Shown piece by piece: positions 1 to 55,620 of a stretch of 55,620 nt of DNA; the stretch's first letter is position 1; each line of letters begins with the position of its first letter. Origin of the DNA: an uncultured Anaerolineae bacterium (GTDB lineage: Bacteria > Chloroflexota > Anaerolineae > J036 > Brachytrichaceae). A program made the position numbers and the translations under genes. The stretch is from NCBI GenBank assembly GCA_938034415.1, contig CALHLE010000007.1:1-55620 (forward strand), written 5' to 3'. The notes beneath the pieces were generated by a model, which saw only the letters and a program-made list of their open reading frames with translations, did no database searches and was not told the origin of the DNA.

Positions 1-126
1 GCTGAGCGGCGGCCAGCTCCTCCAGGCGCTGCTCGGTGCGTTGCTGAGCGGCGGCCAGCTCCTCCAGGCGCTGCTCGGTGCGCTGCTGAGCGGCGGCCAG
101 CTCCTCCAGGCGCTGCTCGGTGCGCT
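1..126. repeat. 42-bp tandem repeat, 3 near-identical copies
   Basis: Units at 1-42, 43-84 and 85-126 are almost identical; copy 1 differs from the others at one base near its end. A diverged continuation starts at 127. The array may continue left of the window. Each unit encodes 14 residues, so gain or loss of a copy keeps the coiled-coil frame. Confidence 0.9.
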
Positions 127-421
127 GCTGAGCGACGGCCAAGTCGGCCAGCGCTTTCTCGACCTGGCGAAAGCGCTCTTCGGTGCTGCGGGCAAATTGC
201 TCTACGGTGGCGGCCAAGTCGGCCAGTGTTTTCTCGACCTGGCGAAAGCGCTCTTCGGTGCTGCGGGCAAATTGATCTACGGTAGCAGCCAAGTCCTCCA
301 CCGTCTTGGGCAGCCGCAGAATGTCATCTGTCAGCAACAAGCGGCGCATCTCGGCGCGCCAGCTTGGCTGTTGCTCCAGCAACTTGACAAGGTCGTGGAA
401 ATCGGAAACGGTGAACGACAT
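1..421 (-). CDS. Coiled-coil protein with tandem heptad repeats (5' part of gene)
   Basis: The gene starts at the ATG complementary to 419-421 and reads leftward off the window, so only about 140 N-terminal residues are present. The protein opens with a short globular segment (MSFTVSDFHDLVKLLEQ) and then becomes a continuous predicted coiled coil. Its first part is two copies of a 25-residue unit containing ARSTEERFRQVEK; the second is at least three copies of a 14-residue unit (LEELAAAQQRTEQR), exactly two heptads. I recall this N-terminal segment followed by such coils from Chloroflexota and cyanobacterial proteins that end in a PD-(D/E)XK nuclease-like domain, but that end lies outside the window, so the function is unknown. 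There is no Shine-Dalgarno before the ATG; a TATAAT lies 19 nt upstream. Confidence 0.75.
   Translation of the reverse strand, partial: MSFTVSDFHDLVKLLEQQPSWRAEMRRLLLTDDILRLPKTVEDLAATVDQFARSTEERFRQVEKTLADLAATVEQFARSTEERFRQVEKALADLAVAQQRTEQRLEELAAAQQRTEQRLEELAAAQQRTEQRLEELAAAQ
138..287. repeat. 75-bp tandem repeat, 2 copies
   Basis: Units at 138-212 and 213-287 differ at about five positions, and a third partial copy begins at 288. Each unit encodes 25 residues of the coiled-coil protein on the minus strand. Confidence 0.85.
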
Positions 422-440
422 TGGCTTTGAAACCACGACG

Positions 441-446
441 ATTATA
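441..446 (-). promoter_or_regulatory. Candidate -10 element (TATAAT) for the coiled-coil gene
   Basis: A perfect TATAAT on the minus strand ends 19 nt before the start at 421. No good -35 is seen 17 nt upstream. A second TATAAT lies on the plus strand at 461-466, so this 276-base gap (422-697) may hold divergent promoters; I see no gene in it. Confidence 0.45.
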
Positions 447-685
447 GCAGTCGTTATCGCTATAATTTTGACAGCGTCATTTGACAGGGCGCGCTTCTCT
501 GCGGGAGCGAGACGTGGGGGCAAGCATTGCCTGCGTCAGCCCCAAAATACGCCCTTATCAACACCGCAGCCCAAACTAGGCTGGTAACGTCAACCTTGGT
601 GATCATCTGCGCAGTCCACCCTTCTGGGTGTCCGTGGCGCTGTGGCTGGGTAGCTGGGCCGAAGGATTGCCGAGTTGAGCGCGGT

Positions 686-691
686 TACAAT
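686..691 (+). promoter_or_regulatory. Candidate -10 element (TACAAT), leaderless type
   Basis: TACAAT ends 6 nt before the ATG at 698, and no Shine-Dalgarno fits in the gap. Transcription would start at or next to the start codon. Confidence 0.5.
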
Positions 692-697
692 CGCGAC

Positions 698-1360
698 ATG
701 CACCGCTCGCCGATTGCTTGGTTGTATTGGCTTTTGTTCGTCGTCTGTTTGGGGCTGGTCATCGCGCTGAACTTGCCCTGGTCGGGTTTGCCGCCGCAGG
801 ACCCTGGCGCGTTGCTGCGCGACAACTGGTTTTTGTGGGGTTTCAACTACTTCGGCATCCTGCTGATGCCGCTGGCGGGATTGGTGATTGACGACGCGCT
901 GCGCCGGGAGATGCGCTGGCCGCTCTACGTCGTCCCGATGTTCGTCGTCGGGATCCTCGCGCTAAGCGTATACATGGCGCGCCGGCCGGCCGGCGACCTG
1001 GCCAAGCGCGAGACGCCGCGCCTGCTCGAACTGCGCTGGCTGTGGTGGGTCTTGTGCGCTGCGGTAATCTTGATCGGCGCATTCTTCCTGCCGCGCGGCT
1101 CGCTGCCGGAACTCGTGGACACAATGAGCCGCAACCTCGGCCTGTCGTTCATGTGGTTGGACATCGCGCTCAACCAGATCGTTGCGCTGCCGCTGGCCCA
1201 GGCCGACATGCGGCGTCGCGGCGTCGCAGCGCAAGCGCAGACGACTTGGCTGATCGCTATTCTGCTCACCGGCCCACTCGGCTTATGCGCTTATATGGCG
1301 ACGCGGCCGGGCGTCGCGGCCGACTTCCGCGCGCCAACAGCGCGGGCCGAGCTGTCTTGA
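698..1360 (+). CDS. Multi-pass membrane protein of unknown function
   Basis: A 220-residue protein with about five or six hydrophobic helices: near residues 8-25, 47-65, 75-93, 115-135 and 185-205, with a weaker one at 150-165. The last third carries a W/D-rich segment (FMWLDIALNQ) and then LTGPLGLCAYMATRP. That arrangement faintly recalls small DUF2834-type membrane proteins, but I cannot assign a family. The frame stays open upstream to 527. I chose the ATG at 698 because the hydrophobic N-terminus begins there and a TACAAT sits 6 nt before it. It converges on sixA with a gap of only 12 bases and no evident terminator. Confidence 0.75.
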   Translation: MHRSPIAWLYWLLFVVCLGLVIALNLPWSGLPPQDPGALLRDNWFLWGFNYFGILLMPLAGLVIDDALRREMRWPLYVVPMFVVGILALSVYMARRPAGDLAKRETPRLLELRWLWWVLCAAVILIGAFFLPRGSLPELVDTMSRNLGLSFMWLDIALNQIVALPLAQADMRRRGVAAQAQTTWLIAILLTGPLGLCAYMATRPGVAADFRAPTARAELS

Positions 1361-1372
1361 GCATTGCGCGGC

Positions 1373-1864
1373 TCAGGTATGCCCCTTGGGCGTGTCGAAG
1401 CGCACCTCAACCGGCTTGCTGTTCACCACGTCCACCCAGCGCTTCACGTCGAAGGTGAGTTCGACCACGGCGCAGGTGGGCAGGTCTTCAATGTCGTCGC
1501 TGAACCGATGCGCTAACTCGGTCAACTCCGGGTTGTGGCCGATGAGCATCACTTGCTCGTGCGCGTCATCGAGTTCCTGGATCAGGTAGAGCAGGGTGCT
1601 GACTTGCGCGCCGTAGATGCGCCGGTCTATCACGATGGCCTCGCGGTCATAGCCGATCTTTTCAGCGATGAGCTGCGCCGTGTTGACCGCGCGCGCGGCA
1701 GAGCTGGATAGGATGAGGTCTGGACAGATGCCGCGCTTCGCCAGGCGTTCGCCCATCTTGGGCGCGTCGCGCAGGCCGCGTGGATTCAGTGGGCGGTCGT
1801 GATCGGGCAACGACGGATCATCCCAACTCGATTTGGCGTGGCGAACCAAGATCAAAGTCTTCAT
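1373..1864 (-). CDS. sixA: SixA-type phosphohistidine phosphatase (histidine phosphatase superfamily)
   Basis: A 163-residue protein opening with LILVRHAKSSWDDP, which holds the RH of the histidine phosphatase superfamily; the His accepts the phosphate. DRPLNPRGLRDAPKMGERL and ILSSSAARAVNTAQ follow as in SixA proteins, and MLIGHNPELTEL supplies the second catalytic His. Length matches SixA (about 160 residues), and the larger inserts of phosphoglycerate mutases are missing. E. coli SixA dephosphorylates phosphohistidine proteins. Here the gene lies 42 bp downstream of a CYTH-CHAD gene on the same strand, suggesting an operon tied to phosphate or polyphosphate metabolism. The family call is firm; the substrate is not known. 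Confidence 0.9.
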   Translation of the reverse strand: MKTLILVRHAKSSWDDPSLPDHDRPLNPRGLRDAPKMGERLAKRGICPDLILSSSAARAVNTAQLIAEKIGYDREAIVIDRRIYGAQVSTLLYLIQELDDAHEQVMLIGHNPELTELAHRFSDDIEDLPTCAVVELTFDVKRWVDVVNSKPVEVRFDTPKGHT

Positions 1865-1906
1865 ACGTCGTCCTCCGGCGCGATGAACTGCCTCGGTTGA
1901 CGGGAT

Positions 1907-3535
1907 TCATTCCAAGGCGCGCCATAGCTTCTTCCAGGCTTTGCCCTTGATGCGCCGATAGACCTTGGGGAACTCAGCGCGCAGCGCCTCGGCCTGTTGG
2001 GCGTAGCGTTGTGAGACCTCGCCAAGCGCGAAGATAGCCTGCGCTGGCAATTCATGTTGCGATGTCAGGCTCAAGCGGCGCATCTCCTCGATGGCGACAT
2101 GCGCATCCTGGAGCAAGCCGAGCAGGTCTTGCAGCGCTGTCAAGCGCGGCAAATAAGCGCGTATAGCCTTCCGGTAGAGCGGCGAGGCGAATTCCAGCGC
2201 GTAGCGCAACCGCTTACAACGAATGCGCAGCGCGTGATATTCGCTCGGCGACGAATCTTGCGCGACCGCGTCGCCCAGCTTGCGCAGCTTATCGTAGCGG
2301 CGGCGGATCAGGCCGGGCATCTCCGCGCGAGCCGGCTTCATGCATTGCTCGCTCGCGTCCAAACACGCGTCGTCGCGCAAAAAGCCAGTGAATTCGGCGA
2401 CCAGTCGCTCATAGCGCGCCGAGTTCAGTCCACGGAGTAGCTTCACCTGCGCTTGCTCGCGCCGACGAGTCAAAAGCGCGATCACGTCATCCAGGGCGTG
2501 CAGGGCATCGTCTGCGCGCCATTCGGCCAGGCGCGCCAGTTGCACGTCCAAGTCGCGCGCCTCGCCGAGGAGTCGGGCCACCCAGCGCAGCTCGTCGCGC
2601 AGGTGCTGCGCAGCGGACGGCAAATAATCGCGAAAAAGGCTCAAGGCCGCGCGCAGCCGGCGCGTGGCCACGCGCGCCTGATGCACGGCTTCGCTATCTT
2701 CGCCCAGCCGCACCGCCGGCTCCCGAGCCAGGAGCCGCGCGAAATGCTCGCGCAGCGCGGCGTACGCTAGCTTGCTGATGCTTGGGTCGTCGCTCAGATG
2801 GCCGACGTCCCTGGGCTGGCCGAGGTCGGGCGTAAACGCCGGCCGCAAGCGCTGTGCGCGCAGGCCAAGCTCGAACTTGGAATCGGCCGCCGGACGCAGC
2901 CGGCGCGCTGCGCGCATCTCGGCGACGAAGGCCGCCATAGCATCGAGCGCGTCGTTGGATGCGCCATCGGACGAGAGTTCTACCTCGACGCGCTGAAAGT
3001 GCGTTGGCTCGCGTCGCAGATCAGCGGCGATGAACACGTCGTCGAGGGCGATCTCTGCCAATCGCGCGCCGTCCTGATACACGCCAATGCGCTGGCGTCG
3101 AGTGCGCGCGTCGAACAGGCGGCGCAGCATATGCGCTGCGCGCTTGCCCATCACAGCTTTCAAGCGCCGCCCGACCGGCCCCCGCGCACGAATGACGCTC
3201 TGAATGGGGTCGCCGCCGGCGCGCTTGAGACTCAGCGGCTCGTTGATTTCGCGCCGCCGACGTAGCCCGTCCTTCCGAGTGCCGAATGACTTGAGCGTGG
3301 CCTCGGCCGGCTCGCCTTCGACCTGCCGCACGCGCAACACGTAGCCCGCGCGAAAGAGCCGCCAGTCGGGCGTGTCGTAGTAGCGATCAACGTGCTCCTT
3401 CGGCGCATCAAAGCGCAATTGCAAGTCGCCGGCCTGAGCGCGCTCGCGCAGCCAGCTTTCTACTGCGTCGAGGTCGTCAATGTCGAACTGCCATTCGATT
3501 TCCTGTTGACGCTCAGCAGTGTCGGTCGGCACCAT
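1907..3535 (-). CDS. CYTH and CHAD domain protein
   Basis: A 542-residue two-domain protein. The N-terminal CYTH domain (about residues 10-215) has the family features [28 protein letters not shown] and a final [14 protein letters not shown] enzymes form a tunnel that hydrolyses triphosphates or polyphosphate. The signature at residues 12-16 is EIEWQ where EXEXK is usual, so the Lys is lost. The C-terminal CHAD domain (about 255-540) is helical and rich in conserved His and Arg, as in [18 protein letters not shown] and [21 protein letters not shown] domains bind inorganic polyphosphate. The frame is open to 3598, but the CYTH domain begins just after the ATG at 3535, so I use that. The gene is followed 42 bp later by sixA. 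Confidence 0.88.
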
Positions 3536-3710
3536 ATTGCATATCGGAATGCGGCCCAGACGACGCGACGATCTTTCAAGCGCCACGTGAGCGCGCAAGT
3601 CGTCGGCACAATATTAGCCGTCAACTTAACTCTTTTCAACCTGTACTGCTTCGTGCCCTGGCGCTCGCCCGCAGGAGCGCGCGGCTTTCACCAATCTAGG
3701 AGAAGCGTGC

Positions 3711-3716
3711 TACATT
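3711..3716 (+). promoter_or_regulatory. Candidate -10 element (TACATT), leaderless type
   Basis: TACATT ends 8 nt before the GTG start of purQ at 3725, with no Shine-Dalgarno between them. Confidence 0.4.
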
Positions 3717-3724
3717 ATCCCGCC

Positions 3725-4573
3725 GTGAACGCTCGTCCGCGCATTTTGATCCTATATGCCTCCGGCACCAACCGCGACCGCGACGCCGCCGCCGCCTGCG
3801 AGCTGGCCGGCGGCGCGCCTGAAATCGTCCATGTCAACCAACTGCGCGCCGGCGAGCGTTGCTGGTCAGATTACCAGATGCTGGTGCTGCCCGGCGGCTT
3901 TAGCTACGGCGATGCGCTCGGCGCCGGCCGGCTGGTGGCGCTCGACCTCAATGTGTATTTTGCCGATGAAGTGCGCGCGTTTGTGGAGTCCGGCAAACCA
4001 GTGCTCGGCATTTGCAACGGCTTCCAGGCGTTGGTGAAAGCCGGCATCCTGCCCGGTTGCGAAACCGGCGACGCGGCGCAGTGCGCCACACTGGCCCGCA
4101 ACGCGCGCGGCCACTTCGAGTGCCGGTGGGTCACGCTCATCCCCAACCCAGAGAGTCCGTGCCTGTTCACCCGCGGCCTCAGTGAGCCTATCTACTGCCC
4201 AGTAGCGCATGGCGAAGGCAACTTCATCCCACGCGATGAGGCCATGCTGATGGCGCTGCGGGCGCGCAACCAGATCGCGCTGACCTACGGAAGGCAAGGG
4301 AGCGTGTTGAGGCGTGAGGAAGAACTAGCAGTTGAAGCTCAGCCATCGCTTCTCGGCTCCTGGTCTTCGGTTGGTTATCCCGACAATCCGAATGGCTCGG
4401 TCGCGGACATTGCCGGCATTTGCAATGCGCAGGGCAACGTGCTGGGCTTGATGCCACACCCGGAGAACCACATTTACCCGTGGCAGCACCCACGCTGGAC
4501 GCGCGGGGAGGGCGGGGGGCTGGGGTTGGCCCTCTTTCAGGCGGCCATCCGCGCGCTGGCCTGCGGCGTTTGA
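3725..4573 (+). CDS. purQ: Phosphoribosylformylglycinamidine synthase, glutaminase subunit PurQ
   Basis: A 282-residue class I glutamine amidotransferase that supplies ammonia to PurL in step 4 of purine synthesis. The features are [10 protein letters not shown] near residues 57-66, the nucleophile in LGICNGFQ (Cys 97), PVAHGEGNF, and the catalytic His-Glu in GLMPHPEN near the C-terminus. The length fits the longer PurQ form rather than the ~225-residue form that works with PurS. The frame is open a further 111 codons upstream, but that stretch is antisense to the CYTH-CHAD start and has no PurQ homology. The GTG at 3725 lies just before the first beta strand (RILILYASG) and 8 nt after a TACATT. 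No purL or purS is in the window. Confidence 0.92.
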
Positions 4574-4599
4574 ACTGATTCTAGGTGGCTTCAGTTTGT

Positions 4600-4626
4600 C
4601 GGCTGTGCGTAAGCATTGCGCAGCCG
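4600..4626 (+). terminator. Weak hairpin after purQ
   Basis: A 9-bp stem with one G-U pair (left arm about 4600-4608, right arm 4618-4626) closes a 9-nt loop. There is no T-run after it, so it is at best a weak or factor-assisted terminator. Confidence 0.25.
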
Positions 4627-4646
4627 GCTTGCGCTGTGAACTGAAT

Positions 4647-4652
4647 TAGAAT
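4647..4652 (+). promoter_or_regulatory. Candidate -10 element (TAGAAT), leaderless type
   Basis: TAGAAT ends 6 nt before the ATG at 4659, the same spacing as at 698 and 26900. No Shine-Dalgarno is present. Confidence 0.5.
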
Positions 4653-4658
4653 CCGCTT

Positions 4659-4883
4659 ATGCTGACGAGACTAAGAGCGTTTGCCGAGAAGCATCCTCGG
4701 CTGGCGGCGTGGATCGCACTGGCGGCCGGCATGGTCATCATCCTCATCATTGCCGCCCGCGACGTCGGCCTGTTGTGGAACCAGTGGCTGTTCCTGATCC
4801 TGGCCACCATTGCGTTGGCCGGCTTGTGCGTGTGGATCATCGGCTGGGAGGCAAACGACGATGCGCCGGCAGCGTCCGAATAA
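4659..4883 (+). CDS. Small membrane protein with two transmembrane helices
   Basis: A 74-residue protein with a positively charged N-terminus (LTRLRAFAEKHPR), two hydrophobic segments (about 16-33 and 42-62) separated by a short polar turn, and an acidic tail (EANDDAPAASE). It has the shape of a small helical-hairpin membrane protein. I recognise no family and infer no function. The reading frame, the TAGAAT 6 nt upstream and the amphipathic layout support a real gene. It converges on mobA with a gap of 11 bases. Confidence 0.65.
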   Translation: MLTRLRAFAEKHPRLAAWIALAAGMVIILIIAARDVGLLWNQWLFLILATIALAGLCVWIIGWEANDDAPAASE

Positions 4884-4894
4884 TGCGCTCGCTG

Positions 4895-5518
4895 CTACCC
4901 GCTTGCGCGCTGCTCGGCAGCGCGGAACGCCTCCGGGGTATTGACGTTGACGAAGGCAAGCCCTTCCGGGTCGAAGCGGGTGATCTCCTCTTGTGTGATG
5001 AAGCGCGTGCGCACGCGCCGTAACCAATCGGCCATCTTTAGCTCGCCGGCATCGAGCGCGGCTTTCATCGCCGGCGCACAGGTCGCCGCGCGATAGACGG
5101 CGTGCAGCGCCTCCGGCCCGTTGGCCGTCAAGGGCACCACGGCGTCGCAGCCTTCCGCTGCTAACACTTGGCAGGCGTGGGCGAGCACGGCCGCGTTGAC
5201 GAACGGCATGTCGCAGGCCACCAGCGCCAGCGCGACCGAACGACAGGCCGTCGCCGCTGTGAACGCGCCGCCCAGTGGGCCGTGGTCGGGCAATATGTCT
5301 CGCAGCATGGGCAAATCGAGAAAGCGATATGCGCCGGGGCGGTTGGTGATGAGGATGATCTCGTCCGAGATCGGCCGCACGCGCTCAACCACACGCTGGA
5401 CGAGCGGCTGACCCAGAAAAGGCATCAACCCCTTGTCTTGCCCCATCCGGCGCGACCGTCCGCCGCACAGGACCGCGACCGTCAAGTTGCGCCGCAGTTC
5501 GTCCGTCACGCGATGCAC
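4895..5518 (-). CDS. mobA: Molybdenum cofactor guanylyltransferase MobA
   Basis: A protein of about 207 residues of the MobA family, which transfers GMP to molybdopterin to make the guanine dinucleotide cofactor. The N-terminus carries the nucleotide-binding signature LCGGRSRRMGQDKG followed by FLGQPLVQRV. Next come LRDILPDHGPLGGAFTA and ALVACDMPFVN; the Asp in ACDMPF is the expected metal ligand. The end of dnaE lies within its 5' end: the GTG at 5518 overlaps it by 13 bp, and a second in-frame GTG at 5509 would give a 4-base GTGA overlap. Either arrangement implies translational coupling to dnaE. No other molybdenum cofactor gene or molybdoenzyme is in the window. Confidence 0.88.
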   Translation of the reverse strand: MHRVTDELRRNLTVAVLCGGRSRRMGQDKGLMPFLGQPLVQRVVERVRPISDEIILITNRPGAYRFLDLPMLRDILPDHGPLGGAFTAATACRSVALALVACDMPFVNAAVLAHACQVLAAEGCDAVVPLTANGPEALHAVYRAATCAPAMKAALDAGELKMADWLRRVRTRFITQEEITRFDPEGLAFVNVNTPEAFRAAEQRASG

Positions 5519-8500
5519 TGCGCGCCGAGCAGCGCGGTCAGTTCCTTGCGCAGTTCCGGGCAGTCGCGCGTGGCGTCATTGGGGAAGTCGAGCGTCACGG
5601 CCTTGCCGTTCGCCTGCCGCAGCGTCAGGGTAAACGGTTGATCGCCCCGGTACTTGCGCAGCGTCTGCAATACGGCTTCCAGCTTGGCCACGTCGCTGCG
5701 CGGGTCGCCGTTGCGGTGCATGATGATGCGCAGCGGCTCGCGAGCAGCAAAAATGGGGGGCAGGTCCTGCGCGTTGGGATGCGGGTTCTCAACGGCTGCC
5801 GGCTCGCCCTCGGCGGCAGGTGCAGGCCGCCCGCCGTCATTCGACCCGTCGAGCAGCAATGCTGCCGCGTTGGCTGCAGGGCGCGATGTGATGGCCCGAT
5901 CATCGGCAGTTGCATTTGCTTCGATGCCAGGCGCGGGGGCATAGGGGATGCTGACGCCATCATCGGTGAAGCTGACCTCGTCCAAGGCGACTAGGTCATC
6001 CGTGCGCAGTTCAGCGCTGTCGATCGCGTCGGTTGAGGATGGTGGTGGCGCGTATGCCGGCTCAGCTTGCAGAGAGTCGAAGTAAGCGTTGATGACTTCT
6101 TCGGCGACTGCGTGGTTTGATTCGGAGATGTAGCTATGTGCGGCAGGGGCGTCGTCGGCGCTGCGGGCGATCTCGAACGAATCGCTGACCTTCTCGACTA
6201 GGATCTTCGGTGCGCTGCCCGACTGCACCTCGGCTTTGCCCCAAACCAGCAGCGCCTTATCTTTCTGGAACTTGTCCTGGTATTTCTCCCAGGTCTTAGG
6301 GAAGATGGTCAGCTCCAGCCGGCCGTACATATCTTCTAGCTCGCCGAAAGCCATCGGCTTGCCGGCCTTGGTGGTGTGGGGGCGGATGGAGCTGACCACG
6401 CCGGCCACGACTACCTTCTGCCCGTTGTCGCCCTCGGTCAACGAGGCGCTGGTGTGCGTGATCTGATGCTGAAGCGCGTCGAGTTGCGCCTGGAGCGGGT
6501 GCGCGGAGACGTAGGTGCCGAGCAGTTCCTTCTCTTCTTGCAGCAGTTGCTTGCGCGGGATCTCGCGGACTTGCTTGGGCAGGACGATGAGGGCCTCATC
6601 GCCGGCGTCATCCAGCCCGCCGAACAACATGCCCTGGCCGCGCTCGGCGGCGCGGCGCGCCGTTGTGGCCAAGCCGATCATCTGATCGACGACCGCCAAC
6701 AGTTGCGAGCGCGAACCGAAGTCGTCGAATGCGCCGACCTTGATGAGCGACTCGAGCGCCCGTTTGTTCAGCGCCGTCATATCCACGCGCCGACAGAAGT
6801 CATCGAGCGACTTGAATCGCCCGCCCTGCTTGCGCGCCTCGACGATGGCGCGCACCGGCCCTTCGCCGACTCCCTTGATCGCCATCAAGCCGAAGCGGAT
6901 CGCGCCGATGCTGTCCTTGGACTTAAAGTTCGGTGGGGTTTCGATGGTGAAATCGGCGTCGCTGGCGTTCACGCTGGGCGGCAGGATTTTGATGCCGTGC
7001 TGTTTGGCGTCGGCAATCAGCGCGGCGATCTTCGTGGTGTTGCCGCTCTCGCAGGTGAGCAGCGCGCAGATGTATTCGAGCGGATAGACCGCCTTTAGCC
7101 AGGCGGTCTGGCAGGTGATGGCTGCGTAGTCGGCTGCATGCGCCTTGGGGAAGCCGTAACGCGCGAAGTATTCGATGTCGCCGAAGATGGCCTCGGCCAG
7201 TTCTGCGCTGTAGCCTTTCTTGACCGCACCCTCGCGGAACTTAGTCTTGTGCTTCAGCAGTTGCTCCGCGTTCTTCTTGGCGACGGCTTTGCGGATGGTA
7301 TCCGCTTCGCCCACTGAGTAGCCGGCGATGTCGCGGGCTACTCGCATGATCTGCTCTTGATACACGATGATGCCGTATGTTTCGCCGAGCGCCGGCGCCA
7401 GATCGGGGTGGCGATATTGCACCTGCTCTTCGCCGTGCATGCGCCGGATGTAGGTGGGGATGTACTCCATCGGCCCGGGCCGGAAGAGCGCCAGCGCTGC
7501 GACCACGTGCTGAAAGCGCGTCGGCTTCATCTGCATCATCAGGTTGCGCATGCCGGTGCCTTCTACCTGGAATACGCCTTGCACGTCGCCTTGTGACAAC
7601 AGCTCGTATACGCGCCGGTCGTGGATTGGAATGTTGGTCAGGTTCAGCTTGAGGCCGTGACGCTGCTCGATCAATTCGCAGGCCTTGCGCATGATGGTCA
7701 GCGTAGATAAGCCGAGGTAGTCCATCTTCAGGAGGCCGATGGACTCCAGGTGCGTCATCTCGTATTGCGTGACGGCGTTGAGCTGCGGGGTGAGCGGCGT
7801 GCCGGTCAATCGGTTCAACGGCGCATATTCGATCAGCGGGCGATCGGCGATCACCACGCCGGCGGCGTGGGTGCCGGCGTTGCGCACCGTGCCTTCGACC
7901 TTGATGGCGCGGTCGTACAGCTCCCGCACGTGCGGCTCGCTCTCGTAGAGCCGCTTGAGCTCGGGCACCTGCTCCAGGGCCTGCGTCAAGGTGATCGGCT
8001 TGCCGGGGATGGCCGGCACGAGTGACGTGATGCGCGACACTTCGTTCAGCGGGATGTCGAGCACGCGCCCCACATCCTTGAGCGCGGCGCGGGCGGCCAT
8101 AGTGCCGAAGGTGATGATCTGGGCTACGTTCTCGCGACCGTACTTGGCTATCGTGTAATCCACGAGCAGCCCGCGCTGGTCGTCGGGGAAGTCCATGTCA
8201 ATGTCCGGCATGGACACGCGCCCGGGATTGAGAAAGCGCTCGAACAGCAGATCGTTGCTGACCGGCTCGATGTAGCTCAAGCCGAGCACGTATGACACCA
8301 TGCTGCCGGCGGCGCTGCCGCGCACATTCCACCAGATGCCGGACTCGCGCGCGAAGCGGATGAGGTCCCATACGATCAAGAAATAGGTGGCGAAACCCAT
8401 CTCGATGATCACGCTCAACTCATACTCCAAGCGCTGGCGCAGCGCGCTGGGGCGCAGCGCCGGGTTGCTGCGCGACTCCGGTAGCGCGAGGGGCGAGCGG

Positions 8501-9495
8501 GCGGTAAGGTCAATCGGCTCATCTGCTGAGGCGTCCGGCCCGGCCTGCGCCGGGATGCCGTATTTCTCCTCAAAGCCCTGGTAGCACAGATGACGCAGAT
8601 AGTCGGCGTCCGACGCAAATCCGTCCGGCAGTTGGAAGTGGGGAAGGTGAAACGTCTTCGCCTTGAGGGTGACGTCGCAGCGATCGGCCACTACGAGCGT
8701 GTTGCTCAGTGCTTCGGGCGCAATCTGGCCGAACAGTTCGGCCATTTCCGCTTCGCTCTTCAGATAGTACGAGTCATTGTTGAAGCGCATCCGATTCTTG
8801 TCGCTTAGCAGCGCGTCGGTTTGGATGCACAGCATCAGGTCGTGCGCGGGCGCGTCCTCGCGCAGCACGTAGTGCACATCGTTGGTGGCGACCAGCGGCA
8901 CACTCATCTCCTTCGACCAGGCAATGAGCGTCTCGTTAATCAGCTTGAGTTCGGGCAGATCGTGATCCTGCAGCTCGAAGTAGAAGCGGTCGCCGAACAG
9001 GTCGAGGTACCACTGCGTCACCGCGCGAGCCTGCTCGAACTGACCCTGCTGGATCAAACGCGGGATCTCGGCCGACGGGCAGCCGGAGGTGCAAATGAGG
9101 CCCGCGCTGTATTGCGCTAGCGCTTCGTGGTCAATGCGCGGCTTGTAGTAGTAGCCTTCCAATTGCGCCAACGAAGACAGTCGCATCAGATTCTTGTAGC
9201 CCTCGTTGTTCATCGCCAACAAGAGCAAGTGATGCGGGCTGCGGTCGAAATTGGCATCCTTATCCTGCATCCTGCGCCCGCGCTTGCACAGGTAGAGCTC
9301 GATGCCGATGATGGGTTTGACGCCGAGGTCGCTGCATGCATCGAAGAACTCGATGGCGCCATACATCGCGCCGTGGTCGGTCAATGCGAGCGCCGGCATG
9401 CCCAGCTCCTTGGCGCGCCGCACCAGCTTCTTGATGTTGCCGAAGCCATCCAGCAGCGAATACTCAGAGTGCACGTGCAGATGAACGAAGCCCAT
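5506..9495 (-). CDS. dnaE: DNA polymerase III alpha subunit
   Basis: A 1329-residue replicative polymerase of the DnaE1 type. It starts MGFVHLHVHSEYSLLDG, the N-terminal PHP domain. The palm carries the catalytic acidic motif PDIDMDFPD near residue 429, followed by the helix-hairpin-helix and OB regions. There are two lineage-specific additions: about 35 low-complexity residues between the PHP and palm parts (near residue 330), and a long acidic, Ala/Pro-rich linker (about 1110-1240) before the C-terminal domain. The frame is open 11 codons further upstream, but homology begins at the ATG at 9495. It is divergent from the methyltransferase gene and overlaps mobA at its 3' end. Confidence 0.96.
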   Translation of the reverse strand: MGFVHLHVHSEYSLLDGFGNIKKLVRRAKELGMPALALTDHGAMYGAIEFFDACSDLGVKPIIGIELYLCKRGRRMQDKDANFDRSPHHLLLLAMNNEGYKNLMRLSSLAQLEGYYYKPRIDHEALAQYSAGLICTSGCPSAEIPRLIQQGQFEQARAVTQWYLDLFGDRFYFELQDHDLPELKLINETLIAWSKEMSVPLVATNDVHYVLREDAPAHDLMLCIQTDALLSDKNRMRFNNDSYYLKSEAEMAELFGQIAPEALSNTLVVADRCDVTLKAKTFHLPHFQLPDGFASDADYLRHLCYQGFEEKYGIPAQAGPDASADEPIDLTARSPLALPESRSNPALRPSALRQRLEYELSVIIEMGFATYFLIVWDLIRFARESGIWWNVRGSAAGSMVSYVLGLSYIEPVSNDLLFERFLNPGRVSMPDIDMDFPDDQRGLLVDYTIAKYGRENVAQIITFGTMAARAALKDVGRVLDIPLNEVSRITSLVPAIPGKPITLTQALEQVPELKRLYESEPHVRELYDRAIKVEGTVRNAGTHAAGVVIADRPLIEYAPLNRLTGTPLTPQLNAVTQYEMTHLESIGLLKMDYLGLSTLTIMRKACELIEQRHGLKLNLTNIPIHDRRVYELLSQGDVQGVFQVEGTGMRNLMMQMKPTRFQHVVAALALFRPGPMEYIPTYIRRMHGEEQVQYRHPDLAPALGETYGIIVYQEQIMRVARDIAGYSVGEADTIRKAVAKKNAEQLLKHKTKFREGAVKKGYSAELAEAIFGDIEYFARYGFPKAHAADYAAITCQTAWLKAVYPLEYICALLTCESGNTTKIAALIADAKQHGIKILPPSVNASDADFTIETPPNFKSKDSIGAIRFGLMAIKGVGEGPVRAIVEARKQGGRFKSLDDFCRRVDMTALNKRALESLIKVGAFDDFGSRSQLLAVVDQMIGLATTARRAAERGQGMLFGGLDDAGDEALIVLPKQVREIPRKQLLQEEKELLGTYVSAHPLQAQLDALQHQITHTSASLTEGDNGQKVVVAGVVSSIRPHTTKAGKPMAFGELEDMYGRLELTIFPKTWEKYQDKFQKDKALLVWGKAEVQSGSAPKILVEKVSDSFEIARSADDAPAAHSYISESNHAVAEEVINAYFDSLQAEPAYAPPPSSTDAIDSAELRTDDLVALDEVSFTDDGVSIPYAPAPGIEANATADDRAITSRPAANAAALLLDGSNDGGRPAPAAEGEPAAVENPHPNAQDLPPIFAAREPLRIIMHRNGDPRSDVAKLEAVLQTLRKYRGDQPFTLTLRQANGKAVTLDFPNDATRDCPELRKELTALLGAQCIA

Positions 9496-9587
9496 AGCCC
9501 ACGTGGAGATGCGCAAAGAGGATAGCACAAGTTCGTCGCCTGTGTCGGGATTCGAGGGATGCGCCCGCTGCGCCGATGGCCGGATGC

Positions 9588-9593
9588 TAGAAT
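9588..9593 (+). promoter_or_regulatory. Candidate -10 element (TAGAAT) for the methyltransferase
   Basis: TAGAAT would place the transcript start near 9600. That excludes the in-frame ATG at 9584 and leaves a GGAGGGG at about 9607-9613 to serve the ATG at 9629. Confidence 0.4.
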
Positions 9594-9628
9594 CCGGCCT
9601 TGCCTCGGAGGGGCGACTTCTATCCGCG

Positions 9629-10417
9629 ATGAGGAACGCTTTCGCACAGCCGCCGGAATACGACTTCCTGTGGAACCAACTTGTCGAACTGCCCTACTTT
9701 CGCGCCCTGCTGCGCGCAGTGGAGGCCCGGTTCTATCAGGAACTTCCGGTCGTCGAACCGGTGCTCGATCTAGGGTCGGGCGACGGCAGTTTCGCGGCGC
9801 ATACCTTTTCCAGGCCGCTTGACGTCGGTCTTGATCCATGGCGCGGCCCGCTGTGGGAGTCGCGCGCGCGCCAGGCCCACAGATTGCTCACGCTGGCCGA
9901 CGGCGCGCGCATGCCCTTCGCCGATGGCGCCTTTCGGACCATCGTGAGCAACTCAGTGCTGGAGCACATTCCCGACCTCGATCCTGTGCTCGCCGAGTGC
10001 TATCGCGTCTTGCAGCCCGGCGGGTATCTGCTCTTCTGCTCACCCTCCGATCACTTTACGGACTGGTTGGTCGGCGCCGTGATCGCCGGCGATGCATATC
10101 GCCGGTTCTTCAATCGCATTGCGCGCCACCATCACTGCGACGGCCCGGACGTGTGGCGCGCACGCCTGCAGCGCGCCGGGTTCACTGTTGAACGGATCTG
10201 GTACTACTTCTCACCCCATGCGCTGCGCGCGCTTGAGTTGGGCCACTACTTCGGGCTGCCCAATCTCATCTCCAAGAAATTAACCGGCCGTTGGGTGCTC
10301 TTCCCAAGTGTGAGGAATCCTTTACTCAGGATGTTAGACCGCTCGCTCAGGCCGTTATACGACGAACCGCTGCCCGAGACGGGCGCCTATCTCTTCTGCG
10401 TGGCGCGCAAGGGGTGA
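9629..10417 (+). CDS. Class I SAM-dependent methyltransferase
   Basis: A 262-residue protein with the Rossmann-fold SAM-binding motif I, LDLGSGDGSFA, at about residues 46-56. An acidic residue at the end of strand 2 (DVGLDPW) follows, then VSNSVLEHIPDLDPVLAEC and VLQPGGYLLF, the Methyltransf_11 motifs. The C-terminal 100 residues (HHHCDGPDVWRARLQRAGF and an aromatic segment) probably bind the substrate, which is unknown. The frame is open to 9503; I chose the ATG at 9629 because of the upstream TAGAAT and purine-rich ribosome site, although 9584 is possible. It converges on the serpin gene. Confidence 0.85.
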   Translation: MRNAFAQPPEYDFLWNQLVELPYFRALLRAVEARFYQELPVVEPVLDLGSGDGSFAAHTFSRPLDVGLDPWRGPLWESRARQAHRLLTLADGARMPFADGAFRTIVSNSVLEHIPDLDPVLAECYRVLQPGGYLLFCSPSDHFTDWLVGAVIAGDAYRRFFNRIARHHHCDGPDVWRARLQRAGFTVERIWYYFSPHALRALELGHYFGLPNLISKKLTGRWVLFPSVRNPLLRMLDRSLRPLYDEPLPETGAYLFCVARKG

Positions 10418-10461
10418 GGCAGCGCCGAGACCGATTCGCAGGCTTTGCGCCGGCGCGCCGC

Positions 10462-11769
10462 TCAAGGCTCGACGATCGCGCCGATAAATATCAGGCTGCC
10501 CGTGTTGCTGTCCTCAATCACAAAGCAGAAAGGCCGGTCCACGCGCATGGTGAATGCGTCCTCGGTCGGCATCGCCGAAGTGACGCCCATCTGAACGGAC
10601 GTCGCCGCCGCGGCCTCGGTGCCGGCTTCGTTCACATCCACATAAGCCAGGTGGCGCACGCGGCTGATGAAGACGACCGGCGGAATCGGCCGCATGCCGG
10701 AGAAATCAGCCTTGTAGGGGTCAAAGGCGACTGCCATGCCCATCGCTTGCAGTACGTCGTTCAGCGTGATGTCATACGTCGCCTTAAAGCGGGGGAGGAG
10801 CAGTTGCCCTGGCTTAGGGGCGAATTGCGCGCGCCAGGTCGCCCAGTTCTCGCTCGTGAGCATGGATTCGAACTCGGCCAGCGTGCGGCCTTCGTCCGGA
10901 AGGAACACGACCATCCGAAGCGTATTACCTGCGTATGGCAGGCGCACGGCTTGAAAATCACTGCCCTTCAGATACTCAAAGGTGCCAGATCGAGCCATGG
11001 TCGGCGCCTGCTTCTGCGATCCGTCGAGCAGGTTGAAGGGCAAATCCTGGGTCAGTTCTGCCTTGAAAGGCGTCTGCCACGCGCCGTTGAAGTAGATGGC
11101 GCTGATGAGGAACAATACGGCATCTGGTGGGATGTCGTTCACGATGCCTTGAATCTTGCCGTTGGTCTTGTCACTGACCCAGCCGTTGATCACATCCGGC
11201 GCGTCGGGCTGCGCGAAATCCAGCTCGCTGATCTCGGCGTCGTAGAAGCGGCGTGTGCGTTGCAGGAAGTCGGCGTTGAAAGGGACGCCGGCCCGCGCCC
11301 AGAGCGAGTTGGCGATGGTGAGGACCAGGCCCGGGTCTTCGCGCCTGAGCAGCGCCTGCAGCGCGGCGTAATCGGCGTTCATCGCCTCCAGCGTCGCGCC
11401 TTCGTTTCCCATCGCGGCGAGCATGGCCTGCAGCGTCTCGCCGCGCGCGCCGTTTGCCGTCATGGCTAGGGCAATCGCAATGTTGGCCGGCGAGATGAAG
11501 ACGTTCTTGTCGGCGTCCTGCCGGGCGACTCGCCGAAACAAGTCCAGCGCAAACGTCGTGGCTGCCTGCGTGAATTCCGGGCGGATGGCGTTCATGCCCT
11601 GTTGGGTGTGACCGTCGGCGGGCCGGCTCTCGGCCGTTGCGGGGGGCGCAGGTTCGCTCGGCGAGACCGTCGGCGCTTCGCGTGCCGGTGCTACGGGAGG
11701 GGCTGCGGCGCAGCCGACGATGAGGCAGAGCGTTCCTGCCAGAAACCAGCGCGCTAGTGGGCTTCTCAC
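10462..11769 (-). CDS. Serpin family lipoprotein (serine protease inhibitor, I4 family)
   Basis: A 435-residue protein with a lipoprotein signal (LCLIVGC, Cys 20), a Pro/Ala/Thr-rich linker to about residue 60, then a full serpin fold. It has FALDLFRRVA, NVFISPANIAIALAMTANGARGET, the strand ending FLISAIYFNGAWQTPF, and the shutter/C-terminal region DRPFCFVIEDSNTGSLIFIGAIVEP. The hinge EAGTEAAAATS has small residues as in inhibitory serpins, so loop insertion looks possible. Counting from the hinge Glu as P17 puts Thr-Ser at P1-P1', which suggests an elastase- or subtilisin-like target. The start is GTG. The protein is likely anchored outside the membrane, guarding the cell against proteases. 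Confidence 0.92.
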   Translation of the reverse strand: MRSPLARWFLAGTLCLIVGCAAAPPVAPAREAPTVSPSEPAPPATAESRPADGHTQQGMNAIRPEFTQAATTFALDLFRRVARQDADKNVFISPANIAIALAMTANGARGETLQAMLAAMGNEGATLEAMNADYAALQALLRREDPGLVLTIANSLWARAGVPFNADFLQRTRRFYDAEISELDFAQPDAPDVINGWVSDKTNGKIQGIVNDIPPDAVLFLISAIYFNGAWQTPFKAELTQDLPFNLLDGSQKQAPTMARSGTFEYLKGSDFQAVRLPYAGNTLRMVVFLPDEGRTLAEFESMLTSENWATWRAQFAPKPGQLLLPRFKATYDITLNDVLQAMGMAVAFDPYKADFSGMRPIPPVVFISRVRHLAYVDVNEAGTEAAAATSVQMGVTSAMPTEDAFTMRVDRPFCFVIEDSNTGSLIFIGAIVEP

Positions 11770-11777
11770 AGACGGAA

Positions 11778-11783
11778 CTATAT
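11778..11783 (-). promoter_or_regulatory. Candidate -10 element (TATAGT) for the serpin gene
   Basis: TATAGT ends 8 nt before the GTG start at 11769, and no Shine-Dalgarno lies between them. Confidence 0.45.
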
Positions 11784-11840
11784 CAGACCAAACGTTTAAC
11801 GCAGCATGGACCCTCGCGTGTAGGGTGAAATCCCCGCCGA

Positions 11841-11879
11841 TAAAAGAAGCGCCCTCGGCCTATCGGGAGCCAAGGGCGC
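11841..11879 (-). terminator. Rho-independent terminator after gap
   Basis: On the minus strand, an 11-bp stem with one mismatch (11879-11869 with 11859-11849) closes a 9-nt loop and is followed by TTCTTTTA. It ends the ppc-yvcK-gap transcript before the serpin gene. Confidence 0.85.
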
Positions 11880-11903
11880 CGCTGTCAAGTCAAGCAATCG
11901 AGG

Positions 11904-12956
<1,053 letters not shown>

Positions 12957-13022
12957 TCAGGTGGTAAGCCTATCACAACCGCTGTTCGGGCGTCCGGCCG
13001 ATGTGCTCGCGTCGCGGCGTGC

Positions 13023-14333
13023 TCAGCCTTGGATGAACTTCAAGACTGCAGCGGCGAGCTTGGCCGAATCGTGACGCCAGGGTTCGTTTTCGTCGGCCAA
13101 GTCGGCATGGGCGACGGCGACTGCGCTGCCCTCAACCTGCGCTTCGGCCAGGACGATGTCCACACCGCTTGGCGCCTTGAAGTTGGGATTGGCGTAGTTG
13201 TTTGCCAACACGGCGTCCACAATGCCCGGCCCAATGTGTCGCTCGATGGCGCGGACGTGGTCGCTCATGCTGAAGTGGTCTGTTTCGCCGCGCTCTGTGG
13301 CTAAGTTGCACACGTAGATGCACTGCGCCGGCGTTTCGCGCAGCGCCTGGACGATCTCCGGCACCAGCAGGTTGGGCATGATGCTGGTAAACAGGCTGCC
13401 CGGCCCCAAGACGACGAGGTCGGCTTCCAAGATGGCCCGAATGGCCTCCGGATACGCCGGCGGATCGGCCGGCTCCAGCCAGACGCGCTCGATCGGCAAG
13501 CCTTTCTTCCCGATGGATGATTCGCCGCGCACCGGCGTGGGCGAGGGCATCGGGCCAATTGCAGCGGGGGCCAAGTCCGGCGCTTTGTACTCGGCGCACA
13601 GTGTGACGTCGGTCAAGGTGCTGGGCACGATCCGCCCCTGGCTGGCCACCACGCGGCTCGATTCCAGGATGGCGCGCTCGAAGCTGCCGGTTAACTCGGC
13701 CATGGCGGTGATGAACAGATTACCAAACGAATGGCCGCTCAGCCCGCTGCCGTTGCCGAAGCGGTACTGCATCAACTGCGAGACGAGCGATTCATCGTCG
13801 GCCAGCGCCGAGATGCACATGCGGAAGTCGCCCGGCGGCAGCACACCGAACTCGCGGCGCAATCGGCCGGAGCTGCCGCCGTCATCGGCCACCGTGACGA
13901 TGGCGGTGATGTTGGCGGTGTGCTGTTTCAAACCGCGCAGCAGCGCCGCCAGGCCGTGTCCGCCGCCAATGGCGACAATGCGCGGCCCCTGCGAGGTGAC
14001 GTACTGGCGCACCAATTTCTTGACGATGGGCTGCGTGTCGTTGCCGCGCACCGACTGAATCAGCGTGCGGTTCAGGCGATACAAGCCGAACAAGAAGGCG
14101 CCAAGGCCCAGCGCGCCCAGCAAAAACCCGCGCGCCCAGCGGGGGATGAACTGCAGGGTGAGATAGTAGAAGATCGCCGGCAGCGGCGCTTCGCGGTAGA
14201 TCTCGACCAGGATGAAGCCGATGCCGAGGCCGATCAGCGTCACGCCCGCTATCATCAGGATGAACCAGCGCTTGACGTGCAATCCGGGGATGAACCAGAG
14301 CAGGTTAGAGCGATTCAGCAGCGCGTCTTTCAT
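13023..14333 (-). CDS. yvcK: YvcK-family protein (CofD-like) with N-terminal membrane anchor
   Basis: A 436-residue protein. Residues from about 115 on form the YvcK/CofD-like domain: RIVAIGGGHGLAALLRGL, the nucleotide-sugar site TVADDGGSSGRLRREFG, and DLVVLGPGSLFTSIMPNLLV. The B. subtilis protein is about 317 residues, binds UDP-GlcNAc and is needed for normal shape and growth on gluconeogenic carbon. The additional 110 N-terminal residues here hold two hydrophobic helices (about 22-44 and 70-88), so this copy should be tethered to the membrane with its catalytic-like domain in the cytoplasm. It lies 22 bp after ppc and before gap. Confidence 0.92.
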   Translation of the reverse strand: MKDALLNRSNLLWFIPGLHVKRWFILMIAGVTLIGLGIGFILVEIYREAPLPAIFYYLTLQFIPRWARGFLLGALGLGAFLFGLYRLNRTLIQSVRGNDTQPIVKKLVRQYVTSQGPRIVAIGGGHGLAALLRGLKQHTANITAIVTVADDGGSSGRLRREFGVLPPGDFRMCISALADDESLVSQLMQYRFGNGSGLSGHSFGNLFITAMAELTGSFERAILESSRVVASQGRIVPSTLTDVTLCAEYKAPDLAPAAIGPMPSPTPVRGESSIGKKGLPIERVWLEPADPPAYPEAIRAILEADLVVLGPGSLFTSIMPNLLVPEIVQALRETPAQCIYVCNLATERGETDHFSMSDHVRAIERHIGPGIVDAVLANNYANPNFKAPSGVDIVLAEAQVEGSAVAVAHADLADENEPWRHDSAKLAAAVLKFIQG

Positions 14334-14348
14334 GGAGCGACGCGCGCA

Positions 14349-14354
14349 ATTGTA
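14349..14354 (-). promoter_or_regulatory. Candidate -10 element (TACAAT) before yvcK
   Basis: TACAAT on the minus strand ends 15 nt before the yvcK ATG and overlaps the 3' end of ppc. It may give yvcK-gap a promoter independent of ppc. Confidence 0.35.
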
Positions 14355-14355
14355 C

Positions 14356-17241
14356 TCAGCCGGTGTTTCTCAATCCGGCGCTCACCCCGTTGATGGTGAG
14401 TTCGATGACCCGGCGCAGCATGGCGACCTCCGGCGTCTCCGCCGTTTGGCCGGCCTGCTTCAGTCGTCGCAAGCGGCGGATCATCTCTACCTGGATGTAG
14501 TTGAGCGGGTCCACGTAAGGGTTGCGCAGGCGGATCGACTTTTGCAGTACCGGCTCGTTATCCAACAGCGCGGATTGGCCGGTGATCGCGAAGATCGCCT
14601 GGCAGGTGCGGTCGAACTCCTGCCGGATGATGCTGAAAATGCGCTCACGGATGCGTTCGTCTTCCACTAGCGTGGCGTAGAGCGACGCGATGCCCATATC
14701 GGCTTTGGCCAGGCTTTGCTGGGCGTTATCCAGCGTGGTCTGGAAGAAGGGCCACTCGCGGTACATCCGCTGGAGCAAGGCGCGCGTCTTGCTCCCGCGT
14801 TGCAACATCGCCGCCAGTGCCGTGCCCAGCCCATACCAGCCGGGCAGCACGAACCGACTCTGCATCCACGAAAACACCCAGGGGATCGCGCGCAGGTCTT
14901 GCACAGAGCGCGTCGGCCTGCGGAACGCCGGCCGCGATCCCACCTTCAACATGCTGATCTCTGCGATCGGCGTGGCTTGTTCCCAGAACTTCAGAAAATC
15001 CGGATCGTCGTGCACCAATGCGCGATATGCCTCGAAGCCGCAATTGGAGATTTCCTCCATCGTCGTCTTCCACTCCGTCGGAATGGTGAGCGGCTGATCG
15101 GCGCGTTGCATCCCCAGCAGCACGCCGTAGGTCACCTGTTCCAGGTGCCGGCGCGCCAAGTCAGGGTCTTGGTAGCGCGTGGAGAGCACCTCGCCTTGTT
15201 CGGTGATGCGGATCCGCCCGTCCAACAAGCCGATGGGCTGGGCCAGAATCGCTTTTGCTGCGGGACCGCCGCCGCGCGCAATCGTCCCGCCGCGCCCGTG
15301 AAAGAGCGTGAAGCGAATGCCGTGTTCCCGACAAACTTCGGCAATTGCCTCCTGGGCTTTGTAGAGTTCCCAGTTCGCGGTGATGTAGCCGCAATCCTTG
15401 TTGCTGTCCGAATAGCCCAGCATGATGAATTGCTCGTCGGCCTGCGCGCGCAGAATGTCCCGATAGGTCGGATGGGTGAACATAGCGCGCAGGATGTCCG
15501 GCGCATGGCGTAGATCGTCCCGCGTCTCGAAGAGCGGCGCAATGGGCAGCCGCACGCGACACCATGCCATGAGCAGCGCCACCTCCAACACGTCGGACAG
15601 CCCATCGGTCATGCTGATGATGTAGATGCCCAGCGCTTCGCGCCCGTAGCGCGCCATGGCTTCGCGCGCGAGTTCAAGCGGCTCCGTCACGCACAGCGCG
15701 CCCTCGCTGAGGGGGCCGATGCGATCCAACAGGCTGCTGTTCGGCTGCGACAATTGCGCCGTCAAGAGCGCCACTTTTTGCGCTTCGTCGAGTTGCGCGT
15801 AGTGGTCGCAGACACCGCTCTTGGTCAGGATTTCGGCGACCGCCTCTTCGTGCAAAGCGGAGTGCTGGCGCAGGTCGAGGCGCGCCCAGTGCAAGCCGAA
15901 CACGTCGAGTTGGCGTTGCAGGTCGCTCAGCTCGCCGTCGGCCAGCAGCGCCGCGCGCCCGCGCCGCAAGCTGTCGCTCACGGTATTGAGGACCTCCTTC
16001 ACTTGGCGCAGCGTGATCGCCGGCGGCAGCGTGAGCGGCAAGGATAGGCTGGGCGACAGCGCAAGCGAGGGGCGCGCAGCGTTGAACGGATACAGCGGGT
16101 GCGATTTGGTTTGCTGAAAGGCTTCCTGGAGCTGCGCAGCCAGGCTGGCCAGCACCATCCGGTAGGGCTCGTTGGGGTAACGTTGCGCGATCATGCGCAC
16201 GCGCGCCGAGGCTGTAGCGCCATTGATGCGCGCAAGCAGCCCCTGCATCTCCGGCGTGATGGCATCCCGGCCGCTCGAGATGCTCAACAAGCGGGACAGC
16301 TCATGCACGGCATGGTGAAGCCTGTCAATGGCATGCTCGCGATGCAACTGCAATGTATCGGCCGTGACCTGGGGCGTGACATTAGGGTTGCCGTCGCGAT
16401 CGCCGCCGATCCAGGAGCCGAACGTCAGCCAACGCGCCGGCGCGCGCACGCCTGGATAGTGCGCATCCAGCGCGGCTTGCAAGTCGGCGTATAGTTGTGG
16501 GATCACCTGCCATAGCGTCGCGGTGAAATACCACAAACCGGTTTTCACCTCATCGGTCACCGCCGGCTGCGCCGTGCGCGCGCGGTCGGTCAACCACAGC
16601 GCGGCGATCTCGCGCTTAATAGCTGCGGCGAGCGCGCGGTTCTCTACGCTTGAATGCCCACGCTGCGCTCTCGAATAGGATAAGGCCGAAGAGTCGGAAG
16701 CCGCAGGCTGGGCATTCGCCTTGAGCAGGTCTGACAGCCGGCGCAGCTTGGTCAGTACCGTGCGGCGCTTGGCTTCGGTGGGATGGGCTGTGAAGACCAG
16801 CTCGATAGACATCTGGTCGAGCATAGCCTGGAGCTTCTCCGCGGCGACGCCCTGGCGCTTCAGCTCGATCAAAGCCGCTTCGATGGATTCGCGCACCGGT
16901 TCAGCCCGTTGGCCGGTGGCGCGTTCAGCGCGATACCGGCGCAGCTTCATCGTGCGATGATGTTCTTCGCACAGGTTCACCAGCTCGAAGTAGGTGGTGA
17001 ACGCCATGGCCATTTCGTAGGCTTCGTCGGCGCTCAGTTCGCCGATGGCTACGCGAAGATGCTCCGCCGCTTGTGGGTTGCCGGCGCGGCTCTCCTTAGC
17101 CAGTTTGCGCAGATGCTCCTCAAGTGCCAGCACCTCTGGGCCGCTAAGCTCGGCGATCACCTCGCCAAGCAGATATCCCATCTGGTTGATGCTCTCTGCG
17201 AGTGGATCGGTTGCGCTGAACGCATTCGCTGGGTGATGCAT
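14356..17241 (-). CDS. ppc: Phosphoenolpyruvate carboxylase
   Basis: A 961-residue enzyme that carboxylates PEP with bicarbonate to oxaloacetate, replenishing the TCA cycle. The catalytic segments are all present: VFTAHPTEAKRR (His 153), GSWIGGDRDGNPNVT, MLGYSDSNKDCGYI and FHGRGGTIARGGGP. The C-terminus ends in the usual SAGLRNTG. There are two small non-conserved inserts, around residues 178-195 and 385-405, both outside the active site. The start ATG at 17241 has no clear Shine-Dalgarno; a GATAAC sits 7 nt before it. It leads the series ppc-yvcK-gap and is divergent from the gene at 17383. Confidence 0.97.
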   Translation of the reverse strand: MHHPANAFSATDPLAESINQMGYLLGEVIAELSGPEVLALEEHLRKLAKESRAGNPQAAEHLRVAIGELSADEAYEMAMAFTTYFELVNLCEEHHRTMKLRRYRAERATGQRAEPVRESIEAALIELKRQGVAAEKLQAMLDQMSIELVFTAHPTEAKRRTVLTKLRRLSDLLKANAQPAASDSSALSYSRAQRGHSSVENRALAAAIKREIAALWLTDRARTAQPAVTDEVKTGLWYFTATLWQVIPQLYADLQAALDAHYPGVRAPARWLTFGSWIGGDRDGNPNVTPQVTADTLQLHREHAIDRLHHAVHELSRLLSISSGRDAITPEMQGLLARINGATASARVRMIAQRYPNEPYRMVLASLAAQLQEAFQQTKSHPLYPFNAARPSLALSPSLSLPLTLPPAITLRQVKEVLNTVSDSLRRGRAALLADGELSDLQRQLDVFGLHWARLDLRQHSALHEEAVAEILTKSGVCDHYAQLDEAQKVALLTAQLSQPNSSLLDRIGPLSEGALCVTEPLELAREAMARYGREALGIYIISMTDGLSDVLEVALLMAWCRVRLPIAPLFETRDDLRHAPDILRAMFTHPTYRDILRAQADEQFIMLGYSDSNKDCGYITANWELYKAQEAIAEVCREHGIRFTLFHGRGGTIARGGGPAAKAILAQPIGLLDGRIRITEQGEVLSTRYQDPDLARRHLEQVTYGVLLGMQRADQPLTIPTEWKTTMEEISNCGFEAYRALVHDDPDFLKFWEQATPIAEISMLKVGSRPAFRRPTRSVQDLRAIPWVFSWMQSRFVLPGWYGLGTALAAMLQRGSKTRALLQRMYREWPFFQTTLDNAQQSLAKADMGIASLYATLVEDERIRERIFSIIRQEFDRTCQAIFAITGQSALLDNEPVLQKSIRLRNPYVDPLNYIQVEMIRRLRRLKQAGQTAETPEVAMLRRVIELTINGVSAGLRNTG

Positions 17242-17358
17242 ACTGAAGTTATCGTTTCAACCGGCGTTCGAGCAGTGCGGGCTACGCTGGCTCACGCGCA
17301 AATGGTGCGCGGATAAGTGCAATGATACGCCCTCCGCCCCTTTGGCTGCCTCCGGTCG

Positions 17359-17364
17359 TACAAT
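17359..17364 (+). promoter_or_regulatory. Candidate -10 element (TACAAT)
   Basis: TACAAT ends 18 nt before the ATG at 17383 in the divergent gap with ppc. Confidence 0.4.
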
Positions 17365-17382
17365 GTCGGCCACAACGCGCCT

Positions 17383-18237
17383 ATGAAGAAAATTCACAAG
17401 AACGTGTTCTATCACGTGACCGCCGGCGGCCTAAACGTGGGGTGCGTCATCGGCGAAGACGCGGTGATCTGCATCGACCTGCCGCCTGATCCGGCCGAGG
17501 CGCGCGCCTGGCGGGCGCAGGTGGCCGAACTCAGCAACAAGCCCATCCGCGCTGTGATCTTTACCGCTTCGGATCGGATGAACGCCGAGTCGCTCGCGGC
17601 GGTCGGCGCGCCAACAGCGGTCGCGCATGACGCTGCCTTTGCGCCGGTTGTCGCGCCGGCTGAACCTGCGCTCGCTCAGCCCTTCGAGTCTCCCCCACTG
17701 CCGATGAGGGGGCTTAACGGTGCGCCGCAGCTCACCTTTAGCGATTCGCTAAGCATCGTGCTGGGCATCAAGCATGTGACCTTTGTGGACGTCACCTTTC
17801 AAGGCGGCTACTCGTCCGACGCATGCTTTGCCACGCTGCGCGACTCCGGCATCGTCTTCGCTGGCGATCATGTGGCCGTCGGCCAACCGCCCAATCTGGC
17901 GCAGGCGAACCTCGAACGTTGGCTAGCGATCCTGGCTGCGCTGAAGAAGAACCGCACGATCACAACGCTTGTGCCCGGGCGCGGGCCGGCAGGTGAACCG
18001 GCCGAGGCCGTGGATGCCACGCTCGATTACATCAAGGCTGCTGTGGTGCGCGTCAAGGCGCTCGTGCGCGCCCATCGCAGCCGTTCCGAAGTGGGTGCGC
18101 TTGTGCCCGACTTAATGATGCTCTACGCGCCGAAGATCGCCCGCAGCAAGGCGTCGCCGGCTTACGAAGTGCTGGCTCACGAAATGCGCGCCGGCCTGGA
18201 GCGCCTCTACGACGAGCTTCAAACAAAAGGGGAATAG
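17383..18237 (+). CDS. Metallo-beta-lactamase-fold-like protein lacking the metal-binding motif
   Basis: A 284-residue protein that follows the layout of MBL-fold hydrolases. The early strands are NVFYHVTAGGLNVGCVIGED and VICIDLPPDPAEARAW; RAVIFTASDRMNAESL stands where HxHxDH should be; DSGIVFAGDHVAVGQPPN resembles the usual third metal-site region; and ITTLVPGRGPAG occupies the place of the PGHG motif. None of the expected His ligands of HxHxDH is present, so ordinary zinc hydrolase activity is unlikely. The C-terminal 70 residues are helical. The gene has no Shine-Dalgarno and lies 64 bp upstream of ribokinase on the same strand. The fold call is by pattern only, and the function is unknown. 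Confidence 0.65.
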   Translation: MKKIHKNVFYHVTAGGLNVGCVIGEDAVICIDLPPDPAEARAWRAQVAELSNKPIRAVIFTASDRMNAESLAAVGAPTAVAHDAAFAPVVAPAEPALAQPFESPPLPMRGLNGAPQLTFSDSLSIVLGIKHVTFVDVTFQGGYSSDACFATLRDSGIVFAGDHVAVGQPPNLAQANLERWLAILAALKKNRTITTLVPGRGPAGEPAEAVDATLDYIKAAVVRVKALVRAHRSRSEVGALVPDLMMLYAPKIARSKASPAYEVLAHEMRAGLERLYDELQTKGE

Positions 18238-18301
18238 GAGATAACGCAGCGCGGCTTACATCCGCGAGTCGCGCTCTGGCCTTTTTGATTCATACAGACC
18301 G

Positions 18302-19222
18302 ATGATTACCGTCGTTGGCAGCTTGAACATGGACTTGATCATCCGCGTGCCGCGCTTCCCCACGCCCGGCGAGGCGATTCACGGCGACGACCTGCAGACG
18401 GCGTGCGGGGGCAAAGGCGCCAATCAGGCCTATGCGGTGGCGCGCATGGGTCAGCCGGCGTGCATGATCGGGTGCGTCGGCACAGATGCCTTCGGCGAAG
18501 CTATGCTCGCCAACCTACGCGCAGCAGGCGTGGACACACAGGGCGTGATCCGTCGCGCCGGCAGCGCCAGCGGCACGGCCATGATCTTAGTGCATGACGC
18601 GACCGGGCAAAACGAAATCGTCGTGGCTGCCGGCGCAAACCGGACGCTGACCGCGGCCGACGTACATGCGGCCGCAGATCGCCTGACTGAGGCGGACGCC
18701 GTGATCGCGCAATTGGAGACCAGCCTGGCGGCTACCGAAGCCGCGATGACCATAGCGCGCCGGGCAGGCCGGCGCAGCATCCTGAATCCGGCCCCTTTTG
18801 CGCCGCTCGACGACGCGCTGCTGCAGTTGTGCGACTATCTCATCCCCAACGAGAATGAAGCCAGCCGGTTGGCCGGCGTCGAAGTGCGCGACCTGGAGAG
18901 TGCGGCCGCAGCAGCCCAGGCGTTACGGCTGCGCGGCGCACGCAACGTGCTGGTGACACTAGGCGAAAATGGGGTGTGGGTGGATGCCGAGGCGTGGCGT
19001 GGTCACGTGCCGGCCTTTCCCGTCGCAGCAGTGGATACCGTCGCAGCGGGCGACACATTTATCGGCGCGTTCGCGACGCGGCTGGCGGAGGGTGCGCCCG
19101 TGCGCGAGGCTGCGCAATTTGGCTGCGCAGCCGCAGCCATCGCCGTCACCCGGCCGGGCGCGCAGCCCAGCATCCCGAGCCGAGAGGAGGTCGAATCTCT
19201 CCTGCGCGCGCATAGCGCTTGA
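18302..19222 (+). CDS. rbsK: Ribokinase (PfkB family)
   Basis: A 306-residue sugar kinase that phosphorylates ribose to ribose 5-phosphate. The first PfkB signature is the substrate site GGKGANQAYAVARMG near residues 39-53. The second signature, VDTVAAGDTFIGAFA near 242-256, holds the catalytic Asp and anion hole. NPAPFAPL and the asparagine cluster LIPNENEASRL are typical of ribokinases. Length and the order of motifs match E. coli RbsK (309 residues). No ribose transporter, RbsD or LacI-type regulator is nearby, so it may salvage ribose from nucleosides. A strong bidirectional terminator follows the stop codon. Confidence 0.92.
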   Translation: MITVVGSLNMDLIIRVPRFPTPGEAIHGDDLQTACGGKGANQAYAVARMGQPACMIGCVGTDAFGEAMLANLRAAGVDTQGVIRRAGSASGTAMILVHDATGQNEIVVAAGANRTLTAADVHAAADRLTEADAVIAQLETSLAATEAAMTIARRAGRRSILNPAPFAPLDDALLQLCDYLIPNENEASRLAGVEVRDLESAAAAAQALRLRGARNVLVTLGENGVWVDAEAWRGHVPAFPVAAVDTVAAGDTFIGAFATRLAEGAPVREAAQFGCAAAAIAVTRPGAQPSIPSREEVESLLRAHSA

Positions 19223-19238
19223 AAGCTGTCGCCGAACA

Positions 19239-19268
19239 AAAAGGCTCCCGCACGTGCGGGAGCCTTTT
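19239..19268. terminator. Bidirectional rho-independent terminator between rbsK and acpP
   Basis: A perfect palindrome centred between 19253 and 19254 has a GC-rich core flanked by A-tracts on the left and T-tracts on the right. It therefore works for both convergent genes. Confidence 0.92.
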
Positions 19269-19291
19269 CAATGGCGAATGGTCGCAGCGTG

Positions 19292-19543
19292 TTATGCGCC
19301 CTGTTTCTGTCGCTGTTCCAGGTAGGCGACCGCTTCCCCGATCGTGGTAATCTTCTGAGCGTCTTCGTCGGAAATCTCGCCGCCGAATTCCTCTTCAAAT
19401 GCCATGATAAGCTCAACTAAATCGAGCGAGTCCGCCTCAAGGTCCTCGCGGAACTTTGCTTCCATGGTGACCTTCTCAGGCGCAACGCCGAGTAGCTTTA
19501 CAGTAAGCGCCTTGACGCGTTCGAATGTGGACTGGTCTGACAT
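19292..19543 (-). CDS. acpP: Acyl carrier protein
   Basis: An 83-residue acidic protein with the phosphopantetheine attachment motif [18 protein letters not shown] (Ser in DSL). Upstream helix 1 is [14 protein letters not shown], and helix 3 is [14 protein letters not shown]. It shuttles acyl chains in fatty acid synthesis. The start is the ATG at 19543, with AGGAGG 9 nt before it; an adjacent TTG at 19546 is not needed. No fab gene lies next to it, which is less usual for acpP. It is divergent from fni, with TAAAAT at 19576-19581 as a likely -10 on the minus strand, 32 nt upstream of the ATG. Confidence 0.96.
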
Positions 19544-19575
19544 CAATCTATTCCTCCTGTGGTGTTCCGTTGGGC

Positions 19576-19581
19576 ATTTTA
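19576..19581 (-). promoter_or_regulatory. Candidate -10 element (TAAAAT) for acpP
   Basis: The hexamer ends 32 nt before the acpP ATG, leaving room for the AGGAGG ribosome site and so a leadered transcript. Confidence 0.4.
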
Positions 19582-19637
19582 ATCTATCTCTGTGCCACTA
19601 AAACACCGCCGCCGGAGAAGGGTTACGGAATCGCGCT

Positions 19638-20705
19638 ATGAAGGATGAACGACGCGCCGATGCAAATGCGCGCGAGGGACATCAATTGGAGACGCGCAAA
19701 GCCGATCACATTCGCATTAACCTGGATGAGAACGTCGCTTCGCGCTTGACCAGCGGCCTGGAGCGCTATCGCTTTATGCACCAGGCGCTGCCGGAGATAG
19801 ACGCGCGCGAAATAGACACGGGCTTAACGTTGTTTGGGCGTCGCCTGGGCGCGCCCTTGCTCATCTCATGCATGACCGGCGGCACGGAGCAGGCGCGCAT
19901 GATCAACCGCAACCTGGCGATTGCGGCGCAGCAAGCGCGCATTCCCATGGGGCTTGGCTCAACGCGCGCCGCCGTCGTTCGGCCGGAGCTGGCCGACACC
20001 TTTCAGGTGCGCGATGTCGCGCCGGACATCCTCCTCTTCGCAAACGTCGGCGCGGTGCAGCTCAACTACGGGTTCAATGCCGATGATTGCCGGCGCGCTG
20101 TGGCGCTGACCGGTGCCGACGCCCTGGTCTTACACCTGAACCCGCTGCAAGAGATCCTGCAACCGGAAGGCGACGTGAACTGGAGCGGACTGCTCAACAA
20201 GATCGAGCAGGTTGTGCGCGCCTTGCAGGCCGACGGCATCCCGGTCATCGTCAAAGAGGTCGGCTGGGGGATCTCTCCTCGCGTTGCGCGCGACTTGGCA
20301 AACGCCGGCGTGGCCGCCATTGATGTGGCCGGCGCCGGCGGCACGTCGTGGAGCCAGGTTGAAATGTTCCGCGCGCGGAACGACGTGCAGCGCCGCATCG
20401 CCGAGGCATTCGTGGATTGGGGCATCCCCACGGCCGATTCGATTCGCTACGTGCGCGAGGCGGCGCCCGACGTGATCATCTTCGCCAGCGGCGGTTTGAA
20501 GAACGGCGTGGACGGCGCAAAGTGCCTGGCGCTGGGTGCCACGCTGTTTGGCATGGCCCGCCCGTTCCTGCGCGCGGCTACGATCTCCCCAGAGGCGGTC
20601 GGCGATGAGATCGCCGTGATCCTCGGCCAGCTCCGCGCCGTGATGTTGTGCGCCGGCGCGCGCGACCTGGCCGCGCTGCGCACCGTCGAGCTGATCCACA
20701 TGTGA
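19638..20705 (+). CDS. fni: Isopentenyl-diphosphate delta-isomerase, type 2 (FMN-dependent)
   Basis: A 355-residue TIM-barrel flavoenzyme that interconverts IPP and DMAPP. Diagnostic segments are the N-terminal [57 protein letters not shown] and [11 protein letters not shown]. Near the end are the FMN phosphate loops [10 protein letters not shown] and [12 protein letters not shown]. Length and motifs match type 2 enzymes and not the Nudix-type Idi. It uses reduced FMN, NADPH and Mg2+ and supplies isoprenoid precursors. The ATG at 19638 lacks a clear Shine-Dalgarno. It is followed 57 bp later by a DUF6602-like gene in the same direction. Confidence 0.96.
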
Positions 20706-20745
20706 AACGGCGCGCCTCATACGCCGATCTAGCGTAGATATGCGA

Positions 20746-20751
20746 TACACT
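20746..20751 (+). promoter_or_regulatory. Candidate -10 element (TACACT)
   Basis: TACACT ends 11 nt before the ATG at 20763, with no Shine-Dalgarno in between. Confidence 0.35.
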
Positions 20752-20762
20752 GTGGTTAGGCC

Positions 20763-21566
20763 ATGTTGATCCTGGATGCCATCCGCGCCTACGTCGAACC
20801 CATCGAGCAGCGCGTCCATCTGGGCGAGGTCTTTCAGAATGGCGCCTCCAGCGCGGAACACCCGCACGCTTTTATCACTCACGTCCTCCGGCCGATGTTG
20901 CCCTTGCGCTACGGCCTGGAATGGGGCAAGGCGTTCTCGATAGACGACGTGACCACGCGCGCAGACAGCATCTTGATCTACGACGCAGTCTTCGCCTTGC
21001 CGATGGGGCGGCTGCTGCCGTGTGAGGGGGTGTATGCGATATGTGAGGTCACGCCGCATCTCGACCAGGAGACGTTCGTCGAACATCTTCAGAATGTGGC
21101 CTCGCTCAAGCGCCTGCACCGTGTCAAGGCGACGGCCCACGACGTGACGCCGATGCACCACCTGGGGGTGTTCGGCGCGCGCTACGCGCAGCTCTCCGAC
21201 GATAAGCTTAACCCCTACCTGGGCTACGTCTTTGCAGCGGAGGCAGCCGCGCCGGATTTGTTGTTGCGGCGCCTGAACAGCTTGATCGAGGAGGATGTCA
21301 TCCGGCCGGAGCACACTCCTGACGCGATCGTGTGCTTCCGCGATCGGTGGATGATCACGCGCCAGACCCGCACCGGCGACGCTGCTGTGCCCCGCAGCAG
21401 CTTCGCTAAGTTTGGCCTGTGGCGGCCGGGCGCGCATTTGATGCCGCTGCTCTACGTGTTGCTTAACGTCAGCCTCTCGCAGATCCAGTTGCGCAACCCT
21501 GACCTGCTGCGGCCGCTGACGGCGCTGACGAAGCACAAGTCGGCGCAGTCCAGCGACAGATTCTGA
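20763..21566 (+). CDS. DUF6602-like protein
   Basis: A 267-residue protein. Its central part resembles DUF6602: RADSILIYDAVFALP, then CEGVYAICEVTPHLD, then FVEHLQNVASLKRLHR. In that family the layout is S..D.viiYD, followed by EGVYAVIEVK and a helix ending in N..S.K.L, and recalls a restriction-nuclease-like fold. Here the Lys of the EVK triplet is Thr, so nuclease activity is doubtful. The C-terminal third (RPEHTPDAIVCFRDRWMIT and a hydrophobic segment near 225-240) is unassigned. No restriction or defence partner is adjacent; it sits 57 bp after fni and converges on the sugar dehydrogenase. Family placement is from memory of the pattern. Confidence 0.6.
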   Translation: MLILDAIRAYVEPIEQRVHLGEVFQNGASSAEHPHAFITHVLRPMLPLRYGLEWGKAFSIDDVTTRADSILIYDAVFALPMGRLLPCEGVYAICEVTPHLDQETFVEHLQNVASLKRLHRVKATAHDVTPMHHLGVFGARYAQLSDDKLNPYLGYVFAAEAAAPDLLLRRLNSLIEEDVIRPEHTPDAIVCFRDRWMITRQTRTGDAAVPRSSFAKFGLWRPGAHLMPLLYVLLNVSLSQIQLRNPDLLRPLTALTKHKSAQSSDRF

Positions 21567-21580
21567 GATCCGGCAAGTCG

Positions 21581-23638
21581 CTACCGCGCCGGCGTTTGCA
21601 CCAGCTTGGCGACCACGTCGCGCATGATCGAGCCGTCGGGGTTGAGCACGCGCGCCTTGAACTGCCAATCGCCGTCGTTGGTATCAACCTTTAGCAAAAG
21701 CGCGTTGTAGCCCCGCTTCAGCTCGATCGGCGGCAGGTCGATGTCGCGCAGATCGTCGGGCATGTAGCGGCTTACCTTGTTGCGCCAGATCTCTTTGCCG
21801 TTCAGCCAGGCAGCCAATCCATCGTCCGAATTCATCCCCAGCAGGCCCTTGCGATCCTCGGGCGATTCGATCCACACGAAGGCATAGGCCACGGTCTTCC
21901 GCGATGGCGTGATGTAATTCAGCAGGTTGATGTTGCGCGACGGGCTGCGGATCGCCCAAGCGGTTTTGTCACCAGGGCGGGCGATGTAATTGGCCTCGCC
22001 GCCAGGCAGGAGGTCGTCGTCCAGCGTGCCGTAGGGATAGCCGCCGTTTAGCCACCATGCGCGAATGTAGCCATCGCTTGGGAAAGGATAAATGTTGACC
22101 TTGGTCGCGGCGAGATTCCCCTTGCCGTCGGTTGCGGTGAAGATGGCCTCGACGAAGCCGTCATCGCGCAAATCACCCGGCATGACGAAGCTGGCCTGTA
22201 GCCCGGTCGTGCTGGTGATCGGCGTGGCGCGCCGCCCATCGTAGCGGGTGATGCGCCACTCGGTCGCTACGGCGTTCCTCGCCTCGCCACGCAACCGCAC
22301 GGTCTGACCGGCTAGATAGGTGTCGCCGTCGAATGGGGCGAGGATGGCCGCCGAGGGCTTATTGCTCACCACGGGTCGGGTGATCGTCGCCAGCGCGCCA
22401 AGGGGGCCGCCTTCATATACGATGCGCCGCAGCCCGCCGGAGAAGATCGAGAGATACCACAGCGCGCCGTCTGGGCCAAACTGGATATCTACCGGTTCGC
22501 CCATCCGCTTGCCGAACGGAATCGTCTCCTTGAAGCGTCCGCGTTCGTCCAGAACGGTGCGGTTGATGACTTGCGTGGAGTAGTCGCCCCAGAAGAAGTT
22601 GCCCTTCATCTCCGGCGGGAAGTTGTCGCCGGTGTTGAAATCGCCTGCTACGACCGCGGCGTTATTCTCGTTGTGGTGATAGCTCAGTTCTTTGGGCGTG
22701 GTGTTCTTCACGTTGATTCCACGGCACTCCGGCATGCTTTGGAATTGCGGCACGTCCATGATGCCTTCCACGCATGGCCAACCGAAGTTGGAGCCTTTCG
22801 TCGCGATCATCAGCATCTCGTAGGTGTTCCAGCCCACATCGCCGACGTAAGGCAGCTGCGTCTCCGGGTGCAGGGCAAAACGGAAGGGGTTGCGATAGCC
22901 ATACGACCACACCCGCGAGCGCGCGCGCTTGGGGAAGCGCGGGTCATAGAACGGGTTGCCCGGCACGCCGTTGCCGGTGCGCGGGTCAATCCGCAGCACC
23001 TTGCCCTGCAGCGTGTTGATGTCAAGCGCGGTGAGCGCAAGCCTGTCGGGCATGGCTGAGAGTGCACCTTCGCCCAGCGAGACCCAGAGCAGCCCGCGCT
23101 TGTCGAACTTGAGTGTGCCGACCGAGTGATTCTGCGTGTAATTCCAGTGGTCGTCGAACAAGACAAAGGCGCTGTTTGGCCTGACCACATCACCTTCGAC
23201 GGTGTAGCGCACCAGCCGGCTGCGGCGCGGTTCGTCCACGTCTTTGGCCTGGCCCGGCGCGTCCCATGCATACATCAGGTAAATCCAGCCGTTCTCCGCA
23301 AAATTAGGGTCGAGCGCCATGCCGATCAGGCCGCGATCTACAAAGCTGTTCACTTCGTCGCGGATGTCAATCAGCGGCCGCGCGTAGAGCACGCCGTCCT
23401 TCCACACTTTGACCCGACCGGCTTTCTCGGCGATGAAGACGCGGCCGTCCGGCGCAAAAGTGAACGTCGTCGGCAGCTCCAGGTTTGAGGTGATCGGCTC
23501 CACTCTGAATCCCGGCGGCACCTCCAGGGCGCGTATCGTCTTGGCCCGAGATGTGCCTGCGATGAAAAGAGGAGAGCTGAGAGTGATGACGAGTATGAGC
23601 GCAAGCGTAAGAATGCGCCGATTGAAGCGTGACACCAT
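21581..23638 (-). CDS. Secreted PQQ-type sugar dehydrogenase (glucose/sorbosone dehydrogenase family)
   Basis: A 685-residue protein with an N-terminal export signal (hydrophobic about 8-28, possible cut after SRA). A six-bladed propeller of the soluble GSDH family follows (about 35-430): VPPGFRVEPITSNLELPTTFTFAPDGRVFIAEKAG (opening strands quoted in parts), RGLIGMALDPNF, NHSVGTLKFDKRGLLWVSLG, and FGPDGALWYLSIFSGGLRRI. After it come an Ig-like module (about 440-540, ILAPFDGDTYLAGQTV) and a C-terminal jelly-roll, PA14-like module (SDDGLAAWLNGKEIW, LKRGYNALLLKVDTNDG) that may bind glycans. Such enzymes oxidise sugars outside the membrane with PQQ. It ends the minus-strand cluster, 30 bp after the glycosyltransferase. 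Confidence 0.85.
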   Translation of the reverse strand: MVSRFNRRILTLALILVITLSSPLFIAGTSRAKTIRALEVPPGFRVEPITSNLELPTTFTFAPDGRVFIAEKAGRVKVWKDGVLYARPLIDIRDEVNSFVDRGLIGMALDPNFAENGWIYLMYAWDAPGQAKDVDEPRRSRLVRYTVEGDVVRPNSAFVLFDDHWNYTQNHSVGTLKFDKRGLLWVSLGEGALSAMPDRLALTALDINTLQGKVLRIDPRTGNGVPGNPFYDPRFPKRARSRVWSYGYRNPFRFALHPETQLPYVGDVGWNTYEMLMIATKGSNFGWPCVEGIMDVPQFQSMPECRGINVKNTTPKELSYHHNENNAAVVAGDFNTGDNFPPEMKGNFFWGDYSTQVINRTVLDERGRFKETIPFGKRMGEPVDIQFGPDGALWYLSIFSGGLRRIVYEGGPLGALATITRPVVSNKPSAAILAPFDGDTYLAGQTVRLRGEARNAVATEWRITRYDGRRATPITSTTGLQASFVMPGDLRDDGFVEAIFTATDGKGNLAATKVNIYPFPSDGYIRAWWLNGGYPYGTLDDDLLPGGEANYIARPGDKTAWAIRSPSRNINLLNYITPSRKTVAYAFVWIESPEDRKGLLGMNSDDGLAAWLNGKEIWRNKVSRYMPDDLRDIDLPPIELKRGYNALLLKVDTNDGDWQFKARVLNPDGSIMRDVVAKLVQTPAR

Positions 23639-23668
23639 TAGCCTCCCGCGTCGGTATAGCGCCGTCAG

Positions 23669-25918
23669 CTAGCGAATCTCGACGAATACAATATCGTCCG
23701 GCCACGGGCGGCCATCGGCCATGCGGGCAGAAAGGCGCTGGCCGGTTTGCCTGTCGTACCAGCCGATGCGCAACTGTTGAGCTTCTGGGGGCAGCGCAAT
23801 CGTGCGTGTATCACGCACCTGTTCGCCTGCCTCCCACAGGCCGGTGGGGTATTGCCCGTCGAACGGCTCGGCGTCTTGCTGGCCGATCTGTGCGCCGTTT
23901 TCATCCAGGATGTGCACGAAAAGCGTGTAGTCGCCGCCCGGCGGCTTCAGCGTGGTCCAATCAAAGGTGACTTGATCCGGTGCGAAGCGTACGCGGTCAA
24001 GGCGGATGGCGTCGCCGAACACAGCAATCGGGGGTTGCGCGGGCGCCGGCGCCGGAGCGATCGCCGAGGTGACTTTCACTCGGTCAATCAGGAAGATGCT
24101 TGTATTTGCGCCGTCAATCTGTGCGTCGCCGGGTGTCGGGTACAACCTGAAGAGTTTGAGTTGCACCCGGGCCGGGCCGCGCGATGCCGTGGCGTCAATT
24201 GGCAAACGGTATGCGTCGCGAAAGTATGCGCCAGGTTGCCAGCGTTGCGTGGCGAAGCGTCCTCCGAAGGGGATGGCCATTTTGCGTCCGATCACCTTGC
24301 CGTCTAGGTCGAGCGCTTCTAGCACTACGCGGTAACTCTGGTTGACCGGCGTCAGCGCGCCCCAGTACAACGTCACTTCCAGTTGCTCGCCGGGCGCCAC
24401 GCGTTTAGCGCCGACCTCGGCGTGCAATAACTCGATCATGCTGTCGAACACGGCCACGCCGGCGCTGGGCAGTCGGTAAGCCGCGACCAGCTCTGTTTTG
24501 CGCATCGTGTCGGGCGTGGCGTAGGCTGGCCGCAGCGTGGCGAACGGTGCTGCGACGGCCAGCGCGAGCAATGACCCCGCGCCGACGAGGGACGTTGCGC
24601 GCCAAGCGCGCTGCGGCGCGAGCGTCAGCCAGCCCATCGCCGTCAACAGCGCGACCGGTGCGACGCCCGGTATGATCAGGCGGCTGTTCTCCGTGCCCAC
24701 ATAGCTGCGCAACCACCACGCGAACATGGCGATGATGGCGATCTGCCAAATCATCAGCAAGGCAAAGCCGGCGCGGTTGCCCACCATCGGCAGCCGACGG
24801 GCGAAGGCAATGACGCAGCCGGTCACGGCTAGCGCCAGCGCAACGAACAGCACGACGTTCACCCAATCGTCGTAGTGCAGCTCGATGCCCAGGTTGCCCC
24901 AGTACGATGTGAACCACAGCGGCAGCGTTGCGATGACTTCGCCGATGCTCAGCGGCGGTTCGCGCAACAGCGCCTGGTTTGCTGCCTGGACTTGCGCCCA
25001 TGCCAACGGATGGCCGTAGTTGAGCAAGTTAAAGATGAACCACCAGCCGGCCACGGCGAAGAAGCCGGCCAGCAGCGCTGCGATTCGCGTCAATCGGCTT
25101 TTGCGCGGCGCGACCAGGAAGACGGCTGCCAGCGCCGGCGCAAGCAGGCCCAGCCCTTGCAACTTGCACAGCGTGGCCGTGGCAACCAGCACCCCGAGGA
25201 CGAAGAATGAGTACGCTGCGCCTTGGCCACGCGCGTTCATCGAGTTGGTCATGCGCGCCATCCACCAGCAGGTCGCCGTGGCGACCAGCGTGATGGCGAT
25301 GTCGTTGTTGACGATGCTGCTGAGGTGGATGAACTTCGGGTTGAAGGCCACTAGTGCAGCGCACAGCGCGGCTGCCTGCGCGCGTGAAGCCTCGGCGACG
25401 GCGCGGCCGGCGAAGATATTGCGCGCCATGGCATACACAAGGACGATCGTCGCCGCGCCCAACAGCGACGACAGCAAGCGCGCCGCTCGCACGGCCCACA
25501 CGGCGCCCTGATAAGGCCAGTCCTCAGCCGCAGTGTGAATGTGCTGGCCGCGCACGCCGGTGTAGCCCTCGTTGAGCGATGGCTCAAACCAGTCGCCGTT
25601 GAGCCGAACCAACTGGTCGAGGTTGCTGCGGTCGAACGGGCTGATGACCAGCGACGCCAGCGCGTAATACAACACCGGCTGCGTCACTTCGTGCGAGGGC
25701 AAGTCGCGCTTCAGATCCGGCAAGCGTCCCTCGCTGGCCAGGTAATGCGCATAGCGGAAGTGGGAGGCTTCGTCGGGCGCTTCAAAGATCGGCAGCGTCA
25801 CGTTGTAGACCATACACAGCGCCAGGAAGGCGACGAGGATGAGGGCGAGGGCCGAAGTGGGGCGATGAAAGAGCGAAATGCCTGGCGCTGATTTCTGGAT
25901 TTCGAGCGGTGAACTCAT
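23669..25918 (-). CDS. GT39/DUF2142-like membrane glycosyltransferase with C-terminal beta domains
   Basis: A protein of about 749 residues. The first 470 or so form about 11 transmembrane helices with an acidic loop after helix 1 (PIFEAPDEASHFRYAHYL) as in polyprenyl-phosphate sugar-dependent GT-C enzymes; the acidic pair would be catalytic. The C-terminal 270 residues are two related beta-sandwich repeats, each with an 'LTLYW/FDWTTL' strand, a 'DLDGKVIG/DENGAQIG' turn and a 'W.PGAYFRD/WEAGEQVRD' loop. The ATG at 25918 overlaps the stop of the upstream gene as ATGA, so I prefer it over the ATG at 25930. It probably glycosylates a lipid or surface polymer, with an unknown donor and acceptor. 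Confidence 0.82.
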   Translation of the reverse strand: MSSPLEIQKSAPGISLFHRPTSALALILVAFLALCMVYNVTLPIFEAPDEASHFRYAHYLASEGRLPDLKRDLPSHEVTQPVLYYALASLVISPFDRSNLDQLVRLNGDWFEPSLNEGYTGVRGQHIHTAAEDWPYQGAVWAVRAARLLSSLLGAATIVLVYAMARNIFAGRAVAEASRAQAAALCAALVAFNPKFIHLSSIVNNDIAITLVATATCWWMARMTNSMNARGQGAAYSFFVLGVLVATATLCKLQGLGLLAPALAAVFLVAPRKSRLTRIAALLAGFFAVAGWWFIFNLLNYGHPLAWAQVQAANQALLREPPLSIGEVIATLPLWFTSYWGNLGIELHYDDWVNVVLFVALALAVTGCVIAFARRLPMVGNRAGFALLMIWQIAIIAMFAWWLRSYVGTENSRLIIPGVAPVALLTAMGWLTLAPQRAWRATSLVGAGSLLALAVAAPFATLRPAYATPDTMRKTELVAAYRLPSAGVAVFDSMIELLHAEVGAKRVAPGEQLEVTLYWGALTPVNQSYRVVLEALDLDGKVIGRKMAIPFGGRFATQRWQPGAYFRDAYRLPIDATASRGPARVQLKLFRLYPTPGDAQIDGANTSIFLIDRVKVTSAIAPAPAPAQPPIAVFGDAIRLDRVRFAPDQVTFDWTTLKPPGGDYTLFVHILDENGAQIGQQDAEPFDGQYPTGLWEAGEQVRDTRTIALPPEAQQLRIGWYDRQTGQRLSARMADGRPWPDDIVFVEIR

Positions 25919-26838
25919 TGCGTCAGCCATCGGAACAAGTTGCGCGCATAGGCGCGATTGTCAAACTCGTCGATGTCGGTGCCGGGTCCCGGCCCATTGT
26001 GAAAGGTGTTGCGGTCGCAGGTGCCGGCCAGCTTGCCCCCGCGCGCGTTCTCGCGCACCCACGTGCAAGCGACCACATCGCCGGGTTGGATCTTAGCCTG
26101 CTCCGCCGGCTGCAAAGCGCAGCCGCTGCGCTCCAGCGGCGAACACTTCGCCAACACTTGTTGCTCGCTGAGGCGCGCCGCCTTGATGAGGAATTGGCTG
26201 CTGCCCTCGGTGGCGAACGACGCTACGCCCTGCATGATGGGATGGCTGGTCACGATGTCGGTGATCTGCGTCGCCGGCTGGAAGTTGTCGGGGAACACCT
26301 CGATCCCGAATTGCTTCAGGAAGCTGTTGTCGCTGGCCCAGTTGTCCGGGCCGTATTGAAAGTCGGCATAGACGAGGATGCGGCCACCGGCATTGTAATA
26401 CTCGGTCAACGCGGCCACTTCGCCGGCGTCCAGCAGGCGACCGTTGGAGCCGAGCACGACCAGCGTATAAGGCGACAGCAGCGCCGGCGTGATCGCGGCG
26501 TTAGCCGTGAGGATGTATTCGTCCACCGATAACTTCAGATCGCCTTCTAGCACCTCGGCGCGCAGCCGCGAGAAGCTCTCCGGCTTGCTGCCGTCGTCGC
26601 GCACGCGCGAGTGCGGGTAGCCAGTCTATGGAATGTGATCGCCGTTGATAAACAACACGCGCTTACGGCCCTCGACGGCCATCCCCGGCAGGTAGGCGCG
26701 CGGGACCAGCGTCGCCGATGGCCTGCCTTGGCTGGGCGGATCGGTCGGCGCCGCCGTCGGCTGTGTGGGCGACGTGGCTGCCCCACAGGCTGCAAGGGCG
26801 ATGCACAGCACAGCGGCGAGCCAGAGTTGAGATCGCAC
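25915..26838 (-). pseudogene. Lipoprotein with GATase/DUF4350-like domain, interrupted by in-frame TAG
   Basis: Two adjacent open frames lie in the same phase and read as one gene split by a TAG at 26626-26628. The 5' part (GTG start at 26838) codes a lipoprotein signal (LCIALAACG), a Thr/Pro-rich linker and the first strand KRVLFINGDH. After the stop, translation resumes at once as TGYPHSRVRDDG and continues for about 235 residues with YTLVVLGSNGRLLDAGEV and YYNAGGRILVYADFQYG, a class I glutamine-amidotransferase-like fold seen in DUF4350 proteins. The intact product would be about 307 residues. A TATAAT 9 nt before the GTG and the ATGA overlap with the next gene show an otherwise intact operon. 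Causes could be a recent nonsense mutation, a sequencing error or readthrough. Confidence 0.8.
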
Positions 26839-26847
26839 AGCGCTTGG

Positions 26848-26853
26848 ATTATA
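26848..26853 (-). promoter_or_regulatory. Candidate -10 element (TATAAT), leaderless type
   Basis: A perfect TATAAT on the minus strand ends 9 nt before the GTG of the interrupted lipoprotein gene. It would drive the three-gene envelope cluster. Confidence 0.5.
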
Positions 26854-26887
26854 AGGGTGACGCTCCGATGCTCGCGCGTGGCGCGAC

Positions 26888-26893
26888 TAAAAT
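26888..26893 (+). promoter_or_regulatory. Candidate -10 element (TAAAAT), leaderless type
   Basis: TAAAAT ends 6 nt before the ATG of the aldolase at 26900. It is 35 nt from the opposing TATAAT of the lipoprotein gene, so the two promoters nearly abut. Confidence 0.5.
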
Positions 26894-26899
26894 CGCGCC

Positions 26900-27556
26900 A
26901 TGCTTCCCGTCGAACGTCGCCTGCGCGCGCTCCTTCGCGAGCAAGTCGTTGCCATTATTCGCGTCGCCGAAGCCGAGCGGGCGCTGGGGTTGGCGCGCGC
27001 CCTGATTGCAGGCGGCTTCCGCTGCGTGGAGGTCACGATGACCGTGCCCGGCGCGCTGGACGTGATCAAAACCCTGTGCGCCGACGCGCCCGAGGACGTG
27101 TTGATCGGCGCCGGCACGGTGACCAGCGCCGCCGAAGCGCGCCAATGCATCGAGGCCGGCGCGCAGTTCCTCGTCTCCCCGATCTGCGAGACCGACATCA
27201 TCCGCCCCAGCCGCGAGGCCGGCGTAGTCGCTATCCCCGCCGGCATGACGCCGACCGAGATCATGCACGCCTGGCGCCTAGGCGCGCACGTGGTCAAGGT
27301 CTTTCCCGCAGGCGCCATCGGCGGTCCGGCTTTCATCCGCGCCGTGCGCGGACCGTTGCCTGACATTCCGCTGTGGGTGAGCGGCGCTGTGCAGCCGCGC
27401 GAAACGCAAGCGTATCTGGCTGCCGGCGCGCAACTCGTCGGCTTGAACGCTGGCGCGCTCCCGAATTCCTTGGTTGAATCTGGCGACTGGGCCGGGCTGG
27501 CTGCTGCGGCCCGCGCCATGCTGGACGAAGCGCGTGGCGCGGCGAAAGTCGCTTGA
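26900..27556 (+). CDS. eda: 2-dehydro-3-deoxyphosphogluconate (KDPG) aldolase family protein
   Basis: A 218-residue class I aldolase. The catalytic Glu is in FRCVEVTMTVPGA (Glu 44), the GAGTV strand follows, and the Schiff-base Lys is in HVVKVFPAGAIGG (Lys 133). The signature order matches KDPG/KHG aldolases, which split KDPG into pyruvate and glyceraldehyde 3-phosphate in Entner-Doudoroff or uronate degradation. KDPGal or a related keto-acid is also possible as a substrate. No 6-phosphogluconate dehydratase or KDG kinase is next to it, although PfkB- and ROK-type kinases occur elsewhere in the window. It appears leaderless. Confidence 0.92.
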   Translation: MLPVERRLRALLREQVVAIIRVAEAERALGLARALIAGGFRCVEVTMTVPGALDVIKTLCADAPEDVLIGAGTVTSAAEARQCIEAGAQFLVSPICETDIIRPSREAGVVAIPAGMTPTEIMHAWRLGAHVVKVFPAGAIGGPAFIRAVRGPLPDIPLWVSGAVQPRETQAYLAAGAQLVGLNAGALPNSLVESGDWAGLAAAARAMLDEARGAAKVA

Positions 27557-27630
27557 CCGACAGGCGGAGATCCGCTGCGCTCGCGCATCGTCGTCTGGCC
27601 GCCAGTTGGCAGCCGTAAGCGGATACAAGA

Positions 27631-27636
27631 TACAAT
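27631..27636 (+). promoter_or_regulatory. Candidate -10 element (TACAAT) for the VanW gene
   Basis: TACAAT ends 41 nt before the ATG at 27678 in the gap after the aldolase, suggesting that the VanW gene has its own transcript. Confidence 0.35.
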
Positions 27637-27677
27637 TTGTCGCGTCATCCGCGCGCTGTTGCGAATACGCGCAAGCC

Positions 27678-29510
27678 ATGCTCAGGAGTTTGTTCCGACC
27701 GCTTTACTTGTTGTTCGCGATGCTGGTCGTCGGCCTGGCGTATGGGGTGGGCATGCTGGCCTACCACCACATCCACTACCAGAATCGCGTCTTTCCCGGC
27801 GTGCGTCTGCAGGGTATAGACCTGAGCGGCATGACGCCGGAGGAAGTTTTCGCCATCGCGCAACTCCAATCCCAGTACTTCCATTTGCCCGCGATCAGCG
27901 TGCAAGCCTCCGAACAGCGGTATGTCTTTCGGCCTGCCGACTTCGGCGTCGGACTCGATCCGGCGGAGACGGTGCGCGTCGCGCTCGGCGTGGGGCGCCA
28001 AGGTGACTTGCAGACGCAGATCCGCCAGCGCTTTGAGGCATGGTGGCGCGGGATAGATGTTTCGCCCGTTGTGCGGGTGGACGGCAGCGAGATCGCGCAC
28101 GTCGTGCGGCAAATCGCCAAGCAGACCGAGCGACCGGCCATAGATGCGCGCCTCGTGTTCGAGGGCGGCGTCCCGCGCGCGTTGCCGTCCCAGGTTGGTC
28201 GCGTGCTGGATGAGGCAATGGCCGCGCAACTGATCCGCTCGGCGCTGCTGATGAATCGGCCGACGGACATTGTATTGCCCTACAGGAGGGTTGAGCCAAA
28301 GGTCGCTTCGGTTGCCGCGGCGGCCGACGCAATCGCGCGCATGGTGAGCGATGATTTGGTCGTGATGGCGCCGCGCTGGGACGACGCCGGCAATCCACTG
28401 CCGCCGCTCGAAGCATTCCGCATCCGCAAAGAGGATCTGCTCGACTTCATGCTAATCGAGCAGCCGCCGGATGATCCGGCCAACATCACCGTGCGGATGC
28501 GCCGAGAAAAGCTGCGCGCGCTGGTCGAGCCGCTGGGCAAGGCTGTGGCGCAAAAAGCGCAGAACGCGCGCTTTGCGTTCAACCCGTCCACCGGCCAGCT
28601 GCGCGCCATCGCGCCCTCGCGCGACGCACGCGCGCTCGACATCGAAGCGACGCTGGACGCGTTAGAAGCCGCCGCGCGCAGCGCCAACCGGACTGTGACG
28701 CTCGTCGTCAACAGCACGCCGGCTGCTGTGCCGGCCACGGCCACTGCGCAGGACCTCGGCATCACCCAACTCATCACCCAGGCCACGACCTACTTCAAAG
28801 GCTCCAGCGCGGCTCGGCTGAACAACGTGAAGGTTGCCGCGGCGCGCTTCAACGGCGTCGTCATACCGCCCGGCGCGGTCTTTTCGTTCAACGAGCATCT
28901 GGGCGATGTGTCGGAGAAAGAAGGCTTCCAGGAAGGCTTGATCATTGTCGGCGACCGAACGGTGAAGGGCGTCGGCGGCGGCGTGTGCCAGGTCTCGACT
29001 ACAGCCTACCAGGCGGCGCTGCGCGCCGGCTTCCCCATCATCGAACGCTACCCGCATGGCTATCGCGTCAGCTACTACGAACGCGGCATGGGGCCCGGCT
29101 TCGACGCATCGGTGTTTTCGCCTTATGCAGACTTCAAATTTATCAACGACACGAACGCCCATCTGTTGATCGAAACGATCTACGATCCGGCGCGCGCGAC
29201 GCTCACTTTCAAGTTCTACGGCACGCCCGACGGCCGCCAGGTGACAATCAGCCCTGCCACAGTTACCGATGTGGTGCCACATGGGCCGGATATCTACGAG
29301 CGCGACACCGAGGGTGAAGTGCCGCCCGGCCAGGCCAAGCAGGTGGATTACGCTGTGGATGGCGCGACGGTCTTCTTCACGCGCGTCGTCACGCGCAATG
29401 GCGAGACGCTGATCAATGAGCGCGTGGTGAGCAGGTATGTGCCTTGGCAGGCGGTCTATCGCTACGGGCCAGGTTTCACGCCGCCGGAAGGCGCTATCGT
29501 CAGGAATTGA
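27678..29510 (+). CDS. VanW family protein with peptidoglycan-binding-like domain
   Basis: A 610-residue protein with an N-terminal membrane anchor (about 8-30). Two YoaR/PG_binding_4-like regions follow (about 40-180 and 210-380), starting GVRLQGIDLSGMTPEEV. The VanW domain (about 395-530) has its core motifs FSFNEHLGDVSEKEGF, GVGGGVCQVSTTAYQAA and FPIIERYPHGYRVSYY, with a conserved Cys. The remainder is a beta-rich tail (about 530-610). VanW proteins accompany some vancomycin clusters, but they are also widespread outer-surface proteins in Chloroflexota and Firmicutes without resistance genes, and no van gene is nearby. The frame is open 68 codons further up, overlapping the aldolase; the membrane anchor and homology start at the ATG at 27678. 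Confidence 0.9.
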   Translation: MLRSLFRPLYLLFAMLVVGLAYGVGMLAYHHIHYQNRVFPGVRLQGIDLSGMTPEEVFAIAQLQSQYFHLPAISVQASEQRYVFRPADFGVGLDPAETVRVALGVGRQGDLQTQIRQRFEAWWRGIDVSPVVRVDGSEIAHVVRQIAKQTERPAIDARLVFEGGVPRALPSQVGRVLDEAMAAQLIRSALLMNRPTDIVLPYRRVEPKVASVAAAADAIARMVSDDLVVMAPRWDDAGNPLPPLEAFRIRKEDLLDFMLIEQPPDDPANITVRMRREKLRALVEPLGKAVAQKAQNARFAFNPSTGQLRAIAPSRDARALDIEATLDALEAAARSANRTVTLVVNSTPAAVPATATAQDLGITQLITQATTYFKGSSAARLNNVKVAAARFNGVVIPPGAVFSFNEHLGDVSEKEGFQEGLIIVGDRTVKGVGGGVCQVSTTAYQAALRAGFPIIERYPHGYRVSYYERGMGPGFDASVFSPYADFKFINDTNAHLLIETIYDPARATLTFKFYGTPDGRQVTISPATVTDVVPHGPDIYERDTEGEVPPGQAKQVDYAVDGATVFFTRVVTRNGETLINERVVSRYVPWQAVYRYGPGFTPPEGAIVRN

Positions 29511-29541
29511 ACGCAGCCAGGCGTTGCGCCGGCAGGCCGAG

Positions 29542-30813
29542 TCAGGGGGCCGTCAAGGCGTTGATGGCCTGCTGAATGTGCGGATCGGCCTCGGCTGTAA
29601 AATCTTCCCAGGCTGTTTCGGAGAGGATGTTCGGCGTCACGCCTTTGCCGCGCCAACTATTGTTCTTCACACCAATGTAGTCGCCGGTGGGGACCTGGAT
29701 GCGCAGGCGCGAGCTGGGCAGCGTGGCCGTGGCGAATTGAGCAATCTGGCCGCTCGTCTGTGTCCCGATGATCTGCGCGCGGCCGAGGTCTTGTAAGAGG
29801 CCGGCGAACGCCTCGGCCTGTCCGCTGGTCAGCTCGCTGACCAGCACGGCCATCGGCACTTCTTGGGAGCCGGCGATGCTCTTCCCGGCGATCTCGATCT
29901 TCTCTTTCTTGCCGCGCGTTTGTACGATGCCGACTTGTCCGTTCACGAACAAGCTGAGCATCTCGTCCAGCGGGAACTCGCTGCCGCGGATGATGCGCAA
30001 ATCGAGCACAAGCCCATCTATGTTGCGCTCCGCGCTCAGATCGCGCAGCGCGTTGGCCGTGTCGGCGCGCATCGTGCCCAGTTGCGTCGGATTCGGCGCG
30101 ATGTAGCCGATGTTCGTGTCGGGCAAGCGCTTGTAGCTGATCGGGCTGCGCGGCTCGACCGGGCGGCGCGTCAAGGTGAGATCGCGCGGCGGCTGACCGG
30201 GCGTGCGCACGGTGACGGTGACCTTGCTGCCGGCCTCGCCGCGCAATTTGGGGATCAGCTCGGCGCGCTTGGCGAACGTGACCGGCTCACCTTCGATGGC
30301 GATGATGGCATCGTGTGGCTTGATGCCGGCGCGATCGGCCGGGGAATCGGGATACACGGCCAACACCAAGAGGCGATCCTTGCCCTCGCGCGGCAGGTCA
30401 ATCAAGACGCCGATGCCGGAATACGCTCCTGAGCCGCCAGATGGCGGCTGGCTTTGCGCGGGTGGAAGCACGATCACGTCTTCATCGTTCAGCGCTGCGA
30501 TGATCTTCTGCAAGCTCTCGACGAAGCGCGCCTCGTTGCCATCGCCTTGTGCGATCTTCAAGCGTTCCGCATCAACTATCGTCTGCCACTCGTCGTTGAT
30601 GGCGTCGGCGTTGAGATAGGCGTCGCGCAAGCTCTGCACGGCGAAGTCGAAGTCGCGTAGTTGCGCGGCGACCTTGGGCGACACATCCACCGGCGCGGCC
30701 GGCGTCACTCGGCGGTTGAAGAGAGTGCCCAATCCGGGGCTGCCCACGCATGCCGTGAGCGTGAGCAGCATCGCTAAACCCGGTCCAACCAACCAACGGC
30801 TTACCCTGCTCAT
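29542..30813 (-). CDS. S41 (tail-specific) peptidase-like lipoprotein with PDZ domain, altered active site
   Basis: A 423-residue protein with a lipoprotein signal (LTLTAC, Cys 22). A PDZ domain lies at about 125-220 (SGIGVLIDL, SPADRAGIKPHDAIIAIEG), and an S41 core at about 230-385 (DGLVLDLR, MAVLVSELTSGQAEAFAGL, GRAQIIGTQTSG). In typical CtpA enzymes the core reads S-A-S-A-S-E and then F-G-K-G. Here the nucleophile region is TSGQAE, with Ser 330 one place early, and the Lys site is Gln 356. The usual RGNPGG loop is also degraded. It may be a peptide-binding relative or use a different dyad. The frame is open up to 31041, but the signal peptide starts at the ATG at 30813. Confidence 0.82.
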   Translation of the reverse strand: MSRVSRWLVGPGLAMLLTLTACVGSPGLGTLFNRRVTPAAPVDVSPKVAAQLRDFDFAVQSLRDAYLNADAINDEWQTIVDAERLKIAQGDGNEARFVESLQKIIAALNDEDVIVLPPAQSQPPSGGSGAYSGIGVLIDLPREGKDRLLVLAVYPDSPADRAGIKPHDAIIAIEGEPVTFAKRAELIPKLRGEAGSKVTVTVRTPGQPPRDLTLTRRPVEPRSPISYKRLPDTNIGYIAPNPTQLGTMRADTANALRDLSAERNIDGLVLDLRIIRGSEFPLDEMLSLFVNGQVGIVQTRGKKEKIEIAGKSIAGSQEVPMAVLVSELTSGQAEAFAGLLQDLGRAQIIGTQTSGQIAQFATATLPSSRLRIQVPTGDYIGVKNNSWRGKGVTPNILSETAWEDFTAEADPHIQQAINALTAP

Positions 30814-30935
30814 CTTCGACTTCGCCTCGCTATTCCCTGAACGCAGTTGCTCAAACTCGAAGATTGTCTGCGCGTCCACATCTGAATGGTGGTGACTGGG
30901 ACGAGGGCCGCGCGCCTGCCAGGCGTGGCTGTGCT

Positions 30936-30952
30936 GCAATAAATTATATTGC
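30936..30952. promoter_or_regulatory. AT-rich palindrome with TATAAT, upstream of the S41-like gene
   Basis: GCAATA (30936-30941) and TATTGC (30947-30952) form an inverted repeat around AATTA. On the minus strand it contains a TATAAT at 30948-30943, about 130 nt before the ATG at 30813. It could be a promoter overlapping an operator. The rest of the 287-base gap 30814-31100 shows no gene, RNA or hairpin that I can support. Confidence 0.35.
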
Positions 30953-31100
30953 GGCGCATGGGCGTCCTCGCCTATGCGGTAGCCACATTGGCCTAAGTGG
31001 TGGGGGGCTTGAACGCGGGCGTCAAATTGCGCGACGCACAACGGGCATCAAGTCCGTCACAACCCATTCGCTTCTCCGGCGGCGTTCATTCTGCCTGCGC

Positions 31101-31943
31101 TCATCGCACGCGGCAAAAATTGGTCAGGGTGCCGATTCGCTCGATCTCAACCGTGACTTCATCGCCGTCCTTCAACCACACCGGCGGCTTCATGCCCATG
31201 CCCACGCCCGGCGGCGTGCCGGTGGCGATCAGGTCGCCCGGCATTAGCGTCATGAACTTGCTGAGATATGACACCAGCGCCGCCACGCCGAAGATCATCT
31301 CGCGCGTGTTGGAGTTCTGCACTACGTTGCTGTTCACCCGGCAGCGGATGGCCAGGTTTTGCGGGTCGGGGATTTCATCGGCGGTGACCAGGCACGGGCC
31401 GATCGGGCAAAAGCCATCGAGCGTCTTGCCCAGCGTGAACTGTTTGGCGCTGTCGGTGAGCTGGATGTCGCGTGCGCTCACGTCGTTCACGCAAGTGTAG
31501 CCGCCGACATAGGCCAGGGCGTCTTCCTGGCTAACGCGGTAGCACGGCTTGCCGATGACCACGCCTAACTCGGCCTCCCAATCCACCTGCTGCGTCACGT
31601 CGGCATACCAGGTGATGACATCGCCCGGATGCGCCAGGGCATTGGCGAACTTGGCGAATACCACCGGCCGCGCGGGCGGCTGCGCGTTGCTCTCTTTGAC
31701 ATGGTCCATGTAGTTCAGGCCGATGCAGATGAAGGAGCGCGGCGTGAACGGCGCGCGCAGGCGCGGCGGAGCCGGCATCCGCCGCGCGGGATCGGCCATC
31801 AGCCGCTCGGCCTGCGCCCGCGCCGGGGGATTCGATGCGATCTCGAGCGCACTGCCTACTTCGGTGAGGTCTACGGCGCCGCCGTCGGGGTGCAGTGCGC
31901 CCACGCCGGTACGCCCGTCGAGTTCGTAGGTGATGAGTTTCAT
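31101..31943 (-). CDS. Fumarylacetoacetate hydrolase family protein
   Basis: A 280-residue enzyme of the FAH superfamily, which cleaves or hydrates 2-keto acids such as acylpyruvates. The catalytic region shows FICIGLNYMDHVKES, then the metal ligands in VDWEAELGVVIG. GYTCVNDVSARDIQ, TLDGFCPIGPCLVT and the end GDLIATGTPPGVGMGMKPP are all usual for the 280-residue bacterial members. Candidate substrates include acylpyruvate, 2,4-diketo-3-deoxy sugar acids and homoprotocatechuate products. The frame is open to 32030, but the N-terminal domain begins MKLITYELDG at the ATG at 31943, 9 nt after a TACACT. No aromatic-degradation genes are nearby. Confidence 0.92.
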   Translation of the reverse strand: MKLITYELDGRTGVGALHPDGGAVDLTEVGSALEIASNPPARAQAERLMADPARRMPAPPRLRAPFTPRSFICIGLNYMDHVKESNAQPPARPVVFAKFANALAHPGDVITWYADVTQQVDWEAELGVVIGKPCYRVSQEDALAYVGGYTCVNDVSARDIQLTDSAKQFTLGKTLDGFCPIGPCLVTADEIPDPQNLAIRCRVNSNVVQNSNTREMIFGVAALVSYLSKFMTLMPGDLIATGTPPGVGMGMKPPVWLKDGDEVTVEIERIGTLTNFCRVR

Positions 31944-31952
31944 AGCGTGCGA

Positions 31953-31958
31953 AGTGTA
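31953..31958 (-). promoter_or_regulatory. Candidate -10 element (TACACT), leaderless type
   Basis: TACACT on the minus strand ends 9 nt before the ATG at 31943, and no Shine-Dalgarno is present. Confidence 0.4.
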
Positions 31959-32100
31959 AGCCAGATTCGCCGGGCTTGCCGGCCTGCTCGGTTTGCGCGG
32001 ATAATACGCACAGCCGTCCACACTGCGCACGATGCCCCCTTCCCACTAAGGCTCAAACTGAACAGGGATCGGCTCTCGATCCAGGCCAAGACTAGAGTTG

Positions 32101-34113
32101 ATGCACGATATTCCCCTGCTGATCAACATCGCCGTTGCGCTCGGCGTGGCGTTCTTGGGTGGCGTGCTCGCCCGGCGTGTCGGCCTGCCGACCATCGTCG
32201 GATATTTGCTCGCCGGCGTCGCCATCGGTCCCTTCAGCCCGGCGTTCGTCGGCGATGTGGAGACCATCAGCCAGCTCGCCGAGCTGGGGGTGATCTTCCT
32301 CATGTTTGGCGTTGGCATTCACTTCTCGCTCCGTGATTTGTGGCAGGTGCGCAGCGTCGCCTTGCCAGGCGCGATCTTGCAGATGATTGCTGCTTCTGCA
32401 CTGGGGTTCGCATTCACGCGCCTGTGGGGGTGGTCGGTCACGTCCGGCTTGGTGCTCGGCGTGGCAGTCTCGGTGGCAAGCACGGTGGTGCTACTGCGCG
32501 GGCTGATGGATAACGGTCTGTTGAATACCAAGCATGGTCGCGTCGCGGTAGGCTGGCTGGTGTTGGAAGACCTGGCCAGTGTGCTGATTCTGGTCACGCT
32601 GCCGGTGGTCGCGGCGGCCGGCCCGAACGCCGGCGCACAGAACATTGCCTGGACGGTGGTCAAAGCAGGCGCTTTCGTGGCGTTGACGCTATTTGTCGGC
32701 GGACGCGTCGTGCCGTGGGTATTGCTGCGCGTTGCGCACACGCGTTCGCGCGAGCTGTTCATCCTGTTGGTGCTGGTGCTGGCGCTGGGCACAGCCATTA
32801 GCTCCTCAGAATTGTTCGGCGTGTCGCTGGCGTTGGGTGCGTTCCTGGCCGGGGTGATCATCAGCGAGTCCCCGCTCAGCCATCAGGCCGGCGCCGATCT
32901 GTTACCTTTCCGCGAGGCGTTCGCCGTGCTGTTCTTTGTGTCGGTGGGCATGCTGGTCAACCCAGCATACTTGATCGCCAACGCCGGGCAAGTGCTGGCG
33001 CTCACCGCGCTCATTGTGATCGGCAAACCGGTCATCACAATCTTGCTGGGGACGATTCTGCCGGCGCCAGCGCGCACCTCGCTGGTCGTTGCTGCCGGCC
33101 TCAGCCAGATCGGCGAATTCTCGTTCATCATCGGCCAGGCGGGGTTGAATTTGGGCTTGCTCGATCGCGATCAGTACTCGCTCATCCTGGCCGGGTCGCT
33201 GCTGTCCATCACGCTGAACCCGTTCATGTATCGGCTGATTCGCTCGGCCGAGTCGGTTCTGCGCCGCTGGCCGGCATTTTGGCAGCGGTTGGACAAGCAT
33301 GGCCCGGAGCAGCCGCTGCCGCGCGAGACCCTGAGCGACCACGTGGTGATCGTTGGCTACGGGCGGGTTGGCCGACACATCGTAGATGTGCTCGGATCGC
33401 TCGGCATTCCCCATCTGGTCGTAGACTCCGACGCGACGCGCGTCGCTGCCCTGGAGCAGCGTGGCGTCCCGACGTTATTCGGCGACGCGGCGAACTCGGA
33501 AATCCTGGCGCATGCGCACTTGCTGCGCGCCCGGGCGTTGGTTGTGGCGCTCCCCGATGAAGCCACGACAGAAATGACGGTGATGAGCGCGCGTCGGCTC
33601 GCGCCCGATGTGCCGATCATTGCACGAGCGATCACACCGGACGGTGTCAAGCGACTGGCCATGCTGGGCGCGCAAGACGTGATTCATCCAGAGCTGGAAG
33701 GTGGGCTGGAGATCGTCCGCCACACGCTGCTGCGACTCGGCTTGCCGATTCGCGAGGTGCAACAATACGCCGATGCGGTGCGGCGTGAGCACTACGATGT
33801 CGGTGCCGGCGCGGAGCGACATGCGCTGCGACAGTTCATGGAAGCCGCGCAGATCCTCGAAATCACGCTCTTTGAGTTAGCAGAGGGCAGCCCGGTCGCC
33901 GGCATCACGTTAGCAGAGGCGGATATCCGTGGGCGGACGGGCGCGTCGGTGGTCGTCATCCTGCGCGGGCAGCAGATTATGCCAAACCCGAAATCGCACA
34001 CTGTGCTGCTGCCGGGCGACCATATCGGCCTGGTCGGTGACGTGGAACAGATCGCCGCCGCCGAGCAGATCATCACCCAACCGGCGCGCATTGAGGCGCG
34101 GTCGGTCACCTGA
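32101..34113 (+). CDS. CPA2 cation:proton antiporter with TrkA domains (KefB/YbaL-like)
   Basis: A 670-residue membrane transporter. About 12 helices occupy residues 5-380 (GLPTIVGYLLAGVAIGP, LGVIFLMFGVGIHFS, VSLALGAFLAGVIISES). A TrkA-N/RCK nucleotide-binding domain follows at about 412-530 (HVVIVGYGRVGRHIV, then a dinucleotide Asp in VVDSD). A TrkA-C domain ends the protein (about 580-660, RGTGASV-like strand and LPGDHIGLVGD). Such proteins exchange K+ or Na+ for protons under NAD(H) or nucleotide control. The ATG at 32101 follows an in-frame TTG at 32098. The gene overlaps the tail of the convergent peptidase gene by 8 bp. Confidence 0.92.
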   Translation: MHDIPLLINIAVALGVAFLGGVLARRVGLPTIVGYLLAGVAIGPFSPAFVGDVETISQLAELGVIFLMFGVGIHFSLRDLWQVRSVALPGAILQMIAASALGFAFTRLWGWSVTSGLVLGVAVSVASTVVLLRGLMDNGLLNTKHGRVAVGWLVLEDLASVLILVTLPVVAAAGPNAGAQNIAWTVVKAGAFVALTLFVGGRVVPWVLLRVAHTRSRELFILLVLVLALGTAISSSELFGVSLALGAFLAGVIISESPLSHQAGADLLPFREAFAVLFFVSVGMLVNPAYLIANAGQVLALTALIVIGKPVITILLGTILPAPARTSLVVAAGLSQIGEFSFIIGQAGLNLGLLDRDQYSLILAGSLLSITLNPFMYRLIRSAESVLRRWPAFWQRLDKHGPEQPLPRETLSDHVVIVGYGRVGRHIVDVLGSLGIPHLVVDSDATRVAALEQRGVPTLFGDAANSEILAHAHLLRARALVVALPDEATTEMTVMSARRLAPDVPIIARAITPDGVKRLAMLGAQDVIHPELEGGLEIVRHTLLRLGLPIREVQQYADAVRREHYDVGAGAERHALRQFMEAAQILEITLFELAEGSPVAGITLAEADIRGRTGASVVVILRGQQIMPNPKSHTVLLPGDHIGLVGDVEQIAAAEQIITQPARIEARSVT

Positions 34114-36175
34114 TCTGCAGCGCGTATCCGGCCGGCTCGGTGGTGCCTTGCGTCGTGGGTGAGATGGCCAGCACGGCGCTGCGCACCGTCCCTCCGAAGT
34201 CGAGCATCAGCACGCCGGCGTTGTCGGTGAGCGTCATGCGTTGGAGCCGGCGCTTGCCGTCGCGGTCGTTGAGGATGACCTGCACCTGCCAACGCTGCGG
34301 CAGCCGGTTGCCGATGCGCACCCACCCTTCCGCCTGCCAACCTGAATCGGCGCTGGCGTCGTCGTAGAAGCCGATCTCCGGGATGGCGATGTTGTCCACG
34401 GCCAGCCCTTCGCGATTGATCGCGGCGTCGGTGATCATCTCGAAGCGCAGCAGGATCTTCTTGCCGGCGAATTCATCCAGGCTGAGGCGCTCATCTAACC
34501 AACGCGGGGCGTCCGTCTGCCCAGTTGCGCCGGACGATCCCGTGTAACCGCAGCCCAGGTTGGCGTTTTGTGGGTTATCGGTGGTGCAAGAGGTGGGCGC
34601 GAGCACCTTCCAGGTCAGGCCGCCGTCCTCGCTGGCGGTGACGTAGGCATAGTCGTAGTTCTTCTCCAGCCGATACCATGCCCGGAAGGTGAGGGTAGCG
34701 CTCGTGACGTCGGTCAAGTCCACCTCGCGCGTCAGGCGAGTGTTGCTGGCGTCGGCGCGGTTGGACCACCAGAACGCGCCATCGGCCTCGTCGGTCGGCA
34801 GCACGGAAACGACCGTCGAGCCGGTGAAGGCGACCGTCACCGGTTGGCTCCCCCTCAGTTCGTAGTAGTGTGTGCCGAACTGCGCCAACCCCTCGCGGAC
34901 CGCGTATGGATAGTCCCGATCGGTCAGTTCGGCGCGCATCGCCATCGGCGGCACGCGGATCGAGGCGTAGTTGTAGCGATTCGTCCCCGGCTCAATCGCC
35001 TCGCGGTTCATGTAGTTGGCGATGGCGAAATCGGCAAACAATGCTTCAAACGTGAGCGGGCTTCCGGTGTCGGGGTTCACCACGCCGGCCTCGGCCAGCA
35101 CCTGCATTAAAGCCCGCGCGCTGCGCTCCGGCGAGCGCGCGAACTTCCGCAGAATCGCCTCGCCAAAGCGGTCGTAGAGATAAGACCAGAATAGGTAACC
35201 TGCACCGTAGTGCGCGCTGTTGCCGCCGGCGCTGCTCTCTTGCCAGGTGTTGAGCTGGGTGTCCGGCGCTGCGGCAAAGTCGTATACCGTCGTGACCGAA
35301 TCGCCGTAGCCGTTCAGGCGTTCCGCGAATTGCGCCGCCCCTTCTTCCAACCACAGCTCGGGCGCGTGGGTCTGGTTGAAGCTGATCATGTGCTGGAATT
35401 CGTGGGCAAGGGTGCTCAGATAGGCTTCGCTGGCCGGATCGGACCCGTTGTAGCCGCGCGCGGCGTGCATGACGAAGATTTGCCCCTCGTTCGAGTCGCT
35501 GCGCACGGCCCGCGGATAGCTATCGGGCGAAGAGAAGTAGCCGCCAACCGTGCGGCCCAGGTTGAGGGCATGCACGATGTGTATGCGCGGGTCGCAATCC
35601 ACGCCCGGCGAGTCCTCGCTGCCGAAGAACTCGCGCGTGCGCGGGTAAATTTGGCGGTCGAAGATCTCCGCCGCGCGGCGCAGCTTGTCCTGGTTCAAGC
35701 GCACTCGCGTAGGCGCATACTGCACCCACATGTAAACGTGCTCGCCTTTCTCTTCCAGGCGCGCTTCGATCTGGAACAACTCGTCGGTGTCCGAATTGGT
35801 CAGGGTGAAAATGCGCGTCGCGCCGACCGGATACGCTGGGGCAAGCGCGGGACAACTGACTTCGGCTTCCTTCGGCGACACACCTTTGAAGCGGATTGCC
35901 AGCTCGGCCAGGTCTTCGCGGGGCAACACGGCGGTGGTGATTGTCTCGATCGGATCGTCGGGCTCGCCGGCAATGGGTTGCGGCGTCGGGCGGATCACCT
36001 CGATCGGCGCGTGAGCCGGCTTGCCCTGGGCGACGGGTGGGCTGTCAATATCCGGCGGGAAGTCTAAGACGTGAACAGCCACCCAAGTCAAGCCGACGCC
36101 GACGGTGCCGAAGCAGGCGCAAATCAACATCAGTCCGACGATGACGGCGATCCAGGCGTTTCGATTGTTGTTCAT
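34106..36175 (-). CDS. Membrane-anchored zinc metallopeptidase (immune inhibitor A/M6-like)
   Basis: A 689-residue protein. It has an N-terminal hydrophobic anchor (about 8-37), a Pro-rich linker (to about 70) and a propeptide-like region. The peptidase domain carries the zinc motif LAHEFQHMISFN near residues 255-266, and the third ligand Glu lies in ELWLEEGAAQFAERL. After it come beta-rich modules: LTREVDLTDVTSATLTFRAW and YDYAYVTASEDGGLTWKVL resemble the MAM-like domain of immune inhibitor A, and the C-terminal sandwich ends in MLDFGGTVRSAVLAI. It probably acts outside the cell, held by the anchor. A serpin is in the same window, but nothing links the two. It overlaps the antiporter gene by 8 bp. 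Confidence 0.82.
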   Translation of the reverse strand: MNNNRNAWIAVIVGLMLICACFGTVGVGLTWVAVHVLDFPPDIDSPPVAQGKPAHAPIEVIRPTPQPIAGEPDDPIETITTAVLPREDLAELAIRFKGVSPKEAEVSCPALAPAYPVGATRIFTLTNSDTDELFQIEARLEEKGEHVYMWVQYAPTRVRLNQDKLRRAAEIFDRQIYPRTREFFGSEDSPGVDCDPRIHIVHALNLGRTVGGYFSSPDSYPRAVRSDSNEGQIFVMHAARGYNGSDPASEAYLSTLAHEFQHMISFNQTHAPELWLEEGAAQFAERLNGYGDSVTTVYDFAAAPDTQLNTWQESSAGGNSAHYGAGYLFWSYLYDRFGEAILRKFARSPERSARALMQVLAEAGVVNPDTGSPLTFEALFADFAIANYMNREAIEPGTNRYNYASIRVPPMAMRAELTDRDYPYAVREGLAQFGTHYYELRGSQPVTVAFTGSTVVSVLPTDEADGAFWWSNRADASNTRLTREVDLTDVTSATLTFRAWYRLEKNYDYAYVTASEDGGLTWKVLAPTSCTTDNPQNANLGCGYTGSSGATGQTDAPRWLDERLSLDEFAGKKILLRFEMITDAAINREGLAVDNIAIPEIGFYDDASADSGWQAEGWVRIGNRLPQRWQVQVILNDRDGKRRLQRMTLTDNAGVLMLDFGGTVRSAVLAISPTTQGTTEPAGYALQIR

Positions 36176-36379
36176 GACAGTGGTTCAGAACGACGCCATG
36201 GTGAAGCTACTCGTTCTCCCTAAAACAGCGCTGAGGCGCGCCTAACGCCTCGATGAGCCTGATTCGATTGTGGCGTTTCCTGCGGCAAAGCCGAACCATT
36301 GCCCGCCGGATCGCAAAACGCCTGGCGATGTCAATTGTTTATCTCAATGCCCGCTCTCTGTGATTCTGTGATATTGAAC

Positions 36380-38914
36380 TTACCGGCGCACGGTCGCGCC
36401 AAGTTGTCCCTCGACCGTGCGAATGATTTTGGCGCGCAACTTCTCCACGTCCTTCTCGGTAAGCGTCCGGTCTTCGGCCTGATACGTCAGCGAGTAAGCG
36501 AGGCTCTTCTTGCCTGAGCCGATCTGCTCGCCGCGATAGACATCGAACAGGCGCACATCGCGCAGCAGCGCGCCGCCGGCCTGGCGGATCGTCCGCGCCA
36601 CGGCTGCCGCCGGCACAGCTTCATCCACGACGATGGCCAGGTCTTCAATCGTGGCCGGGAAGCGCGGTAGGTCTCGAATCGCGTAGTCTTGGGCCACGGC
36701 TTGGCGCAGCGCTTCCAAGTCGAAATCGGCGATCAGCGCCGGCCGGTCGGTGGGCAGCCCCCATGCCTCGTGCACGCGCGGGTGCAACTCGCCAAAGACG
36801 CCCAACAGCATCCCCGATGCATCGCATGTGCGCACTGCGGCCGTGCGGCCTGGGTAGTATGTCGGGTGCGTTGTCGGCTCGTAGGTCACCTCGCCGAGGT
36901 GCAGCCCATCCAGCAGCGACTCGACCACGCCCTTCAAGTCGTAGAAATCCATGACAGGCACGCCGTCGGCGTCGCCGGTGCGCCAGGAGGGTTCGGTGCG
37001 CGCGCCGCTCATCGCAATCGCCAGGCGTGGCTTCTCCTCGGGCAGAAGCCCATTGCTGCTGGGCAAGAAAACGGGGCCGATCTCGAAAAGCGCCACGCGC
37101 GCATGATGGCGCAGGTTGGCCGCGAGTACTTCGAGCGCGCCGCTGACCAGGGTGCGGCGCATCACGGTGCGCTCGGGATTGATCGGGTTGGCCAGCGCGA
37201 CGTAGGGCCGGTCGTCGGCAGGCATGTTGGGCGCGTAGATGCGCGCCTCTTGTTCCGGCGCGGTCAAGCGATAGGTGACGATCTCTTGCAAGCCGGCGCC
37301 TGTCAGCAAGTCGCGCACGCGTTCCTCAAATTCCAGCTCGGGATTGCCGTGGATGGGCGGCAGCGCGTCGGCCATCAGCGTCTCCGGGATGCGGTCGTAG
37401 CCGTAAATGCGGGCGATCTCCTCGATGAGGTCGTGCTCGCCCTCGATGTCCAGGCGATGTTCCGGAGTCGTCACCGTCAAGCGCGGCGGTCGGGGGGTAG
37501 GCATGGCGACTCCCGGCAGCTCGCTCCCGCCCTCGGCCTCTACCAAAAATTCCAGCGAACGCAGGATGCGCGCCATCTCCCCGGCCGTCATCTCGACGCC
37601 GAGCAGCTTATTCACCCGCTCCGGATCCAGGGTGATGCGGACGGGTTGAGCCGGCGCGGGGTAGGCGTCGAGGATGCCCCGGCTGATCACGCCGCCGGCG
37701 TATTGCTGCAGCAGGTGCAGCCCGCGCCGCTGGGCGACCATCGCCAACGCCGGATGGACGCCGCGCGAGAAGCGATACGAGGCCTCGCTGTGCAGGTTGT
37801 GGTGGCGCGCGGTCTTGCGGATGCTGGTGGGATCCCACGAAGCCACCTCAAACAGCACGTTGCGCGTGGTCTCTTTCACCTCGCTGTCGGCGCCGCCCAT
37901 CACACCGGCCAAGCTGAGCGGGCCGACTTCGTCGCACACCAGGATGTCGGTCGGCTGCAGATCGCGCGTTTGCCCGTCCAGGGTGGTGAGGGTCTCGCCT
38001 GGCTCGGACAGGCGCGTGATGATTGTGCGCATGCCGCTCGTCCCGACCCGCACGGCGTCTAGGTCGAAGGCGTGCGTCGGCTGGCCGAATTCGAGCATGA
38101 CGTAGTTGGAGATGTCCACGATGTTGTTGATCGCGCGCATACCACACAACGCCAGCCGCCGCTGCATCCAGAACGGCGAGCGGCCGAGTGTGACGCCCCG
38201 GACGATGCCGGCGGTGAAGCGCGGGTTCAATCTTGGATTGCGAATCTCGATGCGCAGCTCGCCTTCGATGGGTTCACCCTCGGCGGTGAAGTCCATTGGC
38301 GGGTAGCGGACGGTCTGACCGGTGAGCGCGGCGACTTCGCGCGCGATGCCGATGATGGACGCGGCGCGGGCCGTGCTCGGCAAGATGGCGATCTCCAACA
38401 CGGCATCGCCGAGATAATCGGCCAGCGGCGCGCCGACCGGCGCATCGTCGGGCAGGATGAGGATGCCTTCGTGGTCGTCGCTCAGCCCCAGCTCTTTCTC
38501 GCTGCACACCATCGAGTCGTTCTTGATGCCGCGCAGCGTCGCCTCTTTCAAGGTCATGATGACCTTGCCCGCTTTGTGACCGTCGTACAGGCGCGCGCCT
38601 TTCAGCGCCAACACCACCTTTTGCCCACTATCGCCGGGCCGAATGTTCGGCGCGCCGGTGACGACCGTGATCGGCTGCCCTGTGCCGTAGTCCACGGTGG
38701 CCAACAGCAAGCGGTCGGCGTTGGGATGGCGCTCGACCTTGAGCAACTGACCGACGAAGATTTTGTCGCGATCCCACGGCAGCTCACTGCCGGGCAATCC
38801 CACATACTCGATGTGCTCAACCTCGAAGCCGGCCAGCGTCAACTTCTCGGCCAGAACTTCAACGGGCAGGGTGACTTCGACGTATTCTCGCAGCCAGGAG
38901 ATTGGAACGCGCAT
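36380..38914 (-). CDS. pheT: Phenylalanyl-tRNA synthetase beta subunit
   Basis: An 844-residue subunit of the alpha2-beta2 PheRS. It opens MRVPISWLREYVEV, followed by the tRNA-binding OB domain (about 40-150: GQLLKVERHPNADRLLLATVDYG). The B3/B4 editing domain is next (about 210-400: GMRAINNIVDISNYVMLEFGQP), then the B5 and pseudo-catalytic domains (IARIYGYDRIPET, VALANPINPERTVMRRTLV). The protein ends with the anticodon-binding FDX-ACB domain (FPATIEDLAIVVDE, SLTYQAEDRTLTEKDVEKL). Length and domain order are complete. pheS is not next to it, since the upstream neighbour is divergent. A TAGAAT lies 41 nt before the ATG. Confidence 0.97.
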   Translation of the reverse strand: MRVPISWLREYVEVTLPVEVLAEKLTLAGFEVEHIEYVGLPGSELPWDRDKIFVGQLLKVERHPNADRLLLATVDYGTGQPITVVTGAPNIRPGDSGQKVVLALKGARLYDGHKAGKVIMTLKEATLRGIKNDSMVCSEKELGLSDDHEGILILPDDAPVGAPLADYLGDAVLEIAILPSTARAASIIGIAREVAALTGQTVRYPPMDFTAEGEPIEGELRIEIRNPRLNPRFTAGIVRGVTLGRSPFWMQRRLALCGMRAINNIVDISNYVMLEFGQPTHAFDLDAVRVGTSGMRTIITRLSEPGETLTTLDGQTRDLQPTDILVCDEVGPLSLAGVMGGADSEVKETTRNVLFEVASWDPTSIRKTARHHNLHSEASYRFSRGVHPALAMVAQRRGLHLLQQYAGGVISRGILDAYPAPAQPVRITLDPERVNKLLGVEMTAGEMARILRSLEFLVEAEGGSELPGVAMPTPRPPRLTVTTPEHRLDIEGEHDLIEEIARIYGYDRIPETLMADALPPIHGNPELEFEERVRDLLTGAGLQEIVTYRLTAPEQEARIYAPNMPADDRPYVALANPINPERTVMRRTLVSGALEVLAANLRHHARVALFEIGPVFLPSSNGLLPEEKPRLAIAMSGARTEPSWRTGDADGVPVMDFYDLKGVVESLLDGLHLGEVTYEPTTHPTYYPGRTAAVRTCDASGMLLGVFGELHPRVHEAWGLPTDRPALIADFDLEALRQAVAQDYAIRDLPRFPATIEDLAIVVDEAVPAAAVARTIRQAGGALLRDVRLFDVYRGEQIGSGKKSLAYSLTYQAEDRTLTEKDVEKLRAKIIRTVEGQLGATVRR

Positions 38915-38955
38915 GATGATGTGCGGCTCACTTCACTTTGCAAAACGGATGTGAG

Positions 38956-38961
38956 ATTCTA
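38956..38961 (-). promoter_or_regulatory. Candidate -10 element (TAGAAT) for pheT
   Basis: TAGAAT on the minus strand ends 41 nt before the pheT ATG in the divergent gap with the ROK gene. Confidence 0.4.
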
Positions 38962-39086
38962 ACATTGGCGCATCAGGTTAGCGACGGCTTTCGGCTCGTG
39001 CGTTGTTGCGCCACGCGACGGATGCGACTTTCGGCCAGGACGGATAATCAGCCCAATTACAACACCAGGACAACGGAGATGCAATC

Positions 39087-40070
39087 GTGGCATCAAGATA
39101 CGCAATCGGCATAGACCTGGGCGGCACGAAGATCCTCGCTGCAGTGGTGGACGCGCAGGGCAACGTGCTTGCTGCGGCAAAGAAGGCGACGCAGGCCGAG
39201 AAAGGCCCGGAGGTCGTCATCGCTCGCATTCAGAAAGCGATGGATGAAGCGCTGGATGAGGCCAAGCTCAAAAAAGATCGCATTGTTGCCATCGGCATCG
39301 GCGCGCCGGGCATCATAGACAGCGCCAATGGCATCGTGATCAGCCTGACCAACCTGCCCGGATGGCGCAACGTGGAGATCGCTAAGTCGCTGCGGCGCTG
39401 GCATACGGTTCCGGTGTCGCTGTCGAACGACGTGCGCGTGGCCGCGGTGGGCGAGCATCGCGTGGGCGCCGGTCGGGGCGTGCACAGCATGATCGCCGTG
39501 TTCGTCGGCACGGGCATCGGCGGCGGCATCATCGTCAACGACAAGCCATGGGTCGGCTTTCGTTCGAGCGCCGGCGAAGTGGGTCACATGGTCATCCTGG
39601 CCGATGGCCCCTACGCGCCCGGCGGCGGCATACGCGGCGGCATCGAAGCGCTGGCCAGCCGCAGCGCCATTGACCGTGACCTGCGCACGGCCATCGCCGC
39701 CGGCCGCAAGAGTGTGCTGACTGACCTGCTTAAGGAGAAAGGCAACGGCGCGATCACCAGCAGCGTGCTGGCCAAGGCCGTGAGCAAGAATGATCCGCTG
39801 ACGATCGAGGTGTTGCGTCGCGCGGCCTATTACCTAGGCCTACATGCGGCCAGCCTGATCAACGCCTTCGATCCGGAGATGCTCGTCTATGGCGGCGGGG
39901 TGATCGAAGGGTTGGGCGAGTGGATAGTGGCCCAGATCCGCGATGTGGCCAAGCAGCACGCCATCAACCGGACTGCGCTGGACAGCGTCAAGATCGTCGA
40001 GGCAAAGCTGGGCGAGCGAGCCGGAGCGATCGGCGCAGCGCTCATGGCGTTGGACGCGCTGAAGACCTAA
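39087..40070 (+). CDS. ROK family sugar kinase (glucokinase-like) without Cys zinc motif
   Basis: A 327-residue ROK protein. It has the phosphate-binding motif IGIDLGGTKILAAVVD at the N-terminus, IGAPGIID, the catalytic Asp in SLSNDVRVAAVGE, VFVGTGIGGGIIV, and the C-terminal YGGGVIEGLGE. The ROK segment after AGEVGHMVI, normally CxCGxxGCxE, reads GPYAPGGGIRGGIEAL, so the zinc-binding cysteines are absent. Full length and intact kinase motifs fit a glucose or similar hexose kinase; a helix-turn-helix is lacking, so it is not a ROK repressor. The start is GTG at 39087 with GGAG 8 nt upstream. A GATAAT at 39043-39048 may be its -10. Confidence 0.88.
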   Translation: MASRYAIGIDLGGTKILAAVVDAQGNVLAAAKKATQAEKGPEVVIARIQKAMDEALDEAKLKKDRIVAIGIGAPGIIDSANGIVISLTNLPGWRNVEIAKSLRRWHTVPVSLSNDVRVAAVGEHRVGAGRGVHSMIAVFVGTGIGGGIIVNDKPWVGFRSSAGEVGHMVILADGPYAPGGGIRGGIEALASRSAIDRDLRTAIAAGRKSVLTDLLKEKGNGAITSSVLAKAVSKNDPLTIEVLRRAAYYLGLHAASLINAFDPEMLVYGGGVIEGLGEWIVAQIRDVAKQHAINRTALDSVKIVEAKLGERAGAIGAALMALDALKT

Positions 40071-40139
40071 CGACGCGGCGGAATGGCGTAACGCACGAGA
40101 GCATGAAGCGCCGGAGCACAGCCTGCTGGGGCCAAGCGT

Positions 40140-40613
40140 ATGACGATCGAACTGCAAATTGAGTTGTGCGCGCGCGTCGCCGTGGCAGCGTTGCTCTCAT
40201 CGCTGGTCGGCTTCGAGCGCGAGCTACAAGGTCATTCCGCCGGATTGCGCACGCACATGTTGGTGGGCCTGGGCGCGGCGTTATTCACCGTGTTATCCCT
40301 ATTTGCGTTCGAGGAGGGCGACCCCGGCCGCGTCGCGGCGCAGATCGTCACCGGCGTGGGCTTCCTCGGCGCAGGCACCATCATTCAGCGCCGCGACCGG
40401 CATACGCCGCACGGCCTGACGACGGCGGCCGGCATCTGGGCAGTGTCGGCGATCGGCATGGCCTGCGGCGTCGGGGCTTACGTGCTCAGCGCCTTTAGCA
40501 CGTTCTTCGTCCTGTTTGTGTTGATCCTGCTGGCGCGCATCAGCGAGCGGATCCATGCGGCAAAGAGGGGGAAGGGCAGTTCCCCACAAGTCGAACCGCT
40601 CGATAGGACCTAG
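40140..40613 (+). CDS. MgtC/SapB family membrane protein
   Basis: A 157-residue protein with four or five transmembrane helices and the MgtC signature: VGFERELQGHSAGLRTHMLVG, where the Arg and Glu lie between helices 1 and 2, then VTGVGFLGAGTII and LTTAAGIWAVSAIG. In pathogens MgtC inhibits the F-type ATP synthase and helps growth at low Mg2+; in free-living bacteria the role is unclear. This protein lacks the long C-terminal ACT-like domain of Salmonella MgtC, so it is the short form. It follows the ROK gene by 69 bp on the same strand. A hairpin (40636-40666) lies just after the stop codon. Confidence 0.9.
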   Translation: MTIELQIELCARVAVAALLSSLVGFERELQGHSAGLRTHMLVGLGAALFTVLSLFAFEEGDPGRVAAQIVTGVGFLGAGTIIQRRDRHTPHGLTTAAGIWAVSAIGMACGVGAYVLSAFSTFFVLFVLILLARISERIHAAKRGKGSSPQVEPLDRT

Positions 40614-40635
40614 GGCCTGCGCGGAACGCCCGTTG

Positions 40636-40666
<31 letters not shown>

Positions 40667-40727
40667 GATTCACTTCACGCTGTGCATTTCGGACATCCAT
40701 CACATTAGCCGTCGGCGGCGCTGCTGC

Positions 40728-40733
40728 GATAAT
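40728..40733 (+). promoter_or_regulatory. Candidate -10 element (GATAAT) for the aldo/keto reductase
   Basis: GATAAT ends 41 nt before the ATG at 40775, leaving a leader that contains GAGGAG, the ribosome site. Confidence 0.35.
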
Positions 40734-40774
40734 CCGATCAGACGGCACCCGTTGTTTGAGGAGCGACGAACGAC

Positions 40775-41764
40775 ATGACGACGAATACTCTCCCGCGCCG
40801 CAGGGTTGGGCGCACCGCGCTGGAAGTGACGCACATCGGCCTAGGCACGGCATTCTTGCTCGGACTCGACGTTGTGAGAGAGGACGCGCCGGCCATCGCT
40901 ACGGTGCATGCCGCGTTGGACCAGGGGATCAACTTCATCGACACGGCGGCGCTCTATTCGCGCGGACAAGCCGAGCGCGTGGTCGGCGAAGCGCTGCGCG
41001 GCGTGCCGCGCGACCGGTTCGTCATTCAGACTAAGGCCGGCCGCTTCCCCAAGCCGGACGGCGGCTCGTACCACGACTACTCGCGCGAAGCCATCCTGCG
41101 CAGCGTGGAGAACAGCATGAAGCTATTGGGCGTGGATCGGCTGGATAGCGTGCTGGTGCACGACGCCGACGGCGACAAGTTCAACCGCAGCCAAGGCGCC
41201 GGCTTGGAAGATACTTACTTCCGCGATGCGCTCGATCACGCCTTCCCTACGTTGCTCGAGCTGCGCAGCCAGGGCGTGATCGGCGCAGTGGGCGCCGGCA
41301 TGAACCAGTGGCAGATGGAGTGGGAGTTCGCTAAGCGCGTGGACGTGGATTGTTTCCTGCTCGCCGGCCGTTACACGCTGCTCGAACAGACCTCGCTCGA
41401 CTTCCTCGAATACTGCCGGCAGCGGAACATCGCGGTCTTCCTGGGCGGCGTGTTCAACAGCGGCATCCTGGCCACCGGCCCACGCGAGGGGGCAAGTTAC
41501 AACTACGCTGCGGCGCCGGCCCACGTGATCGAAAAGGCCAGGAAGATTGATGCGGTCTGCGCACGCCATGGCGTGCCGCTGCGCGTGGCCGCCTTGCACT
41601 TCGCCATGGCGCACCCTGCCGTCACTTCCGTCGTACTGGGCGCGCAGAAGCCCGAAGAGATCATCGCGAACGTCGCGGCGGCGCAGCAGACCACCCCGGC
41701 GGCGCTGTGGGCTGACCTGAAGCGCGAAGGGCTGATCGCGCCCGAAGCGCCGACGCCGGTATGA
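40775..41764 (+). CDS. Aldo/keto reductase (aldose dehydrogenase-like)
   Basis: A 329-residue TIM-barrel NAD(P)-dependent oxidoreductase. The catalytic tetrad is visible: Asp in NFIDTAALYS, Tyr in LYSRGQAE, Lys in FVIQTKAGRF and His in VLVHDADGD. The long form with GLGTAFL and VGAGMNQWQMEWEF resembles L-fucose or D-threo-aldose 1-dehydrogenase and pyridoxal 4-dehydrogenase relatives more than the classical aldose reductases. The C-terminus (SVVLGAQKPEEI) contacts the cofactor. GAGGAG lies about 10 nt before the ATG. Its stop codon overlaps the next start (ATGA), so it is translated together with a HAD phosphatase, suggesting a short sugar pathway. Confidence 0.9.
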   Translation: MTTNTLPRRRVGRTALEVTHIGLGTAFLLGLDVVREDAPAIATVHAALDQGINFIDTAALYSRGQAERVVGEALRGVPRDRFVIQTKAGRFPKPDGGSYHDYSREAILRSVENSMKLLGVDRLDSVLVHDADGDKFNRSQGAGLEDTYFRDALDHAFPTLLELRSQGVIGAVGAGMNQWQMEWEFAKRVDVDCFLLAGRYTLLEQTSLDFLEYCRQRNIAVFLGGVFNSGILATGPREGASYNYAAAPAHVIEKARKIDAVCARHGVPLRVAALHFAMAHPAVTSVVLGAQKPEEIIANVAAAQQTTPAALWADLKREGLIAPEAPTPV

Positions 41765-42819
41765 GCGCTCTGGCGCCGATCCTGCTGCTCGACGTTGACG
41801 GCACGTTGATCGAAGATCGCGGCTATCGCTGCGCGCAAGTCGAAGCGGCGCGCTTCGTGTGCCGCAAGTGGGGCTTGCCCGACTACACGCCGACCGAGGA
41901 CGAGATCAACGTCCTACATGCGTGCGGCTTCTCAAATGAATGGGATTCGACCGCGTTCAACGTCGGCATCAACCTGCTGACGCATCGTTGCGGCAGACCG
42001 GGCCGCCCCGACTTCGCCGCCTGGGCGATCAAGACGCGCACGTTCACCGGCCTGCCGCACGAGCGCGCCCGCGCGCTGTTGCTGAGCGAAGCGCCGCCTG
42101 ACCTGCATCCGGACATTCATCGCCTGCTCGACGACGTGCGCGACCCGCGCGTAAGCGAGACGACCCGCCTGCTCTACACCTTCGTGCTCGGATCGGCGCG
42201 TTTTGAGCAACACTTCGGCTTGCGGGCCGAAGTCGAGACGCCGTCGTTCCTGGAGACGATGGATGTGCCGATCCTCCACGCGCGCAGCCGGCAGATCATC
42301 CGCGCACATCCGGCCAGCGCTTACACCGCGCGCCCCACGCTTCCCCCCGACGGCAGTCGCCCCGGCCTCTATCAGACGCCGGAAGGCGAGATCGCGCTGG
42401 CTCAGTTGGACATGGTGGAACTGCCGCTCGTGGGCCTGGGGCCGATGCAGTGGTTGGCCGACGTGAAAGGTGGCTCGATCTGGGACTACGCCAAGCCGGC
42501 GCTGGTTCAGCCGATTGCGGCTATGCTGGCTGCGATCGGCTGCTCACTGCGGGATGCCGCCTTAGCGGCCTATGCGTTCGTCGCGCAAGGAGAGCGGGGC
42601 GGCGTCGAGCGACTTGCCGGTCGGCAGGTGATCGTCTTCGAGGACAACGCCGGCGGGGTGCGCGCCGCGCGTCAGGCAGCAGCCGCATTGCGGAGCGCCG
42701 GCGTTGACATCCAGGTTGTCGGCTTTGGCGTGGCGCGCGCCCCCGCCAAGCGCGAGGCGTTGGCCGAAGTGTGCGACCGGCTCTTTGCGGACGTGAACGC
42801 GGCGCTGGCTGCTTTGTAG
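41761..42819 (+). CDS. HAD-superfamily hydrolase with large inserted cap
   Basis: A 352-residue protein. HAD motif I is LLDVDGTLIED (nucleophile Asp near residue 11), motif III Lys is in WDYAKPALVQPI near 245, and motif IV is VIVFEDNAGGVRAA near 290. Between motifs I and III are about 230 residues, far more than a usual cap, including conserved-looking GFSNEWDSTAFNVG and VETPSFLETMDVP. The acid and lysine residues support phosphatase activity on a small phosphorylated compound. I do not recognise the subfamily. The ATGA overlap with the aldo/keto reductase gene makes a shared pathway likely. It converges on an ABC ATPase gene 34 bp away. Confidence 0.8.
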   Translation: MSALAPILLLDVDGTLIEDRGYRCAQVEAARFVCRKWGLPDYTPTEDEINVLHACGFSNEWDSTAFNVGINLLTHRCGRPGRPDFAAWAIKTRTFTGLPHERARALLLSEAPPDLHPDIHRLLDDVRDPRVSETTRLLYTFVLGSARFEQHFGLRAEVETPSFLETMDVPILHARSRQIIRAHPASAYTARPTLPPDGSRPGLYQTPEGEIALAQLDMVELPLVGLGPMQWLADVKGGSIWDYAKPALVQPIAAMLAAIGCSLRDAALAAYAFVAQGERGGVERLAGRQVIVFEDNAGGVRAARQAAAALRSAGVDIQVVGFGVARAPAKREALAEVCDRLFADVNAALAAL

Positions 42820-42853
42820 CTTGGGTTTGCGGACTGGGGCGTTTGCCGTTGCG

Positions 42854-43906
<1,053 letters not shown>

Positions 43907-44077
43907 GGCGTGTGACGGTATGGTTTTACCTCACTTTTGTTGTGGCCGAATGCGCTCGCCGGGAATGCGGAGTGGGCCGGCGTGTATTCGCCGTCCGGCT
44001 GTGCGCAGGCCGGGCAGGCTGGCCGGCAGGATGATGGGAAGAAAGCCTTCACGCTGCGGCGTGAGAGAATGCGCACT

Positions 44078-44587
44078 ATGGCAAAGCAATACAAATCCCC
44101 GCCTCCCCTGGTGATTGACCCGGCTAAGAAGTACAAAGCTCGGCTCAAGACCGGCAAGGGCGACATCGTGATTGAGCTGTTCGCCGACAAAGTCCCCAAC
44201 ACGGTTAACAACTTCGTCTTCCTGGCGCGCGAGGGCTACTACGACGGCACGACCTTTCATCGCGTGATCAAGAATTTCATGATCCAGGGCGGCGATCCGA
44301 CGGGCACCGGCCGCGGCGGCCCCGGCTATCAGTTCAAGGACGAGTTCCATCCTGCACTCAGACACGACGGGCCGGGCATTTTGTCCATGGCCAACGCCGG
44401 CCCGAACACCAACGGCTCGCAATTCTTCATCACTCATGTCGCCACGCCATGGCTGGACGGCAAGCACGCCGTCTTCGGCCGAGTGATCGAGGGCATGGAC
44501 GTGGTGAATGCCATCCCCGAACGCGACCCTGCCCGTGCGCGCCAGCCCGGCGAGGCGTTGATCGGCGTGGAGATCATCGAGGAGTAG
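44078..44587 (+). CDS. Peptidyl-prolyl cis-trans isomerase, cyclophilin type
   Basis: A 169-residue cytoplasmic cyclophilin with no signal peptide. The active site shows [19 protein letters not shown] (catalytic Arg, Phe and Gln), [21 protein letters not shown], and [19 protein letters not shown]. It speeds proline isomerisation during folding. The frame is open to 43937, but homology starts at [19 protein letters not shown] chose the ATG at 44078; the ATG at 44069 with GAGAG before it is possible. A perfect 6-bp hairpin (44049-44054 with 44059-44064) lies directly upstream and could affect ribosome access. Confidence 0.93.
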
Positions 44588-44678
44588 CGTCGCAGGCGTC
44601 TATGGTGCCGACGGCTGCAGCATGGTCTCGGCGCCTAGGACACCTCTGGCGCAACCCACTTAAGCGCAGTCTTATCTC

Positions 44679-45494
44679 TTGATTGGCGTCTTCGATTCCG
44701 GCGTCGGTGGATTGTCGGTGTGGCGCGAAATCGCCCGGCTGATCCCCGACGCGCCGCTGATCTATCTCGCCGATCAGGCTCACATCCCGTACGGCGGGCG
44801 GTCGCTCGACGAGGTGCGCGCGCTCACGCTGCGCGCCGCCGGCTGGTTGGTCGCGCGCGGCTGTCGCGTCGTCGTCATCGCGTGTAACACGGCTTCGGCG
44901 GCGGCGCTCGAAGCGTTGCGCGCGACTTTCTCGACCACGCCGTTCGTCGGCATGGAGCCGGCTATCAAGCCGGCGGCGCTGCGCACGCAAACCGGCGTGG
45001 TCGGCGTGTTGGCGACGCCGGCCACGCTGAGGAGCGCGCGCTACGCCGGCCTAGTCTCACGCTGGGGGCGCGCCCTGCGCGTGATCGAGCAGCCTTGCCC
45101 TGGCTGGGTGGAAGCCGTGGAACGGCTGTCGGTCTGCGAAGCCGCGGAGGATGCCCTGAACCGCCTGGTCGGCGACTGCGTCACCCCCCTGCTGGCGCAG
45201 GGCGCAGACGCGCTCGTGCTCGGGTGCACGCACTTCCCCTTTCTCCGGCCATGGATCGAGCAAGTGATCGGCGCGTGGCAATCAGCGCATCCAGGCGCGC
45301 ATGCCGTGACGGTCATTGACCCAGCGCCGGCCGTCGCGCGGCGCACGCAGCACGTATGGCGAGCACTGGCCGAATCCGTCCACAGTGCAACGCCCAGGCA
45401 TGAGTTCTGGACGACCGGATCGGCGGCTCAATTCGCACAGGTTGCGGCGGCGCTCATCGGCTGCCGTGTGCAGGCGCGTTCGCTCGCCCTCTAG
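44679..45494 (+). CDS. murI: Glutamate racemase
   Basis: A 271-residue enzyme that makes D-glutamate for peptidoglycan. It has IGVFDSGVGGLSVWRE with the first conserved Asp, PYGGRS, VIACNTASAAALE with the first catalytic Cys (69), VGMEPAIKPA, GVLATPATLRS and ALVLGCTHFPFL with the second catalytic Cys. The only in-frame start is a TTG at 44679, directly before the first strand, because a stop lies six codons upstream; usual proteins have a few more residues before IGVFDSG. The start is therefore weak or non-standard. The gene stands 37 bp before lon. Confidence 0.93.
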   Translation: MIGVFDSGVGGLSVWREIARLIPDAPLIYLADQAHIPYGGRSLDEVRALTLRAAGWLVARGCRVVVIACNTASAAALEALRATFSTTPFVGMEPAIKPAALRTQTGVVGVLATPATLRSARYAGLVSRWGRALRVIEQPCPGWVEAVERLSVCEAAEDALNRLVGDCVTPLLAQGADALVLGCTHFPFLRPWIEQVIGAWQSAHPGAHAVTVIDPAPAVARRTQHVWRALAESVHSATPRHEFWTTGSAAQFAQVAAALIGCRVQARSLAL

Positions 45495-45531
45495 CACCCG
45501 ACCAATGTTCGCGTGATAGGTGTGTTAACCT

Positions 45532-48126
45532 ATGCGCGGAAGTATGCAAAGGAATCCATTGGACCTACTCCTGTTGGATCATCTTCTGGCGAAAAAGGCC
45601 GACGTGAACCAGCCGGCGGATGCGCCGGCCGAGGGTCAGCAGTCTGACGAGGGGCGCACCGAGTCGCTGGGCGTGCTGCCGATTTTGCCGCTGCGAGGCG
45701 TGCTGGTCTATCCGTTGTCCGCGCTGCCGCTGCGCGTGTCGCAGCCGCGTTCGATCCGCCTGATTGACGATGTGACGCTGCGCAAGATGCCGATCGGCCT
45801 GGTGGCCAGCAAACATCCTGAGAAGGACGAACCGGGTCCGGAGGATATCTTCACCGTCGGCACGATCGCCACGATTGCGCGCCATTTCAAGGCGCCGGAC
45901 GGCGTGGTGAACATGATCGTGCAAGGTGCAGAGCGCTTCCGCATCGTTGAGATCGTCAGCGAAGATCCTTACATCGTCGCCAGAGTCGAGCCGCTGCCGG
46001 AGACATGGGAGAACTCGCTCGAGATCGAGGCGCTGCGGCGCAACATCAGCGAAAGCTTCAGCAAGATGGCCGAACTGCGCCCCGACATGCCGGACGAGTT
46101 GGCGCAGATGATCCAAAGCATCGAGGACCCGCGTCAGCTCACCTACGCCGTCGCCACCTACACGCGCATAGACCTGGACGATGCGCAGCGGCTGCTCGAG
46201 ATGGACGGCTTGCCGAACAAGATGCTCTTCCTGCTCCAGCTCTTGAACAAGGAGCTGGAAGTGCTTCAGCTCGGCAAGAAGATCCAAACCGAAGCGCAGA
46301 GCGAGATGGAGAAGGTGCAGCGCGAGTACTTCTTGCGCGAGCAGATTAAAGCCATCCAACGCGAGCTGGGCGAAGCCGACGAGCAGCAGATCGAGATCAA
46401 CGCCTTCCGCGAGAAGATCGCCGCGAGCGGCATGAACGAGGAAGCGCGCAAAGAAGCCGAGCGCGAACTCGACCGCATGTCGAAGATGCCGACGCAGGCC
46501 GCCGAATACGGCGTGATCCGCACCTACCTGGACTGGATGGTGTCGCTGCCCTGGCAAAAGACCACGCAGGACAACCTGGACATCGCCCACGCGCGCCGAG
46601 TGCTGGACGAAGACCACTATGGCCTGCAGGACATCAAAGACCGCATCTTAGAGTTTCTGGCCGTGCGCAAGCGCCGCCAAGAGTTGCAAGCGGCGGCTTC
46701 TGAGGTCCAGGACGGCGAGCAGCCGGCGGACGAGGCGCAGTCCGCCAACCTGCAAACTGGGGCCGACTTGATCCGCCGCGAACGCGAGGGCGTGATCTTG
46801 TGCTTCGTCGGTCCGCCGGGTGTGGGCAAGACGTCGCTGGGCGCCAGCATCGCGCGGGCGATGGGCCGCAAATTCATCCGCATGAGCGTGGGCGGCATTC
46901 GCGACGAGGCCGAGATTCGCGGCTTCCGCCGCACCTACATCGGCAGCATGCCGGGCCGGATCATCCAGAGCATCCGCCGGGCCGAGAGTCGCAATCCCGT
47001 CTTCATGCTCGACGAAGTGGACAAGATGGGCAGTGACTTTCGTGGCGATCCAGCCAGTGCGTTGCTCGAGGTGCTTGACCCAGAGCAGAACCGCGAGTTC
47101 CGCGACCACTACCTGGATGTGCCGTTCGATCTCTCGCAGACCATGTTCATCTGCACGGCGAACACACTGGAGACCATCCCTGGCCCGTTGCGCGATCGCA
47201 TGGAGATCCTACAACTGAGCGGCTACACCGAGAACGAGAAGCTGCACATCGCCCAGGGCTATCTGGTGCCGCGCCAGCTCAAGGAGAACGGCCTGCGCCC
47301 TGGCGAGGTGACTTTCAGCGACGAAGCGATCCTGAAGCTGATGCGCGAATACACGCGCGAAGCCGGCGTGCGCAACCTGGAGCGCGAGATCGGCAGCATC
47401 TGCCGCAGGCTGGTCGCGCGCGCGCAAGAGGGCAAGGTGACGTTACCCTTCCACGTCACGCCGGAGAACTTGTTCGAGCTGCGCGGCAAAGCCAAGTTCT
47501 ATAACGAAATCGTCGAACGCACGGAGATCCCCGGCGTAGCCACCGGGATGAGCTGGACGCCGGTGGGCGGCGAGATCATCTTCATCGAGGCCACGCGCAT
47601 GCCGGGGTCGAAGGGCTTCCAGCTCACCGGCCAACTGGGCGATGTGATGAAGGAGAGCGCACAAGCGGCGCTATCGTATGTGCGCAGCCACGCCGGCGAT
47701 CTGAAGATCGCTCCGCAGATATTCGAGAAGAGCGACATTCACGTTCACGTGCCGGCCGGCGCGCAGCCGAAGGACGGCCCTTCGGCGGGCATCACCATCG
47801 CCACGGCGCTGGCCTCGCTACTCACGGGCCGCAAAGTGCGCCACGACGTCGCGATGACGGGCGAGATCACGTTGCGCGGCTCGGTGCTGCCGGTGGGCGG
47901 CATCAAAGAGAAGGTGCTCGCCGCGCATCGCGCCGGGCTGAAGACGATCATCCTGCCCAAGCGCAATGAGCCGGACCTGGAGGATTTGCCGCCGGAAGTG
48001 CGCGACTCGTTGAAATTCGTCTTGGTAGACCGGGTTGAGCAGGCTTTGGCCGCAGCGCTGATGCCGGCGAAGCGCGCGCGCGAACGGAGCAATGGCAGGA
48101 CGCGCTCCAAGAAGTCAGAAAAATAA
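45532..48126 (+). CDS. lon: ATP-dependent protease La (Lon)
   Basis: An 864-residue bacterial LonA. It has the N-terminal substrate domain from about residue 45 ([15 protein letters not shown]) and a coiled-coil region ([18 protein letters not shown]). The AAA+ module has Walker [11 protein letters not shown] near 427 and Walker [12 protein letters not shown]. The protease domain ends with the Ser-Lys dyad in PKDGPSAGI (Ser 751) and [14 protein letters not shown] (Lys 792). An insert of about 35 residues rich in Ala, Glu and Gln precedes Walker A. An alternative start is ATG at 45544. It degrades misfolded and regulatory proteins. A strong hairpin terminator follows the stop. Confidence 0.97.
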
Positions 48127-48160
48127 ATCGAGCATCGTCTCCTTCGATGCTCGATTTTTA
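48127..48160. terminator. Bidirectional terminator between lon and tRNA-Gln
   Basis: An 11-bp perfect stem (48127-48137 with 48145-48155) and a 7-nt loop are followed on the plus strand by TTTTA after lon. On the minus strand they are followed by TTTATTTTT after the tRNA. Confidence 0.93.
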
Positions 48161-48232
48161 CTGGGGCGGCTGGATTCGAACCAACGAATGGCGGATCCAA
48201 AGTCCGCTGCCTTACCACTTGGCGACGCCCCA
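48161..48232 (-). tRNA. tRNA-Gln (anticodon TTG)
   Basis: A 72-nt cloverleaf read on the minus strand: acceptor TGGGGCG pairs with CGCCCCA, the D-arm is GCC...GGC, and the anticodon stem is GCGGA/TCCGC with loop CTTTGGA, giving anticodon TTG. The T-loop is TTCGAAT. U1-A72 and discriminator G73 are typical glutamine identity elements. CCA is not encoded. TAGAAT at 48249-48244 on the same strand ends 11 nt before the mature 5' end. Confidence 0.95.
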
Positions 48233-48243
48233 ATCACATTTGC

Positions 48244-48249
48244 ATTCTA
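48244..48249 (-). promoter_or_regulatory. Candidate -10 element (TAGAAT) for tRNA-Gln
   Basis: TAGAAT ends 11 nt before the mature tRNA 5' end, a normal distance for a tRNA promoter. It supports TAGAAT as a working -10 in this genome. Confidence 0.55.
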
Positions 48250-48261
48250 CCATTCACGATA

Positions 48262-48274
48262 GGTAGGCGAAGGC
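48262..48274. repeat. Second copy of a 13-bp repeat
   Basis: GGTAGGCGAAGGC is identical to 40637-40649. Here it is followed by a looser 5-bp inverted repeat. It lies between tRNA-Gln and the amidohydrolase. Confidence 0.5.
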
Positions 48275-48303
48275 GCTCGCTCGGCTCGCCGGCCAGTGGC
48301 CGG

Positions 48304-48309
48304 TATCAT
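48304..48309 (+). promoter_or_regulatory. Candidate -10 element (TATCAT), leaderless type
   Basis: TATCAT ends 8 nt before the ATG at 48318, with no Shine-Dalgarno. Confidence 0.4.
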
Positions 48310-48317
48310 CGGCCCCT

Positions 48318-49865
48318 ATGGCCATCCTGATCGAACACGTGGACGTCCTCGATCCCACCGCGCCGCGCAGCTTGGCGCAGGATCAATCCATCCTCATCGA
48401 AGGCAGCCGCATCTCCGAAATCGCGCCGTCGCGCGACCTTAACCTGGCGGCGATCATGAATCGCGCATCGCCCATCGGCAATCTGGAGGTGATCAACGGC
48501 CGCCGCCTGCTCGCCATCCCCGGCTTGATCAGCGCGCACACCCACTCGCCGGAGAACTACATGCGCGGCGCCACGGAGCGCATGCCGCTGGAGCCATGGT
48601 TGGTTTGGCTCTACGGCACTTGCGGCGAATACACCGCGCGCGACCATTATCTGTGCGCGGCGATGAGCGCAATCGAGATGCTGCTCGGCGGCGTGACCGG
48701 CTCGCTCGACCACCTGTGGCACGGCGGCCCATGGAAGCGCGAGCACCTGGACGCCGCGATGGAAGCCTACCGCGATAGCGGCATCCGAGCGACCGTGGCG
48801 CCGATGTACGACGATCACGACTACGTGCTCGATGTCGCCGACGCGCTCGGGCACGACCTGCGCGGCAGCGTCTACGGCTTGTCGCACGGCGGCTATCGGC
48901 CCGACCGAGATGACTATCGCCGCGGCGTGCTCCGTGATAACCTCGCCCTGTTCGACGAGTGGATGCGCGACTGGCACCGCTCACACGATGGCCGATTGCA
49001 AACCTTTCTTGGGCCGGCCGCCGGCCAATTGGTGACTACCGAGTGCTTGCAATGGTCGCTGGAGCTGGCGCGCAAGCACGGCGCCGGCGTTCACATGCAC
49101 TGCGTCGAGACGCGCGTGCAAGACTACTGCATCCGGCGCGCGCGCGGCAAAACTGTGATCCACTGGTTGTACGATGAAGACCTGCTCTCGCCTGAAGTGA
49201 CGCTGCCGCATAGTGTCTGGATCCGCAGCGCGGAAGACCTGGACCGGCTGGCCGAGCGGGGCGCGATTCCCGTGCACAATCCGGCAGCCAACCTTAAACT
49301 GGGCAGCGGGCTGATGGCGATGCGCGAGATGCTCGATCGCGGCATCACCGTGGCGCTGGGCGTGGATGGCGCATGTAGCAGCGACAACCAGAACATGTTC
49401 GACGCGATCAAGCTGGCTGCGCTCATCCACAATCTGAAGCATCATGATCCTAAGACGTGGATCACGGCGCGCGAGGCGTTCGAGGCCGGGACGATCGGCG
49501 GAGCGTCGGCGATGTTGCTGGGCGACCGGCTGGGGAGCTTGCGCGCCGGACAGTTGGCCGATATCGTCTTGCTGGACACTCGCACGGCGACACTCGCGCC
49601 GATGAACGACGCCTACGGCATGCTCGTGCACTGCGAGACCGGCGCCTCGGTCCGGCACGTCATCGTCAACGGCGAAGTCGTGGTGCGCGATCGCAAGTTG
49701 CTGACGCTGGACGCCGACGCGCTCATCGCCGAGTTTTTTGAGCGCGTGGAAGCGCTGCCCTTTCGGCATCCGCTCGATCCAAAGACGCAAAAGGACGTGG
49801 ACGACTGCTGGGCGTTCTGGCGCGAGGTGATGCAGCGGGTGGACGTGGGGCACGAATCACCCTAG
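48318..49865 (+). CDS. Amidohydrolase, cytosine/guanine deaminase-like (AtzA/TrzN group)
   Basis: A 515-residue metal-dependent hydrolase. The metal ligands are in GLISAHTHSPENYMRG (two His near residue 74), VHMHCVETRVQD (His), TLPHSVWI (His) and ALGVDGACSSDNQNMF (Asp). The end carries the usual composite beta-sandwich (LRAGQLADIVLLDTRTATLAP and VIVNGEVVVRD). It belongs to the subgroup with guanine deaminase, 8-oxoguanine deaminase and triazine hydrolases. The missing fourth-type acid pattern does not allow a choice of substrate; deamination of a heterocycle is the likely reaction. The last 9 bp overlap the 3' end of the convergent cyclo-ligase gene. Confidence 0.88.
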   Translation: MAILIEHVDVLDPTAPRSLAQDQSILIEGSRISEIAPSRDLNLAAIMNRASPIGNLEVINGRRLLAIPGLISAHTHSPENYMRGATERMPLEPWLVWLYGTCGEYTARDHYLCAAMSAIEMLLGGVTGSLDHLWHGGPWKREHLDAAMEAYRDSGIRATVAPMYDDHDYVLDVADALGHDLRGSVYGLSHGGYRPDRDDYRRGVLRDNLALFDEWMRDWHRSHDGRLQTFLGPAAGQLVTTECLQWSLELARKHGAGVHMHCVETRVQDYCIRRARGKTVIHWLYDEDLLSPEVTLPHSVWIRSAEDLDRLAERGAIPVHNPAANLKLGSGLMAMREMLDRGITVALGVDGACSSDNQNMFDAIKLAALIHNLKHHDPKTWITAREAFEAGTIGGASAMLLGDRLGSLRAGQLADIVLLDTRTATLAPMNDAYGMLVHCETGASVRHVIVNGEVVVRDRKLLTLDADALIAEFFERVEALPFRHPLDPKTQKDVDDCWAFWREVMQRVDVGHESP

Positions 49866-50480
49866 GCTAGGAAGGCACTCCGAAGCCTCGGTGATGACGC
49901 CGTCCAGCAGCACGTCGAAATGCTCTATGGGAATCGCCTCGACCCGTTGCAACTCGAACGCCAAGCCGATCTTGGGCGCGCCAGCGCGGACGCGCTTCAG
50001 GAAGCGATCGTAGAAGCCGATCCCGTAGCCGATGCGCGCGACCCTAGCGCTGCTTTTCTCCTGTAGAGGGCCGCAGCCGGGAGCCAGACAGGCAAACGCC
50101 ACCAGCGGCACGAACGCCAAGTCTATTTCGTCCGGCGACACGGGCTGCAGCACTTTCGGCGCGCGCAGGTCCCATTTGCCGAAGTCAAACGCGCCTGGGT
50201 TGAGCGACGTGATCTGCGCGCATGGCGTCTCCTCGCTCCCCTTCACAAAGATCGGCACAACCACCCGCTTGCCGCATGCCAGTGCGTGCGCGATGATTGC
50301 GTGGGTGTCCACTTCGCTCTGAATCGAGAGGAAGATGTGAATCGTCTGCGCGAGCCGATACGCCGGCAACGCCATCGCCTTCGCGCAGATGCGCGCGCTC
50401 CATTCGGCGCGCAGACCGGCCGGCGCGGCGTCGCGCAGCGCGCGGATCCGTCGGCGGATGTCGGCCTTCGACTGGGGCAC
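49857..50480 (-). CDS. 5-formyltetrahydrofolate cyclo-ligase
   Basis: A protein of about 207 residues. It starts SKADIRRRIRALRDAAP, carries FLSIQSEVDTHAIIAHALACGKRVVVPIF, and near the end the ATP/folate motif RIGYGIGFYDRFLKRV followed by GLAFELQRVEAIPIEHFDVLLDGVITE. It closes 5-formyl-THF to methenyl-THF at the cost of ATP. A loop of about 20 residues, LAPGCGPLQEKSSARVA, precedes the motif where most enzymes have VAFD..G.RLG. The frame is open to a TTG at 50540; I chose the GTG at 50480 because homology starts there and a TACAAT sits 14 nt upstream. It is divergent from the PfkB gene. Confidence 0.9.
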   Translation of the reverse strand: MPQSKADIRRRIRALRDAAPAGLRAEWSARICAKAMALPAYRLAQTIHIFLSIQSEVDTHAIIAHALACGKRVVVPIFVKGSEETPCAQITSLNPGAFDFGKWDLRAPKVLQPVSPDEIDLAFVPLVAFACLAPGCGPLQEKSSARVARIGYGIGFYDRFLKRVRAGAPKIGLAFELQRVEAIPIEHFDVLLDGVITEASECLPSLG

Positions 50481-50494
50481 AGTGTGACAGCGTG

Positions 50495-50500
50495 ATTGTA
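50495..50500 (-). promoter_or_regulatory. Candidate -10 element (TACAAT) for the cyclo-ligase
   Basis: TACAAT on the minus strand ends 14 nt before the GTG at 50480. It would put the longer start (50540) outside the transcript. Confidence 0.4.
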
Positions 50501-50522
50501 AGCTGACGCGCCGCCGGTCGCG

Positions 50523-50528
50523 TATAGT
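50523..50528 (+). promoter_or_regulatory. Candidate -10 element (TATAGT) for the PfkB kinase
   Basis: TATAGT ends 14 nt before the ATG at 50543. It faces the opposing TACAAT at 50495-50500. Confidence 0.35.
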
Positions 50529-50542
50529 CAGCAGCCTCAATC

Positions 50543-51388
50543 ATGACCAACGCCATCCTCGTCGTCGGCTGCGTCTCGCTGGACACGCTGCACATCGGCG
50601 GCCGCACCTACCAGACCATCGGCGGCGCCGGACTTTATACCGCGCTGGCGGCGCGATGCGTCGGCGCGCCCACCACGTTGCTCGGCCCTCGGCCTAGGCA
50701 AATCCCTGCTCTGCTGGCGCCGGTTGCCGAGCGGCTAAACTGGATCGGCCCCGAAATTCCGCCGGACGCGCTGCCGCGCCTGGAGATCGCGCATCACGGC
50801 GAAGGTCGGGCGACGCTGGTCGGCGCATCGTGGGGCGCAGAGTCGCAACTGACGACCGAACATCTGCCCGATGATCTCTCGCGTTACGCATTTGTGCATA
50901 TCGCCGCGCTCAGCTCGGCGCGCAAGATGCTCGACTTCTTGCACGTGTGCCGTGAGCGCGGCGCACGGCGAATCAGCGCCGGCACATACTACCGCATCGT
51001 GCAAAACGAGCCGGCGACTGTGCGCGCCATCTTCGAGCAAGCCGACCTGTTCTTCATGAACGAGAACGAGGCGATCGGCTTGTGGGGATCGCTGCGGGTC
51101 GCCGGCCGCGTCTCTATGCGCACCCGCGAGGGCGCCCTGCTGTTCATCACCTTTGACCGGCGCGGCGCGATCGTGATCGCCGGAGACCAGGCCACGCCGC
51201 TCCCCGCCGATCCGGCGGACGAACTCGACCCGACCGGCGCCGGCGACACCTTCTGCGGCGCGACGCTGGCCGGCCTGGCGCGCGGCGAAGATCCGGTTGC
51301 CGCCGCTTCGCGCGCAACTGTGCTGGCGGCGCGCAAGGTCGAACACGTTGGGCCTGCCTTTCTGCTGGGATTGCCCTTGCTCGAGTAG
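50543..51388 (+). CDS. PfkB family carbohydrate kinase
   Basis: A 281-residue kinase of the ribokinase fold. It has ILVVGCVSLDTLHI, the Gly-rich TIGGAGLYTALAARCVGA, FFMNENEAIGLWGS, and the second PfkB signature LDPTGAGDTFCGATLAGLARG with the catalytic Asp. The sequence is shorter than ribokinase and lacks the second lid strands, so its substrate is uncertain; nucleoside, myo-inositol and sugar substrates are all possible. It differs from rbsK at 18302, so it is not a duplicate. It is divergent from the cyclo-ligase gene. Confidence 0.88.
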   Translation: MTNAILVVGCVSLDTLHIGGRTYQTIGGAGLYTALAARCVGAPTTLLGPRPRQIPALLAPVAERLNWIGPEIPPDALPRLEIAHHGEGRATLVGASWGAESQLTTEHLPDDLSRYAFVHIAALSSARKMLDFLHVCRERGARRISAGTYYRIVQNEPATVRAIFEQADLFFMNENEAIGLWGSLRVAGRVSMRTREGALLFITFDRRGAIVIAGDQATPLPADPADELDPTGAGDTFCGATLAGLARGEDPVAAASRATVLAARKVEHVGPAFLLGLPLLE

Positions 51389-51445
51389 GCAGGCCGGCTG
51401 CCGCATTGGGCAGTTGACCGCAATGCAGATGCGCGTCGCCCGACG

Positions 51446-51451
51446 TAGAAT
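51446..51451 (+). promoter_or_regulatory. Candidate -10 element (TAGAAT) for the DUF3298 gene
   Basis: TAGAAT ends 57 nt before the ATG at 51509. The leader contains GAAAGGA about 11 nt before the ATG. Confidence 0.4.
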
Positions 51452-51508
51452 CTCTGCGCTACACGAACCAGTTTGCAAGCCCATCTGTTGAAAGGAAATC
51501 CCGACGCC

Positions 51509-52354
51509 ATGAATACCGATTCGCGCTCGATACTGGCTTCGCTCAGAGGATTCAACCTCTGCGCGATTGTCGCTGCGCTCGTTGTCAGCGCGTTGCCCGT
51601 GACCACGGCGCGTGCGCAGGGCAACTCGCCCACGCCCACCCCGCCGGCCGGCAACCCTACACCATCGTTCACGCAGACGCCGAAGCCCGCGCTGACCCCC
51701 ACCTCACGCTCATTGCGTAGCATTCCAACGCCCCGGCTGGCGACGCGACGTATCCAGGAGAATGATGCTGCTGCCGGATACGAGATAGACGTGCGATATG
51801 CAGCGGTGAACCGGCCGGCGGACGCATGGCTGCCCTTCAATGTGCTCAGCGAAGCCCAGGCGCGCGAAGTCATCGCCGACTTCAAGACCAAAGTCGCTGC
51901 GATGGGCGTCGTCACACAGGCGGCCGCGCCAACCAGCACACTCTCGGCGGAGTGGGAGGCCTTCCGCGCCACACGCGACTTCATCAGCATTCGCTCCACT
52001 TACGGCGCATACATGGCGGGCGCAGCGCATCCGACCTCATTTACTCGCGTGATCAACTTCGATCCGCGCACGGGCCGGAACCTCGACCTGGCCGACTTGT
52101 TCCGTCCTGGCGCGGACTATCTCGGCGCAATCTCGGCCTACTGCGTGGAAGCGCTGCGACGAAAGGACGTGCTCATCTTCCCTGAAGGTGCCGAGCCTAG
52201 GCCGGAGAACTATGCGAATTGGAACATCGGGCGCAGAAACCTGGTGATCACGTTCGATGTGTATCAAGTCGCCCCCTACGCGGCCGGGCCGCAGGAGTGC
52301 CAGATTCCGCTGAGACGGCTGCGCAGCTTGCTGGCCAGCCCGAGTCGCTGGTGA
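51509..52354 (+). CDS. Secreted DUF3298 domain protein
   Basis: A 281-residue exported protein with a signal peptide (hydrophobic about 15-32, possible cut in TARA|QG). A Thr/Pro-rich linker (to about 80) follows, then a DUF4163/DUF3298 region. The latter is recognised by STYGAYMAGAAHPTSFTRVINFD, TGRNLDLADLF and the closing motif ITFDVYQVAPYAAGPQECQIPL. These domains occur in RsiV-like anti-sigma factors and in surface proteins that bind lysozyme. There is no transmembrane or cytoplasmic anti-sigma segment here, so a free or loosely bound envelope protein is likely. The ATG at 51509 follows GAAAGGA and matches the signal peptide. Confidence 0.85.
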   Translation: MNTDSRSILASLRGFNLCAIVAALVVSALPVTTARAQGNSPTPTPPAGNPTPSFTQTPKPALTPTSRSLRSIPTPRLATRRIQENDAAAGYEIDVRYAAVNRPADAWLPFNVLSEAQAREVIADFKTKVAAMGVVTQAAAPTSTLSAEWEAFRATRDFISIRSTYGAYMAGAAHPTSFTRVINFDPRTGRNLDLADLFRPGADYLGAISAYCVEALRRKDVLIFPEGAEPRPENYANWNIGRRNLVITFDVYQVAPYAAGPQECQIPLRRLRSLLASPSRW

Positions 52355-52370
52355 CCGCTTCGGAGGGTAT

Positions 52371-53744
52371 CTACAGAGCAGCACAGAAATCGCGCACCAC
52401 TTCGTAAAGCACGCGCACGCCCCAGGCCAGCGCGGAGATGGCCACGCGCTCATCGTGGCCGTGCACCATCTCGAAGAAACTCTCGCCCGGCGCGAACTGC
52501 ATCGGAGAGAAACCATAGCAGATCGCGCCGAGCTTGGCGACGTGCTTGGCGTCGGTTGCGCCAGTCATCATGTAAGGCAGTGGGATGCCCTGTGGGTCGT
52601 GCTGCTTCAGCGCGCGCTCGATCAGCTTGAACAGCGGTGTGTCGAAGGGGAACTCGAGGGCGTCGCCGCTGCTATCCACTTGAAACTCGATCGGCAAGTC
52701 GCTGCCCAGCGATTGACGCAGCGCCTCGATCAGCGCGTCGGGCGTGGAGCCGGGCAGGGTGCGGCAGTCCAGGGTAGCTTCGGCGGACGAGGGTACGACG
52801 TTAGTTTTGTAGCCGGCGCGCAGGCCCGTGGGCACAACCGTATCGTGTGTGATGGCGTAGAGTTCTGCGGCCAGGCTGGGATCGCCCACGAGGCGGTGCA
52901 ACGGCACCTCGCGCAGCGCGTCCATGTCCAACCAGGCGCGCAAGGCGATGCCCTGCGCGCCGCCGACGCCTTCGGCCAGGCCGGCGATGAACGCGCGCGA
53001 CGTGGCGGTAATGCGCGTCGGCAGCCGCATACGCGCCAGCCTTTCCAGGGCGCGCGCGAGATGCGCCACAGCGTTGTCCGCCTGTGGGATGCTGGCATGT
53101 CCGGGCCGGCCGCGCGCGACCATGCGCATCCACACGTTGCCCTTCTCCGCCGTCTGGATCGGGTAGAAGCAATGGCTGCCGAGGCGCAGGCTGTATCCGC
53201 CGAACTCGCTCAGCGCGTATTCGGCCTGCAGCAGATCCGGGTGCTTTTCGACCAGGACGCCGATTCCTTGGTTGGTATCCGCCTCCTCGTCGGCGGTGGC
53301 CGCCAGAATCAAGTCGCGTCGCAGAACCAACTCCCCCTGCCGACATGCCTGCGCGGCCGCGAGAAATACGGCCAACTGCATGGCGGTGATGCCTTTCATA
53401 TCGAGCGCGCCACGGCCGTACACGAAGCCATCCTTGACCTCGCCGCCGAAGGGATCCATCGTCCAGCGTTCGCGCTCCACCGGAACCACGTCGGTGTGCG
53501 AATACAGCAACAGCGGGGCGGCGCTGCCGTCGCCCTTCAGGCGCGCGATCACGTTGCCGCGCTTCGGCGCGGTCTCGATGACGATAGGCTCGACGCCCGC
53601 CGCGCGCAGGACGCGCGCGAGATACTCGGCAGCGAGCATTTCGTTGCCCGGCGGGTTCGAGGTGTCCAGGCGGATCAGGTCGCGCAAGTAGCGCACAACA
53701 TCATCCGCGAGGGACTGCCAATTCGGGGGCGGCGCGATGGACAT
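52371..53744 (-). CDS. M20 family zinc peptidase
   Basis: A 457-residue dinuclear zinc peptidase. The ligands are in LLLYSHTDVVPVE (His), DGFVYGRGALDMKG (Asp), LAATADEEADTNQG (Glu pair, one catalytic) and MMTGATDAKHVAKLG (His). The lid domain with ARGRPGHASIPQADNAV lies in the middle. It resembles ArgE/DapE/carboxypeptidase Ss1 types of about 450 residues that cleave dipeptides or N-acyl amino acids. The start ATG at 53744 precedes MSIAPPPNWQSL, 9 nt after a TATACT. It is divergent from the M24 peptidase, and together with the binding protein at 55148 suggests peptide use. Confidence 0.92.
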   Translation of the reverse strand: MSIAPPPNWQSLADDVVRYLRDLIRLDTSNPPGNEMLAAEYLARVLRAAGVEPIVIETAPKRGNVIARLKGDGSAAPLLLYSHTDVVPVERERWTMDPFGGEVKDGFVYGRGALDMKGITAMQLAVFLAAAQACRQGELVLRRDLILAATADEEADTNQGIGVLVEKHPDLLQAEYALSEFGGYSLRLGSHCFYPIQTAEKGNVWMRMVARGRPGHASIPQADNAVAHLARALERLARMRLPTRITATSRAFIAGLAEGVGGAQGIALRAWLDMDALREVPLHRLVGDPSLAAELYAITHDTVVPTGLRAGYKTNVVPSSAEATLDCRTLPGSTPDALIEALRQSLGSDLPIEFQVDSSGDALEFPFDTPLFKLIERALKQHDPQGIPLPYMMTGATDAKHVAKLGAICYGFSPMQFAPGESFFEMVHGHDERVAISALAWGVRVLYEVVRDFCAAL

Positions 53745-53753
53745 GCGTTCGCA

Positions 53754-53759
53754 AGTATA
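53754..53759 (-). promoter_or_regulatory. Candidate -10 element (TATACT), leaderless type
   Basis: TATACT on the minus strand ends 9 nt before the ATG of the M20 peptidase, and no Shine-Dalgarno is present. Confidence 0.45.
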
Positions 53760-53765
53760 GCGGGC

Positions 53766-53771
53766 TAGAAT
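53766..53771 (+). promoter_or_regulatory. Candidate -10 element (TAGAAT) for the M24 peptidase
   Basis: TAGAAT ends 30 nt before the ATG at 53802. The leader contains GAGAGG. It faces the TATACT of the M20 gene only 6 nt away, so the two promoters are nearly back to back. Confidence 0.45.
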
Positions 53772-53801
53772 CGAGCGTATCCTTGTGCGAGAGGTCTTGC
53801 A

Positions 53802-54995
53802 ATGCAGACTACCCTTCAGATTACACGCGCCGAATTTCGCGCCCGCGCTGAGCGTTTGCTGGAGTGCATACGAGCGCAAAAGCTGAGCGGCGTTGTGCTC
53901 TTCGATAGCGCGTATGTGCAGTACTTCTCCGGCTTCGCGTTCATTCCCACCGAGCGACCGATTGCGTTCGTGATGAACGCGCGAGGGGAGCAGGCGATGT
54001 TCGTGCCGCAGCTGGAGCTAGAACATGCGCGCGCCCAAACCGGCATTGAGCGCGTGGAGCACTATGTTGAGTATCCCTACACACCGCATCCGGCGCATGT
54101 GCTGGCCTCACTATTGGCCGACATGGGCATTAAGCAGCGGATCGGAGCGGACAACGACGGCTATCCGTGGATCTTTGGCTATCGCGGTCCGGCACTGAGC
54201 GAGACGACCGGCGCGGAGGTTGTGCGGGTGACAGCGTTCGTCGAAGATATGATGATGATCAAAAGTCCGGCCGAGATCGCGCTGATCAAGGAGAGCGCCA
54301 AGTGGGGCAACTTGGCGCATCGCTTGTTGCAGCGCTACACACGCCCCGGCGCAACCGAAACCGAGGTCAGCTTGCGCGCCAGCCAGGAAGCCACGCTGGC
54401 CATGCTGGAAACGCTTGGGCCGCTGTATGCCTCGCGCAGCCTGTATGGCGACGGCGCATCCGCTGGCTATCGCGGGCAGATCGGACGCAATGCGGCTATT
54501 CCTCATGCCCTGGCTAACAACATCACCTTCCAACCAGGGGACGTGCTGGTCACCGGCGCCGGCGCCCCGATGTGGGGCTATAACAGCGAACTCGAGCGCA
54601 CCATGGCGATCGGCAGCCTGACGGATGAACAGAAGCGCATGTTCGATCACATGGTGGCGCTGCAGGACCTGGCCATCCGGTCGCTGCGACCGGGCGTTAA
54701 ATGTTCGGATGTAGATCGCGCCGTGCGCACCTACTTCGAACAACACGATCTGATGCTGTATTGGAAGCACCACACCGGCCACGCCATTGGCCTGCGCTAC
54801 CACGAAGCGCCCTTCCTGGATGTGGGCGACGACACCGAGATCAAGCCGGGCATGGTGTTTACCGTGGAGCCGGGGCTATATGCCGCGCATCTGGGTGGCT
54901 TTCGTCACTCCGATACCGTCGTCATCACCGAGGACGGCTACGAGATCATCACCTACTACCCGCGCGATCTGGCGAGCCTCACCATCCCGGTCTGA
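53802..54995 (+). CDS. M24 family (Xaa-Pro dipeptidase/creatinase-like) protein
   Basis: A 397-residue protein with the creatinase N-terminal domain (about 1-150: GVVLFDSAYVQYFSGF) and a pita-bread C-terminal domain (about 160-395). Metal-site segments are VTGAGAPMWGYNSELERTM, HTGHAIGLRYHEAPF, FTVEPGLY and GGFRHSDTVVITEDG. In cobalt/manganese peptidases these hold Asp, Asp, His, Glu and Glu. Here the first Asp is replaced, the second is Glu (SELERT), and the last Glu is Ser (RHSDTV). It may therefore be metal-free like creatinase or bind metal differently. It is divergent from the M20 gene and followed 152 bp later by a peptide-binding protein gene. Confidence 0.85.
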   Translation: MQTTLQITRAEFRARAERLLECIRAQKLSGVVLFDSAYVQYFSGFAFIPTERPIAFVMNARGEQAMFVPQLELEHARAQTGIERVEHYVEYPYTPHPAHVLASLLADMGIKQRIGADNDGYPWIFGYRGPALSETTGAEVVRVTAFVEDMMMIKSPAEIALIKESAKWGNLAHRLLQRYTRPGATETEVSLRASQEATLAMLETLGPLYASRSLYGDGASAGYRGQIGRNAAIPHALANNITFQPGDVLVTGAGAPMWGYNSELERTMAIGSLTDEQKRMFDHMVALQDLAIRSLRPGVKCSDVDRAVRTYFEQHDLMLYWKHHTGHAIGLRYHEAPFLDVGDDTEIKPGMVFTVEPGLYAAHLGGFRHSDTVVITEDGYEIITYYPRDLASLTIPV

Positions 54996-55147
54996 GAGAC
55001 GCCATCGCGCCTCGATTTGACACTCTGTGGGAATACGACACAATAACGAAGTTGCGAGTGCGTTGTCTGGCCTGGTGATTCTCTAATCTGCGTAAAGCAG
55101 TGCGCTGACAACCCTAAAAAACACTATCAACTGAGGAGGCAAAACCT

Positions 55148-55620
55148 ATGAGTCAATCGTCCAACTCGATCCCTGTTCGATTGACAGCGACTTTTGGTCT
55201 TGCGCTGACACTTGTGCTTGCTGCATGTGCGGCGCCACCTCAAGCAGCGCCACCGGCGCAGCCATCTGCGAAGGAAGCGAAGCCGGCTGAAACCGCTGCG
55301 CCCGGTCAACCCAAGCCCGGCGGCACATTGCGCGTCGGCACGAACCAGGATGCCGTTGGCTTCGATCCGCACCTGAGTAACGCCACCGCCTCGTATCGCA
55401 TCTTGGAAAACGTCTATAACCAACTCCTGCGCTTCAAGCCGAATCTGGAGATCGAGGGCGATCTGGCAGAGAGCTATCGCGCGATTGACCCTACGACCTG
55501 GGAGTTTAAGCTACGGCAAGGCGTGAAGTTCCACAGCGGCAAGCCACTGACCTCGGCCGATGTCAAATACTCGCTCGAGCGGATTAAAGATCCGCAGGTT
55601 AAGTCGCCGCGCAGCTCGCA
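55148..55620 (+). CDS. ABC transporter solute-binding protein, peptide/nickel (family 5) type (partial)
   Basis: The gene runs off the right edge, so only about 157 residues are visible. It begins with a lipoprotein signal (LTLVLAACAAPPQ), a Pro/Ala-rich linker and the start of the SBP_bac_5 fold: GGTLRVGTNQDAVGFDPHL, VYNQLLRFKPNLEIEGDLAE, TWEFKLRQGVKFHSGKPL and TSADVKYSLERI. The matching permeases would be expected to the right of the window. AGGAGG stands 8 nt before the ATG at 55148. It takes up oligopeptides or similar solutes. The 152-base gap before it shows no hairpin terminator or clear -10. Confidence 0.92.
   Translation, partial: MSQSSNSIPVRLTATFGLALTLVLAACAAPPQAAPPAQPSAKEAKPAETAAPGQPKPGGTLRVGTNQDAVGFDPHLSNATASYRILENVYNQLLRFKPNLEIEGDLAESYRAIDPTTWEFKLRQGVKFHSGKPLTSADVKYSLERIKDPQVKSPRSS

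Follow-up and report, generated by a model that had tools for sequence, protein, structure and literature searches.

The window examined in this study, a stretch of 55,620 nucleotides from an uncultured Anaerolineae bacterium, carries on its minus strand a lipoprotein gene interrupted by a single in-frame TAG. It is followed by genes for a glycosyltransferase and a dehydrogenase-type protein, and a KDPG-aldolase gene diverges from it. The features of the locus are listed below in window positions.

25915..26838, minus: lipoprotein gene with GTG start, predicted ThuA/GIFT-like fold and one in-frame TAG (from open reading frames, relatives and the fold of an intact relative)
26626..26628, minus: premature stop, TAG, as codon 71; 16/16 relatives with the gene have a sense codon
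26629..26838, minus: upstream piece of 70 codons, holding no more than the signal peptide, the linker and the first beta-strand of the predicted fold (strand placed by a relative's model)
25915..26625, minus: downstream piece with most of the domain; omega 0.06-0.09 on this branch (from dN/dS)
26848..26853, minus: TATAAT, 9 bases 5' of the GTG, in this genome and 7 congeners; putative leaderless transcript
26888-26893, plus: TAAAAT, 6 bases before the start of the divergent KDPG-aldolase gene
25915..25918, minus: ATGA overlap of lipoprotein stop and glycosyltransferase start; ATGA or GTGA in this genome and 7 congeners
23669..25930, minus: PMT-family glycosyltransferase, intact, TAG stop
21581..23668, minus: glucose/sorbosone dehydrogenase (GSDH) protein, third gene of the conserved set, intact, TAG stop

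The lipoprotein frame comprises 307 codons on the minus strand, from the GTG at 26838 to the TGA at 25915. Positions 26838-26626 hold this GTG, 69 further codons and the TAG, and the pieces on either side share one frame. The next start-to-stop open reading frame (ORF) in that frame is 25915-26604, and the GTG at 26604-26602 is the eighth codon past the TAG. The original prediction of a TAG with both sides in one frame and starts 234 bases (78 codons) apart therefore agrees with the coordinates and the ORFs. The signal peptide was also said to be preserved, and a lipobox, LAAC, was recognized by eye in the upstream piece. The ATGA overlap with the glycosyltransferase gene lies at 25918-25915 when the fifth codon of the glycosyltransferase is taken as its start; the ORF listing places that start at 25930, giving a 16-base overlap.

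Promoter-like boxes

The promoter-like TATAAT, likewise said to be preserved, was found at 26853-26848 (minus), and a TATAAT lies 7-10 bases 5' of the lipoprotein start in this genome and in 7/7 congeners, with start positions read off the alignment. PMC3160421 interprets a box some 10 bases from the start codon as a mark of leaderless genes and names Chloroflexi among the groups concerned; the passages of PMC5397173 on phyla with a leaderless signal, unlike PMC3160421, do not name them. The placement of the TATAAT fits a leaderless lipoprotein transcript, and the TATAAT and TAAAAT boxes could possibly mark leaderless transcripts of the lipoprotein and the KDPG-aldolase, respectively. In 6 of 41 frames a candidate start is preceded by such a box, a raw count made without a shuffled control.

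Codon 71 and gene order in related genomes

A search of 41 genomes, including that of the window, located the lipoprotein gene in 17, that is, in 16 of the 40 others. Nine further loci (L018-L026) appear to duplicate genomes already counted in the 16, since the pairs show identical identity. In all 16 other genomes the two halves correspond to one uninterrupted homologous protein, so the shared frame of the two pieces is more than chance, and the claim that the pieces form one otherwise intact gene is borne out. Among the 17 genomes, a stop lies inside the gene only in the window's copy. Codon 71 in the others is GAG (12 genomes), GAC (2), GAT (1) or GCC (1), and it is GAG in every one of the seven congeners that carry the gene. 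It had been argued that a sense codon at this place in relatives would make the stop a base-call error or a private mutation; the relatives do have a sense codon (16/16), and the finding therefore reduces to one of these two.

The codons flanking the TAG on both sides are private to this genome as well, and together the three form its sole run of three private codons among the 255 codons compared, 22 of which are private. This hints at a local multi-base event or an error, although the hint is weak because three congeners out of seven also have runs of three private codons elsewhere (1, 1 and 3 runs).

The genome search found no match to the lipoprotein gene in an eighth congener, G007. A contig gap, instead of loss, is a possible reason, because both contigs with its nearest glycosyltransferase matches stop within glycosyltransferase genes. 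Its aldolase match is just 38% identical.

The glycosyltransferase gene comes next after the lipoprotein gene in 15 of 17 loci (the window, L002-L012 and L015-L017); the two loci with no glycosyltransferase match at E 1e-15 represent one genus. The GSDH gene is next in all nine of the longer loci (L018-L026), which apparently come from genomes already among the 17. On contig C217 of G007, locus L103 contains a 673-residue frame that appears GSDH-like by eye and is situated between two glycosyltransferase fragments, and the conserved gene set may thus be duplicated in that genome.

Constraint on the interrupted gene

Past the TAG, omega on the branch leading to the window was 0.062, 0.075, 0.072 and 0.087 in four triplets, compared with 0.128, 0.135, 0.106 and 0.117 on the sister branches of the same triplets. 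Before the TAG, the corresponding values on the window's branch were 0.256, 0.286, 0.113 and 0.112, from the few sites of the signal peptide and linker. Of the polarised private changes past the TAG, 3 were nonsynonymous and 13 were synonymous; the count omits codons for which no polarisation was possible. Given a background omega of 0.06-0.12, the neutral share of the branch is at most 12-18%. The lipoprotein gene was constrained until recently, or still is, and the branch dN/dS supports the earlier statement that the pieces have no other visible decay. Because the part after the TAG still looks constrained, the change is either very recent or an error.

The downstream glycosyltransferase gene had an omega of approximately 0.25 on this branch, versus 0.13-0.16 on the sister branches, and may perhaps have undergone a slight relaxation here. 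The aldolase gene had an omega of 0.08 on this branch versus 0.05 on the sister branch.

Sequence quality of the window

The window was compared with stretches of seven congeners, and 157 of 871 alignments were retained (best-supported frame, identity at least 50%) and merged into 39 gene stretches. Coverage was uneven, with one relative alone over approximately the first 5 kb and three over the right half. A long first-pass list of stops, which could have pointed to general sequence decay, lay mostly in presumed spurious antisense frames, and filtering left the stop at 26628. Among the 39 stretches no second stop lies deep inside an alignment and shows against all relatives present there, as this one does (7/7), frameshifts being outside this count, and for this reason the sequence of the window is not generally poor. 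Other stops were no more than 27 columns from the end of an alignment or were seen against one relative only (17314, 17323; 38952, 38979, 39045; 54020, 54110, 54113). Against two relatives, a further TAG at 19600 (minus) stands at column 36 of 137. Its frame has a match to an acyl-carrier domain (PP-binding); the TAG precedes the start of an 84-residue ORF and so lies upstream of the acyl-carrier gene, not within it. The genome itself is a draft of 83 contigs.

Among the matches listed, two glycosyltransferase matches in the genus carry one in-frame stop each, at C77:23519-25042 of G007 (TAG) and C26:69233-69661 of G003 (TGA), and isolated stops may therefore occur elsewhere in the genus.

Decoding of the TAG codon

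A search of the genome for a suppressor tRNA, as the original prediction proposed, was negative: among 47 tRNA genes with 44 anticodons, in a genome that is 98.49% complete, no CUA anticodon was found, and UCA and UUA were absent too. Release factor 1 (RF1) is present, with a score of 517.7 bits against a cut-off of 423.25. TAG terminates 12 of the 41 supported frames in the window, a few of which may not be genes; the 12 include the lipoprotein frame itself, the coupled glycosyltransferase and the GSDH gene that directly follows the latter. Across the genome, 77 ABC-domain matches, examined over the matched stretch and not the whole gene, contained no stop. The tRNA inventory, RF1, the ordinary TAG stops and the ABC-domain matches together led us to reject a suppressed or recoded TAG. 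A structured read-through signal was rejected as well, since the 126 bases past the TAG fold no better than shuffled sequences (z 0.42); the matching stretch of a relative gave a z of -0.13 against shuffles. Native tRNA-Gln genes (CUG and UUG) are present, and tRNAs of this kind could misread TAG at a low level.

Predicted fold of the intact lipoprotein

An alignment of nine proteins was used to model the fold of the intact relative L018 (mean pLDDT 71.3, pTM 0.74). VIA-align was run over the 1000 chains ranked highest by Foldseek. With this model, its top match was a chain of the eukaryotic oligosaccharyltransferase (OST), 8b6l_N (Z 18.9, rmsd 2.9, 214 residues aligned), tied with IFT52, 5fmr_A (Z 18.6, rmsd 2.8, 202 aligned); a ThuA-like protein, 1t0b_A, was further down (Z 15.5). 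Foldseek itself ranked the ThuA-like chain 4jqs_A first (E 2.2e-9) and the IFT52 chain 5fms_B second (E 6.9e-9). The OST chains matched by the model are ones that we take to be OST48/Wbp1. A sequence profile also matched IFT52 (E 1e-5). Pfam scores of the lipoprotein were below the curated cut-offs among the matches listed, in which the best score for IFT52_GIFT (PF23355) was 22.6 bits, under the cut-off of 27.2; PF23355 was nevertheless found at E <= 0.01 in eight of nine members of the lipoprotein family. The intact lipoprotein had no match in NCBIfam. PMC7226087, citing Beatson and Ponting 2004, states that the GIFT domain takes its name from GldG and IFT52, is found in Wbp1 and has been proposed to bind sugar.

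On these grounds, the fold predicted for the intact lipoprotein is ThuA/GIFT-like and close to IFT52 and the OST chains; the scores fit a GIFT fold as well as another GATase1-like fold. The lipoprotein resembles the GIFT proteins (the N-domain of IFT52, OST48/Wbp1 and GldG) and the ThuA-like proteins, by a profile match to IFT52 and by the VIA-align comparison. It differs in being bacterial and secreted, in its Pfam scores below cut-off and in having a ThuA-like protein as its top Foldseek match.

Discussion

Pseudogenes formed by recent nonsense mutations are known from bacterial draft genomes, and the locus described here is like them in having one private in-frame stop in a gene that is otherwise intact and constrained. 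We think it probable that codon 71 underwent a private and very recent nonsense change in the strain or population that was sequenced. The stop is most likely an ordinary one, and nothing tested separates this TAG from known recent nonsense changes. We infer that the change is present in cells, as opposed to being an assembly error. The glutamate codon of the congeners would then have become TAG, and RF1 would terminate translation there, leaving a 70-residue stub of signal peptide, linker and first strand. The lipoprotein would be lost in cells with the TAG, and the coupled glycosyltransferase would perhaps be translated less, as ribosomes would no longer reach the ATGA overlap.

The main competitor of a recent nonsense change is a base-call or assembly error, the organism itself having an intact gene with a sense codon here, and we regard this as a real though lesser prospect. 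The stop is private to this one assembly, the assembly is a draft in 83 pieces, and both codons flanking the TAG are private too; the constraint is not visibly relaxed, and lasting constraint fits an error as well as it fits a very recent mutation. An error is set against sequence that is generally good: the 39 stretches of the window show no further mid-gene stop that is seen against every relative, frameshifts being outside that count, and no interruption in the 77 ABC-domain matches across the genome. The original prediction had offered three possibilities, a recent stop, an error or read-through. The private stop and the constraint fit either of the first two; the third is unsupported. Functional read-through, with the TAG decoded at some rate and full lipoprotein made, would agree with an intact and constrained frame past the stop and could draw on low-level misreading by the native tRNA-Gln species (CUG, UUG). 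It is nonetheless very improbable, given the lack of a CUA anticodon among the 47 tRNA genes, the presence of RF1, the 11 other supported window frames that end in TAG (that of the coupled glycosyltransferase included), the post-TAG RNA structure that does not exceed shuffles (z 0.42) and the fact that none of the 16 relatives shares the stop. Least credible is a split gene in which the downstream piece restarts at the GTG at 26604-26602 and functions as a protein in its own right. That GTG is conveniently placed eight codons past the TAG and the downstream piece is constrained, but the recency of the change accounts for the constraint, no relative is split (0/16), and the restarted piece would be without the signal peptide, the lipid anchor and, according to the relative's model, the first core strand.

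The locus is like systems of amber suppression or stop-codon recoding in its in-frame TAG and the constrained frame beyond it. It differs from them in that no CUA tRNA was found, RF1 is present and TAG serves as an ordinary stop. A narrow literature search for read-through of stops in bacteria assembled from metagenomes yielded no reports, which says little. There is a very slim chance that a real amber codon is held in the population with low-level read-through, as a leaky dose control in a glycosylation operon; if so, one strain would make a little of a secreted GIFT-fold lipoprotein, and its glycosyltransferase partner would be tuned through the RTGA overlap.

When a draft genome shows a lone stop in a constrained gene, this should not on its own be taken for recoding; here the tRNA inventory, RF1, the ordinary TAG stops, the relatives and the branch constraint argue against recoding. 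The useful by-product of the analysis is a conserved ThuA/GIFT-like lipoprotein beside a PMT-type glycosyltransferase, which is a lead and not a result: the lipoprotein is possibly a bacterial counterpart of a Wbp1-type subunit of a glycosylation complex.
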